A program made the translations under genes and the position numbers. The notes beneath the pieces are model-generated. The model was not told the DNA's origin. It saw only the letters and a program-made list of their open reading frames with translations, and ran no database searches. A stretch of 50,602 nt of DNA from a virus: the IMG/VR virus record IMGVR_UViG_3300033145_003412, positions 1 to 50,602 of that record. One strand, given 5' to 3'. Below are positions 1 to 50,602 of this stretch, piece after piece (within the stretch, counting starts at the first letter, position 1; the number at the start of each line of letters is the position of its first letter).

Positions 1-189
1 TTAATTATAAATTAATTCTTCCATATAATCTGACTCTAAACCAAAATATTCTTCACAAATATTAAATGCGCTCGGATCGTTATATTCTATTCTGCGTAAC
101 AAGTCTATATAAGCATTGCTAATAAGCTCCTCAGCTTCTAGAGCACTCATATTGTCTCTTTCTATTAATATCTCTTTGATTGTTTTCAT
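1..189 (-). CDS. Small acidic hypothetical protein, 62 aa
   Basis: Complete 62-residue frame with a TAA stop at the very edge of the window and an ATG preceded by a good Shine-Dalgarno (AAAGGAG). It is rich in Glu and Asp, with no membrane segment or recognisable motif. A strong promoter-like element (209-240) lies just upstream, so it probably begins its own transcript downstream of the glycosyltransferase gene. Function unknown. Confidence 0.7.
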   Translation of the reverse strand: MKTIKEILIERDNMSALEAEELISNAYIDLLRRIEYNDPSAFNICEEYFGLESDYMEELIYN

Positions 190-208
190 TATCTACTCCT
201 TTATTTTT

Positions 209-240
209 ATTATAACCTATTTAAACAGATTTTTTAAAAA
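209..240 (-). promoter_or_regulatory. Promoter cassette, copy A
   Basis: Read on the - strand: a T6A5 tract, 15 further bases ending in AGGT, then a perfect TATAAT box and the ribosome site of the 62-aa gene. The same arrangement recurs at 20861, 22281, 30247 and 36886. It starts immediately after the stop codon of the upstream gene. Promoter function is inferred from the -10 box and position. Confidence 0.65.
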
Positions 241-243
241 TAA

Positions 244-1491
244 TCATTCATACAAATCCTTATCATATTTTGGCTCTAAATAACCTAATGATTCCCATAA
301 GTTATTTTCTCTTATGAAAGTAAAAAATGGATTTTTCTCCCTCTCTCCTTTTAAGGTTTCAATAAAAATCACTTCTTGTCTGAACCAATTTGTATTTATG
401 AATTGCTTAATCCTTTTTCCAGCCATCAAAGCTTCATAAATTTCAATATATTTAGGAACAGAATTATCAATAGTTGCATTTCCTAAAACCCAATCACGGC
501 TTTCCTTTTGAAGCTTCCTATATTCGGTTTTATTATTTTTCATTTCGACACAAGACTTTAGCATTCCTTTAAAATTATCTCTTGTGATATTCAATACTGG
601 CATTGGCCCTCTTATTCGATTATAAAAATTCGTTTGTTGAGCCAATGCGGGAATTTCCCATAACATACATTCCAATCCGAATAAACCAACTGTGCCTCCC
701 CCGGCCTGGTCAACACAAAAGTCAGCACAAGCATATCTCCTTTTAGCTTGGTCCAAAGGAATAGGCCCGCCTCTTAAAGTCGGGTCTATCATCTCAATCG
801 GTAAACCTTCCTTCATAGCCTCTCTGAAAAGTTCATAGATAATCGGAGTTCCTTTTGTCAAAGTAGAACTTGGGGCATGAACAAAATAGGTTTTGCTTGG
901 ATTATAAACAAAATTTCCATCGTCAATTTCTTCTTGTCTGGTTTTTTCTTTTTCTTCTAAAGTCCATTCAGTAGGTTCAATCATTCCATAAATATAAAGC
1001 CCGCGAGGAATTCCATCTCCAGCAATCATTACATCTGCATACTGATTCATTTTTTTCATACAAGAATAAATTCTTTGATTAAAATAAAATGGCTTTGGAG
1101 GTTTAAGCCCCATGAACTTTGCAAAGTCATAATATAACCAGGTCATATCATGATGGTCTGAACCCCAAAACTGAAAAATAATTTTCTTATCTCTTTCTTT
1201 TAAAATAGGTAAGTCAGTATATTGATCTTCAAATAACAAAGATGTTCCGAAATGGAAATGATAAATATCAAAATTTTCTTCTTCTAAAGCCCAATTTGCA
1301 AAATCAAGAATTTTCTGCTTTCGTTCTTCTACATCTTCAATTTTATTAATACGTAAATTAATATCGCATTCATAGTTAGCCCAAGTATCATAATATGAAG
1401 CCGAAACTGCTTGAACTCCGGCTCTTCTTAAAGCCTTTACAGTTCGATTCATATTACCTGCAATTTCCACGGGGCAGTGCAAAACTTTCAT
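244..1491 (-). CDS. GT-B fold glycosyltransferase (family 4-like)
   Basis: A 415-residue protein that resembles GT4-type glycosyltransferases. The N-terminus is a Rossmann-like start (MKVLHCPVEIAG) followed by FDIYHFHFG. The middle holds FVHAPSSTLTKGT, the loop that opens the second Rossmann domain in GT4 enzymes. A Gly-rich stretch and a GLECMLWEIPALA segment correspond to the donor-nucleotide region (usually an EExxG-like motif). Phages use such enzymes to modify DNA, virion proteins or host surface glycans; the substrate cannot be told here. It sits beside the tail genes at the far end of the leftward transcript. The start has a weak ribosome site (AAGGAGAACTTC). Its first codons and leader are duplicated upstream at 2091-2142. 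Confidence 0.75.
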   Translation of the reverse strand: MKVLHCPVEIAGNMNRTVKALRRAGVQAVSASYYDTWANYECDINLRINKIEDVEERKQKILDFANWALEEENFDIYHFHFGTSLLFEDQYTDLPILKERDKKIIFQFWGSDHHDMTWLYYDFAKFMGLKPPKPFYFNQRIYSCMKKMNQYADVMIAGDGIPRGLYIYGMIEPTEWTLEEKEKTRQEEIDDGNFVYNPSKTYFVHAPSSTLTKGTPIIYELFREAMKEGLPIEMIDPTLRGGPIPLDQAKRRYACADFCVDQAGGGTVGLFGLECMLWEIPALAQQTNFYNRIRGPMPVLNITRDNFKGMLKSCVEMKNNKTEYRKLQKESRDWVLGNATIDNSVPKYIEIYEALMAGKRIKQFINTNWFRQEVIFIETLKGEREKNPFFTFIRENNLWESLGYLEPKYDKDLYE

Positions 1492-1513
1492 GAAGTTCTC
1501 CTTTTCGTTAAAA
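1461..1513 (-). repeat. Direct repeat, copy 1 (5' end of glycosyltransferase gene)
   Basis: The leader, Shine-Dalgarno, start codon and first eleven codons of the glycosyltransferase gene occur again, nearly identical, at 2091-2142. Only a one-base indel and a mismatch separate the copies. The two copies bracket the RF-1-like gene and its small neighbour. Confidence 0.85.
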
Positions 1514-1520
1514 AATTATT

Positions 1521-1856
1521 TTATACAGTTATCCATTTATCATTTTTCTTAATTTCTGTTTTAATGTTTTCTGGTTGCATTGATTTTTCGAGTTCACTTT
1601 CTATCTCATCTTTATATAATGCCTGGATCTTCAACCAATTCTGAAAATTTTTACTTTTGCATAACCGGGCGAATGCAATCTTTTTATTCCTTGCTTGACT
1701 TTTTTCTGTCCGGCTTTCGGCTGAAAAACCGGTCTGTTTATGAGTAATACGAACTCCAGTCGCTACTTTGTTTTGGTGTTGACCACCAGGTCCGCCAGAA
1801 CAAAAAGTATCAACTCGAAAATCTTTTTTAGTTAATGAAAATAAAGGAGTTCTCAT
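1521..1856 (-). CDS. RF-1-domain (GGQ) peptidyl-tRNA hydrolase-like protein
   Basis: A 111-residue protein that consists almost only of the class I release-factor catalytic domain. SGGPGGQHQNKVATGVRITH contains the universal GGQ loop that enters the ribosomal peptidyl-transferase centre and hydrolyses peptidyl-tRNA; SRTEKSQARNKK follows as in the family. The codon-recognition domain of RF1/RF2 is absent, and the C-terminus lacks the long basic tail typical of ArfB/YaeJ. It most resembles the stand-alone small release-factor-like proteins of phages and bacteria. A role in ribosome rescue or termination during infection is inference. It sits 3 bases after the next gene and inside a pair of direct repeats (1461-1513, 2091-2142), which suggests cassette insertion. 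Confidence 0.85.
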   Translation of the reverse strand: MRTPLFSLTKKDFRVDTFCSGGPGGQHQNKVATGVRITHKQTGFSAESRTEKSQARNKKIAFARLCKSKNFQNWLKIQALYKDEIESELEKSMQPENIKTEIKKNDKWITV

Positions 1857-1859
1857 AGT

Positions 1860-2069
1860 TTATTTCTTTTTCTTAAATTCAATTCCAAGACCAAAATGTT
1901 TTGCTAAATCTTTTTCCATTTCTAAATCATTTATAATCTTAGCTATACGTTTTCCTCTTTCGCAAGAAGAGGTCTTTCCCATTTCAGCATCTATTAGAGA
2001 TATGGAGATTTCTACAGCCTTAACTAAATCCTGTAAATCTTTTTTTAATTGTCTGGCAATTTTATTCAT
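1860..2069 (-). CDS. Small basic helical hypothetical protein
   Basis: About 69 residues from the ATG at 2067-2069, which has an excellent Shine-Dalgarno (AAAGGAGG) 7 bases upstream; an upstream in-frame ATG lacks one. Charged and helical (RQLKKDLQDLVKAVE), ending in a Lys run. Probably co-translated with the RF-like gene. No known family recognised. Confidence 0.65.
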   Translation of the reverse strand: MNKIARQLKKDLQDLVKAVEISISLIDAEMGKTSSCERGKRIAKIINDLEMEKDLAKHFGLGIEFKKKK

Positions 2070-2090
2070 GAAGCCTCCTTTAAAAGCTGG

Positions 2091-2142
2091 CAATTTCCAC
2101 GGGGCAGTGCAAAACTTTCATGAGGTCTCCTTTTCGTTAAAA
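2091..2142 (-). repeat. Direct repeat, copy 2 (relic of glycosyltransferase start)
   Basis: Duplicate of the 1461-1513 segment. It includes a ribosome site and ATG followed by MKVLHCPVEIA, then runs into unrelated sequence and stops within three codons. It is the footprint of an insertion or tandem duplication at the head of the glycosyltransferase gene. Confidence 0.85.
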
Positions 2143-2151
2143 GCTACTTTT

Positions 2152-2589
2152 TTAAAGTCCTAAATCTAGAAAACTATAAGAGACGCAATTTGATGGTTTT
2201 ATTTCTTCTGTATTTCTCCCTTTAACAATTTCTTTCATTAATTTACTTTCATATAATGAAAAGTAATCCATGTCCGGTTTACTTTTATTCACTATGATTT
2301 TGTCTTCTTCACCTCTTTCGTTACTTATTTTAAATCTATATTTAATCGCTTTTTCTTCAGGCCATAATTCAAGAGGTATAGGCATATATGGTTCTGACGT
2401 TCTGTATGTTAATCCAAGAATAGGCCAACCTGTTTCAATAATACTTTCAGCATCTAAACGGAATAAATAATCATATAGTTCAATTTTATAAAGAACATTT
2501 CCTGTTTTTTTATAATGCTCTAAAACAAAAAATATTACAGCATTCTCTACTTTTTTATCTTGATATGGAACAACATAAGATGGTTGCAT
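2152..2589 (-). CDS. Panacea/SocA-like protein (tentative)
   Basis: About 145 residues from the ATG at 2587-2589 (Shine-Dalgarno AAAGGAGG). The pattern lyKieLydyLfrlDaesi..tG..ilGLtY....mPIPlEL resembles Panacea (DUF4065, SocA-like) domains, which have K-x-L-x-x-L, a D/A-D position and a G-P-V/I-P turn. Panacea domains act as antitoxins or protease adaptors. The match is by eye and weak. It lies between the tail genes and the glycosyltransferase module. Confidence 0.45.
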   Translation of the reverse strand: MQPSYVVPYQDKKVENAVIFFVLEHYKKTGNVLYKIELYDYLFRLDAESIIETGWPILGLTYRTSEPYMPIPLELWPEEKAIKYRFKISNERGEEDKIIVNKSKPDMDYFSLYESKLMKEIVKGRNTEEIKPSNCVSYSFLDLGL

Positions 2590-2706
2590 AGAAGCCTCCT
2601 TTAAAAGCCTGTATAGCACGTTTTAAGCGCCTTTTAATTTATACCTATGGCTTTTATTAATTCCTTTGCGATTGCTGTTAGACTGCGTTATAGGCACCTT
2701 TAAGGA

Positions 2707-3027
2707 CTAGAAAACAGTTGGTTTAACTATGATTCGTATCTTTTCAATAAAAACATCTGTGCTGGCTGTCAAAATTATTTTTAGTTCTCCTACATAAACA
2801 GAATCGGATAATAAATTTGTATCAGTAGCAGTTAAATTTACTTTTACAATTCCGTCTGTGGCTTCGGCTTTATTGAAATCCCCATCTTCTTTTTCTATTA
2901 AGGCAGTAGGAGATTTTTCTGTCTTTTTTACTGTAAACGAACAGGTTTTAGTTGATAAATCTGTTTCATTTGAATCAGTAAAAACTATCCAAACACCAAC
3001 CCCTTTTATAAAGCTTATATCGCTCAT
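2707..3027 (-). CDS. Tail or baseplate-associated beta-sandwich protein
   Basis: 106 residues with alternating hydrophobic strands (GVWIVFTDSNETDLSTKTCS, VYVGELKIILTASTDVFIEK). This resembles the N-terminal modules of phage upper-baseplate (BppU-like) proteins and Ig-like tail proteins. It follows the fibre-like genes with a 2-base gap, consistent with one structural operon. Exact role unknown. Confidence 0.6.
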   Translation of the reverse strand: MSDISFIKGVGVWIVFTDSNETDLSTKTCSFTVKKTEKSPTALIEKEDGDFNKAEATDGIVKVNLTATDTNLLSDSVYVGELKIILTASTDVFIEKIRIIVKPTVF

Positions 3028-3029
3028 AA

Positions 3030-3245
3030 TTAAATCTCTATCTCTATATTTAAATTGGTTTGTATTGTAATACTCTCATTTAAATTAGTTTGTATAGTTG
3101 TCCCTACATCCATACTGGTTTGAACAGTTATTGCAATATCTCGTATTATTACCGGAATAATAGAAACTTCCGGCCAATAATACGCCATCCAGTAATTTTC
3201 CGCCCAATAAGTAGTAGGCCAATACCCTGCTGAAATTAACCCCAT
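3030..3245 (-). CDS. Small Tyr/Trp-rich structural protein
   Basis: 71 residues. The N-terminus carries repeated aromatic motifs (GYWPTTYWAENYW, then YYWPE). The C-terminus holds near-repeats of TIQTNL and TVQTSM. Short Y-W-P-rich proteins of this kind lie next to tail-fibre genes in many phages. Its ATG overlaps the stop of the 719-aa tail protein, indicating translational coupling. Confidence 0.65.
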   Translation of the reverse strand: MGLISAGYWPTTYWAENYWMAYYWPEVSIIPVIIRDIAITVQTSMDVGTTIQTNLNESITIQTNLNIEIEI

Positions 3246-5404
3246 TATGAAGCATCCAAAGTAACAGCAGTTCTGTTACCACTGGCGCTAACCGTTGCAA
3301 CAATTCTATCTTTGGTATCATTCAAATCTCTAAAAGTTATTTCAGACGAACCACCTCCAGAAGATTTTCCAGCTAAAGCGGCAGATATAATCCTTATCAT
3401 TTCTTGAAGGTCATAACCTCCTTCTGAAACGGTTCCGATAAGAGTTGCGCCAGGATCGTGTCCACTTAAAACATTTAAAGTTGCCCCATTAATTTTTACT
3501 GAGTCATCAAGAACCGCAGCGGTAATTTGATCAACATCATATCTACTATCTTCATTTATTGTCCCTGAAAAACCACCATCAACATTGTCTGTAATAATTA
3601 TAGGTCCATGAAGTCCAATAGTCCCGCTAGAACAACTAGAATCAATAGTTAAACTTCCTGCTCCTTGTATTGTAAGTTTATCTGTTCCGCTTGCGCCAAG
3701 ATTTTTTATCTTGACCCCCCCAGTCCAATCACGAAGACCAAGGATAGTGCTTCCTACTGCTCCTCCAAAATCTAGAACTGGAGGGGAAGCTCCTCCGGCA
3801 GAATAACATTTATCAAGTGTATAGGTTCCCGCCGCTAAAAATGTTGTTGTGGCGGCTCCTGTAAAACCGCAATCGGAGAAATGTGATTCACCTATACTAC
3901 AAGTTCCAATATGACATTGTTCAAAATGCATTTCATCTCCTGAAGTCGTTCCTGTTCCTGTTACTACTGCCCCCTCAATATGAGCATTTGTTATTGGTTG
4001 CCCGCCTAAATCTAAATCATATTCACAACCTGCAATTGTAAAATTATCAGACGTAGCTGATAAAGTAACACTTGAACCATTTATAATATTGAAATTTTTG
4101 ATACTCATACTTGCTGATAAAAGCAAAGCATCAGCCCAAGTACTAACCGGATTATCAGCAGTGCCATTAACATAATTTTCATGACCTGACATTCCATTAT
4201 TCGTATCAACCCAAATTGAACCGTTTGAATAACCAACCGACCGCCTTACGATAGAATAAGAAATGTAAAGTTGGTCAATATTTAAATCAGGATTGCTTTG
4301 CCCTGTGTTATGGAACCTAAGATACGCTTTCCCTAAATCTGCTCCAGTTCCTACCATAGATGTATATAAATTGTAGCTGTATGGTTCATTGACCGTTGCA
4401 TTTGATCCTATAATGTTTCCTATCTGTGTCCAACTTGAACCAGCAAAATCATACGCAGATATTTTTAGACTGTCTCCTTGCCCATTTAAAAATCCAAACA
4501 TTGAAAACCCAGTAGGAACTCCATCTCCACCAATATCAAATCCATAAACAATATCTATCGCATCCCCGGTATCATCAATTTTATGATAAACTCCGTCAAG
4601 CGCTTCGGTGTTAGTGTAAGTTCCAGTTTGTGTTCCAACAAAAGAAACATCTTTGATAGCCGCGCCTGTATTGTCCACTTCTACTTTACTATTAATAGCG
4701 GCAGAAGAAACCACAATATTAGCAAGTTGTTGTTGTTGTGCAGGCGCAAATAAATCATTATAGCCAGTTCCGTCATACATAGCTTCGAGATTATCAGCCG
4801 CCGTAGCATCCGAACTAATAGCGGCAAGATCAGAACTCATTCTCCCATTGATAAGAGAAGAAGGTAAACGAGATTGAATATCTTGTGTATCCGTTTCTAT
4901 ATTTGTAACGTCTGCTGCCATTGCAATAATATCATAAGATATATCAGTAGCAGCCGCATTAGTTATAATGGCTGTTTCAATATCATCAATTTGCGTTTCA
5001 GTAGTAGATGAAAGATTTACAGCTCCACTAGCATTAATAACTACTGGCATAATGTCATAAAGGTATGATTTAACTATGACAGAACTATCTCCGGTATTAG
5101 GAGATTTAGCCGCAATTATAACTTCCTCATTAGCCGGAACAGGAAAAGGAGTAGTCCAAACTCCAGCAGAAGTTGCTCCGCTAAAAGTAATTGTTTGTGG
5201 AGAAGGCTCAATTGTAACCCCATCAACCATAATAACAAGTTCAAAATCTCCGCCAGTTGCGCTTAAAAGATGATCTCCACTTCCAAATTTCGCTAATGCT
5301 TGGCAAAGTATATCATTTGAAGCGTCCGGCGTATCAGTAAAAATAGTAGCTGAACTTGTTAAATCTATTGTTGCAGCTTCATTATCAAGTTTATTCATCG
5401 GCAT
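3245..5404 (-). CDS. Large tail fibre / structural protein, probable beta-helix
   Basis: 719 residues, rich in Thr, Ser, Gly, Ala and Asn. A beta-sandwich-like N-terminus is followed by a helical Ala/Asp-rich region (DISYDIIAMAADVTNIETD), a jelly-roll-like middle and a C-terminal half full of short turns (NFNIINGSSVTLSATSDNFT, HIEGAVVTGTGTTSGDEMHF) typical of right-handed parallel beta-helices in tail fibres and tailspikes. No pectate-lyase or hydrolase catalytic motif is evident. The C-terminal GGGSSEITFRDLNDTKDR segment looks like a tail-attachment module. Likely a receptor-binding or baseplate-linked fibre; specificity unknown. Confidence 0.75.
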   Translation of the reverse strand: MPMNKLDNEAATIDLTSSATIFTDTPDASNDILCQALAKFGSGDHLLSATGGDFELVIMVDGVTIEPSPQTITFSGATSAGVWTTPFPVPANEEVIIAAKSPNTGDSSVIVKSYLYDIMPVVINASGAVNLSSTTETQIDDIETAIITNAAATDISYDIIAMAADVTNIETDTQDIQSRLPSSLINGRMSSDLAAISSDATAADNLEAMYDGTGYNDLFAPAQQQQLANIVVSSAAINSKVEVDNTGAAIKDVSFVGTQTGTYTNTEALDGVYHKIDDTGDAIDIVYGFDIGGDGVPTGFSMFGFLNGQGDSLKISAYDFAGSSWTQIGNIIGSNATVNEPYSYNLYTSMVGTGADLGKAYLRFHNTGQSNPDLNIDQLYISYSIVRRSVGYSNGSIWVDTNNGMSGHENYVNGTADNPVSTWADALLLSASMSIKNFNIINGSSVTLSATSDNFTIAGCEYDLDLGGQPITNAHIEGAVVTGTGTTSGDEMHFEQCHIGTCSIGESHFSDCGFTGAATTTFLAAGTYTLDKCYSAGGASPPVLDFGGAVGSTILGLRDWTGGVKIKNLGASGTDKLTIQGAGSLTIDSSCSSGTIGLHGPIIITDNVDGGFSGTINEDSRYDVDQITAAVLDDSVKINGATLNVLSGHDPGATLIGTVSEGGYDLQEMIRIISAALAGKSSGGGSSEITFRDLNDTKDRIVATVSASGNRTAVTLDAS

Positions 5405-5410
5405 AATATT

Positions 5411-6406
5411 CTATCTCCAAGGTTTAGAAAAAGGTCCGTCAAATCCAAAAGGTTGTGCGAAAGGACCGGGGTCAACTCCCGTATCAGCCACATACTGGCT
5501 CGCCCCTACATCCCAGGCTACATCATCGCCAGCAGGACGGTTGTTTCCGGCTATATCTTTTAAGGCTAGTGGGTCAGGGCTCACAGCGCTAAAGAATCCG
5601 TCAAAATCATGCCCAACCGCTGTAATAAAAGCTCCGAAAGGGCTCTTGCCAGCATTATCACCAGCCCCGCCAGCCCAGCTTATTGCTTCAGTGGCAAGGT
5701 AATCTGCGTCGAGTTCTCCGCCTGTTACAAGGTCGTTGGAGTTTTTGCAGTCAGTAGTATCTCCTCCCAAGTCACTGGTCGTATCCTTACTTGAGTTCCA
5801 ACCGGAGTCGGCAGACCATTTCCCAGAAATATCCCTAAAGTCCGCAGAATTATCAGAGGCATAGTTGCTTAAAAAATTTGCCAAGTTAGAATCACTATAA
5901 AAACCTACCCCCCCATTATTCACGGCCGTATTACAGATTATCCCGTCTTCCCCATAAACCCAATAACCAATTCCATCACAGCCATATACAATGTTTTGAA
6001 AGATAAGTATGTTTACAAAGCCGGACCAATCCTTCCTTATTGCCTGCATATCCCTACCAACGAAATTATTTACACTATCATGGATTACACAGTCTATGAC
6101 CTTTGTATTACTCCTCAAAGAAACAACATATGTCGCCCCGTCTGTACTAAGCGTATATTTTAGAGATAATTGCTCAACCCTGGAAAAAGTCTCTTGGAGA
6201 GCCAACATTATTGAAATCCAAGCACCTGTAAAATGAAACCTTGCGCCGGTATCTTTTGTACCTGCAAACGGAGTCGCACAACTCGGCGAACTTCTTATAC
6301 AGCGATAATGAGTTGTATCTGTATTCGTGGCGCCTTCAATCTTACAAGCTTGGTCATGCACTTGACTGTCATAGCAATCCAGCACTATCCGTCCAAGGCC
6401 ACTCAA
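5411..6406 (-). CDS. Parallel beta-helix structural protein, 5' end frame-disrupted
   Basis: 331 residues from a TTG. Short beta turns (NTKVIDCVIHDSVNNFVGRD, NILIFQNIVYGCDGIGYWVY, GIICNTAVNNGGVGFYSDS) match right-handed beta-helix virion proteins, and the C-terminus ends DGPFSKPWR. The reading frame stays open upstream to 6499 and encodes NPDYSILSTWEGDSDND, which looks like the authentic N-terminal motif of this family (D-Y-x-x-L-x-x-W-E). No ATG or GTG lies in that extension. The other frame just upstream gives SEPT before the DSGGAG of this frame, which suggests a frameshift near 6490-6500 and a true start further upstream. This may be real decay, a programmed shift or a sequence error. Confidence 0.7.
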   Translation of the reverse strand: MSGLGRIVLDCYDSQVHDQACKIEGATNTDTTHYRCIRSSPSCATPFAGTKDTGARFHFTGAWISIMLALQETFSRVEQLSLKYTLSTDGATYVVSLRSNTKVIDCVIHDSVNNFVGRDMQAIRKDWSGFVNILIFQNIVYGCDGIGYWVYGEDGIICNTAVNNGGVGFYSDSNLANFLSNYASDNSADFRDISGKWSADSGWNSSKDTTSDLGGDTTDCKNSNDLVTGGELDADYLATEAISWAGGAGDNAGKSPFGAFITAVGHDFDGFFSAVSPDPLALKDIAGNNRPAGDDVAWDVGASQYVADTGVDPGPFAQPFGFDGPFSKPWR

Positions 6407-6544
6407 ATCATTATCAGAATCTCCCTCCCAAGTTGATAAAATCGAATAGTCAGGATTCCCACCACCAGGGAGGCTTCCAGCCCCACCAGAATCGTAGGTT
6501 CAGAGAAATGGGTCGATGTCAAAACAAGCCAAAATAACTAACCT

Positions 6545-6697
6545 TTATTTGATCTCGCAACCTTCAATGATAATGTCACAAGGTGCACCGGAGCACTCAA
6601 TACCATCACTTTTTTCACTTATACACTCATAAACAGCCAAACTCGTAAAATCAGTCTCTTGCACTGAAGAACGCCTTTTGCCTAAATAAATTTTCAT
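6545..6697 (-). CDS. Small Cys-containing protein, 50 aa
   Basis: ATG at 6695-6697 with a strong AGGAGA ribosome site 4 bases upstream; stop TAA at 6545. Residues 15-26 (ETDFTSLAVYEC) resemble the D-[FY]-[TS]-x-L-x-x-[WY]-E motif that opens the downstream beta-helix protein. The rest (ECSGAPCDIIIEGCEIK) has three cysteines and beta character. It may be a truncated or separate head module of that tail protein. Confidence 0.6.
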   Translation of the reverse strand: MKIYLGKRRSSVQETDFTSLAVYECISEKSDGIECSGAPCDIIIEGCEIK

Positions 6698-6711
6698 AAT
6701 CTCTCCTTTTT

Positions 6712-7350
6712 TTACTCATAAATAGACTTAATCATATTAAGCCCATCTGTTTTTAAAATTTTTCTGTTTCTTAGTTTATCAAAACACTGTTTGTAGTCAA
6801 TAACGCCAAAACGAGGAACATAAGATAAATCTCTATCCTTCATCTTTTCAATATCAATTCCCCAGTTTTCTAAATCTGACATTTGAATATTGAACCTTCG
6901 TTTATGAGAATATTCAGAAGGAAAACCTATTCCGGGATAATTTGCAATAAATTCAGCTAAGTCATCTTGTGTATAAGATTCTTCAGGGCGGTAAATTTGC
7001 CAAGACATTATAAATTTCTCTGTGGCTTCCTCAACTGTAAGAACAGACATCAAATCCCAATAAGGTTCGCAAAGAGCCTCCATTTGATTTCTTGTAAGCC
7101 CTTCAACTTCAATGATTAGAAAGCCTTTAATTTCTTCTTTACCCCATTTATGATCAGTAGGCATAAAAGCAACGATATCTCCCGGTTTTACTCTCTTTTC
7201 GTTTCCAGTACAAACATGAAGCTTTTCATTGCTTAAAATTTTCCTTGTAGGTTCTCCTACAAATTCAGCAGTTCGCAGCCCAGTTTCTTTATCCAGATAA
7301 TAATAATCTGGCTTATCATGTCCGAATAAGGCTACTGACCAAGCACCCAT
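6712..7350 (-). CDS. Hypothetical protein, 212 aa, head of the tail operon
   Basis: A soluble mixed alpha/beta protein starting MGAWSVALFGHDKPDYYYLD. It contains VKPGDIVAFMPTDHKWGKEE and a later DYKQCFDKLRNRKI segment. No family recognised with confidence; position suggests a virion or tail accessory protein. A degenerate version of the T-tract/TATAAT promoter cassette lies upstream (about 7378-7403). Confidence 0.7.
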   Translation of the reverse strand: MGAWSVALFGHDKPDYYYLDKETGLRTAEFVGEPTRKILSNEKLHVCTGNEKRVKPGDIVAFMPTDHKWGKEEIKGFLIIEVEGLTRNQMEALCEPYWDLMSVLTVEEATEKFIMSWQIYRPEESYTQDDLAEFIANYPGIGFPSEYSHKRRFNIQMSDLENWGIDIEKMKDRDLSYVPRFGVIDYKQCFDKLRNRKILKTDGLNMIKSIYE

Positions 7351-7414
7351 AAAAGAAACCTCCTATTTCTCCTTTCTATTATAACTGATTTTACCTAAAA
7401 AATAAAGCGAATTT

Positions 7415-7639
7415 TTAAATCTGTTTGTCATTCTCAGCCATATTTACCAAATGACCAAAGACGAGCCAGCACAAAAATCTTGCTCCTCTACTTCTTTTAT
7501 GAGAAATAGTTCCCTGTTTCATTGTTGATACATCCGTAACAAGATATTTAGCAAAGCCTGGAGTTAAAGCCTTTTCCATATTCAGAACATGAATTTCATC
7601 TATTTTAGTTTCATTAACATACACAACGATTCTAAGCAT
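7415..7639 (-). CDS. Hypothetical protein, 74 aa
   Basis: Begins MLRIVVYVNETKIDEIHVLN, a beta hairpin-like start, followed by a basic Ser/Arg stretch (KQGTISHKRSRGARFLCW). The ribosome site GGAGA lies about 10 bases upstream. Function unknown. Confidence 0.6.
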   Translation of the reverse strand: MLRIVVYVNETKIDEIHVLNMEKALTPGFAKYLVTDVSTMKQGTISHKRSRGARFLCWLVFGHLVNMAENDKQI

Positions 7640-7662
7640 TTATATAGTAATCTCCATTTCTT

Positions 7663-7788
7663 TTATTGGTTCAATATTCCATAAATTGTAACACAAAGAA
7701 TCCCGGCTAAAATTGTTAATATTGAAATTGAAATAGCAAGATATTTCGCTTCATGTCCATCAATATTTAATTTTTTCTTCTTAGCCAT
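7663..7788 (-). CDS. Small single-pass membrane protein, 41 aa
   Basis: ATG at 7786-7788 with AAAAGGAG upstream. A Lys-rich N-terminus (MAKKKKLNIDGHEAKY) is followed by one hydrophobic segment of about 22 residues (LAISISILTILAGILCVTIY). A second, frame-broken copy with the same NIDGHxxKY motif lies at 8069-8217. Unknown function. Confidence 0.65.
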   Translation of the reverse strand: MAKKKKLNIDGHEAKYLAISISILTILAGILCVTIYGILNQ

Positions 7789-7799
7789 TTTTCTCCTTT

Positions 7800-8066
7800 T
7801 CAATGATCTGGAATAGAAAGGGCTGATTTATTACGGATAAAATAACAGATTACTATACCAAAATCTCCATAAATGTTCCCATCAGACCCAATAGAAATAG
7901 CCTTCTTATTCAAAATCAAACGAGAAACTATAAAAATATGGGAACCGTCTGTCTCAGCATTACTACAAACATAGGCATGAGCCTCGGCTAACTCAAGAGT
8001 AGAAAAAACACCGTAAACCCCATGATAATAAGGGCCGTCTTTTTCTACTATATAAACATAATCCAT
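7800..8066 (-). CDS. Hypothetical protein, about 88 aa
   Basis: The likely start is the ATG at 8064-8066, preceded by GGAGGAT; the longer frame to 8120 only adds residues overlapping the broken neighbour. It reads MDYVYIVEKDGPYYHGVYGV then FSTLELAEAHAYV, a pattern seen in small phage proteins of about 90 residues with a V-Y-h-h-x-Y-h-x-x-V-F start. No assigned function. Confidence 0.6.
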   Translation of the reverse strand: MDYVYIVEKDGPYYHGVYGVFSTLELAEAHAYVCSNAETDGSHIFIVSRLILNKKAISIGSDGNIYGDFGIVICYFIRNKSALSIPDH

Positions 8067-8068
8067 TT

Positions 8069-8217
8069 TTACCAAATCCTCCAAATATCTGCCACTATTA
8101 CTATTAACAGAATTACCCATAAAGTAAGAGCGACAATAAAAGAATTAGATATTAAAATTGAGATATCAAAATATTTTGTTTTATGCCCATCAATATTTGA
8201 TTTTTCCCCTTTTTCAT
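8069..8217 (-). pseudogene. Frameshifted small membrane protein
   Basis: An ATG at 8215-8217 with AGGAGAG starts MKKGKNQ but soon stops. A second frame reads SNIDGHKTKYFDISILIS then IVALTLWVILLIVIVADIW, a clear transmembrane protein paralogous to 7663..7788 (shared NIDGHxxKY). One extra base in the homopolymer run near 8200-8210 would join them. Either decay or a sequencing error. Confidence 0.5.
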
Positions 8218-8233
8218 TTATCTCTCCTTTTTC

Positions 8234-8413
8234 TTATACATTTTTCCAAAATCCTTTGGATATATATATCATGATTATTATTAGCAGAATTTCACACAAG
8301 ATAAGGGCAACAAGGAACGCACTTGATTTTGCTCTTGTATTTATATACTTAATGAAAAATTTATCAAGTATCAAGTTAAATTTTTGAATTGATGCACGTA
8401 TTTTATTTATCAT
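8234..8413 (-). CDS. Small single-pass membrane protein, 59 aa
   Basis: The start at 8411-8413 has a strong AAAGGAGGG site; the frame is open further upstream without one. A basic amphipathic N-terminus is followed by one hydrophobic helix (SSAFLVALILCEILLIIIMI) and a short basic tail. It overlaps the stop of the upstream gene, suggesting coupled translation. Function unknown; a holin-like role is possible but unsupported. Confidence 0.6.
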   Translation of the reverse strand: MINKIRASIQKFNLILDKFFIKYINTRAKSSAFLVALILCEILLIIIMIYISKGFWKNV

Positions 8414-8786
8414 TTGTCCCTCCTTTTTGTAAAAATTCAATCAAATGCTTTGCAGAATGCCTCCAATGCTCCTGAGCAATAAAATGACATAAGTCCACCA
8501 TTTCATTAATATCTTCTTGTGTTTCAAAGATTTTCATTGATTTTTCTATTAAAATTCCAGACCATCCATCCCAATGTTCCCTAAATTTTTTCATATGAGC
8601 TTTCAAAATTTCTTCAGTTGATTTTACTATTGGTGGATGTTCGGGCCAGCCCTTTGATCTTTGCATTTTTTCAGCACTAACTCTTTCAGTTTCTTCCAGT
8701 CTTTCCCACATTTTTTTATCTAATTCCTTACCTATTGTACTTTCATACTCCATTTTTTCTTCATCTTCTTTACTACCTAATATCAT
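8403..8786 (-). CDS. Hypothetical protein, about 127 aa
   Basis: The preferred ATG at 8784-8786 has GAAAGGAAAG upstream. Charged helical protein (KMEYESTIGKELDKKMWERL), with a Trp/His-rich C-terminal third (CHFIAQEHWRHSAKHLIEF). It is encoded one base after the preceding gene. Function unknown. Confidence 0.6.
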   Translation of the reverse strand: MILGSKEDEEKMEYESTIGKELDKKMWERLEETERVSAEKMQRSKGWPEHPPIVKSTEEILKAHMKKFREHWDGWSGILIEKSMKIFETQEDINEMVDLCHFIAQEHWRHSAKHLIEFLQKGGTNDK

Positions 8787-8787
8787 A

Positions 8788-9414
8788 TTATCTTTCCTTT
8801 CTAAGTATCTTTCTGAAAACCTCCAAATTTTCACGATGTTCAGAATCCTTTTTTTCAAGTTCAAGGTATCTTTCAGCCGCAGAATCTATAAAACTATTCC
8901 ATGCTTCAGCAGGAGTAAGTCCTGTCCCCTGCGAACGAATACTTTTAGACACGACTTGCCAATCTCCTTTTGGGTAATCGTCTGAGTTTAAAGGATAATA
9001 TTTTGTCGTTATATCATTGAGAAGTCCAAAATTTAATCTTGTTTTCATGGCATCATGGGCTTTTTCAAAATCCTCGAAAGTGGTATTTTCTCTTTCCCAC
9101 AATTCAGGTTCGGTAACTTTGACTTCCGGCGGGGTTGGCTCATCTGGTTCCAAGTTTAAAATCATATCTTTATATTTTCCCCATCTTTCATCTATTTCCT
9201 TTAATTGCTCATCTGGAATCTCCCAAATAATTGCCTTCATTGCCGCAATAAGCCTACGCATTGAGTCTCTTGATTTTTCTAACTCATCAATTCGGTTGAG
9301 TAAAGCTCCAACTGTCTCAGGATAATAAAGTTCATTCGATAATCTATTTTTATACCTCTGTCTAATTTCATTAATATCTGTTATTATCTTACCGCCTCTT
9401 TCAACGTTAATCAT
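8788..9414 (-). CDS. Hypothetical protein, 208 aa, helical
   Basis: ATG with AAGGAAAG, overlapping the end of the Rad50 C-terminal gene by 4 bases (ATGA type). Largely alpha-helical and acidic (LLNRIDELEKSRDSMRRLIA, then WEIPDEQLKEIDERWGKYKD). Translational coupling to the SbcC-like gene suggests a link to the recombination block, but no family is recognised. Confidence 0.65.
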   Translation of the reverse strand: MINVERGGKIITDINEIRQRYKNRLSNELYYPETVGALLNRIDELEKSRDSMRRLIAAMKAIIWEIPDEQLKEIDERWGKYKDMILNLEPDEPTPPEVKVTEPELWERENTTFEDFEKAHDAMKTRLNFGLLNDITTKYYPLNSDDYPKGDWQVVSKSIRSQGTGLTPAEAWNSFIDSAAERYLELEKKDSEHRENLEVFRKILRKER

Positions 9415-9998
9415 ATTATCTTTCCTTTCTTTATTTCAAAAATTCTTGCTCCTTTAGCAAGTTCTTCTGAATGGGTTACCATTATAATCTGGATTTCCAA
9501 TTTACTTGAAATCTCTTTTACCATTTCTGACGCTTTTGAATGTAAATCTCTTGATAGAAAACGAAACGGTTCATCAAACACTAAAACATTATCAGCTTTA
9601 GGTGAAGTTAAAGACCACAAAGTAACTCTTAAAGCAAAAGAAATTACATCAACAACACCTCCACCGGAAGCTAACATCGGGTCTATTTTTTCGCCATTTC
9701 TTTCTAAATAAAATTCACATTCTGTTTTCCCTCTTTTCTCAACAAATGAAATTCCAAAAGAATAAGGATCATTAAAAATAGCTTGTAAAGCAAGAGTAAC
9801 TATTTCAGATATATGATATTCTAATCGAGACTGAGTTTGTTGCGCTATCGTTTGGATTATAACTTGTGCTTTCTCAGAATAAACAATCTCTTTTGATAGA
9901 TTTCCAGTCTGCATTTCAAGAGCTTTAACCCTTTTCTCTAAAGCCTCCTTTTGTCCTTTAGCCCTTTCGATTTTATATCTAACAGATTTTGTATTCAT
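9411..9998 (-). CDS. Rad50/SbcC-like ATPase, C-terminal half
   Basis: 195 residues. A coiled coil (about 1-65) is followed by the C-terminal ABC-ATPase lobe: signature LASGGGVVD (about 109-117), Walker B VLVFDEPF (138-145) and the H-loop VTHSE (174-178). There is no Walker A and no zinc hook here; both are in the separate gene at 12269..13324. Together they would rebuild one Rad50/SbcC/gp46-type head, with the break at the zinc hook. The complex with the Mre11/SbcD homologue (11099..11980) would process DNA ends for recombination-dependent replication. The final residues FEIKKGKII match a relic at 11021..11098. Confidence 0.85.
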   Translation of the reverse strand: MNTKSVRYKIERAKGQKEALEKRVKALEMQTGNLSKEIVYSEKAQVIIQTIAQQTQSRLEYHISEIVTLALQAIFNDPYSFGISFVEKRGKTECEFYLERNGEKIDPMLASGGGVVDVISFALRVTLWSLTSPKADNVLVFDEPFRFLSRDLHSKASEMVKEISSKLEIQIIMVTHSEELAKGARIFEIKKGKII

Positions 9999-10007
9999 GC
10001 CATTCCA

Positions 10008-10253
10008 TTAATCTTCATTCAATTCTGGATATTCGTCCATAAAAACATCCATTTGTTTGCGTAATTTCCTTTGAGACTTTTCAAGTTCTTTTTCCATTTT
10101 ACTAAGATTGATTTCAATATCCTGTATGTTTCCAATAGGATGCTCTAAAAGTTCTTCCTCAACTCTGCTTATTTTACCTTTAATTTGATCGAGTTCTTTC
10201 TGTTCCCGTGAAAGCCTTGCTTGAATCTTGGAAATTTTGTTAATCATGTCCAT
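10008..10253 (-). CDS. Small coiled-coil protein
   Basis: 81 residues, almost entirely heptad-like (IQARLSREQKELDQIKGKIS, LSKMEKELEKSQRKLRKQ). It sits between the PP-loop gene and the Rad50 C-terminal gene. It could be a detached coiled-coil piece of the split Rad50 or a partner; this is inference. GGAG-like ribosome site present (AAGGAGATTTAAAA). Confidence 0.65.
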   Translation of the reverse strand: MDMINKISKIQARLSREQKELDQIKGKISRVEEELLEHPIGNIQDIEINLSKMEKELEKSQRKLRKQMDVFMDEYPELNED

Positions 10254-10255
10254 TT

Positions 10256-10984
10256 TTAAATCTCCTTAAACAAATTTTCATTAGCAAACCTTTTACTTAA
10301 ATCCTGAATAGAGTAATCACTTCTAAATCTGTACAATGATTTTTTATCCATTTTAATCAGTTCTTGCCATAATTCAGGAAAATCATTGTATAAAGCCCTT
10401 AATCCACTTATTCTTGCCAACGGGCAACACCAGCAGGACACACGATAAAACTTTTCGTATAGACCATTCCAATCAAAACCTTTAGAATAGCAATATTTAA
10501 GGGCTTGTTTTTCCGTTATTTCCCAATCCACTAAAGGGTATTTTATATCCCTGCCTTTGTTCTTTTTGCAACGGCCTTTTTCGTCATAAGCAATGCCGTG
10601 ATATTCAATTATTTCTAAATCTTTGTTTTTTATACACGCCAATTTTCTTGGATTATATTTGTAATTATAAAACTGGCATAAAAAAGCATGTTTTTTTAAA
10701 GACGTACACCATCTGATTCTAAAATTCGGCCAGCCATATCCCCTTTTACCTTTATTCTTGCCTCTTATTTTTATGTGCTCGCCAAACCAATAATCAAAAT
10801 CAATTTTAACAACCTCGATTTCAATAGGACAAACGGATTGCACTTTTTCGATATGTTGATACATCGCTGGAAATTCTTTTGTCGTATCGACACAAATAAT
10901 CCTGTCAACCCGAATATTTCGTTCCAACATCATAAACAACATTGCTGTCGAATCTTTACCTCCACTAAAACTTACTACATTCAT
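10256..10984 (-). CDS. PAPS-reductase-family PP-loop protein
   Basis: 242 residues beginning MNVVSFSGGKDSTAMLFMML. SGGKDS is the PP-loop of the adenosine/phosphoadenosine phosphosulfate reductase superfamily. A CWCCPLARISGLRALY segment near the C-terminus has a Cys cluster typical of phage members and of DndC-like proteins. In phages these are annotated as PAPS reductases or phosphoadenosine-binding proteins; possible roles include DNA or tRNA sulfur chemistry. It lies inside the SbcCD-like block, so a DNA-modification role is tempting but unproven. No other dnd-type genes are present. Confidence 0.8.
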   Translation of the reverse strand: MNVVSFSGGKDSTAMLFMMLERNIRVDRIICVDTTKEFPAMYQHIEKVQSVCPIEIEVVKIDFDYWFGEHIKIRGKNKGKRGYGWPNFRIRWCTSLKKHAFLCQFYNYKYNPRKLACIKNKDLEIIEYHGIAYDEKGRCKKNKGRDIKYPLVDWEITEKQALKYCYSKGFDWNGLYEKFYRVSCWCCPLARISGLRALYNDFPELWQELIKMDKKSLYRFRSDYSIQDLSKRFANENLFKEI

Positions 10985-11020
10985 CTGCTTTCAACTCCTT
11001 GACTAATTTTTTATTTATGC

Positions 11021-11098
11021 CTAATACCATTTTATTTCACCTTTTAGCTTTCCTTTCTTTATTTCAAAAGTCCTTTTTAAATCTCCTTTTGCAGTAAG
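11021..11098 (-). pseudogene. Relic of a second Rad50/SbcC C-terminus
   Basis: Directly after the mre11 stop codon, a 25-codon frame reads AKGDLKRTFEIKKGKLKGEI and ends in TAG. It matches the final residues of the Rad50 C-terminal gene (AKGARIFEIKKGKII), including about 21 identical bases. This is where a rad50 gene would normally sit, behind mre11, so it looks like the leftover 3' end of a deleted or duplicated copy. Confidence 0.6.
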
Positions 11099-11980
11099 TT
11101 ATAGCGTTTCCATCGCTTGCCATATTTTACTTTTCACTCTTTTATCAATTTTATTAGCTTCCAAATGAGCCTCAATGTTTCTCTCAAAAGATACCGAAAC
11201 AGAGACTCCTTTTTTCATACTTTCAACATAGGCTAAAAGCCTTGCGTCTTTTTCTTTTTTCGTTTCTACTGTTTCTGAAAAAACTTCGCCTGCTGGTTCT
11301 ATATCAAGATATTTTATTTCAAATTCTTTTAGTTTTTCATCATACAAAATAACACAAGGTTTATGGTCTTTTTGATTTATTGACATTCTCATCATGCTAC
11401 CAGGACTTATTAAAGTTGTTTTCCCAATAGTTTTAATGAAATGTTTATGATTATCTCCAACAATAATTAATTCATAATTCCTATGTTTTCTAATAAATCC
11501 TGCGGCTGTTTCAGCACTAGGAAAATCTATTCCGTTCTCGCAAACTAAAGTATGGCAAACAAGAACTTTCTTATCACTATTTTCTGGAATCTTTTCTCCG
11601 TAATGAACAAAGTCAATTAATTCATCAATATATTTTGAATTTTCTACTCCAAAATTTATAGCTTCTACGATATGCAATACTTGCATACCCCCTCGTTTTA
11701 CATTTGCAAGGTAGTTTCCGGGTAAATCATGTTGTCCTAGAGTTAAATAAATATTAAGATCATTGTGCTTTACCAAAATATAATCAGAATACTCTACAAG
11801 CAACCAATTAGGCCATTCTGGCTTATCACCAAAATCACCAGCAACAATTAAAGGTGCATTTTCTTCAAGACAAATTTCAATTATCTGATTAAATTTTCTT
11901 GCTTGGCATTCAAAATAATCATCAGTCCTTTTATCTGGAATTGTTGCTCTAATATGTAAATCAGCGGCAAAAACTAACAT
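11099..11980 (-). CDS. Mre11/SbcD-like metallophosphoesterase nuclease
   Basis: 293 residues with the calcineurin-like phosphoesterase motifs in order: DLH (7-9), APLIVAGDFGDKP, LTLGQHDLPGN (the GNHD motif with Gln), VLVCHTLV and IIVGDNHKH. These are the metal ligands of Mre11/SbcD/T4 gp47-type nucleases. It would form a complex with the split Rad50 halves encoded on both sides (9411..9998 and 12269..13324) and resect double-strand ends. Start ATG at 11978-11980, three bases after the upstream small gene. Confidence 0.88.
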   Translation of the reverse strand: MLVFAADLHIRATIPDKRTDDYFECQARKFNQIIEICLEENAPLIVAGDFGDKPEWPNWLLVEYSDYILVKHNDLNIYLTLGQHDLPGNYLANVKRGGMQVLHIVEAINFGVENSKYIDELIDFVHYGEKIPENSDKKVLVCHTLVCENGIDFPSAETAAGFIRKHRNYELIIVGDNHKHFIKTIGKTTLISPGSMMRMSINQKDHKPCVILYDEKLKEFEIKYLDIEPAGEVFSETVETKKEKDARLLAYVESMKKGVSVSVSFERNIEAHLEANKIDKRVKSKIWQAMETL

Positions 11981-11983
11981 GGG

Positions 11984-12265
11984 CTATTCTGATTTCCATA
12001 CTATGTATGGGAAATTATACCCTGCTCCAAAAGACCAAGCACTAATAATTGTTTCAACATTATTTTTATTAAATTTTTCAGACTCTCTTGCGGAAAAGAC
12101 AAAAGCATAAGAATCGCTTGGCTTGGTTGGAAAAGTCCTTATCTCCTTTGGATAATAACCGAAATGAACTTCGGTTAGAGTTTGCAATACTCCTAGTAAA
12201 GGAGAAATATTTTTAACCACCACTGGGCTTTTATAATAAACAGTCATCGATACGAACTTAACCAT
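11984..12265 (-). CDS. Hypothetical protein between the Mre11 and Rad50-N genes
   Basis: 93 residues, beta-rich start (MVKFVSMTVYYKSPVVVKNI) and aromatic C-terminus (SWSFGAGYNFPYIVWKSE). Three-base spacing to both neighbours shows it belongs to the recombination operon. The ribosome site GAGGT precedes the ATG. No family recognised. Confidence 0.65.
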   Translation of the reverse strand: MVKFVSMTVYYKSPVVVKNISPLLGVLQTLTEVHFGYYPKEIRTFPTKPSDSYAFVFSARESEKFNKNNVETIISAWSFGAGYNFPYIVWKSE

Positions 12266-12268
12266 TAT

Positions 12269-13324
12269 CTACCTCACTTTAACCTCCTGTCCACACAATG
12301 GACAAATATCAGGCATAATTTCTTTTAACTCAACCTCTAATTCTATTATACTACTTTCCAGTTCTTTTTTAATTTTTATTTCTTTTTCGTATGAATTAAA
12401 TAATTCTGATAACGACTCCCACTTCTTATATAGCTTTTCAATTCTGTTGTTTTCTGATTCAATATTTTTTATTTCTTCTTGCGCTGGTTTGATTGTTCTA
12501 CTTAACTTTTCCTTATTTTTTAAAAGTCTTTTTCTCTCATTTACTAAGCTAAGTAATTTTTCATATTCTACTTTGGACTTTTCAATCGCGTCTGCTTTCG
12601 TTTCAATATAATCAATTTTTAAATTTGCCGGTATAATAATTATATCTAATTTATTTTTGGCTTTTAAAAGCCCATCTCTTTTGTCAACCAGTTCTTTTAT
12701 CTTGTCTATTTGTTGTGACAGATTAAGATAATTATTTTGCTCTTTCTCGATCTCATCAAGAAATTCTTCTGCACTATCAACCCATATAAGAGTTTCATAC
12801 TCTTGTTGTGCAGAGTCTAAATTTGTTTTTTGATTAGTATATTCAGCTTTTTCTTTCCTTAAAACAGAAGTGATATTTGCAAGAGTAGAATCTATTTTAT
12901 CAAGATTAGCCACCTTATTGATTTCTCTTGCTACTGCACCAGCACTTTTATTAAGCAAAAATGGACCTTCAAATTGAGTCTGAAAATTCAGTTCAGATAA
13001 TTTTAAAGCCCGGATAATTTCTTCTGGAATTTCCGTTCCTATTGCTTTCCATTCTTTATCACCAAATGAATAGCTATTTTTCTTCTTAGTTTTAGCCCTT
13101 TCGATTATCCCTTTGTCTGTTTCTATTTTAACTGAAACAGAATCTTGGCCGTTCTTTTTGAAAGCCTCTCCTGAAGGCCTGTTAAACACAAGCCAGCGTA
13201 AAGCCCGAACGATAGCACTCTTGCCAGAATCAGTTTGGCCGATTATGGCATTAACACCAGAATCTAAATCAAGTTTTGCGTGTTCGTGATTCTGAAAGTT
13301 CTTTATTTCAATGTTGCTAATCAT
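12269..13324 (-). CDS. Rad50/SbcC-like ATPase, N-terminal half with zinc hook
   Basis: 351 residues. IEIKNFQNHEHAKLDL and the Walker A GQTDSGKS (29-36) form the N-terminal ATPase lobe. A long coiled coil follows, and the protein ends in a CPLC zinc hook (C341, C344) just seven residues before the stop. An intact Rad50/SbcC would continue through a return coil to a second ATPase lobe; here that lobe is a separate gene (9411..9998). The truncation is precise at the hook, so a working two-chain Rad50 is plausible. Confidence 0.87.
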   Translation of the reverse strand: MISNIEIKNFQNHEHAKLDLDSGVNAIIGQTDSGKSAIVRALRWLVFNRPSGEAFKKNGQDSVSVKIETDKGIIERAKTKKKNSYSFGDKEWKAIGTEIPEEIIRALKLSELNFQTQFEGPFLLNKSAGAVAREINKVANLDKIDSTLANITSVLRKEKAEYTNQKTNLDSAQQEYETLIWVDSAEEFLDEIEKEQNNYLNLSQQIDKIKELVDKRDGLLKAKNKLDIIIIPANLKIDYIETKADAIEKSKVEYEKLLSLVNERKRLLKNKEKLSRTIKPAQEEIKNIESENNRIEKLYKKWESLSELFNSYEKEIKIKKELESSIIELEVELKEIMPDICPLCGQEVKVR

Positions 13325-13718
13325 AAAATAATGTCTCTATATCCTCAATATTTCTTTCCATAAGTCTAAAAAATGTTTCTGCATCAAACATAACTATCGG
13401 TTTTTGAAACTCCTTTGTTTTTAAAAATAAAAGCCAACCTTCGTATTTGCCTTTTTTTGCATTCTCTCTAGCCTGTCTCACAGCCGCTTGCCAACCAATA
13501 TTTTGTCCTGATTTACACTCAATACCAAAAGGAAATTTGTCTCTTGCTTTCCCTCTTAATATAACATCGGTTCCAGCTTGCCCCATTGGCCTGGGTTCAA
13601 TTAAATGATAATCTTCATGCCCCCATTCAAGATTGAGTAACTCTCCAATTCTTTTAGCTACCCAATCCTGAAGCCAGCGGCCTTTAGCCTTTGCAGATGA
13701 TACTTTAATCCTGGTCAT
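13317..13718 (-). CDS. PD-(D/E)XK nuclease, Holliday-junction-resolvase-like
   Basis: 133 residues with the motif order of small PD-(D/E)XK enzymes: an N-terminal basic helix (KAKGRWLQDWVAKRIGELL), GTDVILRG (D51) and FGIECKSGQN (E67-x-K69), then a helix QAAVRQARENAKKG. Similar phage proteins are annotated as resolvases or RecB-like nucleases. Overlaps the Rad50-N start by 8 bases, so it is coupled to the SbcCD-like block. Likely acts on recombination or replication intermediates. Confidence 0.8.
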   Translation of the reverse strand: MTRIKVSSAKAKGRWLQDWVAKRIGELLNLEWGHEDYHLIEPRPMGQAGTDVILRGKARDKFPFGIECKSGQNIGWQAAVRQARENAKKGKYEGWLLFLKTKEFQKPIVMFDAETFFRLMERNIEDIETLFYD

Positions 13719-14086
13719 TATTCTTCAACGAAAAGGCTTTTAATAGATTTACATCTTGTGAACCATTCCAAAATTCTTTTATATAATACCATCTCCTCTT
13801 TCATTTGAAAATGAGAGCACTTCCCATCCAGATTACATTGATCAGCTCTAGGCCATTTATTATCCCGATAGATAATTTTCCCTGTGGTATAATTAATTTC
13901 TCCTTTTCTTTTATATCCTTCAAAAGAACAATAGTACCAATTTACAGAATATCCTATCATTCCCGGATATATATAAAATTTACATTCTTTACAAAGAACA
14001 ACCTTATCTTTTTCTTCTTGAGTTAAATATTCTACACTTACCTCTTTGCAATACGCATCATAACTACCTTCGTTAGCTCCATACAT
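13718..14086 (-). CDS. Cys-rich protein, paralogue of 19421..19774
   Basis: 122 residues. C-x2-C-K, then YYC, then a YKRKGEINYTTGKIIYR segment and a C-x4-C near the end (CNLDGKC) form a probable zinc-binding fold. The same order, including F/YTTGKI-Y versus FVTGEITY, is seen at 19421..19774, so the two are paralogues. Overlaps the nuclease start by one base. Function unknown. Confidence 0.65.
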   Translation of the reverse strand: MYGANEGSYDAYCKEVSVEYLTQEEKDKVVLCKECKFYIYPGMIGYSVNWYYCSFEGYKRKGEINYTTGKIIYRDNKWPRADQCNLDGKCSHFQMKEEMVLYKRILEWFTRCKSIKSLFVEE

Positions 14087-14122
14087 TTTACTACTCCTTT
14101 ACTAAACCCTCTTTTCTTACTA

Positions 14123-14455
14123 CTAATCTGATTTATCGCCATAAACAATTATTGCAATTCCATGAAAAATTAACACAGAAAAGAAAATAGTAAATGGAAT
14201 AGCAAATATCATTCCGGCTACTTTTTCATTCCCAGTTTCAACAAGCACTCCATTTGCGACTTGGCCTGCAAAAACAATTCCCGCAATGGCTAAAATAACA
14301 ATTAAAATATTAGCTACATAATATAACCAATCCTCATGGAACCATTCCATTAATGATAATTTCAAAAATTCCGTGGTTATACCTTTTCTACTCTGACAAA
14401 AAATTATAAGGCCCATAAAAACGATTAAAATAAAAGATAAAATCAAATAACTCAT
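14123..14455 (-). CDS. Three-segment membrane protein, tandem copy 1
   Basis: 110 residues with three or four hydrophobic segments (MSYLILSFILIVFMGLIIF, ANILIVILAIAGIVFA, FTIFFSVLIFHGIAIIV). The loop VETGNEKVAGMIFAIPF matches FIETGERELLTRVFLIPF in 21679..22260. The first 20 residues are nearly identical to the next gene upstream (14505..14813), showing recent tandem duplication. Role unknown; possibly membrane remodelling or superinfection exclusion (speculative). Confidence 0.7.
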   Translation of the reverse strand: MSYLILSFILIVFMGLIIFCQSRKGITTEFLKLSLMEWFHEDWLYYVANILIVILAIAGIVFAGQVANGVLVETGNEKVAGMIFAIPFTIFFSVLIFHGIAIIVYGDKSD

Positions 14456-14838
14456 TTTACTACTCCTTTACTAAACCCTTTTTTCTTACTAATCGGTTGA
14501 CTCGTCATAATCCAACCCCAGGTTTTACCGGCCTTCCATTTCCTGAAGCCAAATGGAAAGCACCTCCAATAAAAAAAACGAAAAATAAAATAAGTGATAT
14601 TATGTTAACTACTGTTTCACTCTCCCCTTCAGCAAGTGCTTCATATCTGACTTGGTATCCATATAAAAGTCCCACAACGAATAAAACAAAAACTGAAAGA
14701 TAGGCTACAATATATACAAAACTATCATCACTACCATACACTCGTGGTCTATAACAAAATATTATAAGACCCATAAAAACAATTACAATAAAACCTAAAA
14801 TCAAATAGCTCATTTCATTACTCCTTTACTAAACCCTT
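14399..14838 (-). repeat. Tandem duplication of membrane-gene 5' ends and leaders
   Basis: 14399-14479 and 14757-14838 are near-identical: each contains the first codons of a membrane gene (MSYLILxFI) plus the shared leader ACTACTCCTTTACTAAACCC (+ strand). A third copy of the leader alone lies at 14084-14110, upstream of gene 13718..14086. The leader carries the ribosome site AAAGGAGTA. Confidence 0.8.
14505..14813 (-). CDS. Three-segment membrane protein, tandem copy 2
   Basis: 102 residues, paralogous to 14123..14455 over its first 20 residues (MSYLILGFIVIVFMGLIIF) and in overall layout: helices near 1-20, 33-52 and 70-88. The loop AEGESETVVNIISLIL takes the place of the ETGxE loop. Ends in a polar tail. 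Function unknown. Confidence 0.7.
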   Translation of the reverse strand: MSYLILGFIVIVFMGLIIFCYRPRVYGSDDSFVYIVAYLSVFVLFVVGLLYGYQVRYEALAEGESETVVNIISLILFFVFFIGGAFHLASGNGRPVKPGVGL

Positions 14839-15890
14839 CTTTTCCTCTTGGTTAAAAACTTCTCTTGTATCTCATGCCAAAATTCAATAACCTTTTCTTT
14901 AAGATCATTCTCTAACCCTTTTTCTTCTATGTTACTAATTGCATCATCCATTGCTTTAAATCCACTATCAGCCAATTCTGGATTTACATAAGTGCTGTCT
15001 CCTGTCATATCTTTATAAAATTGTAAATTTGCCTGAATGTCATCGATCCCATACGCGAAAATGATGTAAATAGGGGCTTCCCTAAACGGCGAATCTATTG
15101 ATGATTTTTCAACTTTAATATTCGCTTTAACTCCATAAGTCTGTTTAATTTTTTTGCCATGAACCTTTATCTCTTTTACCAATTTTCGAGGCTTGTTAAT
15201 TTCAAGTCTTAAACTCATTTGATGTAATGTTGCCCGGCTATTACCTGCCGCCCTTGTCTTTTTACCAAAAGCCATAGCAGATAAATTATCCCGGACTTGA
15301 TTAGAGCAAACCACCAAATATTTTTTATCCTTAATAACAGTTGAAGTTTTTCTTAACGCTTCATTGAAAACAGCCGCTCGTCTTGCTCCTGCATAACCAG
15401 CATCGACTTCTTCGTCTGAAACAAGATTAGCAAGTGAATCAATGAAAGCACCATTAATACCTGTCCCGGTAGGTTCCCATTCAGACCGGATAAACTGAAA
15501 AGTATCATTAATAGAAGGCATAATAACGGAATTTCCATCATCTATTTTCGCTCCTGATAAAAAAGCAAAAGCTCGGTCCAATCTCCCTTCTGTATCATTG
15601 AACCAAATATCACCTTTAGCTTTTTGAATGTTGCCTGCAATTTGAGCAAGCAGGACTGATTTTCCTGAACCTTCCGGGCCGAAAATTTCAACCATTATTC
15701 CTCCCGGTAAACCTCCACCTCGTATCCTTGAACCGCTTATAGCTAAGTCGAGTAGGGTTGACCCGGTAGAAATAACCTGTCCAAAATCTCCGTCATAATT
15801 ATATTCGGCTTTTTTCGGTTCGGGTTTTTTCAAAGCCTTTTCCTCTGCTTGTTGGGTGATTGTTTCTATATCTGTTTTTCTTTTGGGCAT
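14829..15890 (-). CDS. recA: RecA-like recombinase
   Basis: 353 residues. ISTGSTLLDLAISG is the RecA/RadA lead-in; Walker A GPEGSGKS (71-78) follows. Walker B-like GAFIDSLANLV and the loop VVCSNQVRDN complete the ATPase core, as in phage RecA/UvsX proteins. It is shorter than host RecA at the C-terminus and ends in a basic tail (KRKRRV). It would pair recombining strands together with the neighbouring SSB (17725..18777) and the SbcCD-like proteins. The gene starts two bases after the last degenerate repeat of TIGR array 1, and its ribosome site AAGGAAG appears to be built from that degenerate repeat. Confidence 0.88.
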   Translation of the reverse strand: MPKRKTDIETITQQAEEKALKKPEPKKAEYNYDGDFGQVISTGSTLLDLAISGSRIRGGGLPGGIMVEIFGPEGSGKSVLLAQIAGNIQKAKGDIWFNDTEGRLDRAFAFLSGAKIDDGNSVIMPSINDTFQFIRSEWEPTGTGINGAFIDSLANLVSDEEVDAGYAGARRAAVFNEALRKTSTVIKDKKYLVVCSNQVRDNLSAMAFGKKTRAAGNSRATLHQMSLRLEINKPRKLVKEIKVHGKKIKQTYGVKANIKVEKSSIDSPFREAPIYIIFAYGIDDIQANLQFYKDMTGDSTYVNPELADSGFKAMDDAISNIEEKGLENDLKEKVIEFWHEIQEKFLTKRKRRV

Positions 15891-15892
15891 GT

Positions 15893-16171
15893 AGCTTCCT
15901 TTGCTTTATTTATGCGCTTTGTTATAATGGGTTTCTTAACACTTTTGGCTCGCTTCGGCTTGATGGGTTTCTTTCCTATTCTGGCTCGCTTTAAATGATT
16001 GGGTTTCTTAACACTTTTGGCTCGCTTGAGACATATGGGTTTCTTCATTTCTTTGACTCGCTTAATCCGAATGGGTTTCTTATCACGAATGGCTCGCTTC
16101 ATGCACATGGGTTTCTTTTATTCGATGGCTCGCTTTACAATATTGGGTTTCTTTTATACTTTGGCTCACTT
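15893..16171 (-). repeat. TIGR-like guide array 1 (seven full 36-nt units)
   Basis: On the + strand, GGGTTTCTT and GGCTCGCTT alternate with exact 9-nt variable spacers, giving a 36-nt period. GGGTTTCTT starts at 15929, 15965, 16001, 16037, 16073, 16109 and 16145; GGCTCGCTT starts 18 bases after each. Variants are GACTCGCTT (16055) and the terminal GGCTCACTT (16163). A further degenerate unit spans 15893-15928. Every spacer ends in T. One spacer (AACACTTTT) occurs twice, at 15938 and 16010. In the likely sense (- strand, as the tas gene) the segments read AAGAAACCC and AAGCGAGCC. Two dissimilar conserved parts with two short spacers per unit is the layout of TIGR arrays, not CRISPR. The last repeat is three bases from the tas stop codon. 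Confidence 0.9.
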
Positions 16172-16174
16172 ACT

Positions 16175-17122
16175 TTAATATTTCCATCCCCTTTCCTCTG
16201 GCATAATGGTTCGATGATTACCCTTCAAAATAGCTTCCGCATATATCGAGTCTGTATCCAATCCCATCAAAGTCCGGCCAACTATCCAATAATGTGCTAA
16301 AAAACGCTTCATTACAATACGCAAAGCATGTCCATGTCTATGGCTTAGCTTAGTGTTTTTCCACATACATTCTATCAATTTTCCTTGCGTATTTCTTGAC
16401 ATCACAAGCTCTTCGGATATTTCCTTTGCCTGTTTTGCCCTGTCATAATCGACTCGATACGGGGATTTCTTATTTTTCATTTGTGACTCGGCCATTGTAT
16501 ATAATATTGTTCGTAAAGTCTTGTTTCCACCTCCAGCAACATTTTTCTCATAACGTAAATGACTTGGTTTATCCAAACCAGTATAGGCCCAAAGGCTTGA
16601 CGCATGTCTCGCTTTAGTAAGATCAATATAAACGAGACAATGGGCAACCGTTATTGGCCCAACCGAAACAACCGATAATGCCGCATTTGCCAAAGGATCG
16701 TCCATATCTTTTAGGACCTTTTCGATTGCTTTGTCTTTGTTTTTAATTTCCTTAGATATGCCGGGCAAATGGCCTTTTAAAAACAATACGGTTTCTGAGT
16801 CTGAATGATCAGTCCTTCTTTTGTACGCAAGAAGTTGATTGTTAATTTTGCTATACAATTTCATCAACTGTCCCCGATCATCTACTAAGGTTTTTAATCC
16901 CTCTAATTCTTCTGTCCGCATACGATATGTTCCATGCCTTTTTTGGTGCTCAATAGGGTCCACGGCTCGATAGTTTTCCAGCACATATACGCCCCCTTTT
17001 GCTTTAGGGGTTTTACGGTCAGTGTCAAACAACGAGGGGCTAGCAGGAAGTGGTTTTCCCGACAACGCACAACTACCGTTCTGCTCTTCAATTTTGATTT
17101 TCTTCAGTTCTTCTTTTGACAT
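16175..17122 (-). CDS. tasH: TasH-like protein: HNH-like domain plus Nop/IS110-C-like domain
   Basis: 315 residues. Residues 13-64 look like an HNH nuclease: C18, D33-T-D35-R36, KAKGG (40-44), N50, H59 and H63; the usual first catalytic His is read as Arg36. A coiled coil follows (about 70-140). Residues 145-285 match the C-terminal domain of IS110-family transposases, which is related to the Nop domain of box C/D RNPs: LSVVSVGPITVAHCLVYID, then LWAYTGLDKP, GGGNKTLRTILYTMAESQM and SPYRVDYDRAK. No DEDD/RuvC domain of a real IS110 transposase is present. TIGR-type arrays adjoin both ends, so this is best read as a TIGR-Tas effector with an HNH module (TasH). It would use array-derived RNAs to find DNA. 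ATG with AAAAGGAG upstream. Confidence 0.88.
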   Translation of the reverse strand: MSKEELKKIKIEEQNGSCALSGKPLPASPSLFDTDRKTPKAKGGVYVLENYRAVDPIEHQKRHGTYRMRTEELEGLKTLVDDRGQLMKLYSKINNQLLAYKRRTDHSDSETVLFLKGHLPGISKEIKNKDKAIEKVLKDMDDPLANAALSVVSVGPITVAHCLVYIDLTKARHASSLWAYTGLDKPSHLRYEKNVAGGGNKTLRTILYTMAESQMKNKKSPYRVDYDRAKQAKEISEELVMSRNTQGKLIECMWKNTKLSHRHGHALRIVMKRFLAHYWIVGRTLMGLDTDSIYAEAILKGNHRTIMPEERGWKY

Positions 17123-17157
17123 CGTTTTCTCCTTTTAATTAAACGTTTTTAAGCTAT

Positions 17158-17472
17158 GGGCTTCTTTTGGATAATGACTCGCTTACAACACATGGGCTTC
17201 TTCACATAGATGGCTCGCTTCGCTATGATGGTTTTCTTCCGAACTTTGGCTTGCTTAATGATAATAGTTTTCTTATTTGATATGGCTCGCTTATCTTTTT
17301 GGGGTTTCTTCTTGCATTTGGCTCGCTTAATACCAATGGATTTCTTTTGAAAGTTGGCTCGCTTAATGGCTGTGGTTTTATTGTCCTTTCTGGCTCGCTT
17401 CAGATTCATGGGTTTCTTATCTTGTCTGGCTCGCTTAGTATCCGTGGTTTTCTTGACTTTAATGGCTCATTA
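17158..17472 (-). repeat. TIGR-like guide array 2 (nine 36-nt units)
   Basis: Same architecture as array 1 with more drift. The first segment (GGGTTTCTT and variants GGGCTTCTT, GGTTTTCTT, AGTTTTCTT, GGATTTCTT, GGTTTTATT) starts at 17158 and every 36 bases to 17446. The second (GGCTCGCTT, with GACTCGCTT, GGCTTGCTT and terminal GGCTCATTA) starts 18 bases after each. All spacers are 9 nt, and all but one end in T. It lies between the HTH gene and tas, so it would be transcribed ahead of tas in the leftward operon. The open frames reading K-R-A-x3-K-K-x4 across it arise because 36 is a multiple of 3. Confidence 0.9.
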
Positions 17473-17478
17473 AAAAAT

Positions 17479-17712
17479 TTATAGTCCAAGATCATTATTT
17501 TGTAATGCTCGCAGTTGATGATAAAGCCGCAAATCACTATTTTTTTTAGCCCTTCTTAGAAGGGAAAGCCTGTTAACGCTTACAAGCCACCGGCCTTTCA
17601 CTTTCTCCCCAATCCCCCATTGGTTACACCAGTTGTAAATCGTAACCGGGGTAACCCTGGCTCGTTTCGCGGCCTGCTGTGGGGTCAAAAATGTTTCTTT
17701 TTTCCTTTTCAT
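17479..17712 (-). CDS. MerR/excisionase-type helix-turn-helix protein
   Basis: 77 residues: FLTPQQAAKRARVTPVTIYN then WCNQWGIGEKVKGRWLVSVN is the standard HTH_17/excisionase layout (L-T-x-x-x-A-A-x-x-h-x-V-x-x-x-T-I-Y-x-W). A Lys/Arg-rich C-terminus follows. It ends six bases before TIGR array 2 and follows the SSB gene, so it may regulate this locus or act as a general phage regulator. No integrase is in the window to pair it with as an excisionase. Confidence 0.75.
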   Translation of the reverse strand: MKRKKETFLTPQQAAKRARVTPVTIYNWCNQWGIGEKVKGRWLVSVNRLSLLRRAKKNSDLRLYHQLRALQNNDLGL

Positions 17713-17724
17713 AGTGCTAAAAAA

Positions 17725-18777
17725 TTAAGTCCTTCTCCGGCGACCTCTACGTGGCGATTCCTTTTCTTTTGCTTCCTCTTTTTCAACTTTTTTTAATCTC
17801 TCTTGCTCATCAGCACAAGGGGTAAAAATATCATCTGGACAAGTCTGACATTCATCTTTCTCGTTGCAGTCAACACCCCATTCATAACCTGATGGACATT
17901 GATTGTTATCAGGCTCAGGCTCAGGCTCAGGCTCAGGTTTAGGCTCAGGTTTAGCCCTAGATGCCCTTACAGACCTCTCTCTTGGCTCTGATTTGGGCTC
18001 AGGAGCTTCAGCAGGCCCAGACTCAGGGATAAGATCAGGCGGAGAAGATTCAGGGATACCGTAGAATAGATTGCTTAAACTTTCATAATCCATAAAGATC
18101 AAAAAAGAGTCAAGAGGATACGCATCGTCAATAATGGACCTATCGTAAGGCTTTCTTTCAAGAAATTTGAAGCTCTTAAACTTAAAAAATTCCCTCGCTC
18201 CTTTTTTCCAGGGTTTTTCTAAAGTAGCCCTAAATGAAATAGTTCTACCTAGTTCAACATCATAAATAGAAGGATCATCATCTCCATCGAACACAGAAGA
18301 AGCCTCTTCTCTTATCTCGCTCTCAAAAAATGACCAAGAAACGTCCCTAAAAATTTTAATTTCGCTGTCGTCACCTCTGCGATCAATAACATTATAAATG
18401 CATCTTTTAGAAGGTTTTAAAGAGTCTGCCCCTTGCTTATCACCTTGATCTATCAAATTACTTCTTTCTTCACAAATAGGGCAAGGTTTATTAATTGTTC
18501 TTGGACAAATAACCTTATCATTATTAGGGCCTATCCCATAATGAATCCAATATTCAACAGCGTAATCGTCATAGCCAGGTTCATATGGCATCCAAGATTG
18601 AGTTATAGCGAAAGGAATAATATCTATTTCATTTTGCCCCTTTTCAGGTTTGTAAAATTCTATCCCTTCAAATTCAGAAAAATCAAGAATTGGCTTAAAA
18701 CTCTGATTACTTGGAACTCCTTCTTTTTCTCTTTTCTTTAATGCCGCTCTTCGTTCTTCAAAACTTTTTCTTTCCAT
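17725..18777 (-). CDS. gp32-like single-stranded DNA-binding protein
   Basis: 350 residues. The N-terminal layout of T4 gp32-type SSBs is visible: a basic start (MERKSFEERRAALKKREKEG), the OB-fold lead-in FYKPEKGQNEIDIIPF and a zinc knuckle (C91, C99, C102 in CPRTINKPCPIC). CIYNVIDRRGDDSEIKIF and the strands after it complete the OB fold. A Pro-Glu tandem stretch (about 270-290, PEPKPEPEPEPEPD) links to a second Cys cluster (CPSGYEWGVDCNEKDECQTC) and a basic end RRGRRRRT. The basic rather than acidic C-terminus is unusual for an SSB. Neighbours (RecA, a UvsY-like candidate) fit a recombination-replication role. Confidence 0.78.
   Translation of the reverse strand: MERKSFEERRAALKKREKEGVPSNQSFKPILDFSEFEGIEFYKPEKGQNEIDIIPFAITQSWMPYEPGYDDYAVEYWIHYGIGPNNDKVICPRTINKPCPICEERSNLIDQGDKQGADSLKPSKRCIYNVIDRRGDDSEIKIFRDVSWSFFESEIREEASSVFDGDDDPSIYDVELGRTISFRATLEKPWKKGAREFFKFKSFKFLERKPYDRSIIDDAYPLDSFLIFMDYESLSNLFYGIPESSPPDLIPESGPAEAPEPKSEPRERSVRASRAKPEPKPEPEPEPEPDNNQCPSGYEWGVDCNEKDECQTCPDDIFTPCADEQERLKKVEKEEAKEKESPRRGRRRRT
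17909..17953 (-). repeat. Hexanucleotide repeat inside the SSB gene
   Basis: Tandem copies of AGGCTC with two AGGTTT variants encode the Pro-Glu linker of the SSB-like protein. Slippage could change linker length without breaking the frame. Confidence 0.85.
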
Positions 18778-18789
18778 ACTTTTCTCCTT

Positions 18790-18915
18790 TTATTTATACT
18801 TGTCTTTTTCTTCAAACCATGATTTAGCAACGGCTTTTGAAACCATCCGAGCAAGACAAAAAATAATAAATCCGCTTACCGGGATTCCTAAAATAATGAT
18901 TAAAGCAGTTGTCAT
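18790..18915 (-). CDS. Small single-pass membrane protein, 41 aa
   Basis: ATG at 18913-18915 overlaps the stop of the upstream gene (ATGA), so it is translationally coupled. MTTALIIILGIPVSGFIIF is a membrane segment, followed by a charged tail (KSWFEEKDKYK). Function unknown. Confidence 0.6.
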   Translation of the reverse strand: MTTALIIILGIPVSGFIIFCLARMVSKAVAKSWFEEKDKYK

Positions 18916-19424
18916 ACCTTCCTTCGCCGCCTTGTATTTAATTTTTCTCTTTGTTCATCTCCTTTTCTTTTTGTTACAATATCAGACATTCGCTTGCCAG
19001 GCTCAAGTTTTCTTGGTTCTCTTGGCCCTGCAAAATATTCCGATTGATATAACTGAACTAAATTCTCTAAAGCCTTTTTTCTGTGTTCAAAACTTCTGAT
19101 TATATTAAGTAAAACATCATATTCATATTTCGCTTTAAGAAAAGCAGCCTTGATTTCAATAATTCTTTCGTCTTGCTCGACTATTTCTGATACAATCGCC
19201 TCTGTAACTTTTTTTAATCCATAACTATCAGGATTACTCCTTATTTCGGAGGCAACTAAAGCTTTCAAAAAATCAAGTTTATCTTTAATCTTGTCCTTCT
19301 CTAAAGCCGCCTCTGCAAACAATTGTGCATATTTCATAAAGGTTATTGGATGTTTAAGCCATTCCTCATCAAGAATAGCCGGGTCGATTGCTACGTCTTT
19401 TTCTAAATCAATTTTATCTGTCAT
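18912..19424 (-). CDS. Helical protein; possible UvsY-like recombination mediator
   Basis: 170 residues, nearly all helical, with a basic C-terminus (TRRRRKV). FMKYAQLFAEAALEKDKIKD, then IIEIKAAFLKAKYEYDVLLN and HRKKALENLVQLYQSEYFAG give the pattern of phage proteins that precede gp32-like SSBs and are sometimes called recombination mediators. The assignment is tentative and rests on position and helical pattern only. Confidence 0.5.
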   Translation of the reverse strand: MTDKIDLEKDVAIDPAILDEEWLKHPITFMKYAQLFAEAALEKDKIKDKLDFLKALVASEIRSNPDSYGLKKVTEAIVSEIVEQDERIIEIKAAFLKAKYEYDVLLNIIRSFEHRKKALENLVQLYQSEYFAGPREPRKLEPGKRMSDIVTKRKGDEQREKLNTRRRRKV

Positions 19425-19774
19425 GTTTTCTCTTCATAAAAAGTGCATTCACCATAAGGATTTTCAGCAGAACAAAGGCAATGAGAAGTTTCATATACCA
19501 GAGAGTACTGTCCTTTAAGTTCTCGATTATATGTTATTTCTCCAGTTACAAAATTCTTTTTCTCTGTAGGCCTTTTATCTGGATGGTAACAAAAATAATC
19601 ACCATCAACGTTATATTTATCCAAACGAAGATTACAATATTTGCATTGACTACAAACAACTCCTTTATGGTAAGTTTTACCTTTTAAAGCAGGGGTCTTT
19701 CTTTCTCCCTCTTCGTTCTTTTCCTCTATCCAATCAATATATCTTTTAGTTTCGACTGCTTTTTCTATTCCCAT
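19421..19774 (-). CDS. Cys-rich protein, paralogue of 13718..14086
   Basis: 117 residues. An N-terminal YIDWIEEKNEE motif is shared with 20674..20841 and 21679..22260. It is followed by CSQCKYC, YFCYHPDKRP, FVTGEITYN and C-x-C-x6-C. The Cys pattern and TGEITY segment match 13718..14086. Probably a small zinc-binding domain with an added tail. ATG with AAAGGAG. Function unknown. Confidence 0.65.
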   Translation of the reverse strand: MGIEKAVETKRYIDWIEEKNEEGERKTPALKGKTYHKGVVCSQCKYCNLRLDKYNVDGDYFCYHPDKRPTEKKNFVTGEITYNRELKGQYSLVYETSHCLCSAENPYGECTFYEEKT

Positions 19775-19788
19775 GTTTTCTCCTTTGA

Positions 19789-19832
19789 CTCGTAATATTC
19801 TAACTACTTAAAGATAAAATATTACGAGTCGT
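19789..19832 (-). promoter_or_regulatory. Perfect 13-bp inverted repeat before the Cys-rich gene
   Basis: GACTCGTAATATT at 19789-19801 and its exact complement at 19820-19832 enclose an 18-base loop. On the - strand transcript the 3' arm is followed at once by AAAGGAG and the ATG of 19421..19774. There is no U tract after the stem, so this is more likely a translation or RNA-stability element or an operator than a terminator. Confidence 0.65.
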
Positions 19833-19836
19833 TTAT

Positions 19837-20493
19837 TTAAATCGCATTAGCCTTTAAAGTAGCTAACTCGTTTTCAACCGCCTCATTTTTTTTCAGATTA
19901 GAAAGAACATCACTCGCTTTAGGTTTACGATGGAGATTGACTAGAGTCGCTTCAGCATCTGTCTGGTCAATCCTGGCTTCAAACTGCCTGAACCGATCGA
20001 AAATATCAGACGTTTCAAATTTACGAATATAGGTCTGCGCCTCCTTTTTCCTTTTGGCATGGGCATGTTTTTGAATAAGAAGTCGTTGCTTTTCACTGGC
20101 CTCAATAAGAACGTTCTCCAATTCAATAATCTCGTTATTGTATTCAGAGATTAGCATTATAATTTGGGATAGCTCTTCTTTAAGACCCTCTTCTCTTTTA
20201 AGGTATCTTTGCTTTTCTATAATCGCTTCTCTAGCCAAATCATCAAGGTGCTTTTGAACGGCCAGCCTTGCGCTTTCACTCCAATCATTAGCCAGCCCCA
20301 CTACATCTTTTATGTCCCTTTCGATCTGTTTCTTGTCCGCAATAACGCCAGCCAAAACCCTCTTTGTCTTAACCAAAATATCATTCATATCTTGAATCAT
20401 CAAATTGACCAGCTTCCTGGGGTCTTCAACCTTGTCCAACATCGCATTTACGTTAGAGGCAACAATGTCCTTTGTTCTACTAAAAACTCTCAT
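19837..20493 (-). CDS. pspA: PspA/IM30 (phage shock protein A) family
   Basis: 218 residues, the normal PspA length. MRVFSRTKDIVASNVNAMLD then EDPRKLVNLMIQDMNDILV are hallmark N-terminal sequences (amphipathic helix plus first coil). Long coiled coils follow, and the C-terminus holds RFRQFEARIDQTDAEA and ENELATLKA as in E. coli PspA. PspA binds stressed inner membranes and maintains the proton-motive force, as a member of the ESCRT-III-like IM30 family. In a phage this is an auxiliary host-derived gene that might protect the membrane during infection or counter a host lysis or defence response. The high similarity to Gram-negative PspA suggests a Gram-negative host. Confidence 0.9.
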   Translation of the reverse strand: MRVFSRTKDIVASNVNAMLDKVEDPRKLVNLMIQDMNDILVKTKRVLAGVIADKKQIERDIKDVVGLANDWSESARLAVQKHLDDLAREAIIEKQRYLKREEGLKEELSQIIMLISEYNNEIIELENVLIEASEKQRLLIQKHAHAKRKKEAQTYIRKFETSDIFDRFRQFEARIDQTDAEATLVNLHRKPKASDVLSNLKKNEAVENELATLKANAI

Positions 20494-20536
20494 TTTCTCT
20501 CTCCTTTAAAATTGTTAATGTCTAAAAAATTAATCA

Positions 20537-20689
20537 TCAAAATACTATTTCTTTTGCTCTTTCTAATTCCTTATAATAATCACTACGGGTGTTAAATGGA
20601 TCGAAGATAATGACACAAATAAGAAAAATACCAATCAATACAATAAAAACGCAAAAATATGCCCTCCCTGTCCCTAAGTAGTTTTCCAT
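20537..20689 (-). CDS. Small single-pass membrane protein, 50 aa
   Basis: ATG at 20687-20689, stop TGA at 20537. One hydrophobic helix (FCVFIVLIGIFLICVIIF) lies between short polar ends (MENYLGTGRAY and RSDYYKELERAKE). It overlaps the end of 20674..20841, so the pair may be the split equivalent of the two-part protein 21679..22260. Confidence 0.6.
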   Translation of the reverse strand: MENYLGTGRAYFCVFIVLIGIFLICVIIFDPFNTRSDYYKELERAKEIVF

Positions 20690-20841
20690 TCATTCCATTT
20701 CTCAATCATAGACCAAAAAAAGGAAAGTTTACTATTTCTAATTCTTTCTTTTACGTCTTGTAAATTTGATTTTTTTGCCTCTTCTTCATTTTTCCCACTT
20801 ATCCATTCATGATACTTTTTTAAATTAATTACTTGCCCCAT
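20674..20841 (-). CDS. Small soluble protein, 55 aa, N-terminal module family
   Basis: ATG at 20839-20841 with a strong AGGAGG site. It reads KKYHEWISGKNEEEAKK, then RNSKLSFFWSMIEKW. Both pieces match the cytoplasmic N-terminus of 21679..22260 (KYYDWISRKNKE and YSRLSSFWDCV), and the first also matches 19421..19774. Driven by promoter cassette B. Function unknown. Confidence 0.65.
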   Translation of the reverse strand: MGQVINLKKYHEWISGKNEEEAKKSNLQDVKERIRNSKLSFFWSMIEKWNEWKTT

Positions 20842-20860
20842 TTTCTTCCTCCTTTATTAT

Positions 20861-20892
20861 ATTATAACCTATTTGAGCAAGTTTTTTAAAAA
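20861..20892 (-). promoter_or_regulatory. Promoter cassette, copy B
   Basis: On the - strand: T6A5, a 15-16 base spacer ending in ATAGGT, then TATAAT and ATAATAAAGGAGG. Same layout as copies A, C, D and E. It lies between the stop of 20901..21611 and the start of 20674..20841. Confidence 0.7.
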
Positions 20893-20900
20893 TAATTTAT

Positions 20901-21611
20901 TTATCTGATTCCTCCATCTGAAACCAAGTCAACAAACCAATATTTATCAACTTTTCGTAAATCAATCTCTCCAATATTTTCTAAAATATAATTTTTTATA
21001 TCCGCGTCTTTAATAAAATACATATCTCCACCTTGCGTTTCTGTTCTTTTTGTCTCTCTCCTTGTAGCTATAAGAACGCCTTTGGAAATAGCATTATTTA
21101 CTGTATGGTTACTTACTCCTAAACATTCAGCTAATTGCGTAGCGTTTTGCCCAGGTAAATTTCTTAATAACCTTAGTTTTTTCCGTTTAGCAACAACAGC
21201 CGCAGGCGACCTTTCAAATCCCTTTTCTCTAAGTGCTCGGCTAATAGTTTCAGGTAAAGTATGAGCCTTACTTTCAAGAATATTTATTTCCTCTTTTGTC
21301 CATTTTTTACTCGGTTCTGTTTTAGCAAGCCACCCTTGCCGAATTGCATACCTTGATACTTTCCACCTAGGAAATTTTATTTTTTCAGCTAATTTTTTAA
21401 CCTCACCATTACCAGTTACTTTTTGATATACTTCTTTTATTAAATCATGTATTTCTGGTGTAACAACGTATTTTGTTGGACTAAAACTTATTCCGGCAAA
21501 AGCATTTCCTTTACATTGATTACAACAAAATCTTTGCCTTTTCTTACTTTTGGAAAGGTCAACAGTTTTTTCCTTTCCACAACTTTCACATATAAACGTA
21601 TATTTTTCCAT
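20901..21611 (-). CDS. Zinc-ribbon and multi-HTH DNA-binding protein
   Basis: 236 residues. An N-terminal zinc ribbon (C8-x2-C11 and C29-x3-C33) is followed by a helical region. A Myb/SANT-like segment (KKWTKEEINILESKAHTLPE) comes next, and a classical HTH (NATQLAECLGVSNHTVNNAI) lies near residue 160. Such multi-HTH phage proteins act as transcription regulators or homing-endonuclease-like DNA binders, but no nuclease motif is visible. ATG on a weak ribosome site. A regulator role is inferred. Confidence 0.65.
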   Translation of the reverse strand: MEKYTFICESCGKEKTVDLSKSKKRQRFCCNQCKGNAFAGISFSPTKYVVTPEIHDLIKEVYQKVTGNGEVKKLAEKIKFPRWKVSRYAIRQGWLAKTEPSKKWTKEEINILESKAHTLPETISRALREKGFERSPAAVVAKRKKLRLLRNLPGQNATQLAECLGVSNHTVNNAISKGVLIATRRETKRTETQGGDMYFIKDADIKNYILENIGEIDLRKVDKYWFVDLVSDGGIR

Positions 21612-21678
21612 GATTAACCTACTTGTAAAGTTACATTATTAACAATGGTCAATGCTATCATTTCCACCATCATATATA

Positions 21679-22260
21679 TCAATCGGAACCTGGAAATACA
21701 AAAAGTCCAAAAAGTAGCGCTAGCCCAGTAGCGCGTATACCAAATGGAATAAGGAATACTCTTGTGAGTAACTCTCTCTCCCCAGTTTCAATAAATACAT
21801 CCTTTGCAATATTGAGCACATATAACCCATATATAGGTCCAGTGAAGAATAAAATAAAAACTAAAATCCAGGCCATATAATATATCCAGAAATCATCGTC
21901 TATACCGATAGAAAAAATTACAAGGACTATAAAAAATAATTCATGAAAAAATAAAATCCAATGAGGAGTTAAAATTCCATAAACTGTAACTCCTACAATA
22001 CCCAAAAGAGGAAAAGTAATAATCATACAGCAAATAATGCTTACTAATTCTCCTCCTTCATTATCAATCTCACAGACGCAATCCCAAAAACTAGAAAGCC
22101 TACTATATTTAATTTTTCTTTTTTTACTTAGGCTATCTTGGCATAAAATATCAACTTTCTCTTCAAATCCTTCTCCTTCATTTGTGATATTCTGACTTTG
22201 AATCAGCTTTTCTGTTTCTTTATTTTTTCTACTTATCCAGTCATAATATTTTTCTGTCAT
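21679..22260 (-). CDS. Multi-pass membrane protein with shared N-terminal module
   Basis: 193 residues. The cytoplasmic N-terminus (YYDWISRKNKE and SRLSSFWDCV) is homologous to 20674..20841. Four hydrophobic segments follow (IISIICCMIITFPLLGIVGV, WILFFHELFFIVLVIFSIG, YMAWILVFILFFTGPIYGLY, ALLFGLFVF). The loop FIETGERELLTRVFLIPF matches the loop of 14123..14455, so it joins two phage modules. Driven by promoter cassette C. Function unknown. Confidence 0.7.
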   Translation of the reverse strand: MTEKYYDWISRKNKETEKLIQSQNITNEGEGFEEKVDILCQDSLSKKRKIKYSRLSSFWDCVCEIDNEGGELVSIICCMIITFPLLGIVGVTVYGILTPHWILFFHELFFIVLVIFSIGIDDDFWIYYMAWILVFILFFTGPIYGLYVLNIAKDVFIETGERELLTRVFLIPFGIRATGLALLFGLFVFPGSD

Positions 22261-22280
22261 TTCCCCATCTCCTTTATTAT

Positions 22281-22312
22281 ATTATAACCTACTTAGGAGA
22301 TTTTTTAAAAAA
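22281..22312 (-). promoter_or_regulatory. Promoter cassette, copy C
   Basis: On the - strand: T6A6, 14 bases ending in GTAGGT, TATAAT, then ATAATAAAGGAGA and the membrane-protein start. It begins two bases after the stop of the clamp-loader gene. Confidence 0.7.
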
Positions 22313-22315
22313 TAA

Positions 22316-23227
22316 TTAATCTACTACAATTTCATAGCAAGCAAAAACAAGCCTTGCCTTACCAGCATTATAAAATGGCTCCCTCATACACTCGTAAGTA
22401 AGCGCCGCTCTTGCATCTTCTTTCCCTTGCCTAAGAACTACCGAAGCCATATAACCAAGGACAGCAAGCCTGATTGATTCTGGATTATCTTTTATCCCTC
22501 TTAATATTTTCGCAATTTTACTCCAAGGCTCTTTTTTAATAAGCGCTTGGCAAAGATTAATAATTTGCGGATCGTTTTCAGTAACAGCCGGTTTCCATTC
22601 TTTTTGGTCTGTTTCTGATAAATCTATTACTTGGTCAAGATATACCAAAGCCTGTCTTGGACAGCCACTTGCCGCTTCAATAATTTTCTCTGTTACTTTA
22701 TCCGGTATTCCAACTTCTTCTTCTTTGAGCACGTATGAAATTAAAAAACTAATTTCTTTATCTGATAACGAATCCACCTTAAAAATCGAACATCTATTTC
22801 TGACGGTTTTTAGTAACGTTTCTGGGTTCGTTGTGCAAAGTAAAAAATAAACATGATTAGGCGGCTCTTCAAGAATTTTAAGAATTGAGTTCTGAAAGTT
22901 TTTAGTCATTGCGTGGCATTCATCAAGGAGATAAATTTTCGTATCTCCGTGCCACGGATATAATGAAGCTGAAGAAATTATTTCTCTAGCAGTAGCTATC
23001 CCTGTCTCATTTCCAACATTAATTTCAGTAAAATCTTCGTCTGCACATTTTAACCAATTTTGACATATCCTTGCTAAAGTTGTCTTGCCTGTTCCTGCCG
23101 GTCCTGTAAATAAGAAAGCATGGGGTTTATCTTCTCTCTCTAAACAGCTTTTGAGAGAAGTAACCGTTGAACGATTACCAACAAATTCATCAAAATTTCT
23201 TGGACGGTAATCAATAGAAAATGGCAT
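22316..23227 (-). CDS. Sliding-clamp loader ATPase (DnaX/RFC-small-subunit-like)
   Basis: 303 residues. YRPRNFDEFVGN is the classical clamp-loader start. Walker A is GPAGTGKT (42-49), Walker B is LLDECH (100-105), and TTNPETLLKTVRNRC holds the sensor 1 Asn and the SRC-like Arg finger (NRC). It resembles RFC-small or DnaX lacking the tau C-terminus, as in T4 gp44. It would load the phage beta clamp (27886..28890) for the phage DnaE. It lies next to the polymerase and methyltransferase genes. Confidence 0.87.
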   Translation of the reverse strand: MPFSIDYRPRNFDEFVGNRSTVTSLKSCLEREDKPHAFLFTGPAGTGKTTLARICQNWLKCADEDFTEINVGNETGIATAREIISSASLYPWHGDTKIYLLDECHAMTKNFQNSILKILEEPPNHVYFLLCTTNPETLLKTVRNRCSIFKVDSLSDKEISFLISYVLKEEEVGIPDKVTEKIIEAASGCPRQALVYLDQVIDLSETDQKEWKPAVTENDPQIINLCQALIKKEPWSKIAKILRGIKDNPESIRLAVLGYMASVVLRQGKEDARAALTYECMREPFYNAGKARLVFACYEIVVD

Positions 23228-23233
23228 GTTATT

Positions 23234-23274
23234 CTCCTTTTAAAATAAACTTGGTTTTTTAAGTGTTTTATCTA
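23234..23274 (-). repeat. Repeat shared by the ends of two methyltransferase genes, copy 1
   Basis: This 41-base stretch occurs again at 29485-29525 with one mismatch. It covers the last codons (LKKPSLF plus preceding DKT), the stop and the ribosome site of the next gene. Direct repeats of this quality are candidate recombination joints. Confidence 0.85.
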
Positions 23275-23806
23275 CTTCGTCCCCCCACGTATCCCATCCC
23301 TCGGTACGCTGGCGAGAAAACAGTTCAATACGAGATAAATCACCAACCAATTCTATAATTTTATCCCTTATAATATCTGGCTTTCTCGAATGCTCTCTTA
23401 ATGGCGATACAACTAATTGGGAGACAGATTTACTAGTCCTTTTTATTTCCCCTTTCGTTGCTAATAAACATATTTCAGGATTTGATCTTGTCCAATTCCC
23501 ACCACCAAAATGATATTTGATTTTTCTTGTTTTAACCCATGTAAAAGCAACAGTTTTATATATAAAACCCCAAGACTCTATACATTTAAGCGCAAAAGGT
23601 ATTTTTGAATCCATAACCCATAAAAACAAAATGCAATTATTACTAGATATTGCTTTAATGGGTAAATTAATAATATCTATATCAAGCATTGTATTATATA
23701 GTTTTAACTTAGCTTCTGTGCTTAAATTTTTTCTGTTTTTAAAATTAAACATCCAAGGAGGGTCTGCGTAAATAATTTGATATTTTTTATCAGGGAAGGG
23801 TATCAT
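23240..23806 (-). CDS. MT-A70-family DNA adenine methyltransferase
   Basis: 188 residues. YQIIYADPPWMFNF places the DPPW catalytic motif at 15-18, the hallmark of MT-A70-type N6-adenine methyltransferases. The middle segments CILFLWVMDSKIPFALKCIE and SNPEICLLATKGEIKR, and the late REHSRKPDIIRDKIIELVGD and GWDTWGDEV, follow the phage/Ime4-like pattern. It probably methylates phage DNA against host restriction. ATG overlaps the DnaE stop (ATGA). The C-terminal tail DKTLKKPSLF is identical to that of the unrelated methyltransferase 29491..30237; its SLF end resembles a beta-clamp-binding motif. Confidence 0.87.
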   Translation of the reverse strand: MIPFPDKKYQIIYADPPWMFNFKNRKNLSTEAKLKLYNTMLDIDIINLPIKAISSNNCILFLWVMDSKIPFALKCIESWGFIYKTVAFTWVKTRKIKYHFGGGNWTRSNPEICLLATKGEIKRTSKSVSQLVVSPLREHSRKPDIIRDKIIELVGDLSRIELFSRQRTEGWDTWGDEVDKTLKKPSLF

Positions 23807-26800
23807 ATCAATTCCAAAACTTGTTTTGAAAAAGCCTCTATTCCATCTGAAAACAATTCTTTATTTCTCTCCGATCTTTGTCTTAAAACAGCCGCCGGGT
23901 GGACGCACCAAAAAACATGAGCTTTGACTTTTGGAATCCATCCATGCTTCCCGGACAAGTCCATAATACCTCCATCTCTATCGGTCAAAGCCTTAAGAGT
24001 AGTATTACCAAGCGCTAAAATAATCCTTGGTTCGAGTATTCTAATTTCTTCTTCAAGCCATTTCCAACAGTCAAGAATATGTTGACTGTTCGGAGTCTCT
24101 AAACTTCCAGGATAACATTTACAAACATTTGTCACATGGAAAATTTTTCTTGATAACTCAAATCTTGAAAGCTCGTCCCATAATAATTCACCGGCTTTCC
24201 CAATAAAAGAAATGCCCTTTTCATCTTCTTTAGTTCCTGGTGCTTCACCAATTATCATTGCATTATATATTCCTTTACTTGGAAAAACAGGACTTCTGCA
24301 TTGTTTTCTTAACTCGCAACCGGAACAATTTTTCAATTCAGGATTAGAAAACCTTGCCCGTTTAATACTTGGCAACAATATCTTTTCTCGTATTTCTGGA
24401 AAAGTAAAACCAAATAATCCATAGGCTTCTTCTGGTAAAGAACTGTTTTTATCAAAGGCTTCAACCTGATTCATTATTTTACCAATCTTACCTTTGAAAT
24501 CAGGTAATGAATCTTGCAATTCAAAAAATCCTGTTTTCTTAACCTTTATTTCTCCTGAACAAAGTCTTGCAGTTTTTTCACCAATTCCTTTTATTTCTAC
24601 GAACGGGCAATAAAGATAATCATCTTTTGCTTTCCATTTGAAACTATCTGAAACACCATATTTAGGCGATTTAATTTCTAATCCAATCCTATCAGCTTCA
24701 TCAATCAAAGCCTGTTTATTCTGTTCTTGTCCATGTGTAAGGCTTGCACAAAGAAATTCAGACGGATAATGAATTTTAAGATACGAAGTCCAATAAGATA
24801 TTGTAGCATATTCTACGGCGTGGCTATTGCAAGTAACAATATTTTGGTCTGTAACAAAGTTATGATAAGGGGGGGCCATTGTAATGTTCCAGGTATCAAT
24901 TTCACCAATTTTTTTTATAGATTCGACTCGGATTAAAGATACAGGATACCCTTTTTGCCCTTGTTTTGTTCTGCCATTATTATAATGTATTTTTTTATGA
25001 CAAGAGACGCATAATTTTTGAAGATTTGTAAAGTCATTATTATTTCTATTCCCATCTACATGATGTACTTCTATTCTTGTTTTGTTTTGGCCGCATAATT
25101 TACATATATTAGGAGTTTCATTTTTAAAATTTCTATATCTTATATAAGACCCGTCGATGTATCCTGGATTTTTTTCTCCTGTTGGGAAACCAAAATGAGA
25201 GCCGTATTTTTTACCTTTAGTAATTTGCTTTTTACTTGTTAGGCTATACTTCTTATTTGTTTTTTCATAATCCCCGCAAAAATAAATAGAATCATCCGTT
25301 GTTAAATCAGAAAGTTTTTGTTCTCCTTTTTGAGTTAGGAATTTATGATTTTTTGTGATTTCAATCCAAGCACCATTTTCTAAAGTTAGTCTATATACCT
25401 TTCGTTTTCCCTCAGGTTGAATGTCCTTAATAATATTTTTTCTAATTCTTTTATCATTGAATAAAGATAAGCCATATCCATAATGTTTTTGAAAATTAAA
25501 TTTTACTTTTAAATCCAAATGGCCTGTCCTTCGAGCATATTCAATGTCGTTTTTAATCATATACATTTCTCGAACTGAAAAATTATTTTTATGATGATTG
25601 ACAATACTTCTTTTTAAAATAGTGTCTCCAGAAACGCACCTGTTAAAACTATAATGAGCATGACTTTGAAGCATTTCCCAAAATTCGTTTGCTTCCCGAT
25701 CATTAAAAATTCTTGTTTTCCTACATCCTTTAATAAACTCAACATGATATTTTGCAAAATTATCAGAACTTTTTTTCTTGCTAATCACCTTACGAATTTT
25801 ATCTGAAGTTGTATAATCAAGTCCGGCCACTCTGCTAATCACCTGCATAATCTGTTCTTGAAATAAAATTATACCTTGAGTGCTTCTTGTTATTTCTTCA
25901 TAAATTTCATGGTGACGTTCTTTCTTTTGCCTTCCATGTTTAATATTTATATAATCTTTCGCCATACCTGAATTAAGTGGTCCTGGTCTGGCTAAGGCTA
26001 ACACGTCAATAATATCTTTGAAGCTGTCTATCCCTACGTCTTCACACATTCTTTGAGATAAATAAGACTGCATTTGGAATACGCCGACTGTCCGTCCTTC
26101 TGATAACTCTTTAAAAACTTTTTCATCATTCAAAGGAATAGAATCTAATAAATCTAAATCCCCTATTAATTGTAATGTTTCTGAAATAATCGATAGCGTA
26201 TTCAGACCAAGAACATCAAGTTTTATTAAACCTACGTATTCGCAGTCGGCCATTTCCCAATTAATCGTTCTGCTATTGTTTCTATTTAATAAGACGGCTC
26301 TTTTGTTAATATTCCCAGAAGAAATTATAATAGCCGCCGGGTGTTGCGAAACATGCCTAGTCTGCCCTTCAAGTTTTATACAATGATTAATTATTTTAGG
26401 ATATTTTCTTTTAAATGCCTTTCCTTCTTCTGTATCATTACAAGAATTTAAAACAACGTCTTTATCATATTCAGCGGCATTTATTGACTTGGCAAAAGTA
26501 TCAATATCTTTATATGGAATATCAAAAACACGGCCTACATCTCGTATAACAGCCCTTGCTTGCATCCTGCCAAAAGTTGAGATACCCGCTACATTTTCTT
26601 TCCCGTAAACTTCTTCAATATGCTTTCTGATTAAAACTCTTTTTGAATCCTCAAAATCTAAATCAATATCCGGGAAATCTACTCTATCTTTTGCAATAAA
26701 CCTTTCAAATAATAAGTTATATTTAATAGGATCAACTTTTGTTATCCCAAGAATATAAGCTACAAGAGAACCCCCGGCAGAACCGCGACCAGGCCCAATC

Positions 26801-27864
26801 ATTATTTTATTACTATTGCACCAACTAACAAGTTCATAGACAATTAAAAAATACGGTGCGAATTTCTTCTCGATAATTAAATCAACTTCTTTTTTTAATC
26901 TACATTGATATTCATCAATTTGAAATTCATTTATCTTTTTAAACTGCTCCCATTTAGAATAAACCAAAGTAGAGAATTGTTTTTTTGGAGATAACGAACT
27001 ATCTATTTCATTAATTTTCGGAACCGGCAAAGAAATATCTTTTTTAGGGATTCTAAATTCAGAACATCTTTTAGCAATCTTAATCGTATTTCTCATTGCC
27101 ATTACAACTTGGCTATGAGAAAAATCTCCTTGTCTTTTAAATGCCTCGATCATTTCTTTATCTGTTCTTAAATAAAGCCCATCTATTGAAAATTTAAATC
27201 TTTTTTCATCATTCCATTTCGCTTTGGTTTGAATTGCCAATAAAACTTCTTGTGTTTCAGCATCGTCTTCATTTATGTAATGACAATCGTTTGTAGCCAC
27301 CATTGGAATGTCTGTTATTCTTTTAAGCCGTTCATGAAAAAGTTTTTGTTCTTTTAGGACGTGAGGCATTATTTCAAGAAAGATGTTATAAGGTTTTTCT
27401 TTTTGTAGCTGGTAAAGTAAATCTTCTCCACCTGGTAAATTTAAAAACGAGCTTGCACAGGCGGTCATAGCAATTAGGCCTCCATTAGACCAATACTTTA
27501 ATAAAGTCTCATAGTCTATTCTTGGCCTATAATAATGTCCCTCAAGATTTGCTATGCTTAACATTTGAAGTAAACTTTCCCAGCCGGTTTGATTTTCTAC
27601 CAATAAAACTATATGGCCTCTTTTCTCTCCTTTCGTTTTAATGTCTCTTTTAGGAACTATATAAGCCTCACATCCTAAAACTGGTTTAATGTTTTGTTTA
27701 TCGCATTCTTTTTGAAACTGAATAAGACCATCTACGTTTCCGTGGTCTGTGCAAGCTAAATATTCAAAGCCTAATTCTTTGGCTCTTTTACAATAAGCCT
27801 CAGCCGAACCGAAGCCGTCTAATATGGATTTGTCAGAATGAAGGTGGAGGTGGCAAAAGTTCAT
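23803..27864 (-). CDS. dnaE: DNA polymerase III alpha (DnaE) with intein and C-terminal uracil-DNA glycosylase
   Basis: 1353 residues. An N-terminal PHP domain (HLHLHSDKS at 5-13, CTDHGN at 38-43) keeps its metal ligands, so PHP proofreading is possible; no DnaQ-like exonuclease was seen in the window. The palm holds GPGRGSAGGS (about 356-365) and PDIDLDFED (about 396-404). LARPGPLNSGMAKDY follows. A 271-residue intein (743-1013) splits the conserved SFNR/SHAVEYA motif. After the DnaE helix-hairpin-helix region, about 1170-1353 is a family 4 uracil-DNA glycosylase: Fe-S cysteines CSGCELRKQC, motif GEAPGTKED, GKAGELL and HPAAVLR. This joins polymerase and uracil excision in one chain. It is flanked by clamp and clamp-loader genes. 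Confidence 0.9.
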   Translation of the reverse strand: MNFCHLHLHSDKSILDGFGSAEAYCKRAKELGFEYLACTDHGNVDGLIQFQKECDKQNIKPVLGCEAYIVPKRDIKTKGEKRGHIVLLVENQTGWESLLQMLSIANLEGHYYRPRIDYETLLKYWSNGGLIAMTACASSFLNLPGGEDLLYQLQKEKPYNIFLEIMPHVLKEQKLFHERLKRITDIPMVATNDCHYINEDDAETQEVLLAIQTKAKWNDEKRFKFSIDGLYLRTDKEMIEAFKRQGDFSHSQVVMAMRNTIKIAKRCSEFRIPKKDISLPVPKINEIDSSLSPKKQFSTLVYSKWEQFKKINEFQIDEYQCRLKKEVDLIIEKKFAPYFLIVYELVSWCNSNKIMIGPGRGSAGGSLVAYILGITKVDPIKYNLLFERFIAKDRVDFPDIDLDFEDSKRVLIRKHIEEVYGKENVAGISTFGRMQARAVIRDVGRVFDIPYKDIDTFAKSINAAEYDKDVVLNSCNDTEEGKAFKRKYPKIINHCIKLEGQTRHVSQHPAAIIISSGNINKRAVLLNRNNSRTINWEMADCEYVGLIKLDVLGLNTLSIISETLQLIGDLDLLDSIPLNDEKVFKELSEGRTVGVFQMQSYLSQRMCEDVGIDSFKDIIDVLALARPGPLNSGMAKDYINIKHGRQKKERHHEIYEEITRSTQGIILFQEQIMQVISRVAGLDYTTSDKIRKVISKKKSSDNFAKYHVEFIKGCRKTRIFNDREANEFWEMLQSHAHYSFNRCVSGDTILKRSIVNHHKNNFSVREMYMIKNDIEYARRTGHLDLKVKFNFQKHYGYGLSLFNDKRIRKNIIKDIQPEGKRKVYRLTLENGAWIEITKNHKFLTQKGEQKLSDLTTDDSIYFCGDYEKTNKKYSLTSKKQITKGKKYGSHFGFPTGEKNPGYIDGSYIRYRNFKNETPNICKLCGQNKTRIEVHHVDGNRNNNDFTNLQKLCVSCHKKIHYNNGRTKQGQKGYPVSLIRVESIKKIGEIDTWNITMAPPYHNFVTDQNIVTCNSHAVEYATISYWTSYLKIHYPSEFLCASLTHGQEQNKQALIDEADRIGLEIKSPKYGVSDSFKWKAKDDYLYCPFVEIKGIGEKTARLCSGEIKVKKTGFFELQDSLPDFKGKIGKIMNQVEAFDKNSSLPEEAYGLFGFTFPEIREKILLPSIKRARFSNPELKNCSGCELRKQCRSPVFPSKGIYNAMIIGEAPGTKEDEKGISFIGKAGELLWDELSRFELSRKIFHVTNVCKCYPGSLETPNSQHILDCWKWLEEEIRILEPRIILALGNTTLKALTDRDGGIMDLSGKHGWIPKVKAHVFWCVHPAAVLRQRSERNKELFSDGIEAFSKQVLELI
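24826..25638 (-). other. DnaE intein with HNH homing endonuclease
   Basis: Residues 743-1013 of the polymerase. Block A starts at Cys (CVSGDT). Block B is GAWIEITKNHKFLT. An HNH endonuclease domain (CKLCG, EVHHVDGNRNNN, CVSCHKK) sits inside, and block F is PPYHNFVT. It ends VTCN before Ser, so the penultimate residue is Cys instead of the usual His. Excision would rejoin SFNR and SHAVEYA, a known DnaE intein site. Confidence 0.88.
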
Positions 27865-27885
27865 GGGGTCTCCACAATAATCTTA

Positions 27886-28890
27886 TTACTCACTAGCGAC
27901 AATAACTAAAATAATAACAGAATTATCAGTCAAGAATTTTATTTTAGATTCACCTAAAATAGCCTTATTAGTTTCCTTCAAAACTTTAGATATAGAACTA
28001 ATACTTATTCTAAAAGAAAAATCATCTCCTTCCCATCCACTTTCAAAACTTTCTATTATTTCTCCATAGTCATTACCGCTCCTAATCTCCATATTACCCT
28101 TACTAAAAGAAAAATAAACTTGATCCTCTTCTGAAAAAATATCAGCACGATTTAATGAACTAAGAAGTCCTTCTGGAAAAACAACTTCAAAAGTCGCCTC
28201 TTCTTTCTTTTCAAAATTAATAATTCTATCAACATCAGGATATTTACCTAAACTTCTTTGACTAATAATAGAAAAGTTCTCTCCATGGAAACCTACTGAT
28301 TCTTCTGAAATTGAAATATCATCAATGACCAAATTCAATATTTTATCAAGTTTCGTTGCCGGAACTAAAAAATTATAATCCTCAGAAGAGACAGGAATAT
28401 TAACTCTTTTTATAAAATGCCCACTTGCCCCCTCGATATATTCAGACGTAACATGAACCGAAGTCAAAGCCTCTCTGTTCTCTAATAGACTAATAGCTGG
28501 CAAACATTGTTTAAGAGCATCTTTTATCTCGTCTGTCATAGCAATTGTTTTTTCTTTAGAAGTCTCAAGCTCTGGAAATTCATTATTTTCTTTTTTGATT
28601 TTTGATTTTGTTCTCCCGCATTTTATTTTTAGATAGTTCTCTTGATCTTCAAATTCAATCTCGTTATCAAGGCTTAACATTCCTTCCAAAATCTTTTTCA
28701 AAGGAGCAAAAGGAATCATTCCTTTAATATCTGTTTCAATATTTACTTCGCAAAATAAAGAATCTCCATTAAACGTCCTTATTCCTTCTTCATCAAAAAA
28801 ACAATAAGTGGTAGCATAAAAAGTTGATTGTGCAATTCCAATCTCAACAATCTTTAAAGCATCAAGTATCTCATTTACTTTCTCGTTCAT
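27886..28890 (-). CDS. dnaN: DNA polymerase III beta sliding clamp-like protein
   Basis: 334 residues, near the usual DnaN length (about 366). The repeated beta-alpha-beta pattern is visible (VEIGIAQSTFYATTYCFFDE and the segments around FLVPATKLDKILNLV and FPEGLLSSLNRADIF). Sequence conservation is low, so the call relies on fold pattern and its place directly upstream of dnaE and near the clamp loader. It would ring-load on DNA for DnaE. The C-terminal MPMRL-like end of host clamps is not present; it ends ILVIVASE. Confidence 0.68.
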   Translation of the reverse strand: MNEKVNEILDALKIVEIGIAQSTFYATTYCFFDEEGIRTFNGDSLFCEVNIETDIKGMIPFAPLKKILEGMLSLDNEIEFEDQENYLKIKCGRTKSKIKKENNEFPELETSKEKTIAMTDEIKDALKQCLPAISLLENREALTSVHVTSEYIEGASGHFIKRVNIPVSSEDYNFLVPATKLDKILNLVIDDISISEESVGFHGENFSIISQRSLGKYPDVDRIINFEKKEEATFEVVFPEGLLSSLNRADIFSEEDQVYFSFSKGNMEIRSGNDYGEIIESFESGWEGDDFSFRISISSISKVLKETNKAILGESKIKFLTDNSVIILVIVASE

Positions 28891-29477
28891 TATTCACTCC
28901 TTTTTATTTTTTCATCATTCTTTCCCATTTCGCCATACTTCTTTTCATAAGTATCCATTCTGGCTATTGCCCATTTTTCAGATTCTTCATAGCGTTTTTG
29001 TAATGCCTTAATAATCTCCTCTCTTTTTTTCTCATTTATAATCAACTTTCTAATAAGATCAATTCTGGATATTTCCTTCTTTTTTCTAAGTTTAGTTATT
29101 ACTTTCTTCTCCGCCTCTTTATCTATTTCCTCTAGAGTCATTCTCTTTTCATTCTCTTCCACGATAAGCTTTTTAGGAACTTTCACTCCAATTTTTTTCA
29201 GCGTTATAAGGGCCGCATTAGAAAGAAGGTTAAAATCTTCTCCTTTTAATCCTTCTTCAGTATCTTTAGCAAAATCATTAATTTCCATTTTTTGTTCTTC
29301 AACATAGGACATTAAATTTTGATTCATTCTTTCAAACGATTCTAAAAAACTTAATGTCACTCCGTCTAAAGTAACAATGGTAATTTCCGGGTCTTCAATA
29401 TGGAAAACCCTATTAAGTTCTTCTGCTAAATCCCTTAATTCTTCAAGCTCTTTGAAAATAACATTTGGATCATTCAT
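28890..29477 (-). CDS. Coiled-coil hypothetical protein
   Basis: 195 residues, highly charged and helical (KELEELRDLAEELNRVF, EEIDKEAEKKVITKLRKKKE). Its stop overlaps the clamp gene start by one base, so the two are coupled. No domain recognised; a replication accessory role is inferred from position only. Confidence 0.6.
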   Translation of the reverse strand: MNDPNVIFKELEELRDLAEELNRVFHIEDPEITIVTLDGVTLSFLESFERMNQNLMSYVEEQKMEINDFAKDTEEGLKGEDFNLLSNAALITLKKIGVKVPKKLIVEENEKRMTLEEIDKEAEKKVITKLRKKKEISRIDLIRKLIINEKKREEIIKALQKRYEESEKWAIARMDTYEKKYGEMGKNDEKIKRSE

Positions 29478-29484
29478 ACTTTCA

Positions 29485-29525
29485 CTCCTTTTAAAATAAA
29501 CTTGGTTTTTTAAGTGTTTTGTCTA
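29485..29525 (-). repeat. Repeat shared by the ends of two methyltransferase genes, copy 2
   Basis: Near-identical to 23234-23274 (one mismatch). It covers the C-terminal DKTLKKPSLF codons of 29491..30237 and the following ribosome site. Confidence 0.85.
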
Positions 29526-30237
29526 TTCTTTTTTTAGCTATCTCGAAATATTTTTTATCTTTTTCTATACCAATAAAATTACGGTTTAAGTTTTTACAAG
29601 CAACTCCAGTCGTACCACTTCCGAAACAAAAGTCTAAAACTGTTTCGTTTTCATTAGTGTATGTTTTTATTAAATATTCCATTAATTTAACCGGCTTTTG
29701 TGTTGGGTGGAGTTTATCCTTATCTCGCTTAAATATCTGCCACGAAAGAGGATGCCTGTCGCCTGATTTATTAATTGTTATTACTAAATCTTTCCTATTG
29801 TAAACATCAGGCCTATTATAAATATCAGACGGCCCCCCTTTTTTTTGTCTATATGGCTTGCCTTTAGTTTTTTGTGGGTTATAAGTTGGTAGTTTTTGAT
29901 AGAATACAAGAATATCCTCATGCGCCTTAAGAGGCATTCTGTTAGCATTATAAAACCCTACACCTTTTGGTTTAACCCATTCTAAATCATATCTAAACAT
30001 TTTGATATTGCTCATAACTAAAGCACTTGTAAATGGTTGACTAGCCGTCATTACTATCGCCCCATTAGGCTTAATAACCCGTTTCAAATGTTTCCACATA
30101 GGCTCAAGTGGAATTATTGAATCCCAAGAACAATTAGTGATTTCGTAAGGCGGATCAGCGCAAACCATATCTATTGACCCATCTGGTATTTCAGACATTA
30201 ATTCAAGACAGTCACCATGTAGTAGTTTAATTTTCAT
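29491..30237 (-). CDS. Beta-class DNA N4/N6 methyltransferase
   Basis: 248 residues. The catalytic motif DPPY (28-31, in CADPPYEITNCSWD) lies near the N-terminus, and the SAM-binding motif FGSGTTG (205-211, in DFCFGSGTTGVACKNLNR) lies near the C-terminus, the motif order of beta-class enzymes. VKPKGVGFYNANRMPLKAHE and HPTQKPVKLMEYLIKTYTNE are also typical (the P-T-Q-K-P helix). It likely protects phage DNA from host restriction; no cognate nuclease is nearby. The tail DKTLKKPSLF is shared with the MT-A70 enzyme. Driven by promoter cassette D. Confidence 0.88.
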   Translation of the reverse strand: MKIKLLHGDCLELMSEIPDGSIDMVCADPPYEITNCSWDSIIPLEPMWKHLKRVIKPNGAIVMTASQPFTSALVMSNIKMFRYDLEWVKPKGVGFYNANRMPLKAHEDILVFYQKLPTYNPQKTKGKPYRQKKGGPSDIYNRPDVYNRKDLVITINKSGDRHPLSWQIFKRDKDKLHPTQKPVKLMEYLIKTYTNENETVLDFCFGSGTTGVACKNLNRNFIGIEKDKKYFEIAKKRIDKTLKKPSLF

Positions 30238-30246
30238 TCTACTTAT

Positions 30247-30277
30247 ATTATAACCAATATTTACGTTTTTTAAAAAA
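30247..30277 (-). promoter_or_regulatory. Promoter cassette, copy D
   Basis: On the - strand: T6A6, 13 bases ending in TTGGT, TATAAT, then the methyltransferase start with little ribosome site. It begins three bases after the helicase stop codon. Confidence 0.68.
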
Positions 30278-30280
30278 TAA

Positions 30281-31561
30281 TTAATCTAGTTCTTTAGGCG
30301 GAATTTTCCAAGTCAACTCGTCTGGCAAGTCACCTTCTACAAATTGCAAATCAAACGGATAGATATTAGCATCCGGTCCAAGGTTTCTTGCTTTTTCAAA
30401 TACAATCCTAAACTTAGCACCTCCTTTGCTATATCCATTTTTAGCTGGTGGGCGATTTAGCTGAATTACACAATCCAAAGCATCTTCTCTTGCCGAAGTT
30501 CCCCGTTGCTTATTTCCCTTACCGGCATGATGAACAAGAATAATAGCCAGGCCTAAATCCTTCAAAGAAATAAGCCATTGATTAATCGAATCCCAATCTT
30601 GTTTATTATTTTCATCAAGACCAAAAGCTAAGGCGGAAATATTATCAAAAACCACAACTCCAATCTCATCATGCTTTGACAGATAATCATATATGGCCGC
30701 TCTCCATTTTGAATCAGCGATATTAATCTGTTTACGAAACTTCCTTGCCATTCTGTTACTCGTTAAAATAACAAGTGGACTATCAGGATGTTCTTTGCCA
30801 AGAGGTTTAGTTAAATATCCAAGTCTTGATTGAATTAATGAGTCTCCCATCTCGCCATCAACATAAAACACTCCGGTTGGGTGTTTGACTTTCCAATATC
30901 CGATTGTTAAATCTTCGCAGTTCTCTCTTGTTAAAATTACAGAAATTGCTAAACATAACCAGGTTTTCCCAACTCCTCTTTGAGCATAAACCATAGACAA
31001 AGAAGATTCCGTTAGCCATGGAGCAAGTAATTTTCTTGGCCTTGGAATTGATTCTTTTAATAAATCGCCTGAACTGATTGAAACATTCTCTACCTCAGAT
31101 GATAATTTCGTTGAAATAGTTTGCTGGCTAAGTTCTTGCAGATAGCTTTCGGCTTCATCAATCTGGTTTTCTGCTAAAAAATCTTCAATGTCTTTTTGAG
31201 CTTTAAATAACTTTTTCTTGCGGAAGTATTCTTCTGTTAAAGTAATGCTGTATTCAACATCGAAATCTTGTCCATGTTGGTTTGAAAGAGAAAGAAGAAA
31301 CTCAAGAATTATATCCGCCGTCTCTTCTTTTAAATAAGATTTTTTATTATTGTAAATATCTTGGATTGTAGCTTTAGGAGCTTTGCCGTAATCGGACCAA
31401 TACTCCATACACCACCTAGTGACAATTTTAGATAGATCGCTTTCAAAATATTGTGGATTGTAAAAATGAGAAATAGCTGAAAGAAAATCGTCTGAGACGA
31501 CCATCCCGGTTACTATTCTACGTTCAGTTTCAGATTCTATTTTCTTATGCTCAAAAGGCAT
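30281..31561 (-). CDS. RepA/DnaB-like replicative helicase (AAA_25/RecA-fold)
   Basis: 426 residues. The N-terminal helical part (about 1-150) resembles a DnaB N-domain (ERRIVTGMVVSDDFLSAISH). A RecA-fold core follows: AQRGVGKT Walker A (193-200), YVDGEMGD, Walker B VVVFDNISALAFG and IILVHHAGKGNKQRGTSARE. This is the RepA/RSF1010-type or AAA_25 hexameric helicase set. It would unwind DNA for the phage replisome together with the primase (33106..34005) and initiator (31737..32984). Confidence 0.8.
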   Translation of the reverse strand: MPFEHKKIESETERRIVTGMVVSDDFLSAISHFYNPQYFESDLSKIVTRWCMEYWSDYGKAPKATIQDIYNNKKSYLKEETADIILEFLLSLSNQHGQDFDVEYSITLTEEYFRKKKLFKAQKDIEDFLAENQIDEAESYLQELSQQTISTKLSSEVENVSISSGDLLKESIPRPRKLLAPWLTESSLSMVYAQRGVGKTWLCLAISVILTRENCEDLTIGYWKVKHPTGVFYVDGEMGDSLIQSRLGYLTKPLGKEHPDSPLVILTSNRMARKFRKQINIADSKWRAAIYDYLSKHDEIGVVVFDNISALAFGLDENNKQDWDSINQWLISLKDLGLAIILVHHAGKGNKQRGTSAREDALDCVIQLNRPPAKNGYSKGGAKFRIVFEKARNLGPDANIYPFDLQFVEGDLPDELTWKIPPKELD

Positions 31562-31736
31562 TCATAGACACCTTGTATAGGTCGGATAAAGAAGTGCCTG
31601 GAAATATCGTGTATAAGCGCCTTAAACCCCTTCCAGGGGATATTTTACAGGGTATCAAGGGGGTAAGTAGGGTAAGGTAAATAAAACGGCTTAGAAACGA
31701 TTTAAAGGGTAGCCAGCCCATATTTTGGAGAGGCAT
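31562..31736 (-). other. Structured segment between initiator and helicase genes
   Basis: 175 bases without a convincing gene; the open frame here lacks a ribosome site. CCTGGAA (31597) pairs with TTCCAGG (31631), and CCCC-TTCCA-GGGG forms a small hairpin. A run of short C-rich near-repeats (TACCTTACCCTACTTACCCCC on the - strand) is present. Next to an initiator gene this could be an origin or a structured leader; unproven. Confidence 0.4.
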
Positions 31737-32984
31737 TTATAATGCTTCTCGAATACTGTAAAAATCCCCCCAAAGTGTTTTACTAAACCAGTCTAGAAAT
31801 TCAGCCCAATGATAATGTCTGCTCCTAGGACCGAGCATATTAGGAGTTAGCATTTCTCCAGGATATTTATTATCTCTTAACCAAGTCATATAAGAGCAAA
31901 CGAAACTTGAAAGTTTTCCATAACCATACAATAAATCGTCTTTAACAAAAGGCGGAGTATAATCATTTTCAGCAAGTTTTAAGATTTTATTATGAGCTAC
32001 TTCAATTTGATTAATTCTAAAAGCAATTTCAGGACTGTCATCTTCGCATGTAAGAAACTCTTTTACAAGCTTGACTACTTCAAAATTTTTTGCTTCGTAT
32101 TCAGGTAATGGCTCTCTTACCATAACTTTTAAAAAAAATGATTTTGAAGTTGCCGGATTGTATAAAAGTGAAGTCAATGATTTTGATAATTTATCTTTTT
32201 TCGGGGGCCAATACCCTTCACAAAACATACGGGTTAGCCTTTCAAGACCAGCCATAAGCTCTTGACCAGACCATTTTTTGTCCAGGAGAGTATATGGAAT
32301 TTTACAATTCTTCATCCAGATTTCATTAAAATTTTTGCCTTTTCCAAAAGTTCCATTCCGAAGTTGTTTTAAATATTTTTTAGCAGAGTGATAAACTTGA
32401 GTGTCTTTTCTTTCATGTTTATTTGGACAATTTTCTAAATTATTCCATCGGGAAATTAATCTGTCTTCAAAAGTGTTATTAGAAGAATTATTTTCTTTAT
32501 TTTTTTGCATAGGAATTTTTTCTTTTTCAGAGGAAGTTTTATTTAAATTATTTTCCTCTGCAAAAAAAGAATTTTCACTTACTGGACGTCCAAATTTATT
32601 TTGGACGTCCTTATAATTACCTTTAGGTAATTCTTTATAATCTCTAGTATATGATAGAACGTTTGTTCTTTTAGGGGTGTTCGTTTGTTCCGAATCGGAA
32701 ATGTTAAAAACTACTAATAATTCTCTGCTAAATCCCTTTTTTTCTCCCTTTTTTATGTAATTATTTTTGATTAATTCTTGAACGGCTCCTGAGATTTTTC
32801 TTGTGGTGACATCTAAAATTTCTGCAAGGTAGGCATTACCGGCAAAGCAGGTTTTGTTATTTTGATTAAGAGAAGAAATAATAGCGAATAACTTCATGGC
32901 AGTCGGGCTGATATTTTTATCCCTGGCTACACGAAGCGGTATATTTAAATAAATTGTGTCTAAATCTTTTTCTGAAATTGCCAA
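31737..32984 (-). CDS. Winged-helix replication initiator (replisome organiser-like)
   Basis: About 415 residues from a TTG at 32982-32984, chosen because AAGGAG lies 8 bases upstream; the longer frame to 33038 runs through a hairpin. The N-terminal winged helix is clear: SPTAMKLFAIISSLNQNNKT, FAGNAYLAEILDVTTRKISG and AVQELIKNNYIKKG, as in phage replication initiators of the HTH_36/DnaD-like group. A low-complexity Asn/Lys linker follows and a helical C-terminal domain rich in aromatics. It would recruit the helicase encoded just downstream. The leader is structured (33014-33069). Confidence 0.72.
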   Translation of the reverse strand: MAISEKDLDTIYLNIPLRVARDKNISPTAMKLFAIISSLNQNNKTCFAGNAYLAEILDVTTRKISGAVQELIKNNYIKKGEKKGFSRELLVVFNISDSEQTNTPKRTNVLSYTRDYKELPKGNYKDVQNKFGRPVSENSFFAEENNLNKTSSEKEKIPMQKNKENNSSNNTFEDRLISRWNNLENCPNKHERKDTQVYHSAKKYLKQLRNGTFGKGKNFNEIWMKNCKIPYTLLDKKWSGQELMAGLERLTRMFCEGYWPPKKDKLSKSLTSLLYNPATSKSFFLKVMVREPLPEYEAKNFEVVKLVKEFLTCEDDSPEIAFRINQIEVAHNKILKLAENDYTPPFVKDDLLYGYGKLSSFVCSYMTWLRDNKYPGEMLTPNMLGPRSRHYHWAEFLDWFSKTLWGDFYSIREAL

Positions 32985-33013
32985 AACAAAAACTCCTTCA
33001 CAATTTATTGGGG

Positions 33014-33069
33014 GCCGCCTTGAAAGTGAAGGTTCCAAGACGGCTGGTATAGCCTGTACTAGTCAGGCT
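33014..33069 (-). promoter_or_regulatory. Two consecutive hairpins in the initiator leader
   Basis: In the - strand RNA, AGCCUG (33069-33064) pairs with CAGGCU across a 7-base loop. GCCGUCUUG (33044-33036) then pairs with CAAGGCGGC (33022-33014), a 9-bp stem with one G-U pair. The ribosome site of the initiator follows about 20 bases later. No U tract, so it is likely a regulatory leader and not a terminator. A TATGAT promoter-like box lies just upstream near 33090-33100. Confidence 0.6.
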
Positions 33070-33105
33070 CCCCGTAAGACATCTCATACTATATCTTATC
33101 ATAAC

Positions 33106-34005
33106 CTAAAAAACAAGTCTTTTTAGATTATTTATTTCAGTTTCGTTAAGTTCAGCCGGGTCTTTATCTTTTAGTTTAATAATTTCAACTTGTTTGCCTA
33201 TGACAGATAATTCATTTCCAAGTGCTTCCGCTCGCTCTTGAGCTTGCGGTTCAGGATCAAAAACAATAAATATCCTGTTAAATCTGATTAGCTCTCTTAT
33301 TTGCCCCTTTGTGAATCCTATGCCAAAAGTAGCTACTGCTCCTGGTCCAAGTCTCCAGACGTCAAAAATTCCTTCAACTACTATGACGGTTTCTCCTTTT
33401 ACTTTGTCGATTCCGTAGAGTGTATTTTTATGCGGATAAGCCTCATCTTGCTTGCTACAAGTCTTATATCTGAGTCTTGTCATTCCTGTATAATCTCTTC
33501 CTTGATAGCTGATTAATTCTCCTTGCCTGTAAATAGGAGCAATTATTCTGTGACTATATGAACCAATTGGGCCTGTTCCAAGTAAACCCCATTCTGATAC
33601 TAATTTATCAGGATCGAATTTCCTAATGATTAAGTAATGCTTATGTCTTTTATTTAGAGGTTTAAATTCCGGTTTTAGAACACATATTTTTTTGATTTTT
33701 GGTTCTTCTGGAAGGATTCTACGGGCAAGTTTTGAGGCAGGATAATTTTTGATAATAGCGGAAATATTCTTGACTTTGGTTAAGCGTTTTAATGCTTCTA
33801 TTGGATTGTGCTTACCGCACCTCCAACATGAGAAAATTTGACCGTCTTTAGAAAAAGCTCCATGGTCTGACGGGTCCGGGTCTGAGGCTGGACAAAAAGG
33901 ACAGTTGATTCCGATCCAGCCACTTGCAACGTTTTTTGACCTACTATCTGACCACTCTATTCCGTAGTCAGATAGTAGGGTTTCAATGTTAATTCCTTGT
34001 TTCAT
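33106..34005 (-). CDS. DnaG-type primase with zinc finger and TOPRIM
   Basis: 299 residues. N-terminal zinc-binding motif CPFC (35-38) with CWRC (60-63) and H48, as in DnaG/T7 gp4-type primases. A central region leads to the TOPRIM segment TVIVVEGIFDVWRLGPGAV and then IFIVFDPEPQAQERAEAL, carrying the metal-binding E and D-x-D-like residues. Shorter than host DnaG (no helicase-binding C-domain). It would synthesise primers for DnaE, working with the RepA-like helicase. Confidence 0.85.
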   Translation of the reverse strand: MKQGINIETLLSDYGIEWSDSRSKNVASGWIGINCPFCPASDPDPSDHGAFSKDGQIFSCWRCGKHNPIEALKRLTKVKNISAIIKNYPASKLARRILPEEPKIKKICVLKPEFKPLNKRHKHYLIIRKFDPDKLVSEWGLLGTGPIGSYSHRIIAPIYRQGELISYQGRDYTGMTRLRYKTCSKQDEAYPHKNTLYGIDKVKGETVIVVEGIFDVWRLGPGAVATFGIGFTKGQIRELIRFNRIFIVFDPEPQAQERAEALGNELSVIGKQVEIIKLKDKDPAELNETEINNLKRLVF

Positions 34006-34006
34006 T

Positions 34007-34099
34007 TTATACAGGGTAGCCTTTTGGTGCGACTGTTAAATTAGGTTTCCAATATACACGATCTTGTTTTATTAAATCTGATTTATCAGCGCATTCCAT
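34007..34099 (-). CDS. Small hypothetical protein, 30 aa
   Basis: The ATG at 34097-34099 overlaps the stop of the upstream gene (TAATG), a typical coupling arrangement. Reads MECADKSDLIKQDRVYWKPN and ends six bases before the primase start region. Too short for further inference. Confidence 0.45.
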   Translation of the reverse strand: MECADKSDLIKQDRVYWKPNLTVAPKGYPV

Positions 34100-34314
34100 T
34101 AAAGTCCATACTCCTCCTCTTTTGGCGGCTGAGGGTTATTTGTTGAGTCGTTATTTTTATTTGTTATTGGTTGATATCCGTTTTGTGGACTAGGTTTAGA
34201 AAACATACTTGATTTTAAATTCGGTAAATAATGCACTAAAAGTAGTGCAATCACTAAAGCTTGAAGCGATATAATTAATATTAGTGCTCCAGGATCGTCG
34301 TTGAGAACATTCAT
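34099..34314 (-). CDS. Small membrane-anchored protein, 71 aa
   Basis: MNVLNDDPGALILIISLQAL then VIALLLVHYLP forms one membrane helix near the N-terminus. It is followed by a polar Pro/Asn/Gln-rich tail (PSPQNGYQPITNKNNDSTNN) ending PPKEEEYGL. The topology suggests a tail facing the cytoplasm or periplasm. Strong ribosome site AAAGGAG. Function unknown. Confidence 0.6.
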   Translation of the reverse strand: MNVLNDDPGALILIISLQALVIALLLVHYLPNLKSSMFSKPSPQNGYQPITNKNNDSTNNPQPPKEEEYGL

Positions 34315-34336
34315 GAAATTTACTCCTTTATTTTCT

Positions 34337-34399
34337 TTAAATGTTTAAAAAAATCTCTAGTCCTTTTTTATTTGTAAACATAGTTCCTGCATGTTTCAT
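34337..34399 (-). CDS. Possible 20-aa peptide
   Basis: ATG with AAAGGTGG upstream and a 20-codon frame (MKHAGTMFTNKKGLEIFLNI). Supported only by the ribosome site and by filling the gap between two small genes. Confidence 0.3.
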   Translation of the reverse strand: MKHAGTMFTNKKGLEIFLNI

Positions 34400-34409
34400 T
34401 TTACCACCT

Positions 34410-34586
34410 TTAAAAAGCTTTAATTTCTCCTTTCTCTTCTAATTTTTCACAGGTTTTAACGACTATATAAAACGGAATGTTTAGGTTAGTTGCCAATTCT
34501 TTGTAATCAATATTTTTGCAGTGATGTTTTTCAAAATAATCTTTAATTACATTTTCAGCATTTTCTACGTTAAGTTTATTCAACAT
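34410..34586 (-). CDS. Small winged-helix-like protein, 58 aa
   Basis: The ATG lies inside the end of 34576..34887, so it is coupled. ENVIKDYFEKHHCKNIDYKE then LATNLNIPFYIVVKTCEKLE has the helix-turn-helix-wing spacing of very small DNA-binding proteins. It may act with the HTH protein encoded just upstream. Confidence 0.5.
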   Translation of the reverse strand: MLNKLNVENAENVIKDYFEKHHCKNIDYKELATNLNIPFYIVVKTCEKLEEKGEIKAF

Positions 34587-34887
34587 CAGTCGTCTCCTTT
34601 TTTCTACCCCTCTCTACAAGTTTGACCTCGATATCTGCACCAAGGGCATAGCAAAAGTCAGCCAAAATTGGTATGGTGTTGTTTTTTCCTTCATTAAGAA
34701 ATGAATCAACAAAACTTCTACTGCCGAATTTCCCCGTGATTCCCTTTTTTGATTTAAGTAGCTTTATCAAATCGTCTCGGCTGATATTATGATCTTTCAT
34801 ATACCTGCAAATTGCCTCGGTGACTTCTAAAATCACCCCCGCTTGATGATACAGGTAGTCATAATCTGTGGCGTGTAAATCGCTCAT
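34576..34887 (-). CDS. Xre/HigA-type HTH protein
   Basis: 103 residues. NISRDDLIKLLKSKKGITGK then SFVDSFLNEGKNNTIPILAD and FCYALGADIEVKL give the Xre-family HTH with the conserved final L-A-D-h-x-x-A-L-G segment, as in antitoxins and phage repressors. No partner toxin of the HigB type is next to it. Likely a transcription regulator at the head of this leftward group. Confidence 0.68.
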   Translation of the reverse strand: MSDLHATDYDYLYHQAGVILEVTEAICRYMKDHNISRDDLIKLLKSKKGITGKFGSRSFVDSFLNEGKNNTIPILADFCYALGADIEVKLVERGRKKETTDVE

Positions 34888-34986
34888 TTTTTTATTCTCC
34901 TTCCCCCATGCGCCAGCGGTCTAGGTAGGAACGTATGACCGTTGAGACAACGTTTATAATGTCATATCCTGCAATTACCACCAAAG

Positions 34987-35004
34987 CATGGCGTTCTTGC
35001 CATG
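34987..35004 (-). promoter_or_regulatory. Perfect 6-bp hairpin CATGGC/GCCATG
   Basis: CATGGC, GTTCTT, GCCATG: a perfect stem with a 6-base loop. It lies in the 120-base gap (34888-35008) before the HTH gene. That gap holds no gene I can support and may carry the promoter or operator for the HTH regulator. Confidence 0.45.
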
Positions 35005-35008
35005 TACA

Positions 35009-35146
35009 CTATCCCAAAAAAATGAGAACAGGGGCACATAGGCTTTTCTTCAGCCATTCGTAAACCCGGCCACATTTTGAGACAGAGGGAACTTCGCTCT
35101 TTCCCCTGACAAGCCCTTCGCCGCATATACATTTATTAATAATCAT
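35009..35146 (-). CDS. Small Cys-containing protein, 45 aa
   Basis: ATG with GGAGGTAG directly upstream. MIINKCICGEGLVRGK then SKCGRVYEW and SLCAP give a C-x-C plus C and C pattern that could bind zinc. Unknown function. Base composition is less AT-rich than the neighbours. Confidence 0.5.
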   Translation of the reverse strand: MIINKCICGEGLVRGKSEVPSVSKCGRVYEWLKKSLCAPVLIFLG

Positions 35147-35148
35147 TT

Positions 35149-35319
35149 CTACCTCCCTCCTGTCCGGTTTTTTTCGATTGTCTGGATTAACCCTTCCTTA
35201 AATTTCTTTATTTCCCGCCGAAGCTGGTAATGGTAGCGCCAGATGAGAATTTTTCTTGCCGCGTAACCAGACCCTAATAGACACAGAATAAAAATAACCC
35301 CGACCCAAATCTTAATCAT
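35149..35319 (-). CDS. Small single-pass membrane protein, 56 aa
   Basis: ATG at 35317-35319 with TAGGAGG upstream. MIKIWVGVIFILCLLGSGYA is a signal-anchor-like helix, and the rest is basic and helical (YQLRREIKKFKEGLIQ). A lysis (spanin or holin) role is possible but unsupported. Confidence 0.55.
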   Translation of the reverse strand: MIKIWVGVIFILCLLGSGYAARKILIWRYHYQLRREIKKFKEGLIQTIEKNRTGGR

Positions 35320-35329
35320 CGTTCACCTC

Positions 35330-35449
35330 CTACCAGCCAGCCATGGCCCGTTGTGCTGGTTTTAAAGCGGTCCAGGCCCAGGTGTAGCCGCAAGCCACCC
35401 CGAAAGCCCAGAGTAAGAAACACATCACGATCTTTTCATACTTGGTCAT
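35330..35449 (-). CDS. Small membrane protein, 39 aa
   Basis: ATG at 35447-35449 with AAAGGAGAAATA upstream. VMCFLLWAFGVACGYTWAW is a hydrophobic segment; it ends AQRAMAGW. Sits in a row of three small genes that fill the gap 35009-35619. Confidence 0.5.
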   Translation of the reverse strand: MTKYEKIVMCFLLWAFGVACGYTWAWTALKPAQRAMAGW

Positions 35450-35451
35450 GG

Positions 35452-35619
35452 CTATTTCTCCTTTAATTTATTCTTGTGTATCATTTGGTGACGCTTTTTA
35501 TGACGTTTAATAACATCCCCATTTTCAAGTTTGCACCAAACAGTCAAATGATTTTCTTTGATTATTTCAGCTAAGACACTGAGGCGATTGACAGTGATTT
35601 CAATAAGTGATTTTTTCAT
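35452..35619 (-). CDS. Small basic protein, 55 aa
   Basis: The ATG overlaps the stop of 35619..36395 (TAATGA). MKKSLIEITVNRLSVLAEII then VWCKLENGDVIKRHKKRHQM looks like a small beta-barrel with a basic tail. Unknown function. Confidence 0.55.
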   Translation of the reverse strand: MKKSLIEITVNRLSVLAEIIKENHLTVWCKLENGDVIKRHKKRHQMIHKNKLKEK

Positions 35620-36395
35620 TATTTTTTCCTCGCATAAACTATTTCTCCTTTAGGCCCAGCATGTAGTCTCCATGTATTGCCATCAAAAGATGGAATAAGG
35701 CCCATATTCCAAAGATCGACTGCTGACTGGAAAGGATATTCGCCGGGTTTATGATTTATTCCTTTCCATTTTTTAATATCTGGAAACAAAGACCCGATAT
35801 ATGCCCATGTAATATTCCATGTGATATCCCATGCGCTTTCACATGTGGGACCTATATCTTTTGCACTATTCCTTATGTAATCTCCGCATCTTTTCCCTAT
35901 GTTTCCCCATACGTAATCTCCTGCGATAATTACGACATCTTTTACACTATTTCCTATGCTATACCATATAAGTTCACTTATGCCTTTTATTTTATTTATT
36001 ATACTAATCCAATTGCCAAGCAACCTAATATGTTCATCTGTTATTTCTGGTGTTGGAATCATAAAAGGGTTGGCAGAATTAATTAATTCAGAATATTTCC
36101 AGCCAAATAATTTATCAAGATCAAATATTTCTTCGATTACCTTTAGCGACTGGAATCTACTTTCTTCCTCGTCTTTTACAATTAAGTCTATCCCTTTAAC
36201 GCGGAAAGCTGCACAAGGAATTTTTGCTATAGCGAAACAATCGTTTGGATTTTTTGAGGCATGTAATCCTTTCCCGCAAACTCCTACCTCTGGTGGATCA
36301 TAATCATGCACCCGAATAGTTGAACCAATAGCCTCACGATAATTAATACTTCCAGAATAAAAGTCATAACCGTCTGGATACGTTAATTTATACAC
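35619..36395 (-). CDS. Hypothetical phage protein, 258 aa, internal repeats
   Basis: GTG start with GGAAAGGGG upstream. The N-terminal GSINYREAIGSTIRVHDYD then VGVCGKGLHASKNPNDCFAI matches a widespread phage family (G-x-h-Y-x-x-G-x-x-h then C-x-x-G-h-H-A). The C-terminal part has repeated short blocks (YSIGNSVKDVVIIAGDYVWG, NIGKRCGDYIRNSAKDIG, AWDITWNITWAYIG), suggesting a small solenoid. Function unknown. Confidence 0.65.
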   Translation of the reverse strand: MYKLTYPDGYDFYSGSINYREAIGSTIRVHDYDPPEVGVCGKGLHASKNPNDCFAIAKIPCAAFRVKGIDLIVKDEEESRFQSLKVIEEIFDLDKLFGWKYSELINSANPFMIPTPEITDEHIRLLGNWISIINKIKGISELIWYSIGNSVKDVVIIAGDYVWGNIGKRCGDYIRNSAKDIGPTCESAWDITWNITWAYIGSLFPDIKKWKGINHKPGEYPFQSAVDLWNMGLIPSFDGNTWRLHAGPKGEIVYARKK

Positions 36396-36401
36396 TTTTG
36401 T

Positions 36402-36584
36402 TTATCCCCTTTCCTGCTGGTTTTCTCCATTCAAAACAATTGAAACATTTTTCTCTGTCTTTGCGTTTTGAAAGTGATTGACAAACTGCTGTTTCCATCC
36501 ACATTTCTCTACGTTCACACCAAATTCTTTTTGGAATATTTCTATGATATTTAGACACCACTTTCCTCTTGTTGCTTGTAACAA
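36402..36584 (-). CDS. Small hypothetical protein, up to 60 aa, unclear start
   Basis: Coding-like frame (IIEIFQKEFGVNVEKCGWKQ, NVSIVLNGENQQERG) that ends just before the GTG of the next gene. The only start in frame is a TTG at 36584, inside the previous gene. Overlap and spacing favour a real gene with a non-ATG start. Confidence 0.4.
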   Translation of the reverse strand: MLQATRGKWCLNIIEIFQKEFGVNVEKCGWKQQFVNHFQNAKTEKNVSIVLNGENQQERG

Positions 36585-36868
36585 TCGTTATAAGTAAAAA
36601 TTATGTGATTGGTGGACAATTTAGTGAGTAAATCAAATGCTGACATTTCGTTTAATTCATTAATACTAAAACGAGAGCCGCCTGCTTGATAAACGGCAAG
36701 GTCAAGAGATTGATATATTTCAATCCCCGCATATGCAATTTTAGAAGTTTGTTTCTTATCAGGATATAATTCACAGATGGCTCTTACGATTTGCTTAATA
36801 TTGAATTTTTTCTTTGAGAGTAATTCGATAGATATTTTTACTATTTCTTTAGCAGTTTTATTGTTCAT
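36551..36868 (-). CDS. Hypothetical helical protein, 105 aa
   Basis: MNNKTAKEIVKISIELLSKK and FNIKQIVRAICELYPDK resemble the start of small phage regulators; no motif identified. Transcribed from promoter cassette E with a good AAAGGAG site. Confidence 0.6.
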   Translation of the reverse strand: MNNKTAKEIVKISIELLSKKKFNIKQIVRAICELYPDKKQTSKIAYAGIEIYQSLDLAVYQAGGSRFSINELNEMSAFDLLTKLSTNHIIFTYNDCYKQQEESGV

Positions 36869-36885
36869 TTTTTCTCCTTTATTTT

Positions 36886-36918
36886 ATTATACCTTAATTT
36901 GTCAAGTTTTTTAAAAAA
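36886..36918 (-). promoter_or_regulatory. Promoter cassette, copy E
   Basis: On the - strand: T6A6, then CTTGACAAATTAAGG and TATAAT, followed by AAATAAAGGAG. The spacer contains TTGACA only 8 bases from the -10 box, too close for a normal -35, so the T6A6 block is the better -35-side signal. Same architecture as copies A to D. Confidence 0.7.
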
Positions 36919-36932
36919 TTATTTTATCAGAT

Positions 36933-37364
36933 TTATTCATACCATTTTCCGTTATCATCACTTCTAAACCCAGCTAATAAAAGCCGAGAAGCGCAGACGG
37001 TAATAATTTGTGTATCTATATCCAAATTGTTGTTTAAGTAATTTGCAAGACCAGGTAAATCATGTTGAAAGTTTTCCAACTGCTTACAGATTCTTGCAGT
37101 TTTATTAGCTTTGTTGCGAATTTTTCTAAGTGCAGTTACAAAAGCAATATTGTCTATTGGCCCTGGTATTTCTTGAGCACGCCGAGCTTTTGTGATTTGT
37201 TTTGCAATAGTGCTTAACCACATACCTCCTTTATCAGTAGATATTTTAATATTGAGGCCGTGAAGATTGTGTATAATCTCCTCCATCTTTTTTGGACCTT
37301 GTTGATTTTTTGGGTAACGTCTCATTGTAAGATATGCTTCGTCTGCCATTGTATATGAGTTCAT
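36933..37364 (-). CDS. Hypothetical protein, 143 aa
   Basis: MNSYTMADEAYLTMRRYPKN then EEIIHNLHGLNIKISTDKGG; two helical blocks and ITVCASRLLLAGFRSDDNG at the end. The ATG overlaps the stop (ATGA) of the truncated frame 37361..37474, so it was coupled to a now-broken gene. Function unknown. Confidence 0.6.
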   Translation of the reverse strand: MNSYTMADEAYLTMRRYPKNQQGPKKMEEIIHNLHGLNIKISTDKGGMWLSTIAKQITKARRAQEIPGPIDNIAFVTALRKIRNKANKTARICKQLENFQHDLPGLANYLNNNLDIDTQIITVCASRLLLAGFRSDDNGKWYE

Positions 37365-37474
37365 TTTGCCTCCTTCACTTTCTCTAATAACATTGTTATG
37401 ATTGATTTGTCCTCAACGGATTTTCCGTCAAGAACACTTGTTAAAATTTCTCTTTTGGTATCAATAGTTTTCTC
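37361..37474 (-). pseudogene. 3' remnant of a gene cut by the GIY-YIG gene
   Basis: A 37-codon frame with no start codon of its own reads TIDTKREILTSVLDGKSVED then IITMLLEKVKEAK and stops in an ATGA overlap with the next gene. Its 5' part is lost where the homing endonuclease gene begins. It is most simply the tail of the original neighbour of 36933..37364. Confidence 0.45.
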
Positions 37475-38472
37475 TCATTATTTTTTGATAGTGTTTTGCA
37501 GGTATCACATATGTTTTTATTGAATTGGTTGACTGTTCTTTTGTAATACTTCCTGTCGCATTTTTTACAGGTCATTTCTATCATTTTTCTCTTCTTTGCG
37601 CTTATACTCATTTTTTTTCTTGTTTCTGGGTTATTTAATTTTTCTTTTTGATTTTTGGACCATTCTCCTGGGGGCATCTTTTCAAATCTTTTCTTTGTGC
37701 TTATGCTCATTTTCCTTTTTGTTTCTGGGTTATTCATTGCTTTCTTTGCGGCTTTGCTATTTTTTTCGATTGCTCCGGGGGTTTCCGCATAATATTTTTT
37801 TAAGGCTTTGCTATTTTTTTCGATTGCTCCGGGGGTTTCCGCATAATATTTTTTCATTCTTTGGCTCATTTTTTGCCGCATTTGATTTGATTGCACTGCC
37901 TTTTTTTGTTTCTTTTTATTTTTCTCGGCTTCTTGTGGATGTTGATTATAATAAGAAAGAACTCCCTCTCTGATTTTATCTCTGTGCTTTTTATTTTGAC
38001 AAAGTTGTTTGGCAATTTTACTTCTTCTTTCTCTGTATTCTGGGGAACTAAATGTAACTCGCAATTTTTTACTTAATTTAGATATAGTTTCTTGACTATG
38101 GTGGCCTCCTTTCCAACCGTCTCCGCCTTTTGTGATATTGGATAAAATTCCTCCGTCTATCATCCGTCCATATTTTGCGATTAATTCTATTTCAAAGTCA
38201 TAAGCATTTTTTTCTGAATGGAAAAATTGGAAAATATGATAATAAATCGTTTTATTCTCTCTTTTTATTTTGTTTATTACATGGTTTTTTATAGTGTTCC
38301 CATTTTCAGATTCTTTTTCATGGTCAAATAACCTTTCTGCAATTCCTTTACCAATATAGAATATGTGACCTGTCGGTCTTAGAAGAGCATATACATAATA
38401 CTTTTCGTTGTGATATTTGATAATATTTCTGATTTCATTTTTTTCTTTTTTGGGAAATTTCTCTTTTTCCAT
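37441..38472 (-). CDS. GIY-YIG homing endonuclease with NUMOD repeats
   Basis: About 343 residues from the ATG at 38472. GIY-YIG core: YYVYALLRPTGHIFYIGKG (about 25-43), then RLFDHEKES. A ITKGGDGWKGGHHSQETISK segment leads into a run of NUMOD3-like DNA-binding repeats (NNPETKRKMSISTKKR and similar). Two copies of YYAETPGAIEKNSKA arise from an exact 54-base tandem duplication. A C-terminal zinc finger (CKKCDRKYY, CDTC) ends the protein. It has its own canonical sigma-70 promoter, as free-standing homing genes often do. It appears to have cut into a neighbouring gene at its 3' side. Confidence 0.85.
   Translation of the reverse strand: MEKEKFPKKEKNEIRNIIKYHNEKYYVYALLRPTGHIFYIGKGIAERLFDHEKESENGNTIKNHVINKIKRENKTIYYHIFQFFHSEKNAYDFEIELIAKYGRMIDGGILSNITKGGDGWKGGHHSQETISKLSKKLRVTFSSPEYRERRSKIAKQLCQNKKHRDKIREGVLSYYNQHPQEAEKNKKKQKKAVQSNQMRQKMSQRMKKYYAETPGAIEKNSKALKKYYAETPGAIEKNSKAAKKAMNNPETKRKMSISTKKRFEKMPPGEWSKNQKEKLNNPETRKKMSISAKKRKMIEMTCKKCDRKYYKRTVNQFNKNICDTCKTLSKNNERKLLIPKEKF
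37750..37854 (-). repeat. Tandem 54-bp duplication in the GIY-YIG gene
   Basis: Two adjacent near-perfect copies of a 54-base unit (18 codons) encode the repeated KKYYAETPGAIEKNSKA block. In-frame length makes it a clean expansion of the DNA-binding region. Confidence 0.8.
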
Positions 38473-38496
38473 ATTCAAATCTTCTATTTTTATTTT

Positions 38497-38525
38497 ATTA
38501 TATAGGAAATTTGAGCTAAAGTCAA
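38497..38525 (-). promoter_or_regulatory. Sigma-70-type promoter of the GIY-YIG gene
   Basis: On the - strand TTGACT and TATAAT are separated by exactly 17 bases, close to consensus. The -35 box overlaps the stop codon region of the helicase gene. It differs from the T6A6 cassettes used elsewhere. Confidence 0.7.
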
Positions 38526-40333
38526 GGTAGCAGGCTTTTTTCTATTTCGTCTAATAGTTCATTAAAAATTCCTTTATTACTCATAGGTATTCCGTCCAAT
38601 ATACTATCGATTGCTTTGGCTTTTTTGTCGAGCAAATTCATTATTTTTTTTTCAATAGTATTCTGAGATATTAAATAGTATATATTGACCGCATTTTTCT
38701 GCCCAATTCGGTGGATTCTGTCTTCAGCTTGTGCATGAATCCCTGGTTGCCAGAAAAGTTCAAGGAAACAAACGCAAGACGAGGCAGTTAATGTAATCCC
38801 TTGTGTAGCCGCCATTGAACCTACGAATAATTTGCATGTTTTATTATTTTGAAATCTGTCAACGGCTTCTTGGCGAGCTTGCCCGGGAATGGAGCCGTCT
38901 ATTTTTACTACAATATCCTCGAATCTTTTCATCAATGTGTTAATGGTATTTTTATGCGTTGCAAAGACAACAAGTTTTTCTCCGCTATCAAGAAAGTTTT
39001 GAATCCATTCTATAGCCGATTCCATTTTCCCTTGAATAGCAAGTTGTTTTAGCGTTTCTATTTGGGAAAGTGCTTTTGCGTTGGATGCTCTTTCTGCAGC
39101 GGCTTTCCCTTTGTTTTCTTTTATCCAGTGTATGAAGTTATTTTCTGCTTTTTTGTATTCTTTTGCTTTAGCGGTGTTCATTTCAATCGGGATAACGGCT
39201 TTTTGTTTAGCAGGCAGGTCTTTTAGGACGTCTTGTTTAAGACGTCTTAGCATAAGAGTTTTTGTAAGTCGATTATGAAGTTCTTCTGTATTTGCTGATC
39301 CGTTTAAATCCCAACCCCAACCGTTGTATTTTGGATCGCAATACCTTTGAACAAAAGCCCAGCGGCTACCAAATATTTCTTTGCCTGAGAGCATTTCAAT
39401 AATGTTCCAAAATTCTATTGGCCTATTTACAATTGGTGTTCCTGATAAGGCGATTAAATAGTCACATCTTTTGCTTAAGACTTTAACGGCTTTCGTTCTA
39501 AGAGTGCGATTTTGTTTACAATAATGGCTTTCATCAATAATAATGGTTTTGATTTTTTTGAAATAGTCGGTCCATGTTGAAAGAATATCATAATTGATTA
39601 TGTAGATAGTTTCTTTGTCAAGTTTCCCAGTATCAGGCTTCCTTCCACTAAGAACTTTGATTTTGGTTCCGGGTATCCATTTTTTTGTTTCTCGTTTCCA
39701 GTTTAGTTTAATAGAAGCTGGACAAATTATTACGGCGGGCAAGGCTTTTTCTTTGTTTCGATTTAACCAAGCCAGTGCTTGAATTGTCTTGCCTAGTCCC
39801 ATTTCATCTCCTATTAAGGCTCTCCCATTTCGAGACTCAATAAAAGCCACTCCATCGTTCTGAAACGGATAAAGCCCTTCAACCCTTACTTTGCCCTTGC
39901 CTACTGGTGCGTTTTTGCTCTCAAGCCATCCTGCAAGCTCTGAGCTAACGTCAAACCCCCATCTTTGTAGCTTTTCGATTGCGTCTATATGGATAGGGAT
40001 TGACCAAACTTTTTTATCAGGATTCCATTTCCGACCTGAAAGCGTTTTGATGTTATTTAGTTGCTTGGAAAAGTTTCTTGCCCCGTATTTACAGATACAG
40101 ATGATGTGTTTATTTTCTTTTGTAGCTTTGAAGTCTGGTTCAGTATTTTGCGCTTTCACTATAACCGATTTTGGAAACCAGCGGTCAATTCCTTCTCCTT
40201 TTAATCTGATAGCTCTTTCTGTTTCCGCTATTTTGGTTGCATTAAATTCAGTTGGGATTCCTAATCTTTTAGCAAAATATGAACGGATAGTATAAGAGCC
40301 GGTCTCTTTCGGTAGAGTATTTTCGGCTTGCAT
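38522..40333 (-). CDS. SNF2-family helicase (SMARCAL1/HARP-like)
   Basis: 603 residues. The N-terminal part (about 63-135) with HIICICKYGARNFSKQLNNI and WNPDKKVWSIPI resembles HARP-type domains of annealing helicases. Motor motifs: I GDEMGLGKT (175-183), Ia, II DESH, III SGTPIVNRP, then IV-VI including GSMAATQGITLTAS and EDRIHRIGQ, as in SNF2 and SMARCAL1. In phages such proteins remodel replication forks or displace bound proteins. Ribosome site AGAGGT. Its end overlaps the -35 of the homing gene promoter. Confidence 0.88.
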   Translation of the reverse strand: MQAENTLPKETGSYTIRSYFAKRLGIPTEFNATKIAETERAIRLKGEGIDRWFPKSVIVKAQNTEPDFKATKENKHIICICKYGARNFSKQLNNIKTLSGRKWNPDKKVWSIPIHIDAIEKLQRWGFDVSSELAGWLESKNAPVGKGKVRVEGLYPFQNDGVAFIESRNGRALIGDEMGLGKTIQALAWLNRNKEKALPAVIICPASIKLNWKRETKKWIPGTKIKVLSGRKPDTGKLDKETIYIINYDILSTWTDYFKKIKTIIIDESHYCKQNRTLRTKAVKVLSKRCDYLIALSGTPIVNRPIEFWNIIEMLSGKEIFGSRWAFVQRYCDPKYNGWGWDLNGSANTEELHNRLTKTLMLRRLKQDVLKDLPAKQKAVIPIEMNTAKAKEYKKAENNFIHWIKENKGKAAAERASNAKALSQIETLKQLAIQGKMESAIEWIQNFLDSGEKLVVFATHKNTINTLMKRFEDIVVKIDGSIPGQARQEAVDRFQNNKTCKLFVGSMAATQGITLTASSCVCFLELFWQPGIHAQAEDRIHRIGQKNAVNIYYLISQNTIEKKIMNLLDKKAKAIDSILDGIPMSNKGIFNELLDEIEKSLLP

Positions 40334-40347
40334 AATGGCTACCTCTT

Positions 40348-40542
40348 TTAAAATACTTCTACATAATCCATAGTAACCTGGAGCAGATGATCATAATCTC
40401 CGCTTTTGGCTTCTTTTAGATATTCATCAATAAACTGTTTATCATACCCGGCCCGTCTTAATGCTTTTATTACTCTTGCCATAATAGCAAAAGCGTTTCC
40501 GTTCTCTCCAATCATCTTAACTTCTACATCTGTTTTTGTCAT
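40348..40542 (-). CDS. Small conserved phage protein, 64 aa
   Basis: GNAFAIMARVIKALRRAGYD then LKEAKSGDYDHLLQVTMDYV matches the widespread small phage family with N-A-F-x-x-h plus G-D-Y-D-x-L-L. No function is known for it. Good AAGGAG site. Confidence 0.7.
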   Translation of the reverse strand: MTKTDVEVKMIGENGNAFAIMARVIKALRRAGYDKQFIDEYLKEAKSGDYDHLLQVTMDYVEVF

Positions 40543-40557
40543 TTTATTTTCTCCTTC

Positions 40558-41070
40558 CTATAATTTCATTTCGATAATATCATCGGCCCAAGTAATCACT
40601 TGCCAATGTAATTGATCCCATTCATTAGGCATGGCACTATACCAGTAACCACTGCCATTAATGACAAGTTTTAACACTTGATTGCTATTTTCCGTTGTCG
40701 GCCGGTTTTCCCATAGAAAAGAATCGATGGCTTTCTCTAAAGCATCTTCAGAAAGATAAAAATCCCTTCCATATTTGCTTAATTGTTGGCTTATCTCATA
40801 ATATTTTTGGCCTATTTTTAAGTTTTTAGGGCTCTTTGGTTTGTCAACCCAGCTAAACGAAATGCTATTGTTTATATATTTATAAAGCCACCAATGTTTA
40901 TCTCCGGTGTAAGAATGGGTAGGCCGAGCATGAGCCTCTCCTAATTTTTTTATTTGTTGGAAAAGAGGTTTCCATTCTTTTTCTCTGAAATGATTTCTTT
41001 TTGCCCTCATTTCACGATATTGCGATTCCAATTTTTTAATCTTTTTAATTTTTTCTTTGGTATTAATCAT
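40558..41070 (-). CDS. Hypothetical protein, 170 aa
   Basis: A charged N-terminal coiled coil (KIKKLESQYREMRAKRN) is followed by an aromatic-rich domain with a Trp/Tyr-rich end (GSGYWYSAMPNEWDQLHWQV). No family recognised. ATG preceded by AAGGAGATG. Confidence 0.6.
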   Translation of the reverse strand: MINTKEKIKKIKKLESQYREMRAKRNHFREKEWKPLFQQIKKLGEAHARPTHSYTGDKHWWLYKYINNSISFSWVDKPKSPKNLKIGQKYYEISQQLSKYGRDFYLSEDALEKAIDSFLWENRPTTENSNQVLKLVINGSGYWYSAMPNEWDQLHWQVITWADDIIEMKL

Positions 41071-41164
41071 CTTTCATCTCCTTTTCTTTAATATTCAAAG
41101 TAGATTTTTTGATAGTCAAATTAAGTTCTGCTAACTTTTTAATAGGATGGCTGGCCGTCCAAAC

Positions 41165-41320
41165 CTAACCCCAGCGAAAACTTCCGTTTTTACCGACAAA
41201 GACTCTGCTATCATTTTCTAATCTTGAGAATACCCGATACTTTTTGCTTCTTGTTGAAAGCTCGGAGTATCCTACGTCCAATAAATAAGCCACGATTGCA
41301 TCTTGTTGTTTGATCTTCAT
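41165..41320 (-). CDS. Small hypothetical protein, 51 aa
   Basis: The ATG at 41318-41320 has AAAGGAGAAAG; the longer frame lacks a better start. MKIKQQDAIVAYLLDVGYSE then SRLENDSRVFVGKNGSFRWG looks like a small wHTH or SH3-like fold. Unknown. Confidence 0.5.
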   Translation of the reverse strand: MKIKQQDAIVAYLLDVGYSELSTRSKKYRVFSRLENDSRVFVGKNGSFRWG

Positions 41321-41336
41321 TTTTCTTTCTCCTTTT

Positions 41337-41534
41337 TTAAAAGTCTTTCGCATATAAGGCAAGCATTATTCCTTGAATGAAAGTTTTGATAACTTTTTGG
41401 TGATGTTCAACTAAATCAAATATAATGTAACTGCCTGTGGACGTGATTAAAATACATTCTTTAGGATAATATTTCGTCACGCATTTTAGTAAAATATCTT
41501 GATCTTTTTTTGTTGCGCCGATTGAGAACATCAT
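41337..41534 (-). CDS. Small hypothetical protein, 65 aa
   Basis: Double ATG start after AAAAGGAG. Beta-alpha pattern (CILITSTGSYIIFDLVEHHQ). Possibly a small signalling or antitoxin-like fold; unproven. Confidence 0.5.
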   Translation of the reverse strand: MMFSIGATKKDQDILLKCVTKYYPKECILITSTGSYIIFDLVEHHQKVIKTFIQGIMLALYAKDF

Positions 41535-41550
41535 TTTTTCTTCTCCTTTT

Positions 41551-41676
41551 TTAATTTGAAGGAATGCAATTTATATTCCTGATAAGCCCTTCTACTTCGC
41601 ATTTTGCGCATTTAGCATGAATCTTTTCCCCATAATAAGCCCAATCTACTATTTGATCCTTAAAGATTTTGCTCAT
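41551..41676 (-). CDS. Small Cys-x2-Cys protein, 41 aa
   Basis: ATG at 41674-41676 with GGAGAGAG; C-x2-C in KIHAKCAKCEVEG plus a later Cys. Preceded by a degenerate promoter cassette (TATAAT near 41697). Likely a minimal zinc-binding peptide. Confidence 0.5.
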   Translation of the reverse strand: MSKIFKDQIVDWAYYGEKIHAKCAKCEVEGLIRNINCIPSN

Positions 41677-41723
41677 TTTTCTCTCTCCTTTTCTTTTATT
41701 ATAACCTAAAAATACTTATTTTT

Positions 41724-42050
41724 TTATAAATTATTTAATACGTTTTTAATTTCGTAAAATGCTGATTCTATTATACAATATTTCCAGCCCCTTTTTCTTA
41801 GGAATTGTCTTAATGAATGTTGAGATAGGCTTTGGCTAAGTTCAATAAGTTCTTTCGGGGTGTTAAAAATCAGTTTAATGATTTCTTTACCTTCGGCGCT
41901 TAATTTAGCAAGTTGGCATCTTAGGTCAACCTGCCTTTCAATGTTTTCGTTTGTCGTGGTAATGTTTTTAATCTCTTCGACGCCTATTGGGTACAAAGGT
42001 AATATGTTTTCAATTTCTTCGACTCCTATTGGATATAAAGGTGATAGCAT
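41724..42050 (-). CDS. Hypothetical protein with an N-terminal tandem repeat
   Basis: 108 residues. The start repeats LYPIGVEEIENI as LYPIGVEEIKNI, encoded by a tandem DNA duplication. The rest is helical (AKLSAEGKEIIKLIFNTPKE, LRQFLRKRGWKYCIIESAFY). Unknown function; the repeat may be recent. Confidence 0.55.
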   Translation of the reverse strand: MLSPLYPIGVEEIENILPLYPIGVEEIKNITTTNENIERQVDLRCQLAKLSAEGKEIIKLIFNTPKELIELSQSLSQHSLRQFLRKRGWKYCIIESAFYEIKNVLNNL

Positions 42051-42052
42051 GA

Positions 42053-42394
42053 TTAGGTCTCCTTTTTTGCATTGTCATATTTTGCTTCATCATATCCGTC
42101 ATCAAATCCATCGTCTCGTCCTGCCTCGTATCCATCATAACGCCCTGCCTTATACCCTTTTTTATATTCTTCTGTGCAATCATTGTAAGGCTCAACAGTT
42201 AAAGCAAGACATTCAGCCGGTTTTAAGATGCGTCCTTCTGAATCCCTTTCTAGAGTAATTAATCCAAAGCCTAACATACATTTTGGTTGCCCATGAGTAT
42301 TGTCAAAATGAGGGCAATGTTCATCGCTCAAGGACTTGAATGAGGCACAAAAAGGACCACTTGGAACTGAGATAATGTACTTAACATGTTTCAT
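42053..42394 (-). CDS. Cys/His-containing protein with Gly-Tyr/Asp repeats
   Basis: 113 residues. A front part with CPHFDNTHGQPKC could bind a metal. SEGRILKPAECLAL is shared with the 20-aa gene at 43552..43614. The C-terminus is a run of GYKAGRYDGYEAGRDDGFDD repeats. Function unknown. Confidence 0.6.
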   Translation of the reverse strand: MKHVKYIISVPSGPFCASFKSLSDEHCPHFDNTHGQPKCMLGFGLITLERDSEGRILKPAECLALTVEPYNDCTEEYKKGYKAGRYDGYEAGRDDGFDDGYDEAKYDNAKKET

Positions 42395-42427
42395 TTTTAT
42401 TTCTCCTTTAACGCCCGGCGTGGACCT

Positions 42428-42619
42428 TCAATAGCTGATTCGTTGTCCGCGTTCTGCTCTAGTAGCTATATCGCGAAGCCGGTATATTTCGTTTTGGAAT
42501 TCACCATATTCACCATCATAACGAACCAGAAGTTCAATAGAACTCAACAAAGCCTGTATTAGTTTTTGAATAACGACATCTTTCTTTTCAATGGGGAAAG
42601 CTGGTTTTTCTATACTCAT
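42428..42619 (-). CDS. Small hypothetical protein, 63 aa
   Basis: The ATG at 42617-42619 has GGGAGGAG. MSIEKPAFPIEKKDVVIQKL then EFQNEIYRLRDIATRAERG is helical. Encoded directly after the ATPase gene and possibly coupled to it. Confidence 0.55.
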   Translation of the reverse strand: MSIEKPAFPIEKKDVVIQKLIQALLSSIELLVRYDGEYGEFQNEIYRLRDIATRAERGQRISY

Positions 42620-42642
42620 GTTGTCTCCTCCCTTATTTTTCA

Positions 42643-43527
42643 CTACCGAACTTCAAACCCGGCTTCAAGTGATTCTCTTAGTGTCTTTTGATTATAGGTA
42701 ACCGTACTAATTACTTCGTTAATATTTTCCAGCCTATGAAAGCCAAAGCTATACTTGTCATTCTTGACAAAAAACTCTTGGGCGGCTAGTACGCATTCAA
42801 GACTGTGCGTAGTAGCACAAATTTGCACGTCATATTCTTCAGTTAACATAGCTAAGCTTTCCCATAATTTTGGAAGAATTGTATAATGAAGACTATTTTC
42901 AATTTCGTCTATTAATACCAACCCTCCGTAATTTTCTGCAATGGCAAGGATTATATGCAGTATATTACTAAAGCCTTCTCCAACGAAAGATAATGGCATT
43001 TTTTGAAACAGGCCGATATCAATATAAATAGTAACTATATCACCTGTTTGCTCGATAGAAATGTCTTTTATTCTTGGATCAAACAATTTTAATATCGGTA
43101 ATATTTTCTCCTTTTGCTTTTTAACGTTTAGCTTACTCAACCTTTGGATAACTACTTTCATTCCTTCAGGGCTGTAAGGTGTCAACAAAATTCCTTGTCC
43201 GATTCTAGTGATTTGTTCGTGTCTTTTATTTATTAAAGTGTCGCTTTCCAGGGAATCAATAGAGAACGAGTCTTTTTTGTCATTCAATAAGGTAGCCGAA
43301 AATTTCATTTCGCTACCGATATTGAAGTCCTTTTCTTCAATCCCTCGCAATCTGTTTACTATTACACTCGCTTCGGGGTTCTGATAGCCGTGGTATATCC
43401 ACAATGCTTCGAGCAAGGCTGTTTTACCTACGTTGTTTTCACCTACTATCAGGTTGATTCGTCCTAAAGGACCAATTGTAAAGTCTGAAAAACAACGGAA
43501 GTTTTCGATACTAAATTTTTTTATCAT
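42643..43527 (-). CDS. AAA/ABC-type ATPase (OLD/RloA-like, no TOPRIM)
   Basis: 294 residues. FSIENFRCFSDFTIGPLGRI and Walker A GENNVGKT (29-36) start the head. The late signature GEGFSNILHIILAIAE, Walker B LVLIDEIEN and the H-loop ICATTHSLECVLAA complete it, as in AAA_15/AAA_21 ATPases. It lacks the TOPRIM nuclease of full OLD proteins. Homologues act in defence or as exclusion functions; partner genes in such systems are often adjacent, but the neighbours here are unknown small genes. A phage-exclusion role is possible. Confidence 0.75.
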   Translation of the reverse strand: MIKKFSIENFRCFSDFTIGPLGRINLIVGENNVGKTALLEALWIYHGYQNPEASVIVNRLRGIEEKDFNIGSEMKFSATLLNDKKDSFSIDSLESDTLINKRHEQITRIGQGILLTPYSPEGMKVVIQRLSKLNVKKQKEKILPILKLFDPRIKDISIEQTGDIVTIYIDIGLFQKMPLSFVGEGFSNILHIILAIAENYGGLVLIDEIENSLHYTILPKLWESLAMLTEEYDVQICATTHSLECVLAAQEFFVKNDKYSFGFHRLENINEVISTVTYNQKTLRESLEAGFEVR

Positions 43528-43551
43528 AATCTATCTCCTTTATATTAGTGG

Positions 43552-43614
43552 TTAATTTTCTTTTAAAGCAAGGCGCTCTGCTGGCTTCAAAACTTGTCCT
43601 TCACTATTATTCAT
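43552..43614 (-). CDS. 20-aa peptide sharing a motif with 42053..42394
   Basis: ATG with GAGGAGAT. The product is NSEGQVLKPAERLALKEN plus two residues, close to SEGRILKPAECLAL inside the 113-aa protein. Either a real micro-protein or a relic of a duplicated gene. Confidence 0.4.
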   Translation of the reverse strand: MNNSEGQVLKPAERLALKEN

Positions 43615-43621
43615 CTCCTCT

Positions 43622-43852
43622 TTAAACGTAGGGCGTATCCGCATAAGGTGCTAAGTCTATACGGATTTTCCCATTTGAGGCAACTACGTGTCTATAGACA
43701 TCGCCTTCTTTTGTATATCTGCTTAACTCTTCGGGGTGAAACCCTTTAACTTTCTTACAGAACCAATTTGTGGCATTAACGCAACCAGTACTCCTTTTTT
43801 TACTCTGCCACTCCTCTAAGGCCTTTTCTATAGTGTAAAAATGCATTCTCAT
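43622..43852 (-). CDS. Hypothetical protein, 76 aa
   Basis: MRMHFYTIEKALEEWQSKKR then GFHPEELSRYTKEGDVYRHV; ends YADTPYV. Overlaps the previous gene end (ATGA-like), so it is coupled. Unknown. Confidence 0.55.
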   Translation of the reverse strand: MRMHFYTIEKALEEWQSKKRSTGCVNATNWFCKKVKGFHPEELSRYTKEGDVYRHVVASNGKIRIDLAPYADTPYV

Positions 43853-44274
43853 GGGTTAACCGTCTTTTCTATATAAATCTTCCTTGCCACTATAACCGGG
43901 CGTAGTTCCCCTTTAATTTTTTGGAAACCTTCTGCGACGACATCCTTAAAGCGGACTCTACACAATACGAAGTTGTTTTTCATATTAGACGCAGGGTTAA
44001 ACCCTCCCCAGGCTATTGCGTCTTCTTTTTTGAGGAAGACAAAAAACCCTTTTGGATGTTTTTCACCTATATCTGTTTCTATATCATTTTCATAATTGCG
44101 AAAACGACTACGGTAATTCTTTTCGTTTAACCAGACCTGCACCGGCGCTTCCCTTTTAGATGGGATACACGGTGGGAAAAGGCGCCCATCCTCGGTTATG
44201 TCATATACTTTCCAGCCCTCGGCGTCATACTCAGGGAAGGCATTACAGTCATTTCGTAACTGTTTCAAACACAT
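43849..44274 (-). CDS. Hypothetical protein, 141 aa
   Basis: The ATG at 44272-44274 has GGAGGCAACA, better than the longer frame to 44292. MCLKQLRNDCNAFPEYDAEG then GFFVFLKKEDAIAWGGFNPA and VLCRVRFKDVVAEGF are seen in a small family of phage accessory proteins. Function unknown. Confidence 0.55.
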   Translation of the reverse strand: MCLKQLRNDCNAFPEYDAEGWKVYDITEDGRLFPPCIPSKREAPVQVWLNEKNYRSRFRNYENDIETDIGEKHPKGFFVFLKKEDAIAWGGFNPASNMKNNFVLCRVRFKDVVAEGFQKIKGELRPVIVARKIYIEKTVNP

Positions 44275-44470
44275 GATTGTTGCCTCCCTCATATTCCCGG
44301 ATTATCTCACGGGCGACGCCCATTAATTCTTTATCCCTCCTCCGCGCGTTTAGTGGTATGCCAGCCATAAATGGATCACGCTGGCCGATTATCGCTTTCC
44401 CGTGGAAAACAGTCAAAAGACGTTCTAACCCGAAGTCGGTCTGTTTATATTCATATCTGTATTTACTCAT
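44249..44470 (-). CDS. Hypothetical protein, 73 aa
   Basis: The ATG at 44468-44470 has GGGAGGAGG. MSKYRYEYKQTDFGLERLLT then ELMGVAREIIREYEGG. Overlaps both neighbours slightly, as tightly packed phage genes do. Unknown. Confidence 0.5.
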   Translation of the reverse strand: MSKYRYEYKQTDFGLERLLTVFHGKAIIGQRDPFMAGIPLNARRRDKELMGVAREIIREYEGGNNHVFETVTK

Positions 44471-44766
44471 GATACCTCCTCCCATGGATTGTTGAAAAAG
44501 CTCAGTTTCCTTGCAGGGACTTTCGGCTGGTTAAAATCCTTGCCGGATACGTAAATATCCCCATGCTTGCCTTTTTTGATTGTCCCGTGATAAACCGCCG
44601 CCGGACCACTAGGAATCATGGGCGGAATATAAAATGCCACCCGGTCCCCGAGCTTGTATCCCATATCTGTTAATCGCTCCAAATCCTTCGCCCGCGCAAT
44701 ATCCCATGCCTTTTTCTTGACCTCATATTCGGCCAACTTTTGCTCATATGATTTTCTTTTTCTCAT
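44467..44766 (-). CDS. Hypothetical protein, 99 aa, basic helical start
   Basis: A Lys/Arg-rich coil (RKSYEQKLAEYEVKKKAWDI) is followed by a small SH3-like part (LGDRVAFYIPPMIPSGPAAV, YHGTIKKGKHGDIYVSGKD). Its position in the accessory cluster suggests an early-expressed protein. Unknown. Confidence 0.5.
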   Translation of the reverse strand: MRKRKSYEQKLAEYEVKKKAWDIARAKDLERLTDMGYKLGDRVAFYIPPMIPSGPAAVYHGTIKKGKHGDIYVSGKDFNQPKVPARKLSFFNNPWEEVS

Positions 44767-44778
44767 GACGCCTCCCCT

Positions 44779-44946
44779 CTATGCTCCATACAGCCGTCGC
44801 AGGTTTTTGTCCCGGCTTATTTTGATTTGTCCCGCAAGTCTAACTCCTTCTTTTTGAGCGAATATCTGCTTTGCTTCTGATTCAGTCTTCGCTGGGATTA
44901 CTTTGTAATACTCCGTCCCTACAAATCCGACTAAATGCTTTTTCAT
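44779..44946 (-). CDS. Small hypothetical protein, 55 aa
   Basis: ATG at 44944-44946 after AAGGTGG. MKKHLVGFVGTEYYKVIPAK then ESEAKQIFAQKEGV is a compact beta-alpha pattern that looks more protein-like than the overlapping C-terminus of 44882..45223. Both may be real, with a 65-base overlap. Confidence 0.5.
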   Translation of the reverse strand: MKKHLVGFVGTEYYKVIPAKTESEAKQIFAQKEGVRLAGQIKISRDKNLRRLYGA

Positions 44947-45223
44947 AATTTACCACCTTACAGCTTTTTGATTGACGTTCAATAGCATCGTGGCAAGCGG
45001 TTATAGCCTCTCTTTCGGAGTCTTTCAAAAAAGAGGAGCCTTTCGCAACTACCCAGCCGTCCAACCAATCAGCAAATTTATTTTTAGCCGAAAATGTCCA
45101 CAATATTGCTCTACCGATATTGGAAAGCAATTCGTTTTTGTCAAACAAATCATCGTCATTAAGCGGTTCAAATTCCTTAACATCGTCTCTTATTTCACAA
45201 AGCCTCTTGATTAATATTTCCAT
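44882..45223 (-). CDS. Hypothetical protein, 113 aa
   Basis: MEILIKRLCEIRDDVKEFEP then NIGRAILWTFSAKNKFADWL; helical. Base composition in 43.6-46.4 kb is visibly more GC-rich than in the replication block. Unknown function. Confidence 0.5.
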   Translation of the reverse strand: MEILIKRLCEIRDDVKEFEPLNDDDLFDKNELLSNIGRAILWTFSAKNKFADWLDGWVVAKGSSFLKDSEREAITACHDAIERQSKSCKVVNYEKAFSRICRDGVLQSNPSED

Positions 45224-45262
45224 GATTTACCTCCTAGGCCGGTTGCCCGCCCGGTTAAAGGG

Positions 45263-45670
45263 TTAATAATCTGATAAATTCAAGGCCGCTCCAACGTCCC
45301 CGCTAGCCGCCCTCTTTTTCAACTCCGCAACATCGGCTTGGTCCTGCTGGTTGGAGTCAAGAACAGATTGACAAAGCTTATAAAACTTTCCCTTGGCCGC
45401 CTTATATGTTGAATAGAAATATACTCGCCGCCGACTGTCACCGTCAACATCATAAAAACGAGGGTTTTTGTTGGTTAGTATCCTCCAGTTGATAGCGTCA
45501 AAAACATATAACCCGGGGCCGACCGCAAACCGGGGGCCGTCACAATAAGCTTTTAGTTTTTTGCTGTGAAAAATTGCAGGCGCGAACCCTGAATTGATAC
45601 AACCGTAAAAATCAGGCCCTTCGTACCCCTTGCCAAGCGGGATACGTCCCTGGATTTCATATTGCCTCAT
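45263..45670 (-). CDS. Hypothetical protein, 135 aa
   Basis: MRQYEIQGRIPLGKGYEGPD then ISGFAP-like INSGFAPAIFHSKKLK and KGKFYKLCQSVLDSNQQDQA. Starts after GGAGGTATATC and lies 3' to the 45691-45742 hairpin. No family recognised. Confidence 0.55.
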   Translation of the reverse strand: MRQYEIQGRIPLGKGYEGPDFYGCINSGFAPAIFHSKKLKAYCDGPRFAVGPGLYVFDAINWRILTNKNPRFYDVDGDSRRRVYFYSTYKAAKGKFYKLCQSVLDSNQQDQADVAELKKRAASGDVGAALNLSDY

Positions 45671-45690
45671 GATATACCTCCATTGTTTAG

Positions 45691-45742
45691 ATTAATCCTT
45701 CATACATGCCCGCCGTCCAGACAGGCATGGTCAAGGATTAAT
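45691..45742 (-). promoter_or_regulatory. Two-part hairpin between small genes
   Basis: ATTAATCCTT (45691-45700) pairs with AAGGATTAAT (45733-45742), and inside it CATGCC (45705-45710) pairs with GGCATG (45724-45729). The outer stem includes the stop codon of 45738..45989, and the next ribosome site follows. There is no U tract, so it is an RNA-processing, attenuation or operator candidate. Confidence 0.6.
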
Positions 45743-45989
45743 ATGAATTTCGAACAGTTCTAAGCAATGAGCTTCCGTGGGGTTGTTCCCCATTTCCCTG
45801 GATTACGATCACCTCTCTCCAGTTGATAAGTGGCCTGATACGAATATCAAGATATTTTGTTACATTCCAGTTTGCTGAGGTTGCTTTTTCTTCGATAAAA
45901 TCGAGGCACCTTTCATTTTCTGGGCCTCTGACAACGATACGCACTCCATCTACACACCAAGCTTTGTTTTCGATTTCATGAACTTTCAT
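45738..45989 (-). CDS. Hypothetical protein, 83 aa
   Basis: MKVHEIENKAWCVDGVRIVV then NWREVIVIQGNGEQPHGSSL; a short beta-rich protein. ATG with AAAGGAG. Its leader (46014-46070) is a near-copy of the leader of 46086..46364. Confidence 0.55.
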   Translation of the reverse strand: MKVHEIENKAWCVDGVRIVVRGPENERCLDFIEEKATSANWNVTKYLDIRIRPLINWREVIVIQGNGEQPHGSSLLRTVRNSY

Positions 45990-46013
45990 TTTTATTCTCC
46001 TTTTTGTTAGATG

Positions 46014-46070
46014 TTAAATTCTCATCCAAGCAGATTCATTGAGTCGGCTTGGTGAAAACTTAATTTTTTT
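46014..46070 (-). repeat. Twin leader, copy 1
   Basis: TTAAATTCTCAT, a hairpin arm (CCAAGC with GCTTGG) and GGTGAAAACTTAATTTTTT recur in the same order at 46391-46447. Each copy precedes a short gene whose start has AAAGGAGAATAAAAATGAAA. Read on the - strand, it is a structured 5' leader. Confidence 0.7.
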
Positions 46071-46085
46071 TGGATGTTAGATTCT

Positions 46086-46364
46086 TTATACTGATTGACC
46101 TAAAATTGGTGTTTTACCTTTTGGGTATCTGGTCACTACTGGCCCGATGACTAAAGTCGAGCCGTCATTATCTGTGGCTATATACCAGTCATCACGGCTG
46201 GTCGGGATTTGCACGTCCGGGAGTATCTCATCAAGGATGTCTGACAGATATATGCTCATGTCTTCTCCCTCATGTAGTGTAGGCCATGGGGAAAGAATGA
46301 CTTTAGCCGCTAAACGAAAACCTTTGTCGCCGGGTTCCAATATCCAATCTCTGTAAATCTTCAT
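46086..46364 (-). CDS. Hypothetical protein, 92 aa
   Basis: The ATG at 46362-46364 has AAAAGGAG; the longer frame lacks one. MKIYRDWILEPGDKGFRLAA then STLVIGPVVTRYPKGKTPIL. It is the first gene of the leftward operon next to the divergent control region. Unknown. Confidence 0.55.
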   Translation of the reverse strand: MKIYRDWILEPGDKGFRLAAKVILSPWPTLHEGEDMSIYLSDILDEILPDVQIPTSRDDWYIATDNDGSTLVIGPVVTRYPKGKTPILGQSV

Positions 46365-46390
46365 TTTTATTCTCCTTTTCTTGGTTAGGG

Positions 46391-46447
46391 TTAAATTCTC
46401 ATTCAAACCGACTCCTAAAATCAGCTTGGTGAAAACTTAATTTTTTC
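46391..46447 (-). repeat. Twin leader, copy 2
   Basis: Second copy of the 46014-46070 leader, with substitutions concentrated in the hairpin loop. Same spacing to the start codon of the next gene. Confidence 0.7.
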
Positions 46448-46449
46448 TA

Positions 46450-46640
46450 AAAAGCTTTAAAGACCCTGAAGGGGGTTTATCTCTCAACCCCGTGTCCGGC
46501 TCGATTGTCCGGGGCTTCTCGCCAGGCCTTCTATCTTTTGGGGAATCTTTTTGTTCTAAGGGCTTTCTGCCTTTCCCTTTGCTGGCTCCGGGGAGGTGAT
46601 TTTATCTTAGCCCTCTGACCCCCGTTCCAACCTTTATTTT
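46450..46640 (-). other. GC-rich gene-free leader region
   Basis: About 190 bases clearly richer in G and C than the flanks and without a plausible frame. It contains several possible stems (for example ACCCCGTGTCCGG with CCGGGG). It would lie in the 5' leader of the leftward transcript (promoter at 46664-46692). Candidate for a structured RNA. Confidence 0.4.
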
Positions 46641-46663
46641 CAATGAACTATTAACTGAATATC

Positions 46664-46692
46664 ATTATATGAAAATAACCCATCAAAGTAAA
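46664..46692 (-). promoter_or_regulatory. Leftward sigma-70-like promoter
   Basis: On the - strand TTTACT and TATAAT are separated by exactly 17 bases. Phased A tracts (46690-46712) lie directly upstream of the -35 box, as in UP elements. It would feed the whole leftward operon of early genes. Confidence 0.6.
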
Positions 46693-46853
46693 GCAAAAAA
46701 AAGCAAAAAAAAGTTGCCTATTTTTAAGCTGTTGATTTTATTAAAAAAATTCAACGGCCGGATTTGAAAAAAATTTTTCTTTTTTTAGGGTCATTTCAAA
46801 ATAAGACAAAAAATAGCCAATTATTAAAGTATTTCAATATGTTACAATTTCCG

Positions 46854-46923
46854 TTTTTTAGGCTATATAAACCGTTGTAATCATTAAGGTTTTTAGGGGT
46901 ATATAAACTTTCTAATGATTACA
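46854..46923. promoter_or_regulatory. Operator-like repeats in the divergent region
   Basis: A perfect 11-bp inverted repeat (TGTAATCATTA at 46876-46886 and TAATGATTACA at 46913-46923) is interlaced with a direct repeat of TTTTTAGGnnTATATAAAC type (46854-46872 and 46890-46908). This is the sort of arrangement that binds a regulator or initiator between divergent operons. The rest of 46713-47036 is AT-rich without a gene. Confidence 0.5.
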
Positions 46924-47036
46924 GGCAGTTAGATATATAGTCGGTAAGAATAATGTTAACATATTGTAATTGTTAAGGATATTAAGAGAATTAGATTATT
47001 TAATGAATAAAGCCAGTATTAAACTAATTAATCTAT

Positions 47037-47065
47037 TTGATTTTAGTATTTAAATGATATATAAT
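47037..47065 (+). promoter_or_regulatory. Rightward sigma-70-like promoter for packaging genes
   Basis: TTGATT (47037-47042) and TATAAT (47060-47065) are separated by 17 bases. The start site would be near 47072, so translation must begin after it, at the ATG of 47090, which has GGAGA upstream. Confidence 0.7.
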
Positions 47066-47089
47066 GTATTTGTGATGGAGAAAGATAAA

Positions 47090-47677
47090 ATGGATACTAA
47101 AGAGACTAAGTCTAAAAAGAAGTTGGGGAGGCCTCCTGGCTCAAAGAATGGTAAATCTAAAAATGGAGGCGGCAGACCTAAAGGCGTTCTTGCTAAAAAA
47201 TATATCAAGATGGGGCGACCGGAAAAGTCCGTTGATTATAAAATTTTAGCTGAGTTATGTCATATACAATGCACAGGATTAGAGTGTGCTTCTGTTTTGG
47301 GCATGGATTATGCTAGTTTAGAAAGACATGTACGCAAAGAAACAGGCAAAACATTTTCCGAGTATTGGGAAGAAAAGGCCGCTGGAGGTAGAAAGAGCCT
47401 GCGGCGTAAGCAATGGGATGTAGCTCAAAGCGGAGACAAGACTTTATTGATATGGCTTGGTAAACAATACTTGGGACAGACAGATAAAAGGCAGATAGAA
47501 TCAACTGGGAAGCTTGAACATTCCTTTTCTGAGACAGAGGCTTCACTTAAAGATATGAGTCAGGAAGAGTTGTTTGTCATACGTGGACTTTTAGCAAGAA
47601 TAGAAGAGAAGAAAAAAGTAAAAGATGCTGAAAAGCCACAAAAGAAATATTATAAGAAACCTAAACCTAAAAAGTAA
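47090..47677 (+). CDS. terS: Small terminase subunit (TerS-like)
   Basis: 195 residues from ATG 47090. The upstream in-frame ATGs at 47054 and 47075 are rejected because they lie across or too near the -10 box, and the GGAG fits 47090. The N-terminus has three AT-hook-like motifs (LGRPPGSKNG, GGRPKG, MGRPEK), followed by an HTH-like region (ELCHIQCTGLECASVLGMDY then ASLERHV) and a basic tail (KKYYKKPKPKK). It lies directly before the large terminase. It would recognise the packaging site on phage DNA. Confidence 0.78.
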   Translation: MDTKETKSKKKLGRPPGSKNGKSKNGGGRPKGVLAKKYIKMGRPEKSVDYKILAELCHIQCTGLECASVLGMDYASLERHVRKETGKTFSEYWEEKAAGGRKSLRRKQWDVAQSGDKTLLIWLGKQYLGQTDKRQIESTGKLEHSFSETEASLKDMSQEELFVIRGLLARIEEKKKVKDAEKPQKKYYKKPKPKK

Positions 47678-47686
47678 ATTATTTAA

Positions 47687-49048
47687 ATGGATTTAGCTTC
47701 TAATATTCTGCCTCCGATTAGTCTTGTTGATAAGATTATAGCAGAGAAAAGCCTACATGAGTTTATTAAACAGGCATGGCCGACTGTATTGCCTTCGGTC
47801 CCTTTTGTTGATGGTTGGCATATAGGGGCTATCTGTGAGCATTTACAAGCCACTATGCCAAGGCCAATATCTTATGGACAAGATAGTAAAGACAATAGAA
47901 TTGTAACTGAATATGGGCCGGGGGAAATAACAAGATTAGTTATCAATATTCCTTTTAGACATACTAAAAGCCTAGTCCTTGCAGTGATGTTTCCGGCCTG
48001 GGCCTGGACCCAATTACCTTGGCTTGGATTTTTGTTTGCTTCTTATGCTGAGAGATTGAGTATAAGGGATTCTATGAAAACTAGACGCCTTGTAAAATCA
48101 AACTGGTATCAAGGTAATTGGGCTGATAAATTTGAAATGGTTGATGACCAGGATCAAAAGATTAAATTTGAAAATAAGAAGGGAGGATATAGAATAGCTA
48201 CTTCTGTTGGCGGAGTTGGAACAGGAGAAGGAGGAGACTATGTTTGCTTGACTGGCGATGTGAAAATAAAGACTGACCAGGGCAATATTGAAATAGAGAA
48301 AATCGTTGAAGAAAATTTACTTGTAGAGGTTTTAACTTATAACCATGATAACAATAAGTTAGAATATAAAAATATAGAGGTTTATGAGAAAAGCCCTGTA
48401 AGAGATTTAATAGAGATTGAATTAGAAAACGGGACAAAACTTTGTTGTACTGAAGACCATCCTATTTATGTTTTTAGAGATAAAGAAAAAAGTTATATCT
48501 CTGCAAATCAATTAGAAGTAGGAAATCAATTATTTACGACTAAAAAAACTGTGAAAATAAAAAATATTAAAAAGGTTCAGAAACAAGATAAATTTGTATA
48601 TAATCTTGCAATAGCAGATAATAAAAATTATTTCGCTAATGGTATCCAAGTTCATAATTGCGCTGACGATCCGCATAACATTTCAGATATAGAATCAGAT
48701 GTGAAACGTAATTCTACAATTTTGTGGTGGGATGAATCTATGGCTTCACGTTTCAATAATCCTTCTTATGGTGTTAAAATTATTATTATGCAGAGGACGC
48801 ATGATGATGATTTGAGTGGGCATTCATTAGCAAAAGATGCTGGTTATGAGCATTTATGTCTGCCTGCAAGGTTTGAAGTTGACCATCCTACTCTTTCGAG
48901 AACTTCATTAAATTTTGTCGATCCAAGAAAAGAAGATGGAGAGTTACTTTGGCCTCAAATGTTTAATGAAAAAGGTATGGATGATCTTGAAAAAGAATTG
49001 AATAGTCCTTATGCTGTGGCAGGCCAACTTCAAGATACCGGAAAATGA
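47687..49048 (+). CDS. terL: Large terminase, ATPase part, with mini-intein
   Basis: 453 residues. Walker A variant NIPFRHTKS (87-95) is the P-x-R-H-T-K-S form of phage TerL. The Walker B region GGDYV/CADDPHN is split by a 138-residue intein (187-324). YGVKIIIMQRTHDDDLSG (motif III/C region) and ELNSPYAVAGQLQ close the ATPase. The frame then ends in DTGK and stop, while the nuclease domain continues in the +1 frame at 49011..49574. Removal of the intein and a frame change are both needed for a standard TerL. It powers DNA packaging into the prohead. Confidence 0.88.
   Translation: MDLASNILPPISLVDKIIAEKSLHEFIKQAWPTVLPSVPFVDGWHIGAICEHLQATMPRPISYGQDSKDNRIVTEYGPGEITRLVINIPFRHTKSLVLAVMFPAWAWTQLPWLGFLFASYAERLSIRDSMKTRRLVKSNWYQGNWADKFEMVDDQDQKIKFENKKGGYRIATSVGGVGTGEGGDYVCLTGDVKIKTDQGNIEIEKIVEENLLVEVLTYNHDNNKLEYKNIEVYEKSPVRDLIEIELENGTKLCCTEDHPIYVFRDKEKSYISANQLEVGNQLFTTKKTVKIKNIKKVQKQDKFVYNLAIADNKNYFANGIQVHNCADDPHNISDIESDVKRNSTILWWDESMASRFNNPSYGVKIIIMQRTHDDDLSGHSLAKDAGYEHLCLPARFEVDHPTLSRTSLNFVDPRKEDGELLWPQMFNEKGMDDLEKELNSPYAVAGQLQDTGK
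48245..48658 (+). other. TerL mini-intein, no endonuclease
   Basis: 138 residues (187-324). It starts CLTGDVKIKTD (block A); block B is CTEDHPIYVF; block F is YFANGIQVHN and it ends HN before Cys. No homing endonuclease domain fits in this length. It sits exactly at the Walker B acidic pair (before ADDPHN), so splicing would be required for ATPase activity. Confidence 0.9.
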
Positions 49049-49574
49049 ACAATTGCCAGATGTTGATTATGATACGATTGTAGCCACTATTCGTTATTGG
49101 GATAAAGCCGGTACAGAGGATGGTGGAGCAAGAACAGCTGGAGTTAAAATGCACTATATGGCTTCAGGCAGATATATAATTGAGGATTGTGAAGTAGGGC
49201 AGTGGGGTTATGCAAAAAGAGAGGCCATGATTAAGACTTGTGCAGAATTGGATGGAGCTTCTTGTTTAGCTTTTGTCGAGCAAGAACCAGGTTCCGGAGG
49301 GAAAGAATCTGCCGAGAGAACTATTGACGATACTCTTGATGGCTATGCAGCCTTTACTGATAAAGTAACTGGATCAAAGATTATCAGGGCAGAGCATTAT
49401 GCGGTTCAAGTTGAAAAGGGAAATATTTATTTAATAAAAGGAGAATGGAATAAAAAATTCTTAGATGAGCATAAAAGATTTTTGACAAGTAAATTTAAAG
49501 ACCATGTTGACGCTTCGACTGGAGCTTTCAATAATTTGGCTGATTATAGATCAAAAGGAATCAGGGTGATATAA
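49011..49574 (+). CDS. terL: Large terminase, C-terminal nuclease domain (frame-shifted)
   Basis: 187 residues, overlapping the ATPase frame by 38 bases in the +1 frame. VATIRYWDKAGTEDGGARTA then SCLAFVEQEPGSGGKESAER are the RNase-H-fold nuclease motifs of TerL (first Asp and following acidic residues). It probably belongs to the same protein via programmed frameshifting, unless the frame break is a sequence error. The canonical linker (around R-P-x-P-x-x-G) seems shortened. Stop overlaps the portal start. Confidence 0.85.
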   Translation: MLWQANFKIPENEQLPDVDYDTIVATIRYWDKAGTEDGGARTAGVKMHYMASGRYIIEDCEVGQWGYAKREAMIKTCAELDGASCLAFVEQEPGSGGKESAERTIDDTLDGYAAFTDKVTGSKIIRAEHYAVQVEKGNIYLIKGEWNKKFLDEHKRFLTSKFKDHVDASTGAFNNLADYRSKGIRVI

Positions 49575-50602
49575 TGGAAAACAATCCGTATATAAGAGCA
49601 GTTACTACTCCATGGGAAAATAACAGGCCCGCTGTTACTCCAACGAATTTTCAATCTCAAATTGATGCCAATAAACATTGGGTTTATCGCTGTGTGAACA
49701 TTATTTCCAACGCTACTGCCTCTGTTCCTTTTAGGCTATATGTTAGAGTTCCTAGTGGTAAAAAGATAGCTACAGGTTGGTTAAAGACTTCAGATATTTC
49801 TTTAAAGAAGAAATTATGGCTTAACAGTCAGGCATCTTTAAGAAAATGGGTTACTAAAGAAGTGAAAATTGAAGAAGTTATCGAACATCCTTTTCTTGAA
49901 ATGATGAAAAATGTCAACCAGTTCCGTAACGAATTTGATTTAAGGTATCTAACTTCTAATTTTTTAGAGCTAACTGGTAATACTTATTGGTATATTGTCC
50001 CTGATAATCTTGGAACGCCAAGTCAAATTTGGATTGTCCCTTCTCAGAACATGAAAATTGTAGCAAGTAAAGGGGAATTTATGGAGATTGTTCATTTTTT
50101 ATATCCTAATCCAAATAATGTTAGATATGGCTTAGGCCCTTTAATGGCAGCTGCTGCCGAATATGATATTTATCAAAATATGAACGCATTTGAAGCAGCT
50201 TTGTTTAAAAACAATGCTCGGCCTGAAGGACTGATTACTACTGAAAAACCTATGTCTGATCCGGTGTTTGAAAGATTTAAAAAGCAATGGCAAGGTATTT
50301 ATGGAGGGACAAAGAACTCAGGCAAGACAGCTATTTTAGAACCAGGTATGTCATTTGAATCGTTAACTTTTAGCCCGAAAGAACTTAGTTTTTTACAAGG
50401 AAGGAACACAACTGCCGAAGTTATTATAAATGTTTTTGGTGTTCCTATGTCAAAAATCAAGACCAAGGATGTTAATAAGGCTAATGCTGAGGTTGGTGAA
50501 ATTCAATTCCAAAGAGATACTATTTTGCCAAAACTCAAAATGATTCGTGATAAAATTAACGAACAGATTATGCCTATGTATGATGAAAATATATTTGTTG
50601 AT
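49574..50602 (+). CDS. HK97-family portal protein, partial at window end
   Basis: The ATG at 49574 overlaps the terminase stop (ATAATG), and 343 codons are open to the end of the window. HWVYRCVNIISNATASVPFR, then FLELTGNTYWYIVPDN and YGLGPLMAAAAEYDIYQNMN are hallmark phage portal segments. GVPMSKIKTKDVNKANAEVG near the end is typical of HK97/SPP1-type portals. It forms the dodecameric gate for DNA entry. The C-terminus lies beyond the window. Confidence 0.9.
   Translation, partial: MENNPYIRAVTTPWENNRPAVTPTNFQSQIDANKHWVYRCVNIISNATASVPFRLYVRVPSGKKIATGWLKTSDISLKKKLWLNSQASLRKWVTKEVKIEEVIEHPFLEMMKNVNQFRNEFDLRYLTSNFLELTGNTYWYIVPDNLGTPSQIWIVPSQNMKIVASKGEFMEIVHFLYPNPNNVRYGLGPLMAAAAEYDIYQNMNAFEAALFKNNARPEGLITTEKPMSDPVFERFKKQWQGIYGGTKNSGKTAILEPGMSFESLTFSPKELSFLQGRNTTAEVIINVFGVPMSKIKTKDVNKANAEVGEIQFQRDTILPKLKMIRDKINEQIMPMYDENIFVD

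Follow-up and report, generated by a model that had tools for sequence, protein, structure and literature searches.

Why should a replicative DNA polymerase carry a uracil-DNA glycosylase (UDG) on its own chain, and could such a domain still excise uracil? The question is raised by the DnaE gene of an environmental phage, whose whole record of 50602 bases is called the window here. Profile searches identified UvsX, primase, DnaB-like helicase, clamp, clamp loader and terminase genes in the window, and an Rfam search of it returned no RNA families. The features discussed below are collected in Table 1.

Table 1. Positions of the polymerase gene, its domains and motifs, and its replication neighbours in the window. 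E41, G42 and similar single positions refer to Tth UDGa.
Feature	Position	Strand	Evidence or remark
IMG/VR record IMGVR_UViG_3300033145_003412	whole record, 50602 bases		environmental phage
DnaE-UDG fusion gene	23803..27864	-	1353 aa precursor; 1082 aa without intein
PHP domain, residues 5-144	27433..27852	-	PF02811, E 1.2e-35
DNA_pol3_alpha catalytic domain, residues 308-553	26206..26943	-	PF07733, E 3.1e-80
Fingers domain, residues 556-717	25714..26199	-	PF17657, E 2.2e-43
HNH intein, C743-N1013, 271 aa	24826..25638	-	PF14890 1.6e-9; TIGR01445 1.8e-6; HNH matches
Fingers end and helix-hairpin-helix region, ~1014-1142	24439..24825	-	alignments, AF2 model
Family 4 UDG-like domain, ~1176-1353	23806..24339	-	PF03167; Foldseek vs 1ui1
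C1180 and C1183	24316..24327	-	
Motif 1, GEAPGTKE	24226..24249	-	E1207 = E41, A1208 = G42, E1213 = E47
Motif 3, VTNVCKC	24115..24135	-	N1246 = N80, uracil recognition
C1250	24115-24117	-	
C1266	24067-24069	-	
Motif 2, HPAAVLR	23881..23901	-	H1322 = H155, leaving-group histidine
Phage clamp loader (DnaX-like)	22316..23227	-	TIGR02397 1.6e-53, below cut-off; phrog_5846 5e-61
Phage sliding clamp (DnaN-like), adjoins polymerase	27886..28890	-	TIGR00663 3.6e-19, below cut-off; phrog_947 5.9e-36

Domain architecture of the window polymerase

The window protein contains the whole core of a C-family polymerase (DnaE), i.e. PHP, Pol3, fingers and helix-hairpin-helix (HhH) regions, and scores 713 bits with the curated DnaE model TIGR00594, the cut-off of which is 434. 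The PHP motifs HLHLH, TDHGN, GCEAY, RGHIV and TNDCHY were all found, and the catalytic aspartate motifs are PDIDLDF at residues 398-404 and KLDVLGL at 548. An OB fold and a tau-binding C-terminal domain (CTD) are typical of the C terminus of DnaE, though not universal. Neither of them follows the HhH region of the window protein, judging from alignments and model, and Pfam detected no OB fold in it, whereas OB-type phage DnaEs do match. What follows the HhH region had been described in a first-pass annotation as a UDG4-like domain, and this was borne out: the domain lies in frame at the C terminus of the same chain, Pfam PF03167 covers residues 1202-1341 (E 1.5e-27) and the predicted fold is that of a family 4 UDG. 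Judging from sequence and model, the window protein is a phage replicative DnaE in which a family 4 UDG occupies the place of the missing OB fold and tau-binding domain.

The NCBIfam models NF040953 (type-4 UDG; E 1e-29, 103 bits) and TIGR00758 (E 8e-29, 100.5 bits) score below their whole-protein cut-offs of 250 and 125.3, respectively, so the label UDG4-like domain is used. With phmmer the closest PDB entries were the family 4 UDGs 1l9g/1vk2, 4zbx and 1ui0 (E ~1e-18 to 1e-19); UdgX was slightly weaker, and 9qhs was the sole polymerase match. An AlphaFold2 model of residues 1014-1353, based on 35 aligned sequences, reached a pLDDT of 91.3, and its UDG part was superposed by Foldseek on Thermus UDGa (1ui1) with a target-normalised TM of 0.85 at 1.6 A. 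Moreover, the full-length model of one relative (L034; pLDDT 90.2, pTM 0.78) matches the DnaE structures 2hpi and 3e0d and, separately, 1ui1 and other UDG4 structures over ~185 columns. As modelled, the window domain is a family 4 UDG fold, and the record has no other UDG. UdgX shares the fold and motif B with it, and is defined by GEQPG and by an R-loop, KRRIH, with the crosslinking His109 (PMC10359453); UdgX identity was nevertheless rejected, since the window has GEAPG instead and the stretch from C1250 to C1266 contains no insertion, i.e. no KRRIH R-loop.

Active site and inteins

Tth UDGa (1ui0/1ui1), a stand-alone enzyme, shares the fold and 33% identity over 153 columns with the window UDG. 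In the alignment C1180, C1183, C1250 and C1266 correspond to its C13, C16, C84 and C100, i.e. all four predicted Fe-S ligands of a family 4 UDG are present in the window. Both family 4 motifs, GE(A/G)PG and HPxx(L/V), occur (as GEAPG and HPAAVLR), and the alanine at the G42 position is normal within the family. In Tth UDGa the pocket is formed by E41, G42, E47, F54, N80 and H155, of which H155 is dominant, and N89 positions water (PMC5387724). The residues of the uracil pocket (E47, F54, N80) are E1213, F1220, shortly downstream of motif 1, and N1246 in the window, and E41 and H155 are also kept. Conversely, the water-positioning site of motif 3, N89, is occupied by leucine (L1255). N89 is the least damaging of the pocket positions tested in Tth UDGa, N89A keeping about a tenth of k2 in Table 1 of that study and being described in its text as an almost 6-fold loss (PMC5387724); as the cost is only ~6- to 10-fold, the loss of N89 seems tolerable. 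The active site looks intact in sequence and model, and the domain is apparently functional.

The first-pass annotation had called the UDG4 domain complete, which holds for the fold, the Fe-S cysteines and E41, E47, F54, N80 and H155 but not for the catalytic N89. The structure prediction that it had proposed as a check yielded a UDG fold with the active-site residues bar N89, and hence did not refute the claim. The motifs GEAPGTKED (1206-1214), GKAGELL (1222-1228) and HPAAVLR (1322-1328) are where it had put them, although its residue count runs through an intein of 271 residues that it did not mention.

The limits of this intein, ahead of S1014, were set by alignment with a homologue without intein (L006); Pfam places the splicing domain at residues 805-1011, and the extein junction reads HYSFNR / SHAVEY. 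The intein ends in TCN, i.e. a cysteine replaces the usual penultimate histidine. The FNR/S junction is also occupied by an intein in L095, and in L112 an intein lies a few residues upstream. In a further relative (L069; 5986-10416, + strand) an HNH intein lies inside the fused UDG itself, directly after GEAPG of motif 1. The large terminase ORF of the window (47687-49048, + strand) also has an intein-like (HINT) insertion at about residues 188-325, and the nuclease part of the terminase is in a second, overlapping ORF (49011-49574).

Distribution and decay of the fused glycosylase

The fusion was found by tblastn and IMG/VR searches in dozens of IMG/VR contigs, and it is also present in isolate phages (the nickie group, hairong, RHEph10, B1VFA, SSU5 and ANB28); phage records with a DnaE match numbered 1363. 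Searches for DnaE fusions in phages, as suggested in the first-pass annotation, recover the layout from many independent contigs and isolates, which means that it is no assembly accident. The idea that read-through or faulty assembly had merged two genes is refuted by the recurrence of the same single-ORF layout, in dozens of contigs as well as in the genomes of isolates, and has practically no probability left. The suggestion that such a chain is rare did not hold, since the fusion recurs in phages and the layout was published in 2013-14. A single-protein IMG/VR search with the C-terminal piece gave no confirmed matches, and alignments were needed to recover the relatives. When GTDB was scanned with C-terminal patterns, the sole match was an ordinary DnaE without UDG in a gammaproteobacterial MAG.

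The additional DnaE of some Yersinia pestis and Salmonella enterica strains has a UDG in place of the OB fold and CTD (Timinskas et al., PMC3919608), and the RHEph10 record is already annotated 'uracil-DNA glycosylase-like', so the architecture as such was known. By Pfam domain order the window protein has the same layout as this DnaEX-UDG, a PHP-Pol3-HhH core with PF03167 replacing OB and CTD. SSU5, which was used in place of the Y. pestis plasmid copies, also has it, and SSU5-type UDGs group with the window-type ones in the tree. The literature searched gives the fusion one survey sentence. New here is an extensive clade of phages in which the active site of the fused UDG seems functional, as judged from the window and dozens of related phage sequences, whereas the fused UDGs of the isolate phages examined are decayed: SSU5, Nican01, hairong, RHEph10, B1VFA and ANB28 have lost the catalytic residues, and most of these phages the Fe-S cysteines too. 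Some DnaE relatives without UDG, about 900 residues long, stop directly after the HhH region (L075, L082, L084, L093). In three of the fusions (L089, L031, L106) HhH and UDG are separated by a further ~100 residues that look OB-like by eye but have no Pfam OB match.

A UDG4-type domain on the polymerase chain is also known from phage family A polymerases (SPO1, Shbh1, PaBG, ctfzr933, vir526 and phiLo, PDB 9qhs, for which the literature search found no describing publication). Like the DnaE fusions they include intact and degenerate examples, but they belong to another polymerase family, the UDG is N-terminal and their UDGs lie on separate branches of the tree.

We sorted 52 distinct DnaE-fused UDGs by retention of N80 and H155, which gave 38 intact and 14 degenerate sequences; the full conservation of these two residues in the intact class is therefore by definition, and the intact share is no census, as the IMG/VR set was retrieved by similarity to window-like members. 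All 14 degenerate domains lack N80 and 13 lack H155 too, but the domain is still kept. Outside the sorting residues, the intact class retains E47 in 38/38, F54 in 35/38 and each Fe-S cysteine in 37-38 of 38. E41 is found in 34 of the 38, and the other four have Q with D at position 42. GQDPG, with a family 1 UNG-like QD doublet, replaces GEAPG in L055, L061, L062, L072 and L074. In Tth UDGa the QD swap leaves substantial activity (k2/Km 4.5e4 vs 2.4e5; PMC5387724), and such doublets are what selection on catalysis would be expected to yield. N89 is kept in only 2 of the 38 intact fused UDGs as against 11 of 13 PolA-fused and stand-alone ones (Fisher p 1e-7, uncorrected for relatedness); S or T stands at this site in 29 of the 38.

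In a quick DnaE tree (80 rows, LG+G4, unrooted, no bootstrap) the presence of UDG changes at least 8 times and the intact or degenerate state at least 5 times, with well-supported branches forcing at least 4 changes for the degenerate class. In the careful UDG tree a single branch (97/88) separates all 54 fused rows from the rest, and the starred branches imply at least 5 changes for the degenerate class. The active site thus appears to have decayed in at least 4-5 separate events while the domain was retained. All fused UDGs group together, as they would after a single fusion with repeated later decay or loss; both trees being unrooted, this history is the simplest reading and not proven. Most pairs are saturated for dN/dS and few are usable; the values were 0.099 (L061/L062) and 0.126 (L046/L078) for intact pairs, and 0.064 (L118/L121), 0.18 (L014/L023) and 0.59 (L021/L024) for decayed ones. 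These values indicate purifying selection on the UDG domain in most testable pairs.

Such a comparative series, with an apparently active clade, a natural UNG-like QD doublet, repeated decay or loss and an intein in a UDG motif, could show which contribution of a replicase-borne glycosylase domain is catalytic and which is structural, and could test whether uracil excision can be coupled to synthesis on one polymerase chain.

Candidate roles and genomic context

With moderate confidence we favour a dual role, in which the fused UDG, placed where the OB fold normally lies, would hold DNA and, in the window's clade, also excise uracil. Keeping the DNA close to the polymerase would be its constant role, and would explain why the domain survives in relatives that have lost catalysis; as 14 of them keep it with a wrecked active site, excision cannot be the sole role across the family. 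In the window's clade the domain would remove uracil, arising from cytosine deamination or dUMP incorporation, from phage DNA while tethered to the replicase. The conserved pocket of the window and of most of the 37 other intact fused sequences is consistent with uracil removal. Almost all of the clade lacks N89, so the domain probably excises uracil more slowly than a stand-alone UDG4 does, as opposed to not at all. Against the dual role it can be said that so few of the intact fused UDGs keep N89, that the leucine at this site of the window cannot position water, that 14 relatives retain the domain after losing N80, and that excision on a single-stranded template would make AP sites ahead of the polymerase.

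Alternatively, the fused UDG might do no more than bind DNA or confer processivity in place of the OB fold, what is conserved of its active site being a historical remnant. This is what the recurrent decay with retention of the domain would suggest, and purifying selection in two of the decayed pairs (L118/L121 and L014/L023, the third being higher) fits as well. A processivity role has been suggested for phage polymerase UDG domains (Kazlauskas and Venclovas 2011, as cited in PMC5135824), and the poxvirus UDG is a processivity factor (PMC10253040). In the Vaccinia D4 UDG-A20-E9 holoenzyme a UDG is likewise physically linked to the viral replicase, but D4 is a separate protein bridged by A20 and the polymerase is unrelated to DnaE. 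Phages with a decayed UDG (SSU5, Nican01, RHEph10, ANB28, L118) have no recognisable clamp or clamp loader, whereas the window and almost every member of its clade have a loader match and about half have a clamp match; all these matches are below curated cut-offs and the records may be incomplete, so the absences are weak evidence. That the window and most of its clade have their own loader, and about half a recognisable clamp, speaks against a mere module, as do the uracil pocket and Fe-S site kept in the window and 37 relatives over deep divergence and the compensated QD doublets, which point to selection on catalysis. We hold a purely structural role to be unlikely, if less so than the reading that follows.

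It is improbable, in our estimate, that the domain acts as a uracil sensor which recognises uracil but cleaves poorly, and stalls or repositions the polymerase before the uracil is copied, an effect like that which archaeal family B polymerases achieve with their uracil read-ahead pocket. The pattern of losses would suit it, as E41, E47, F54, N80 and H155 are kept while 36 of the 38 have lost precisely the residue that positions water, N89. So would the location of the UDG at the OB-fold position, as known DnaE structures have their OB fold close to the single-stranded template. Nevertheless, the N89A loss in Tth UDGa is small (PMC5387724), a water could still be held by the S or T that 29 of the 38 have instead of N89, and the QD variants resemble restored hydrolysis. 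We are equally doubtful of a built-in uracil checkpoint, in which the loss of N89 would tune a UDG4 to bind template uracil tightly and cut it slowly, catalysis being repeatedly discarded in DNA-holding relatives.

As to the genes around the dual role that we favour, the fused UDG is the one and only UDG in each of the 23 out of 26 virus records that have any. The first-pass annotation had suggested uracil removal at the fork or, in a genome that tolerates uracil, a regulatory role, and both are hypothetical. A dUTPase was not found in the 26 records, the window included, and genes that make or protect uracil-DNA were not recognised among the window proteins searched, though the records may be incomplete. 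A candidate clamp-binding motif near EAYGLF was rejected, as it aligns with a conserved YFxF segment and not with QxxLF.

Other genes of the window, all on the - strand, are of separate interest. Two methyltransferase genes, one of the MT-A70 type, are found at 23240-23806 and 29491-30237, and both proteins terminate in KTLKKPSLF. A protein with an IS110-type transposase domain (16175-17122) has an N-terminal stretch that weakly matches endonuclease VII, an 86-aa ORF (17149-17409) consists of repeated Lys/Arg-rich units, and a small release-factor-like protein with an RF-1 domain is encoded at 1521-1856.
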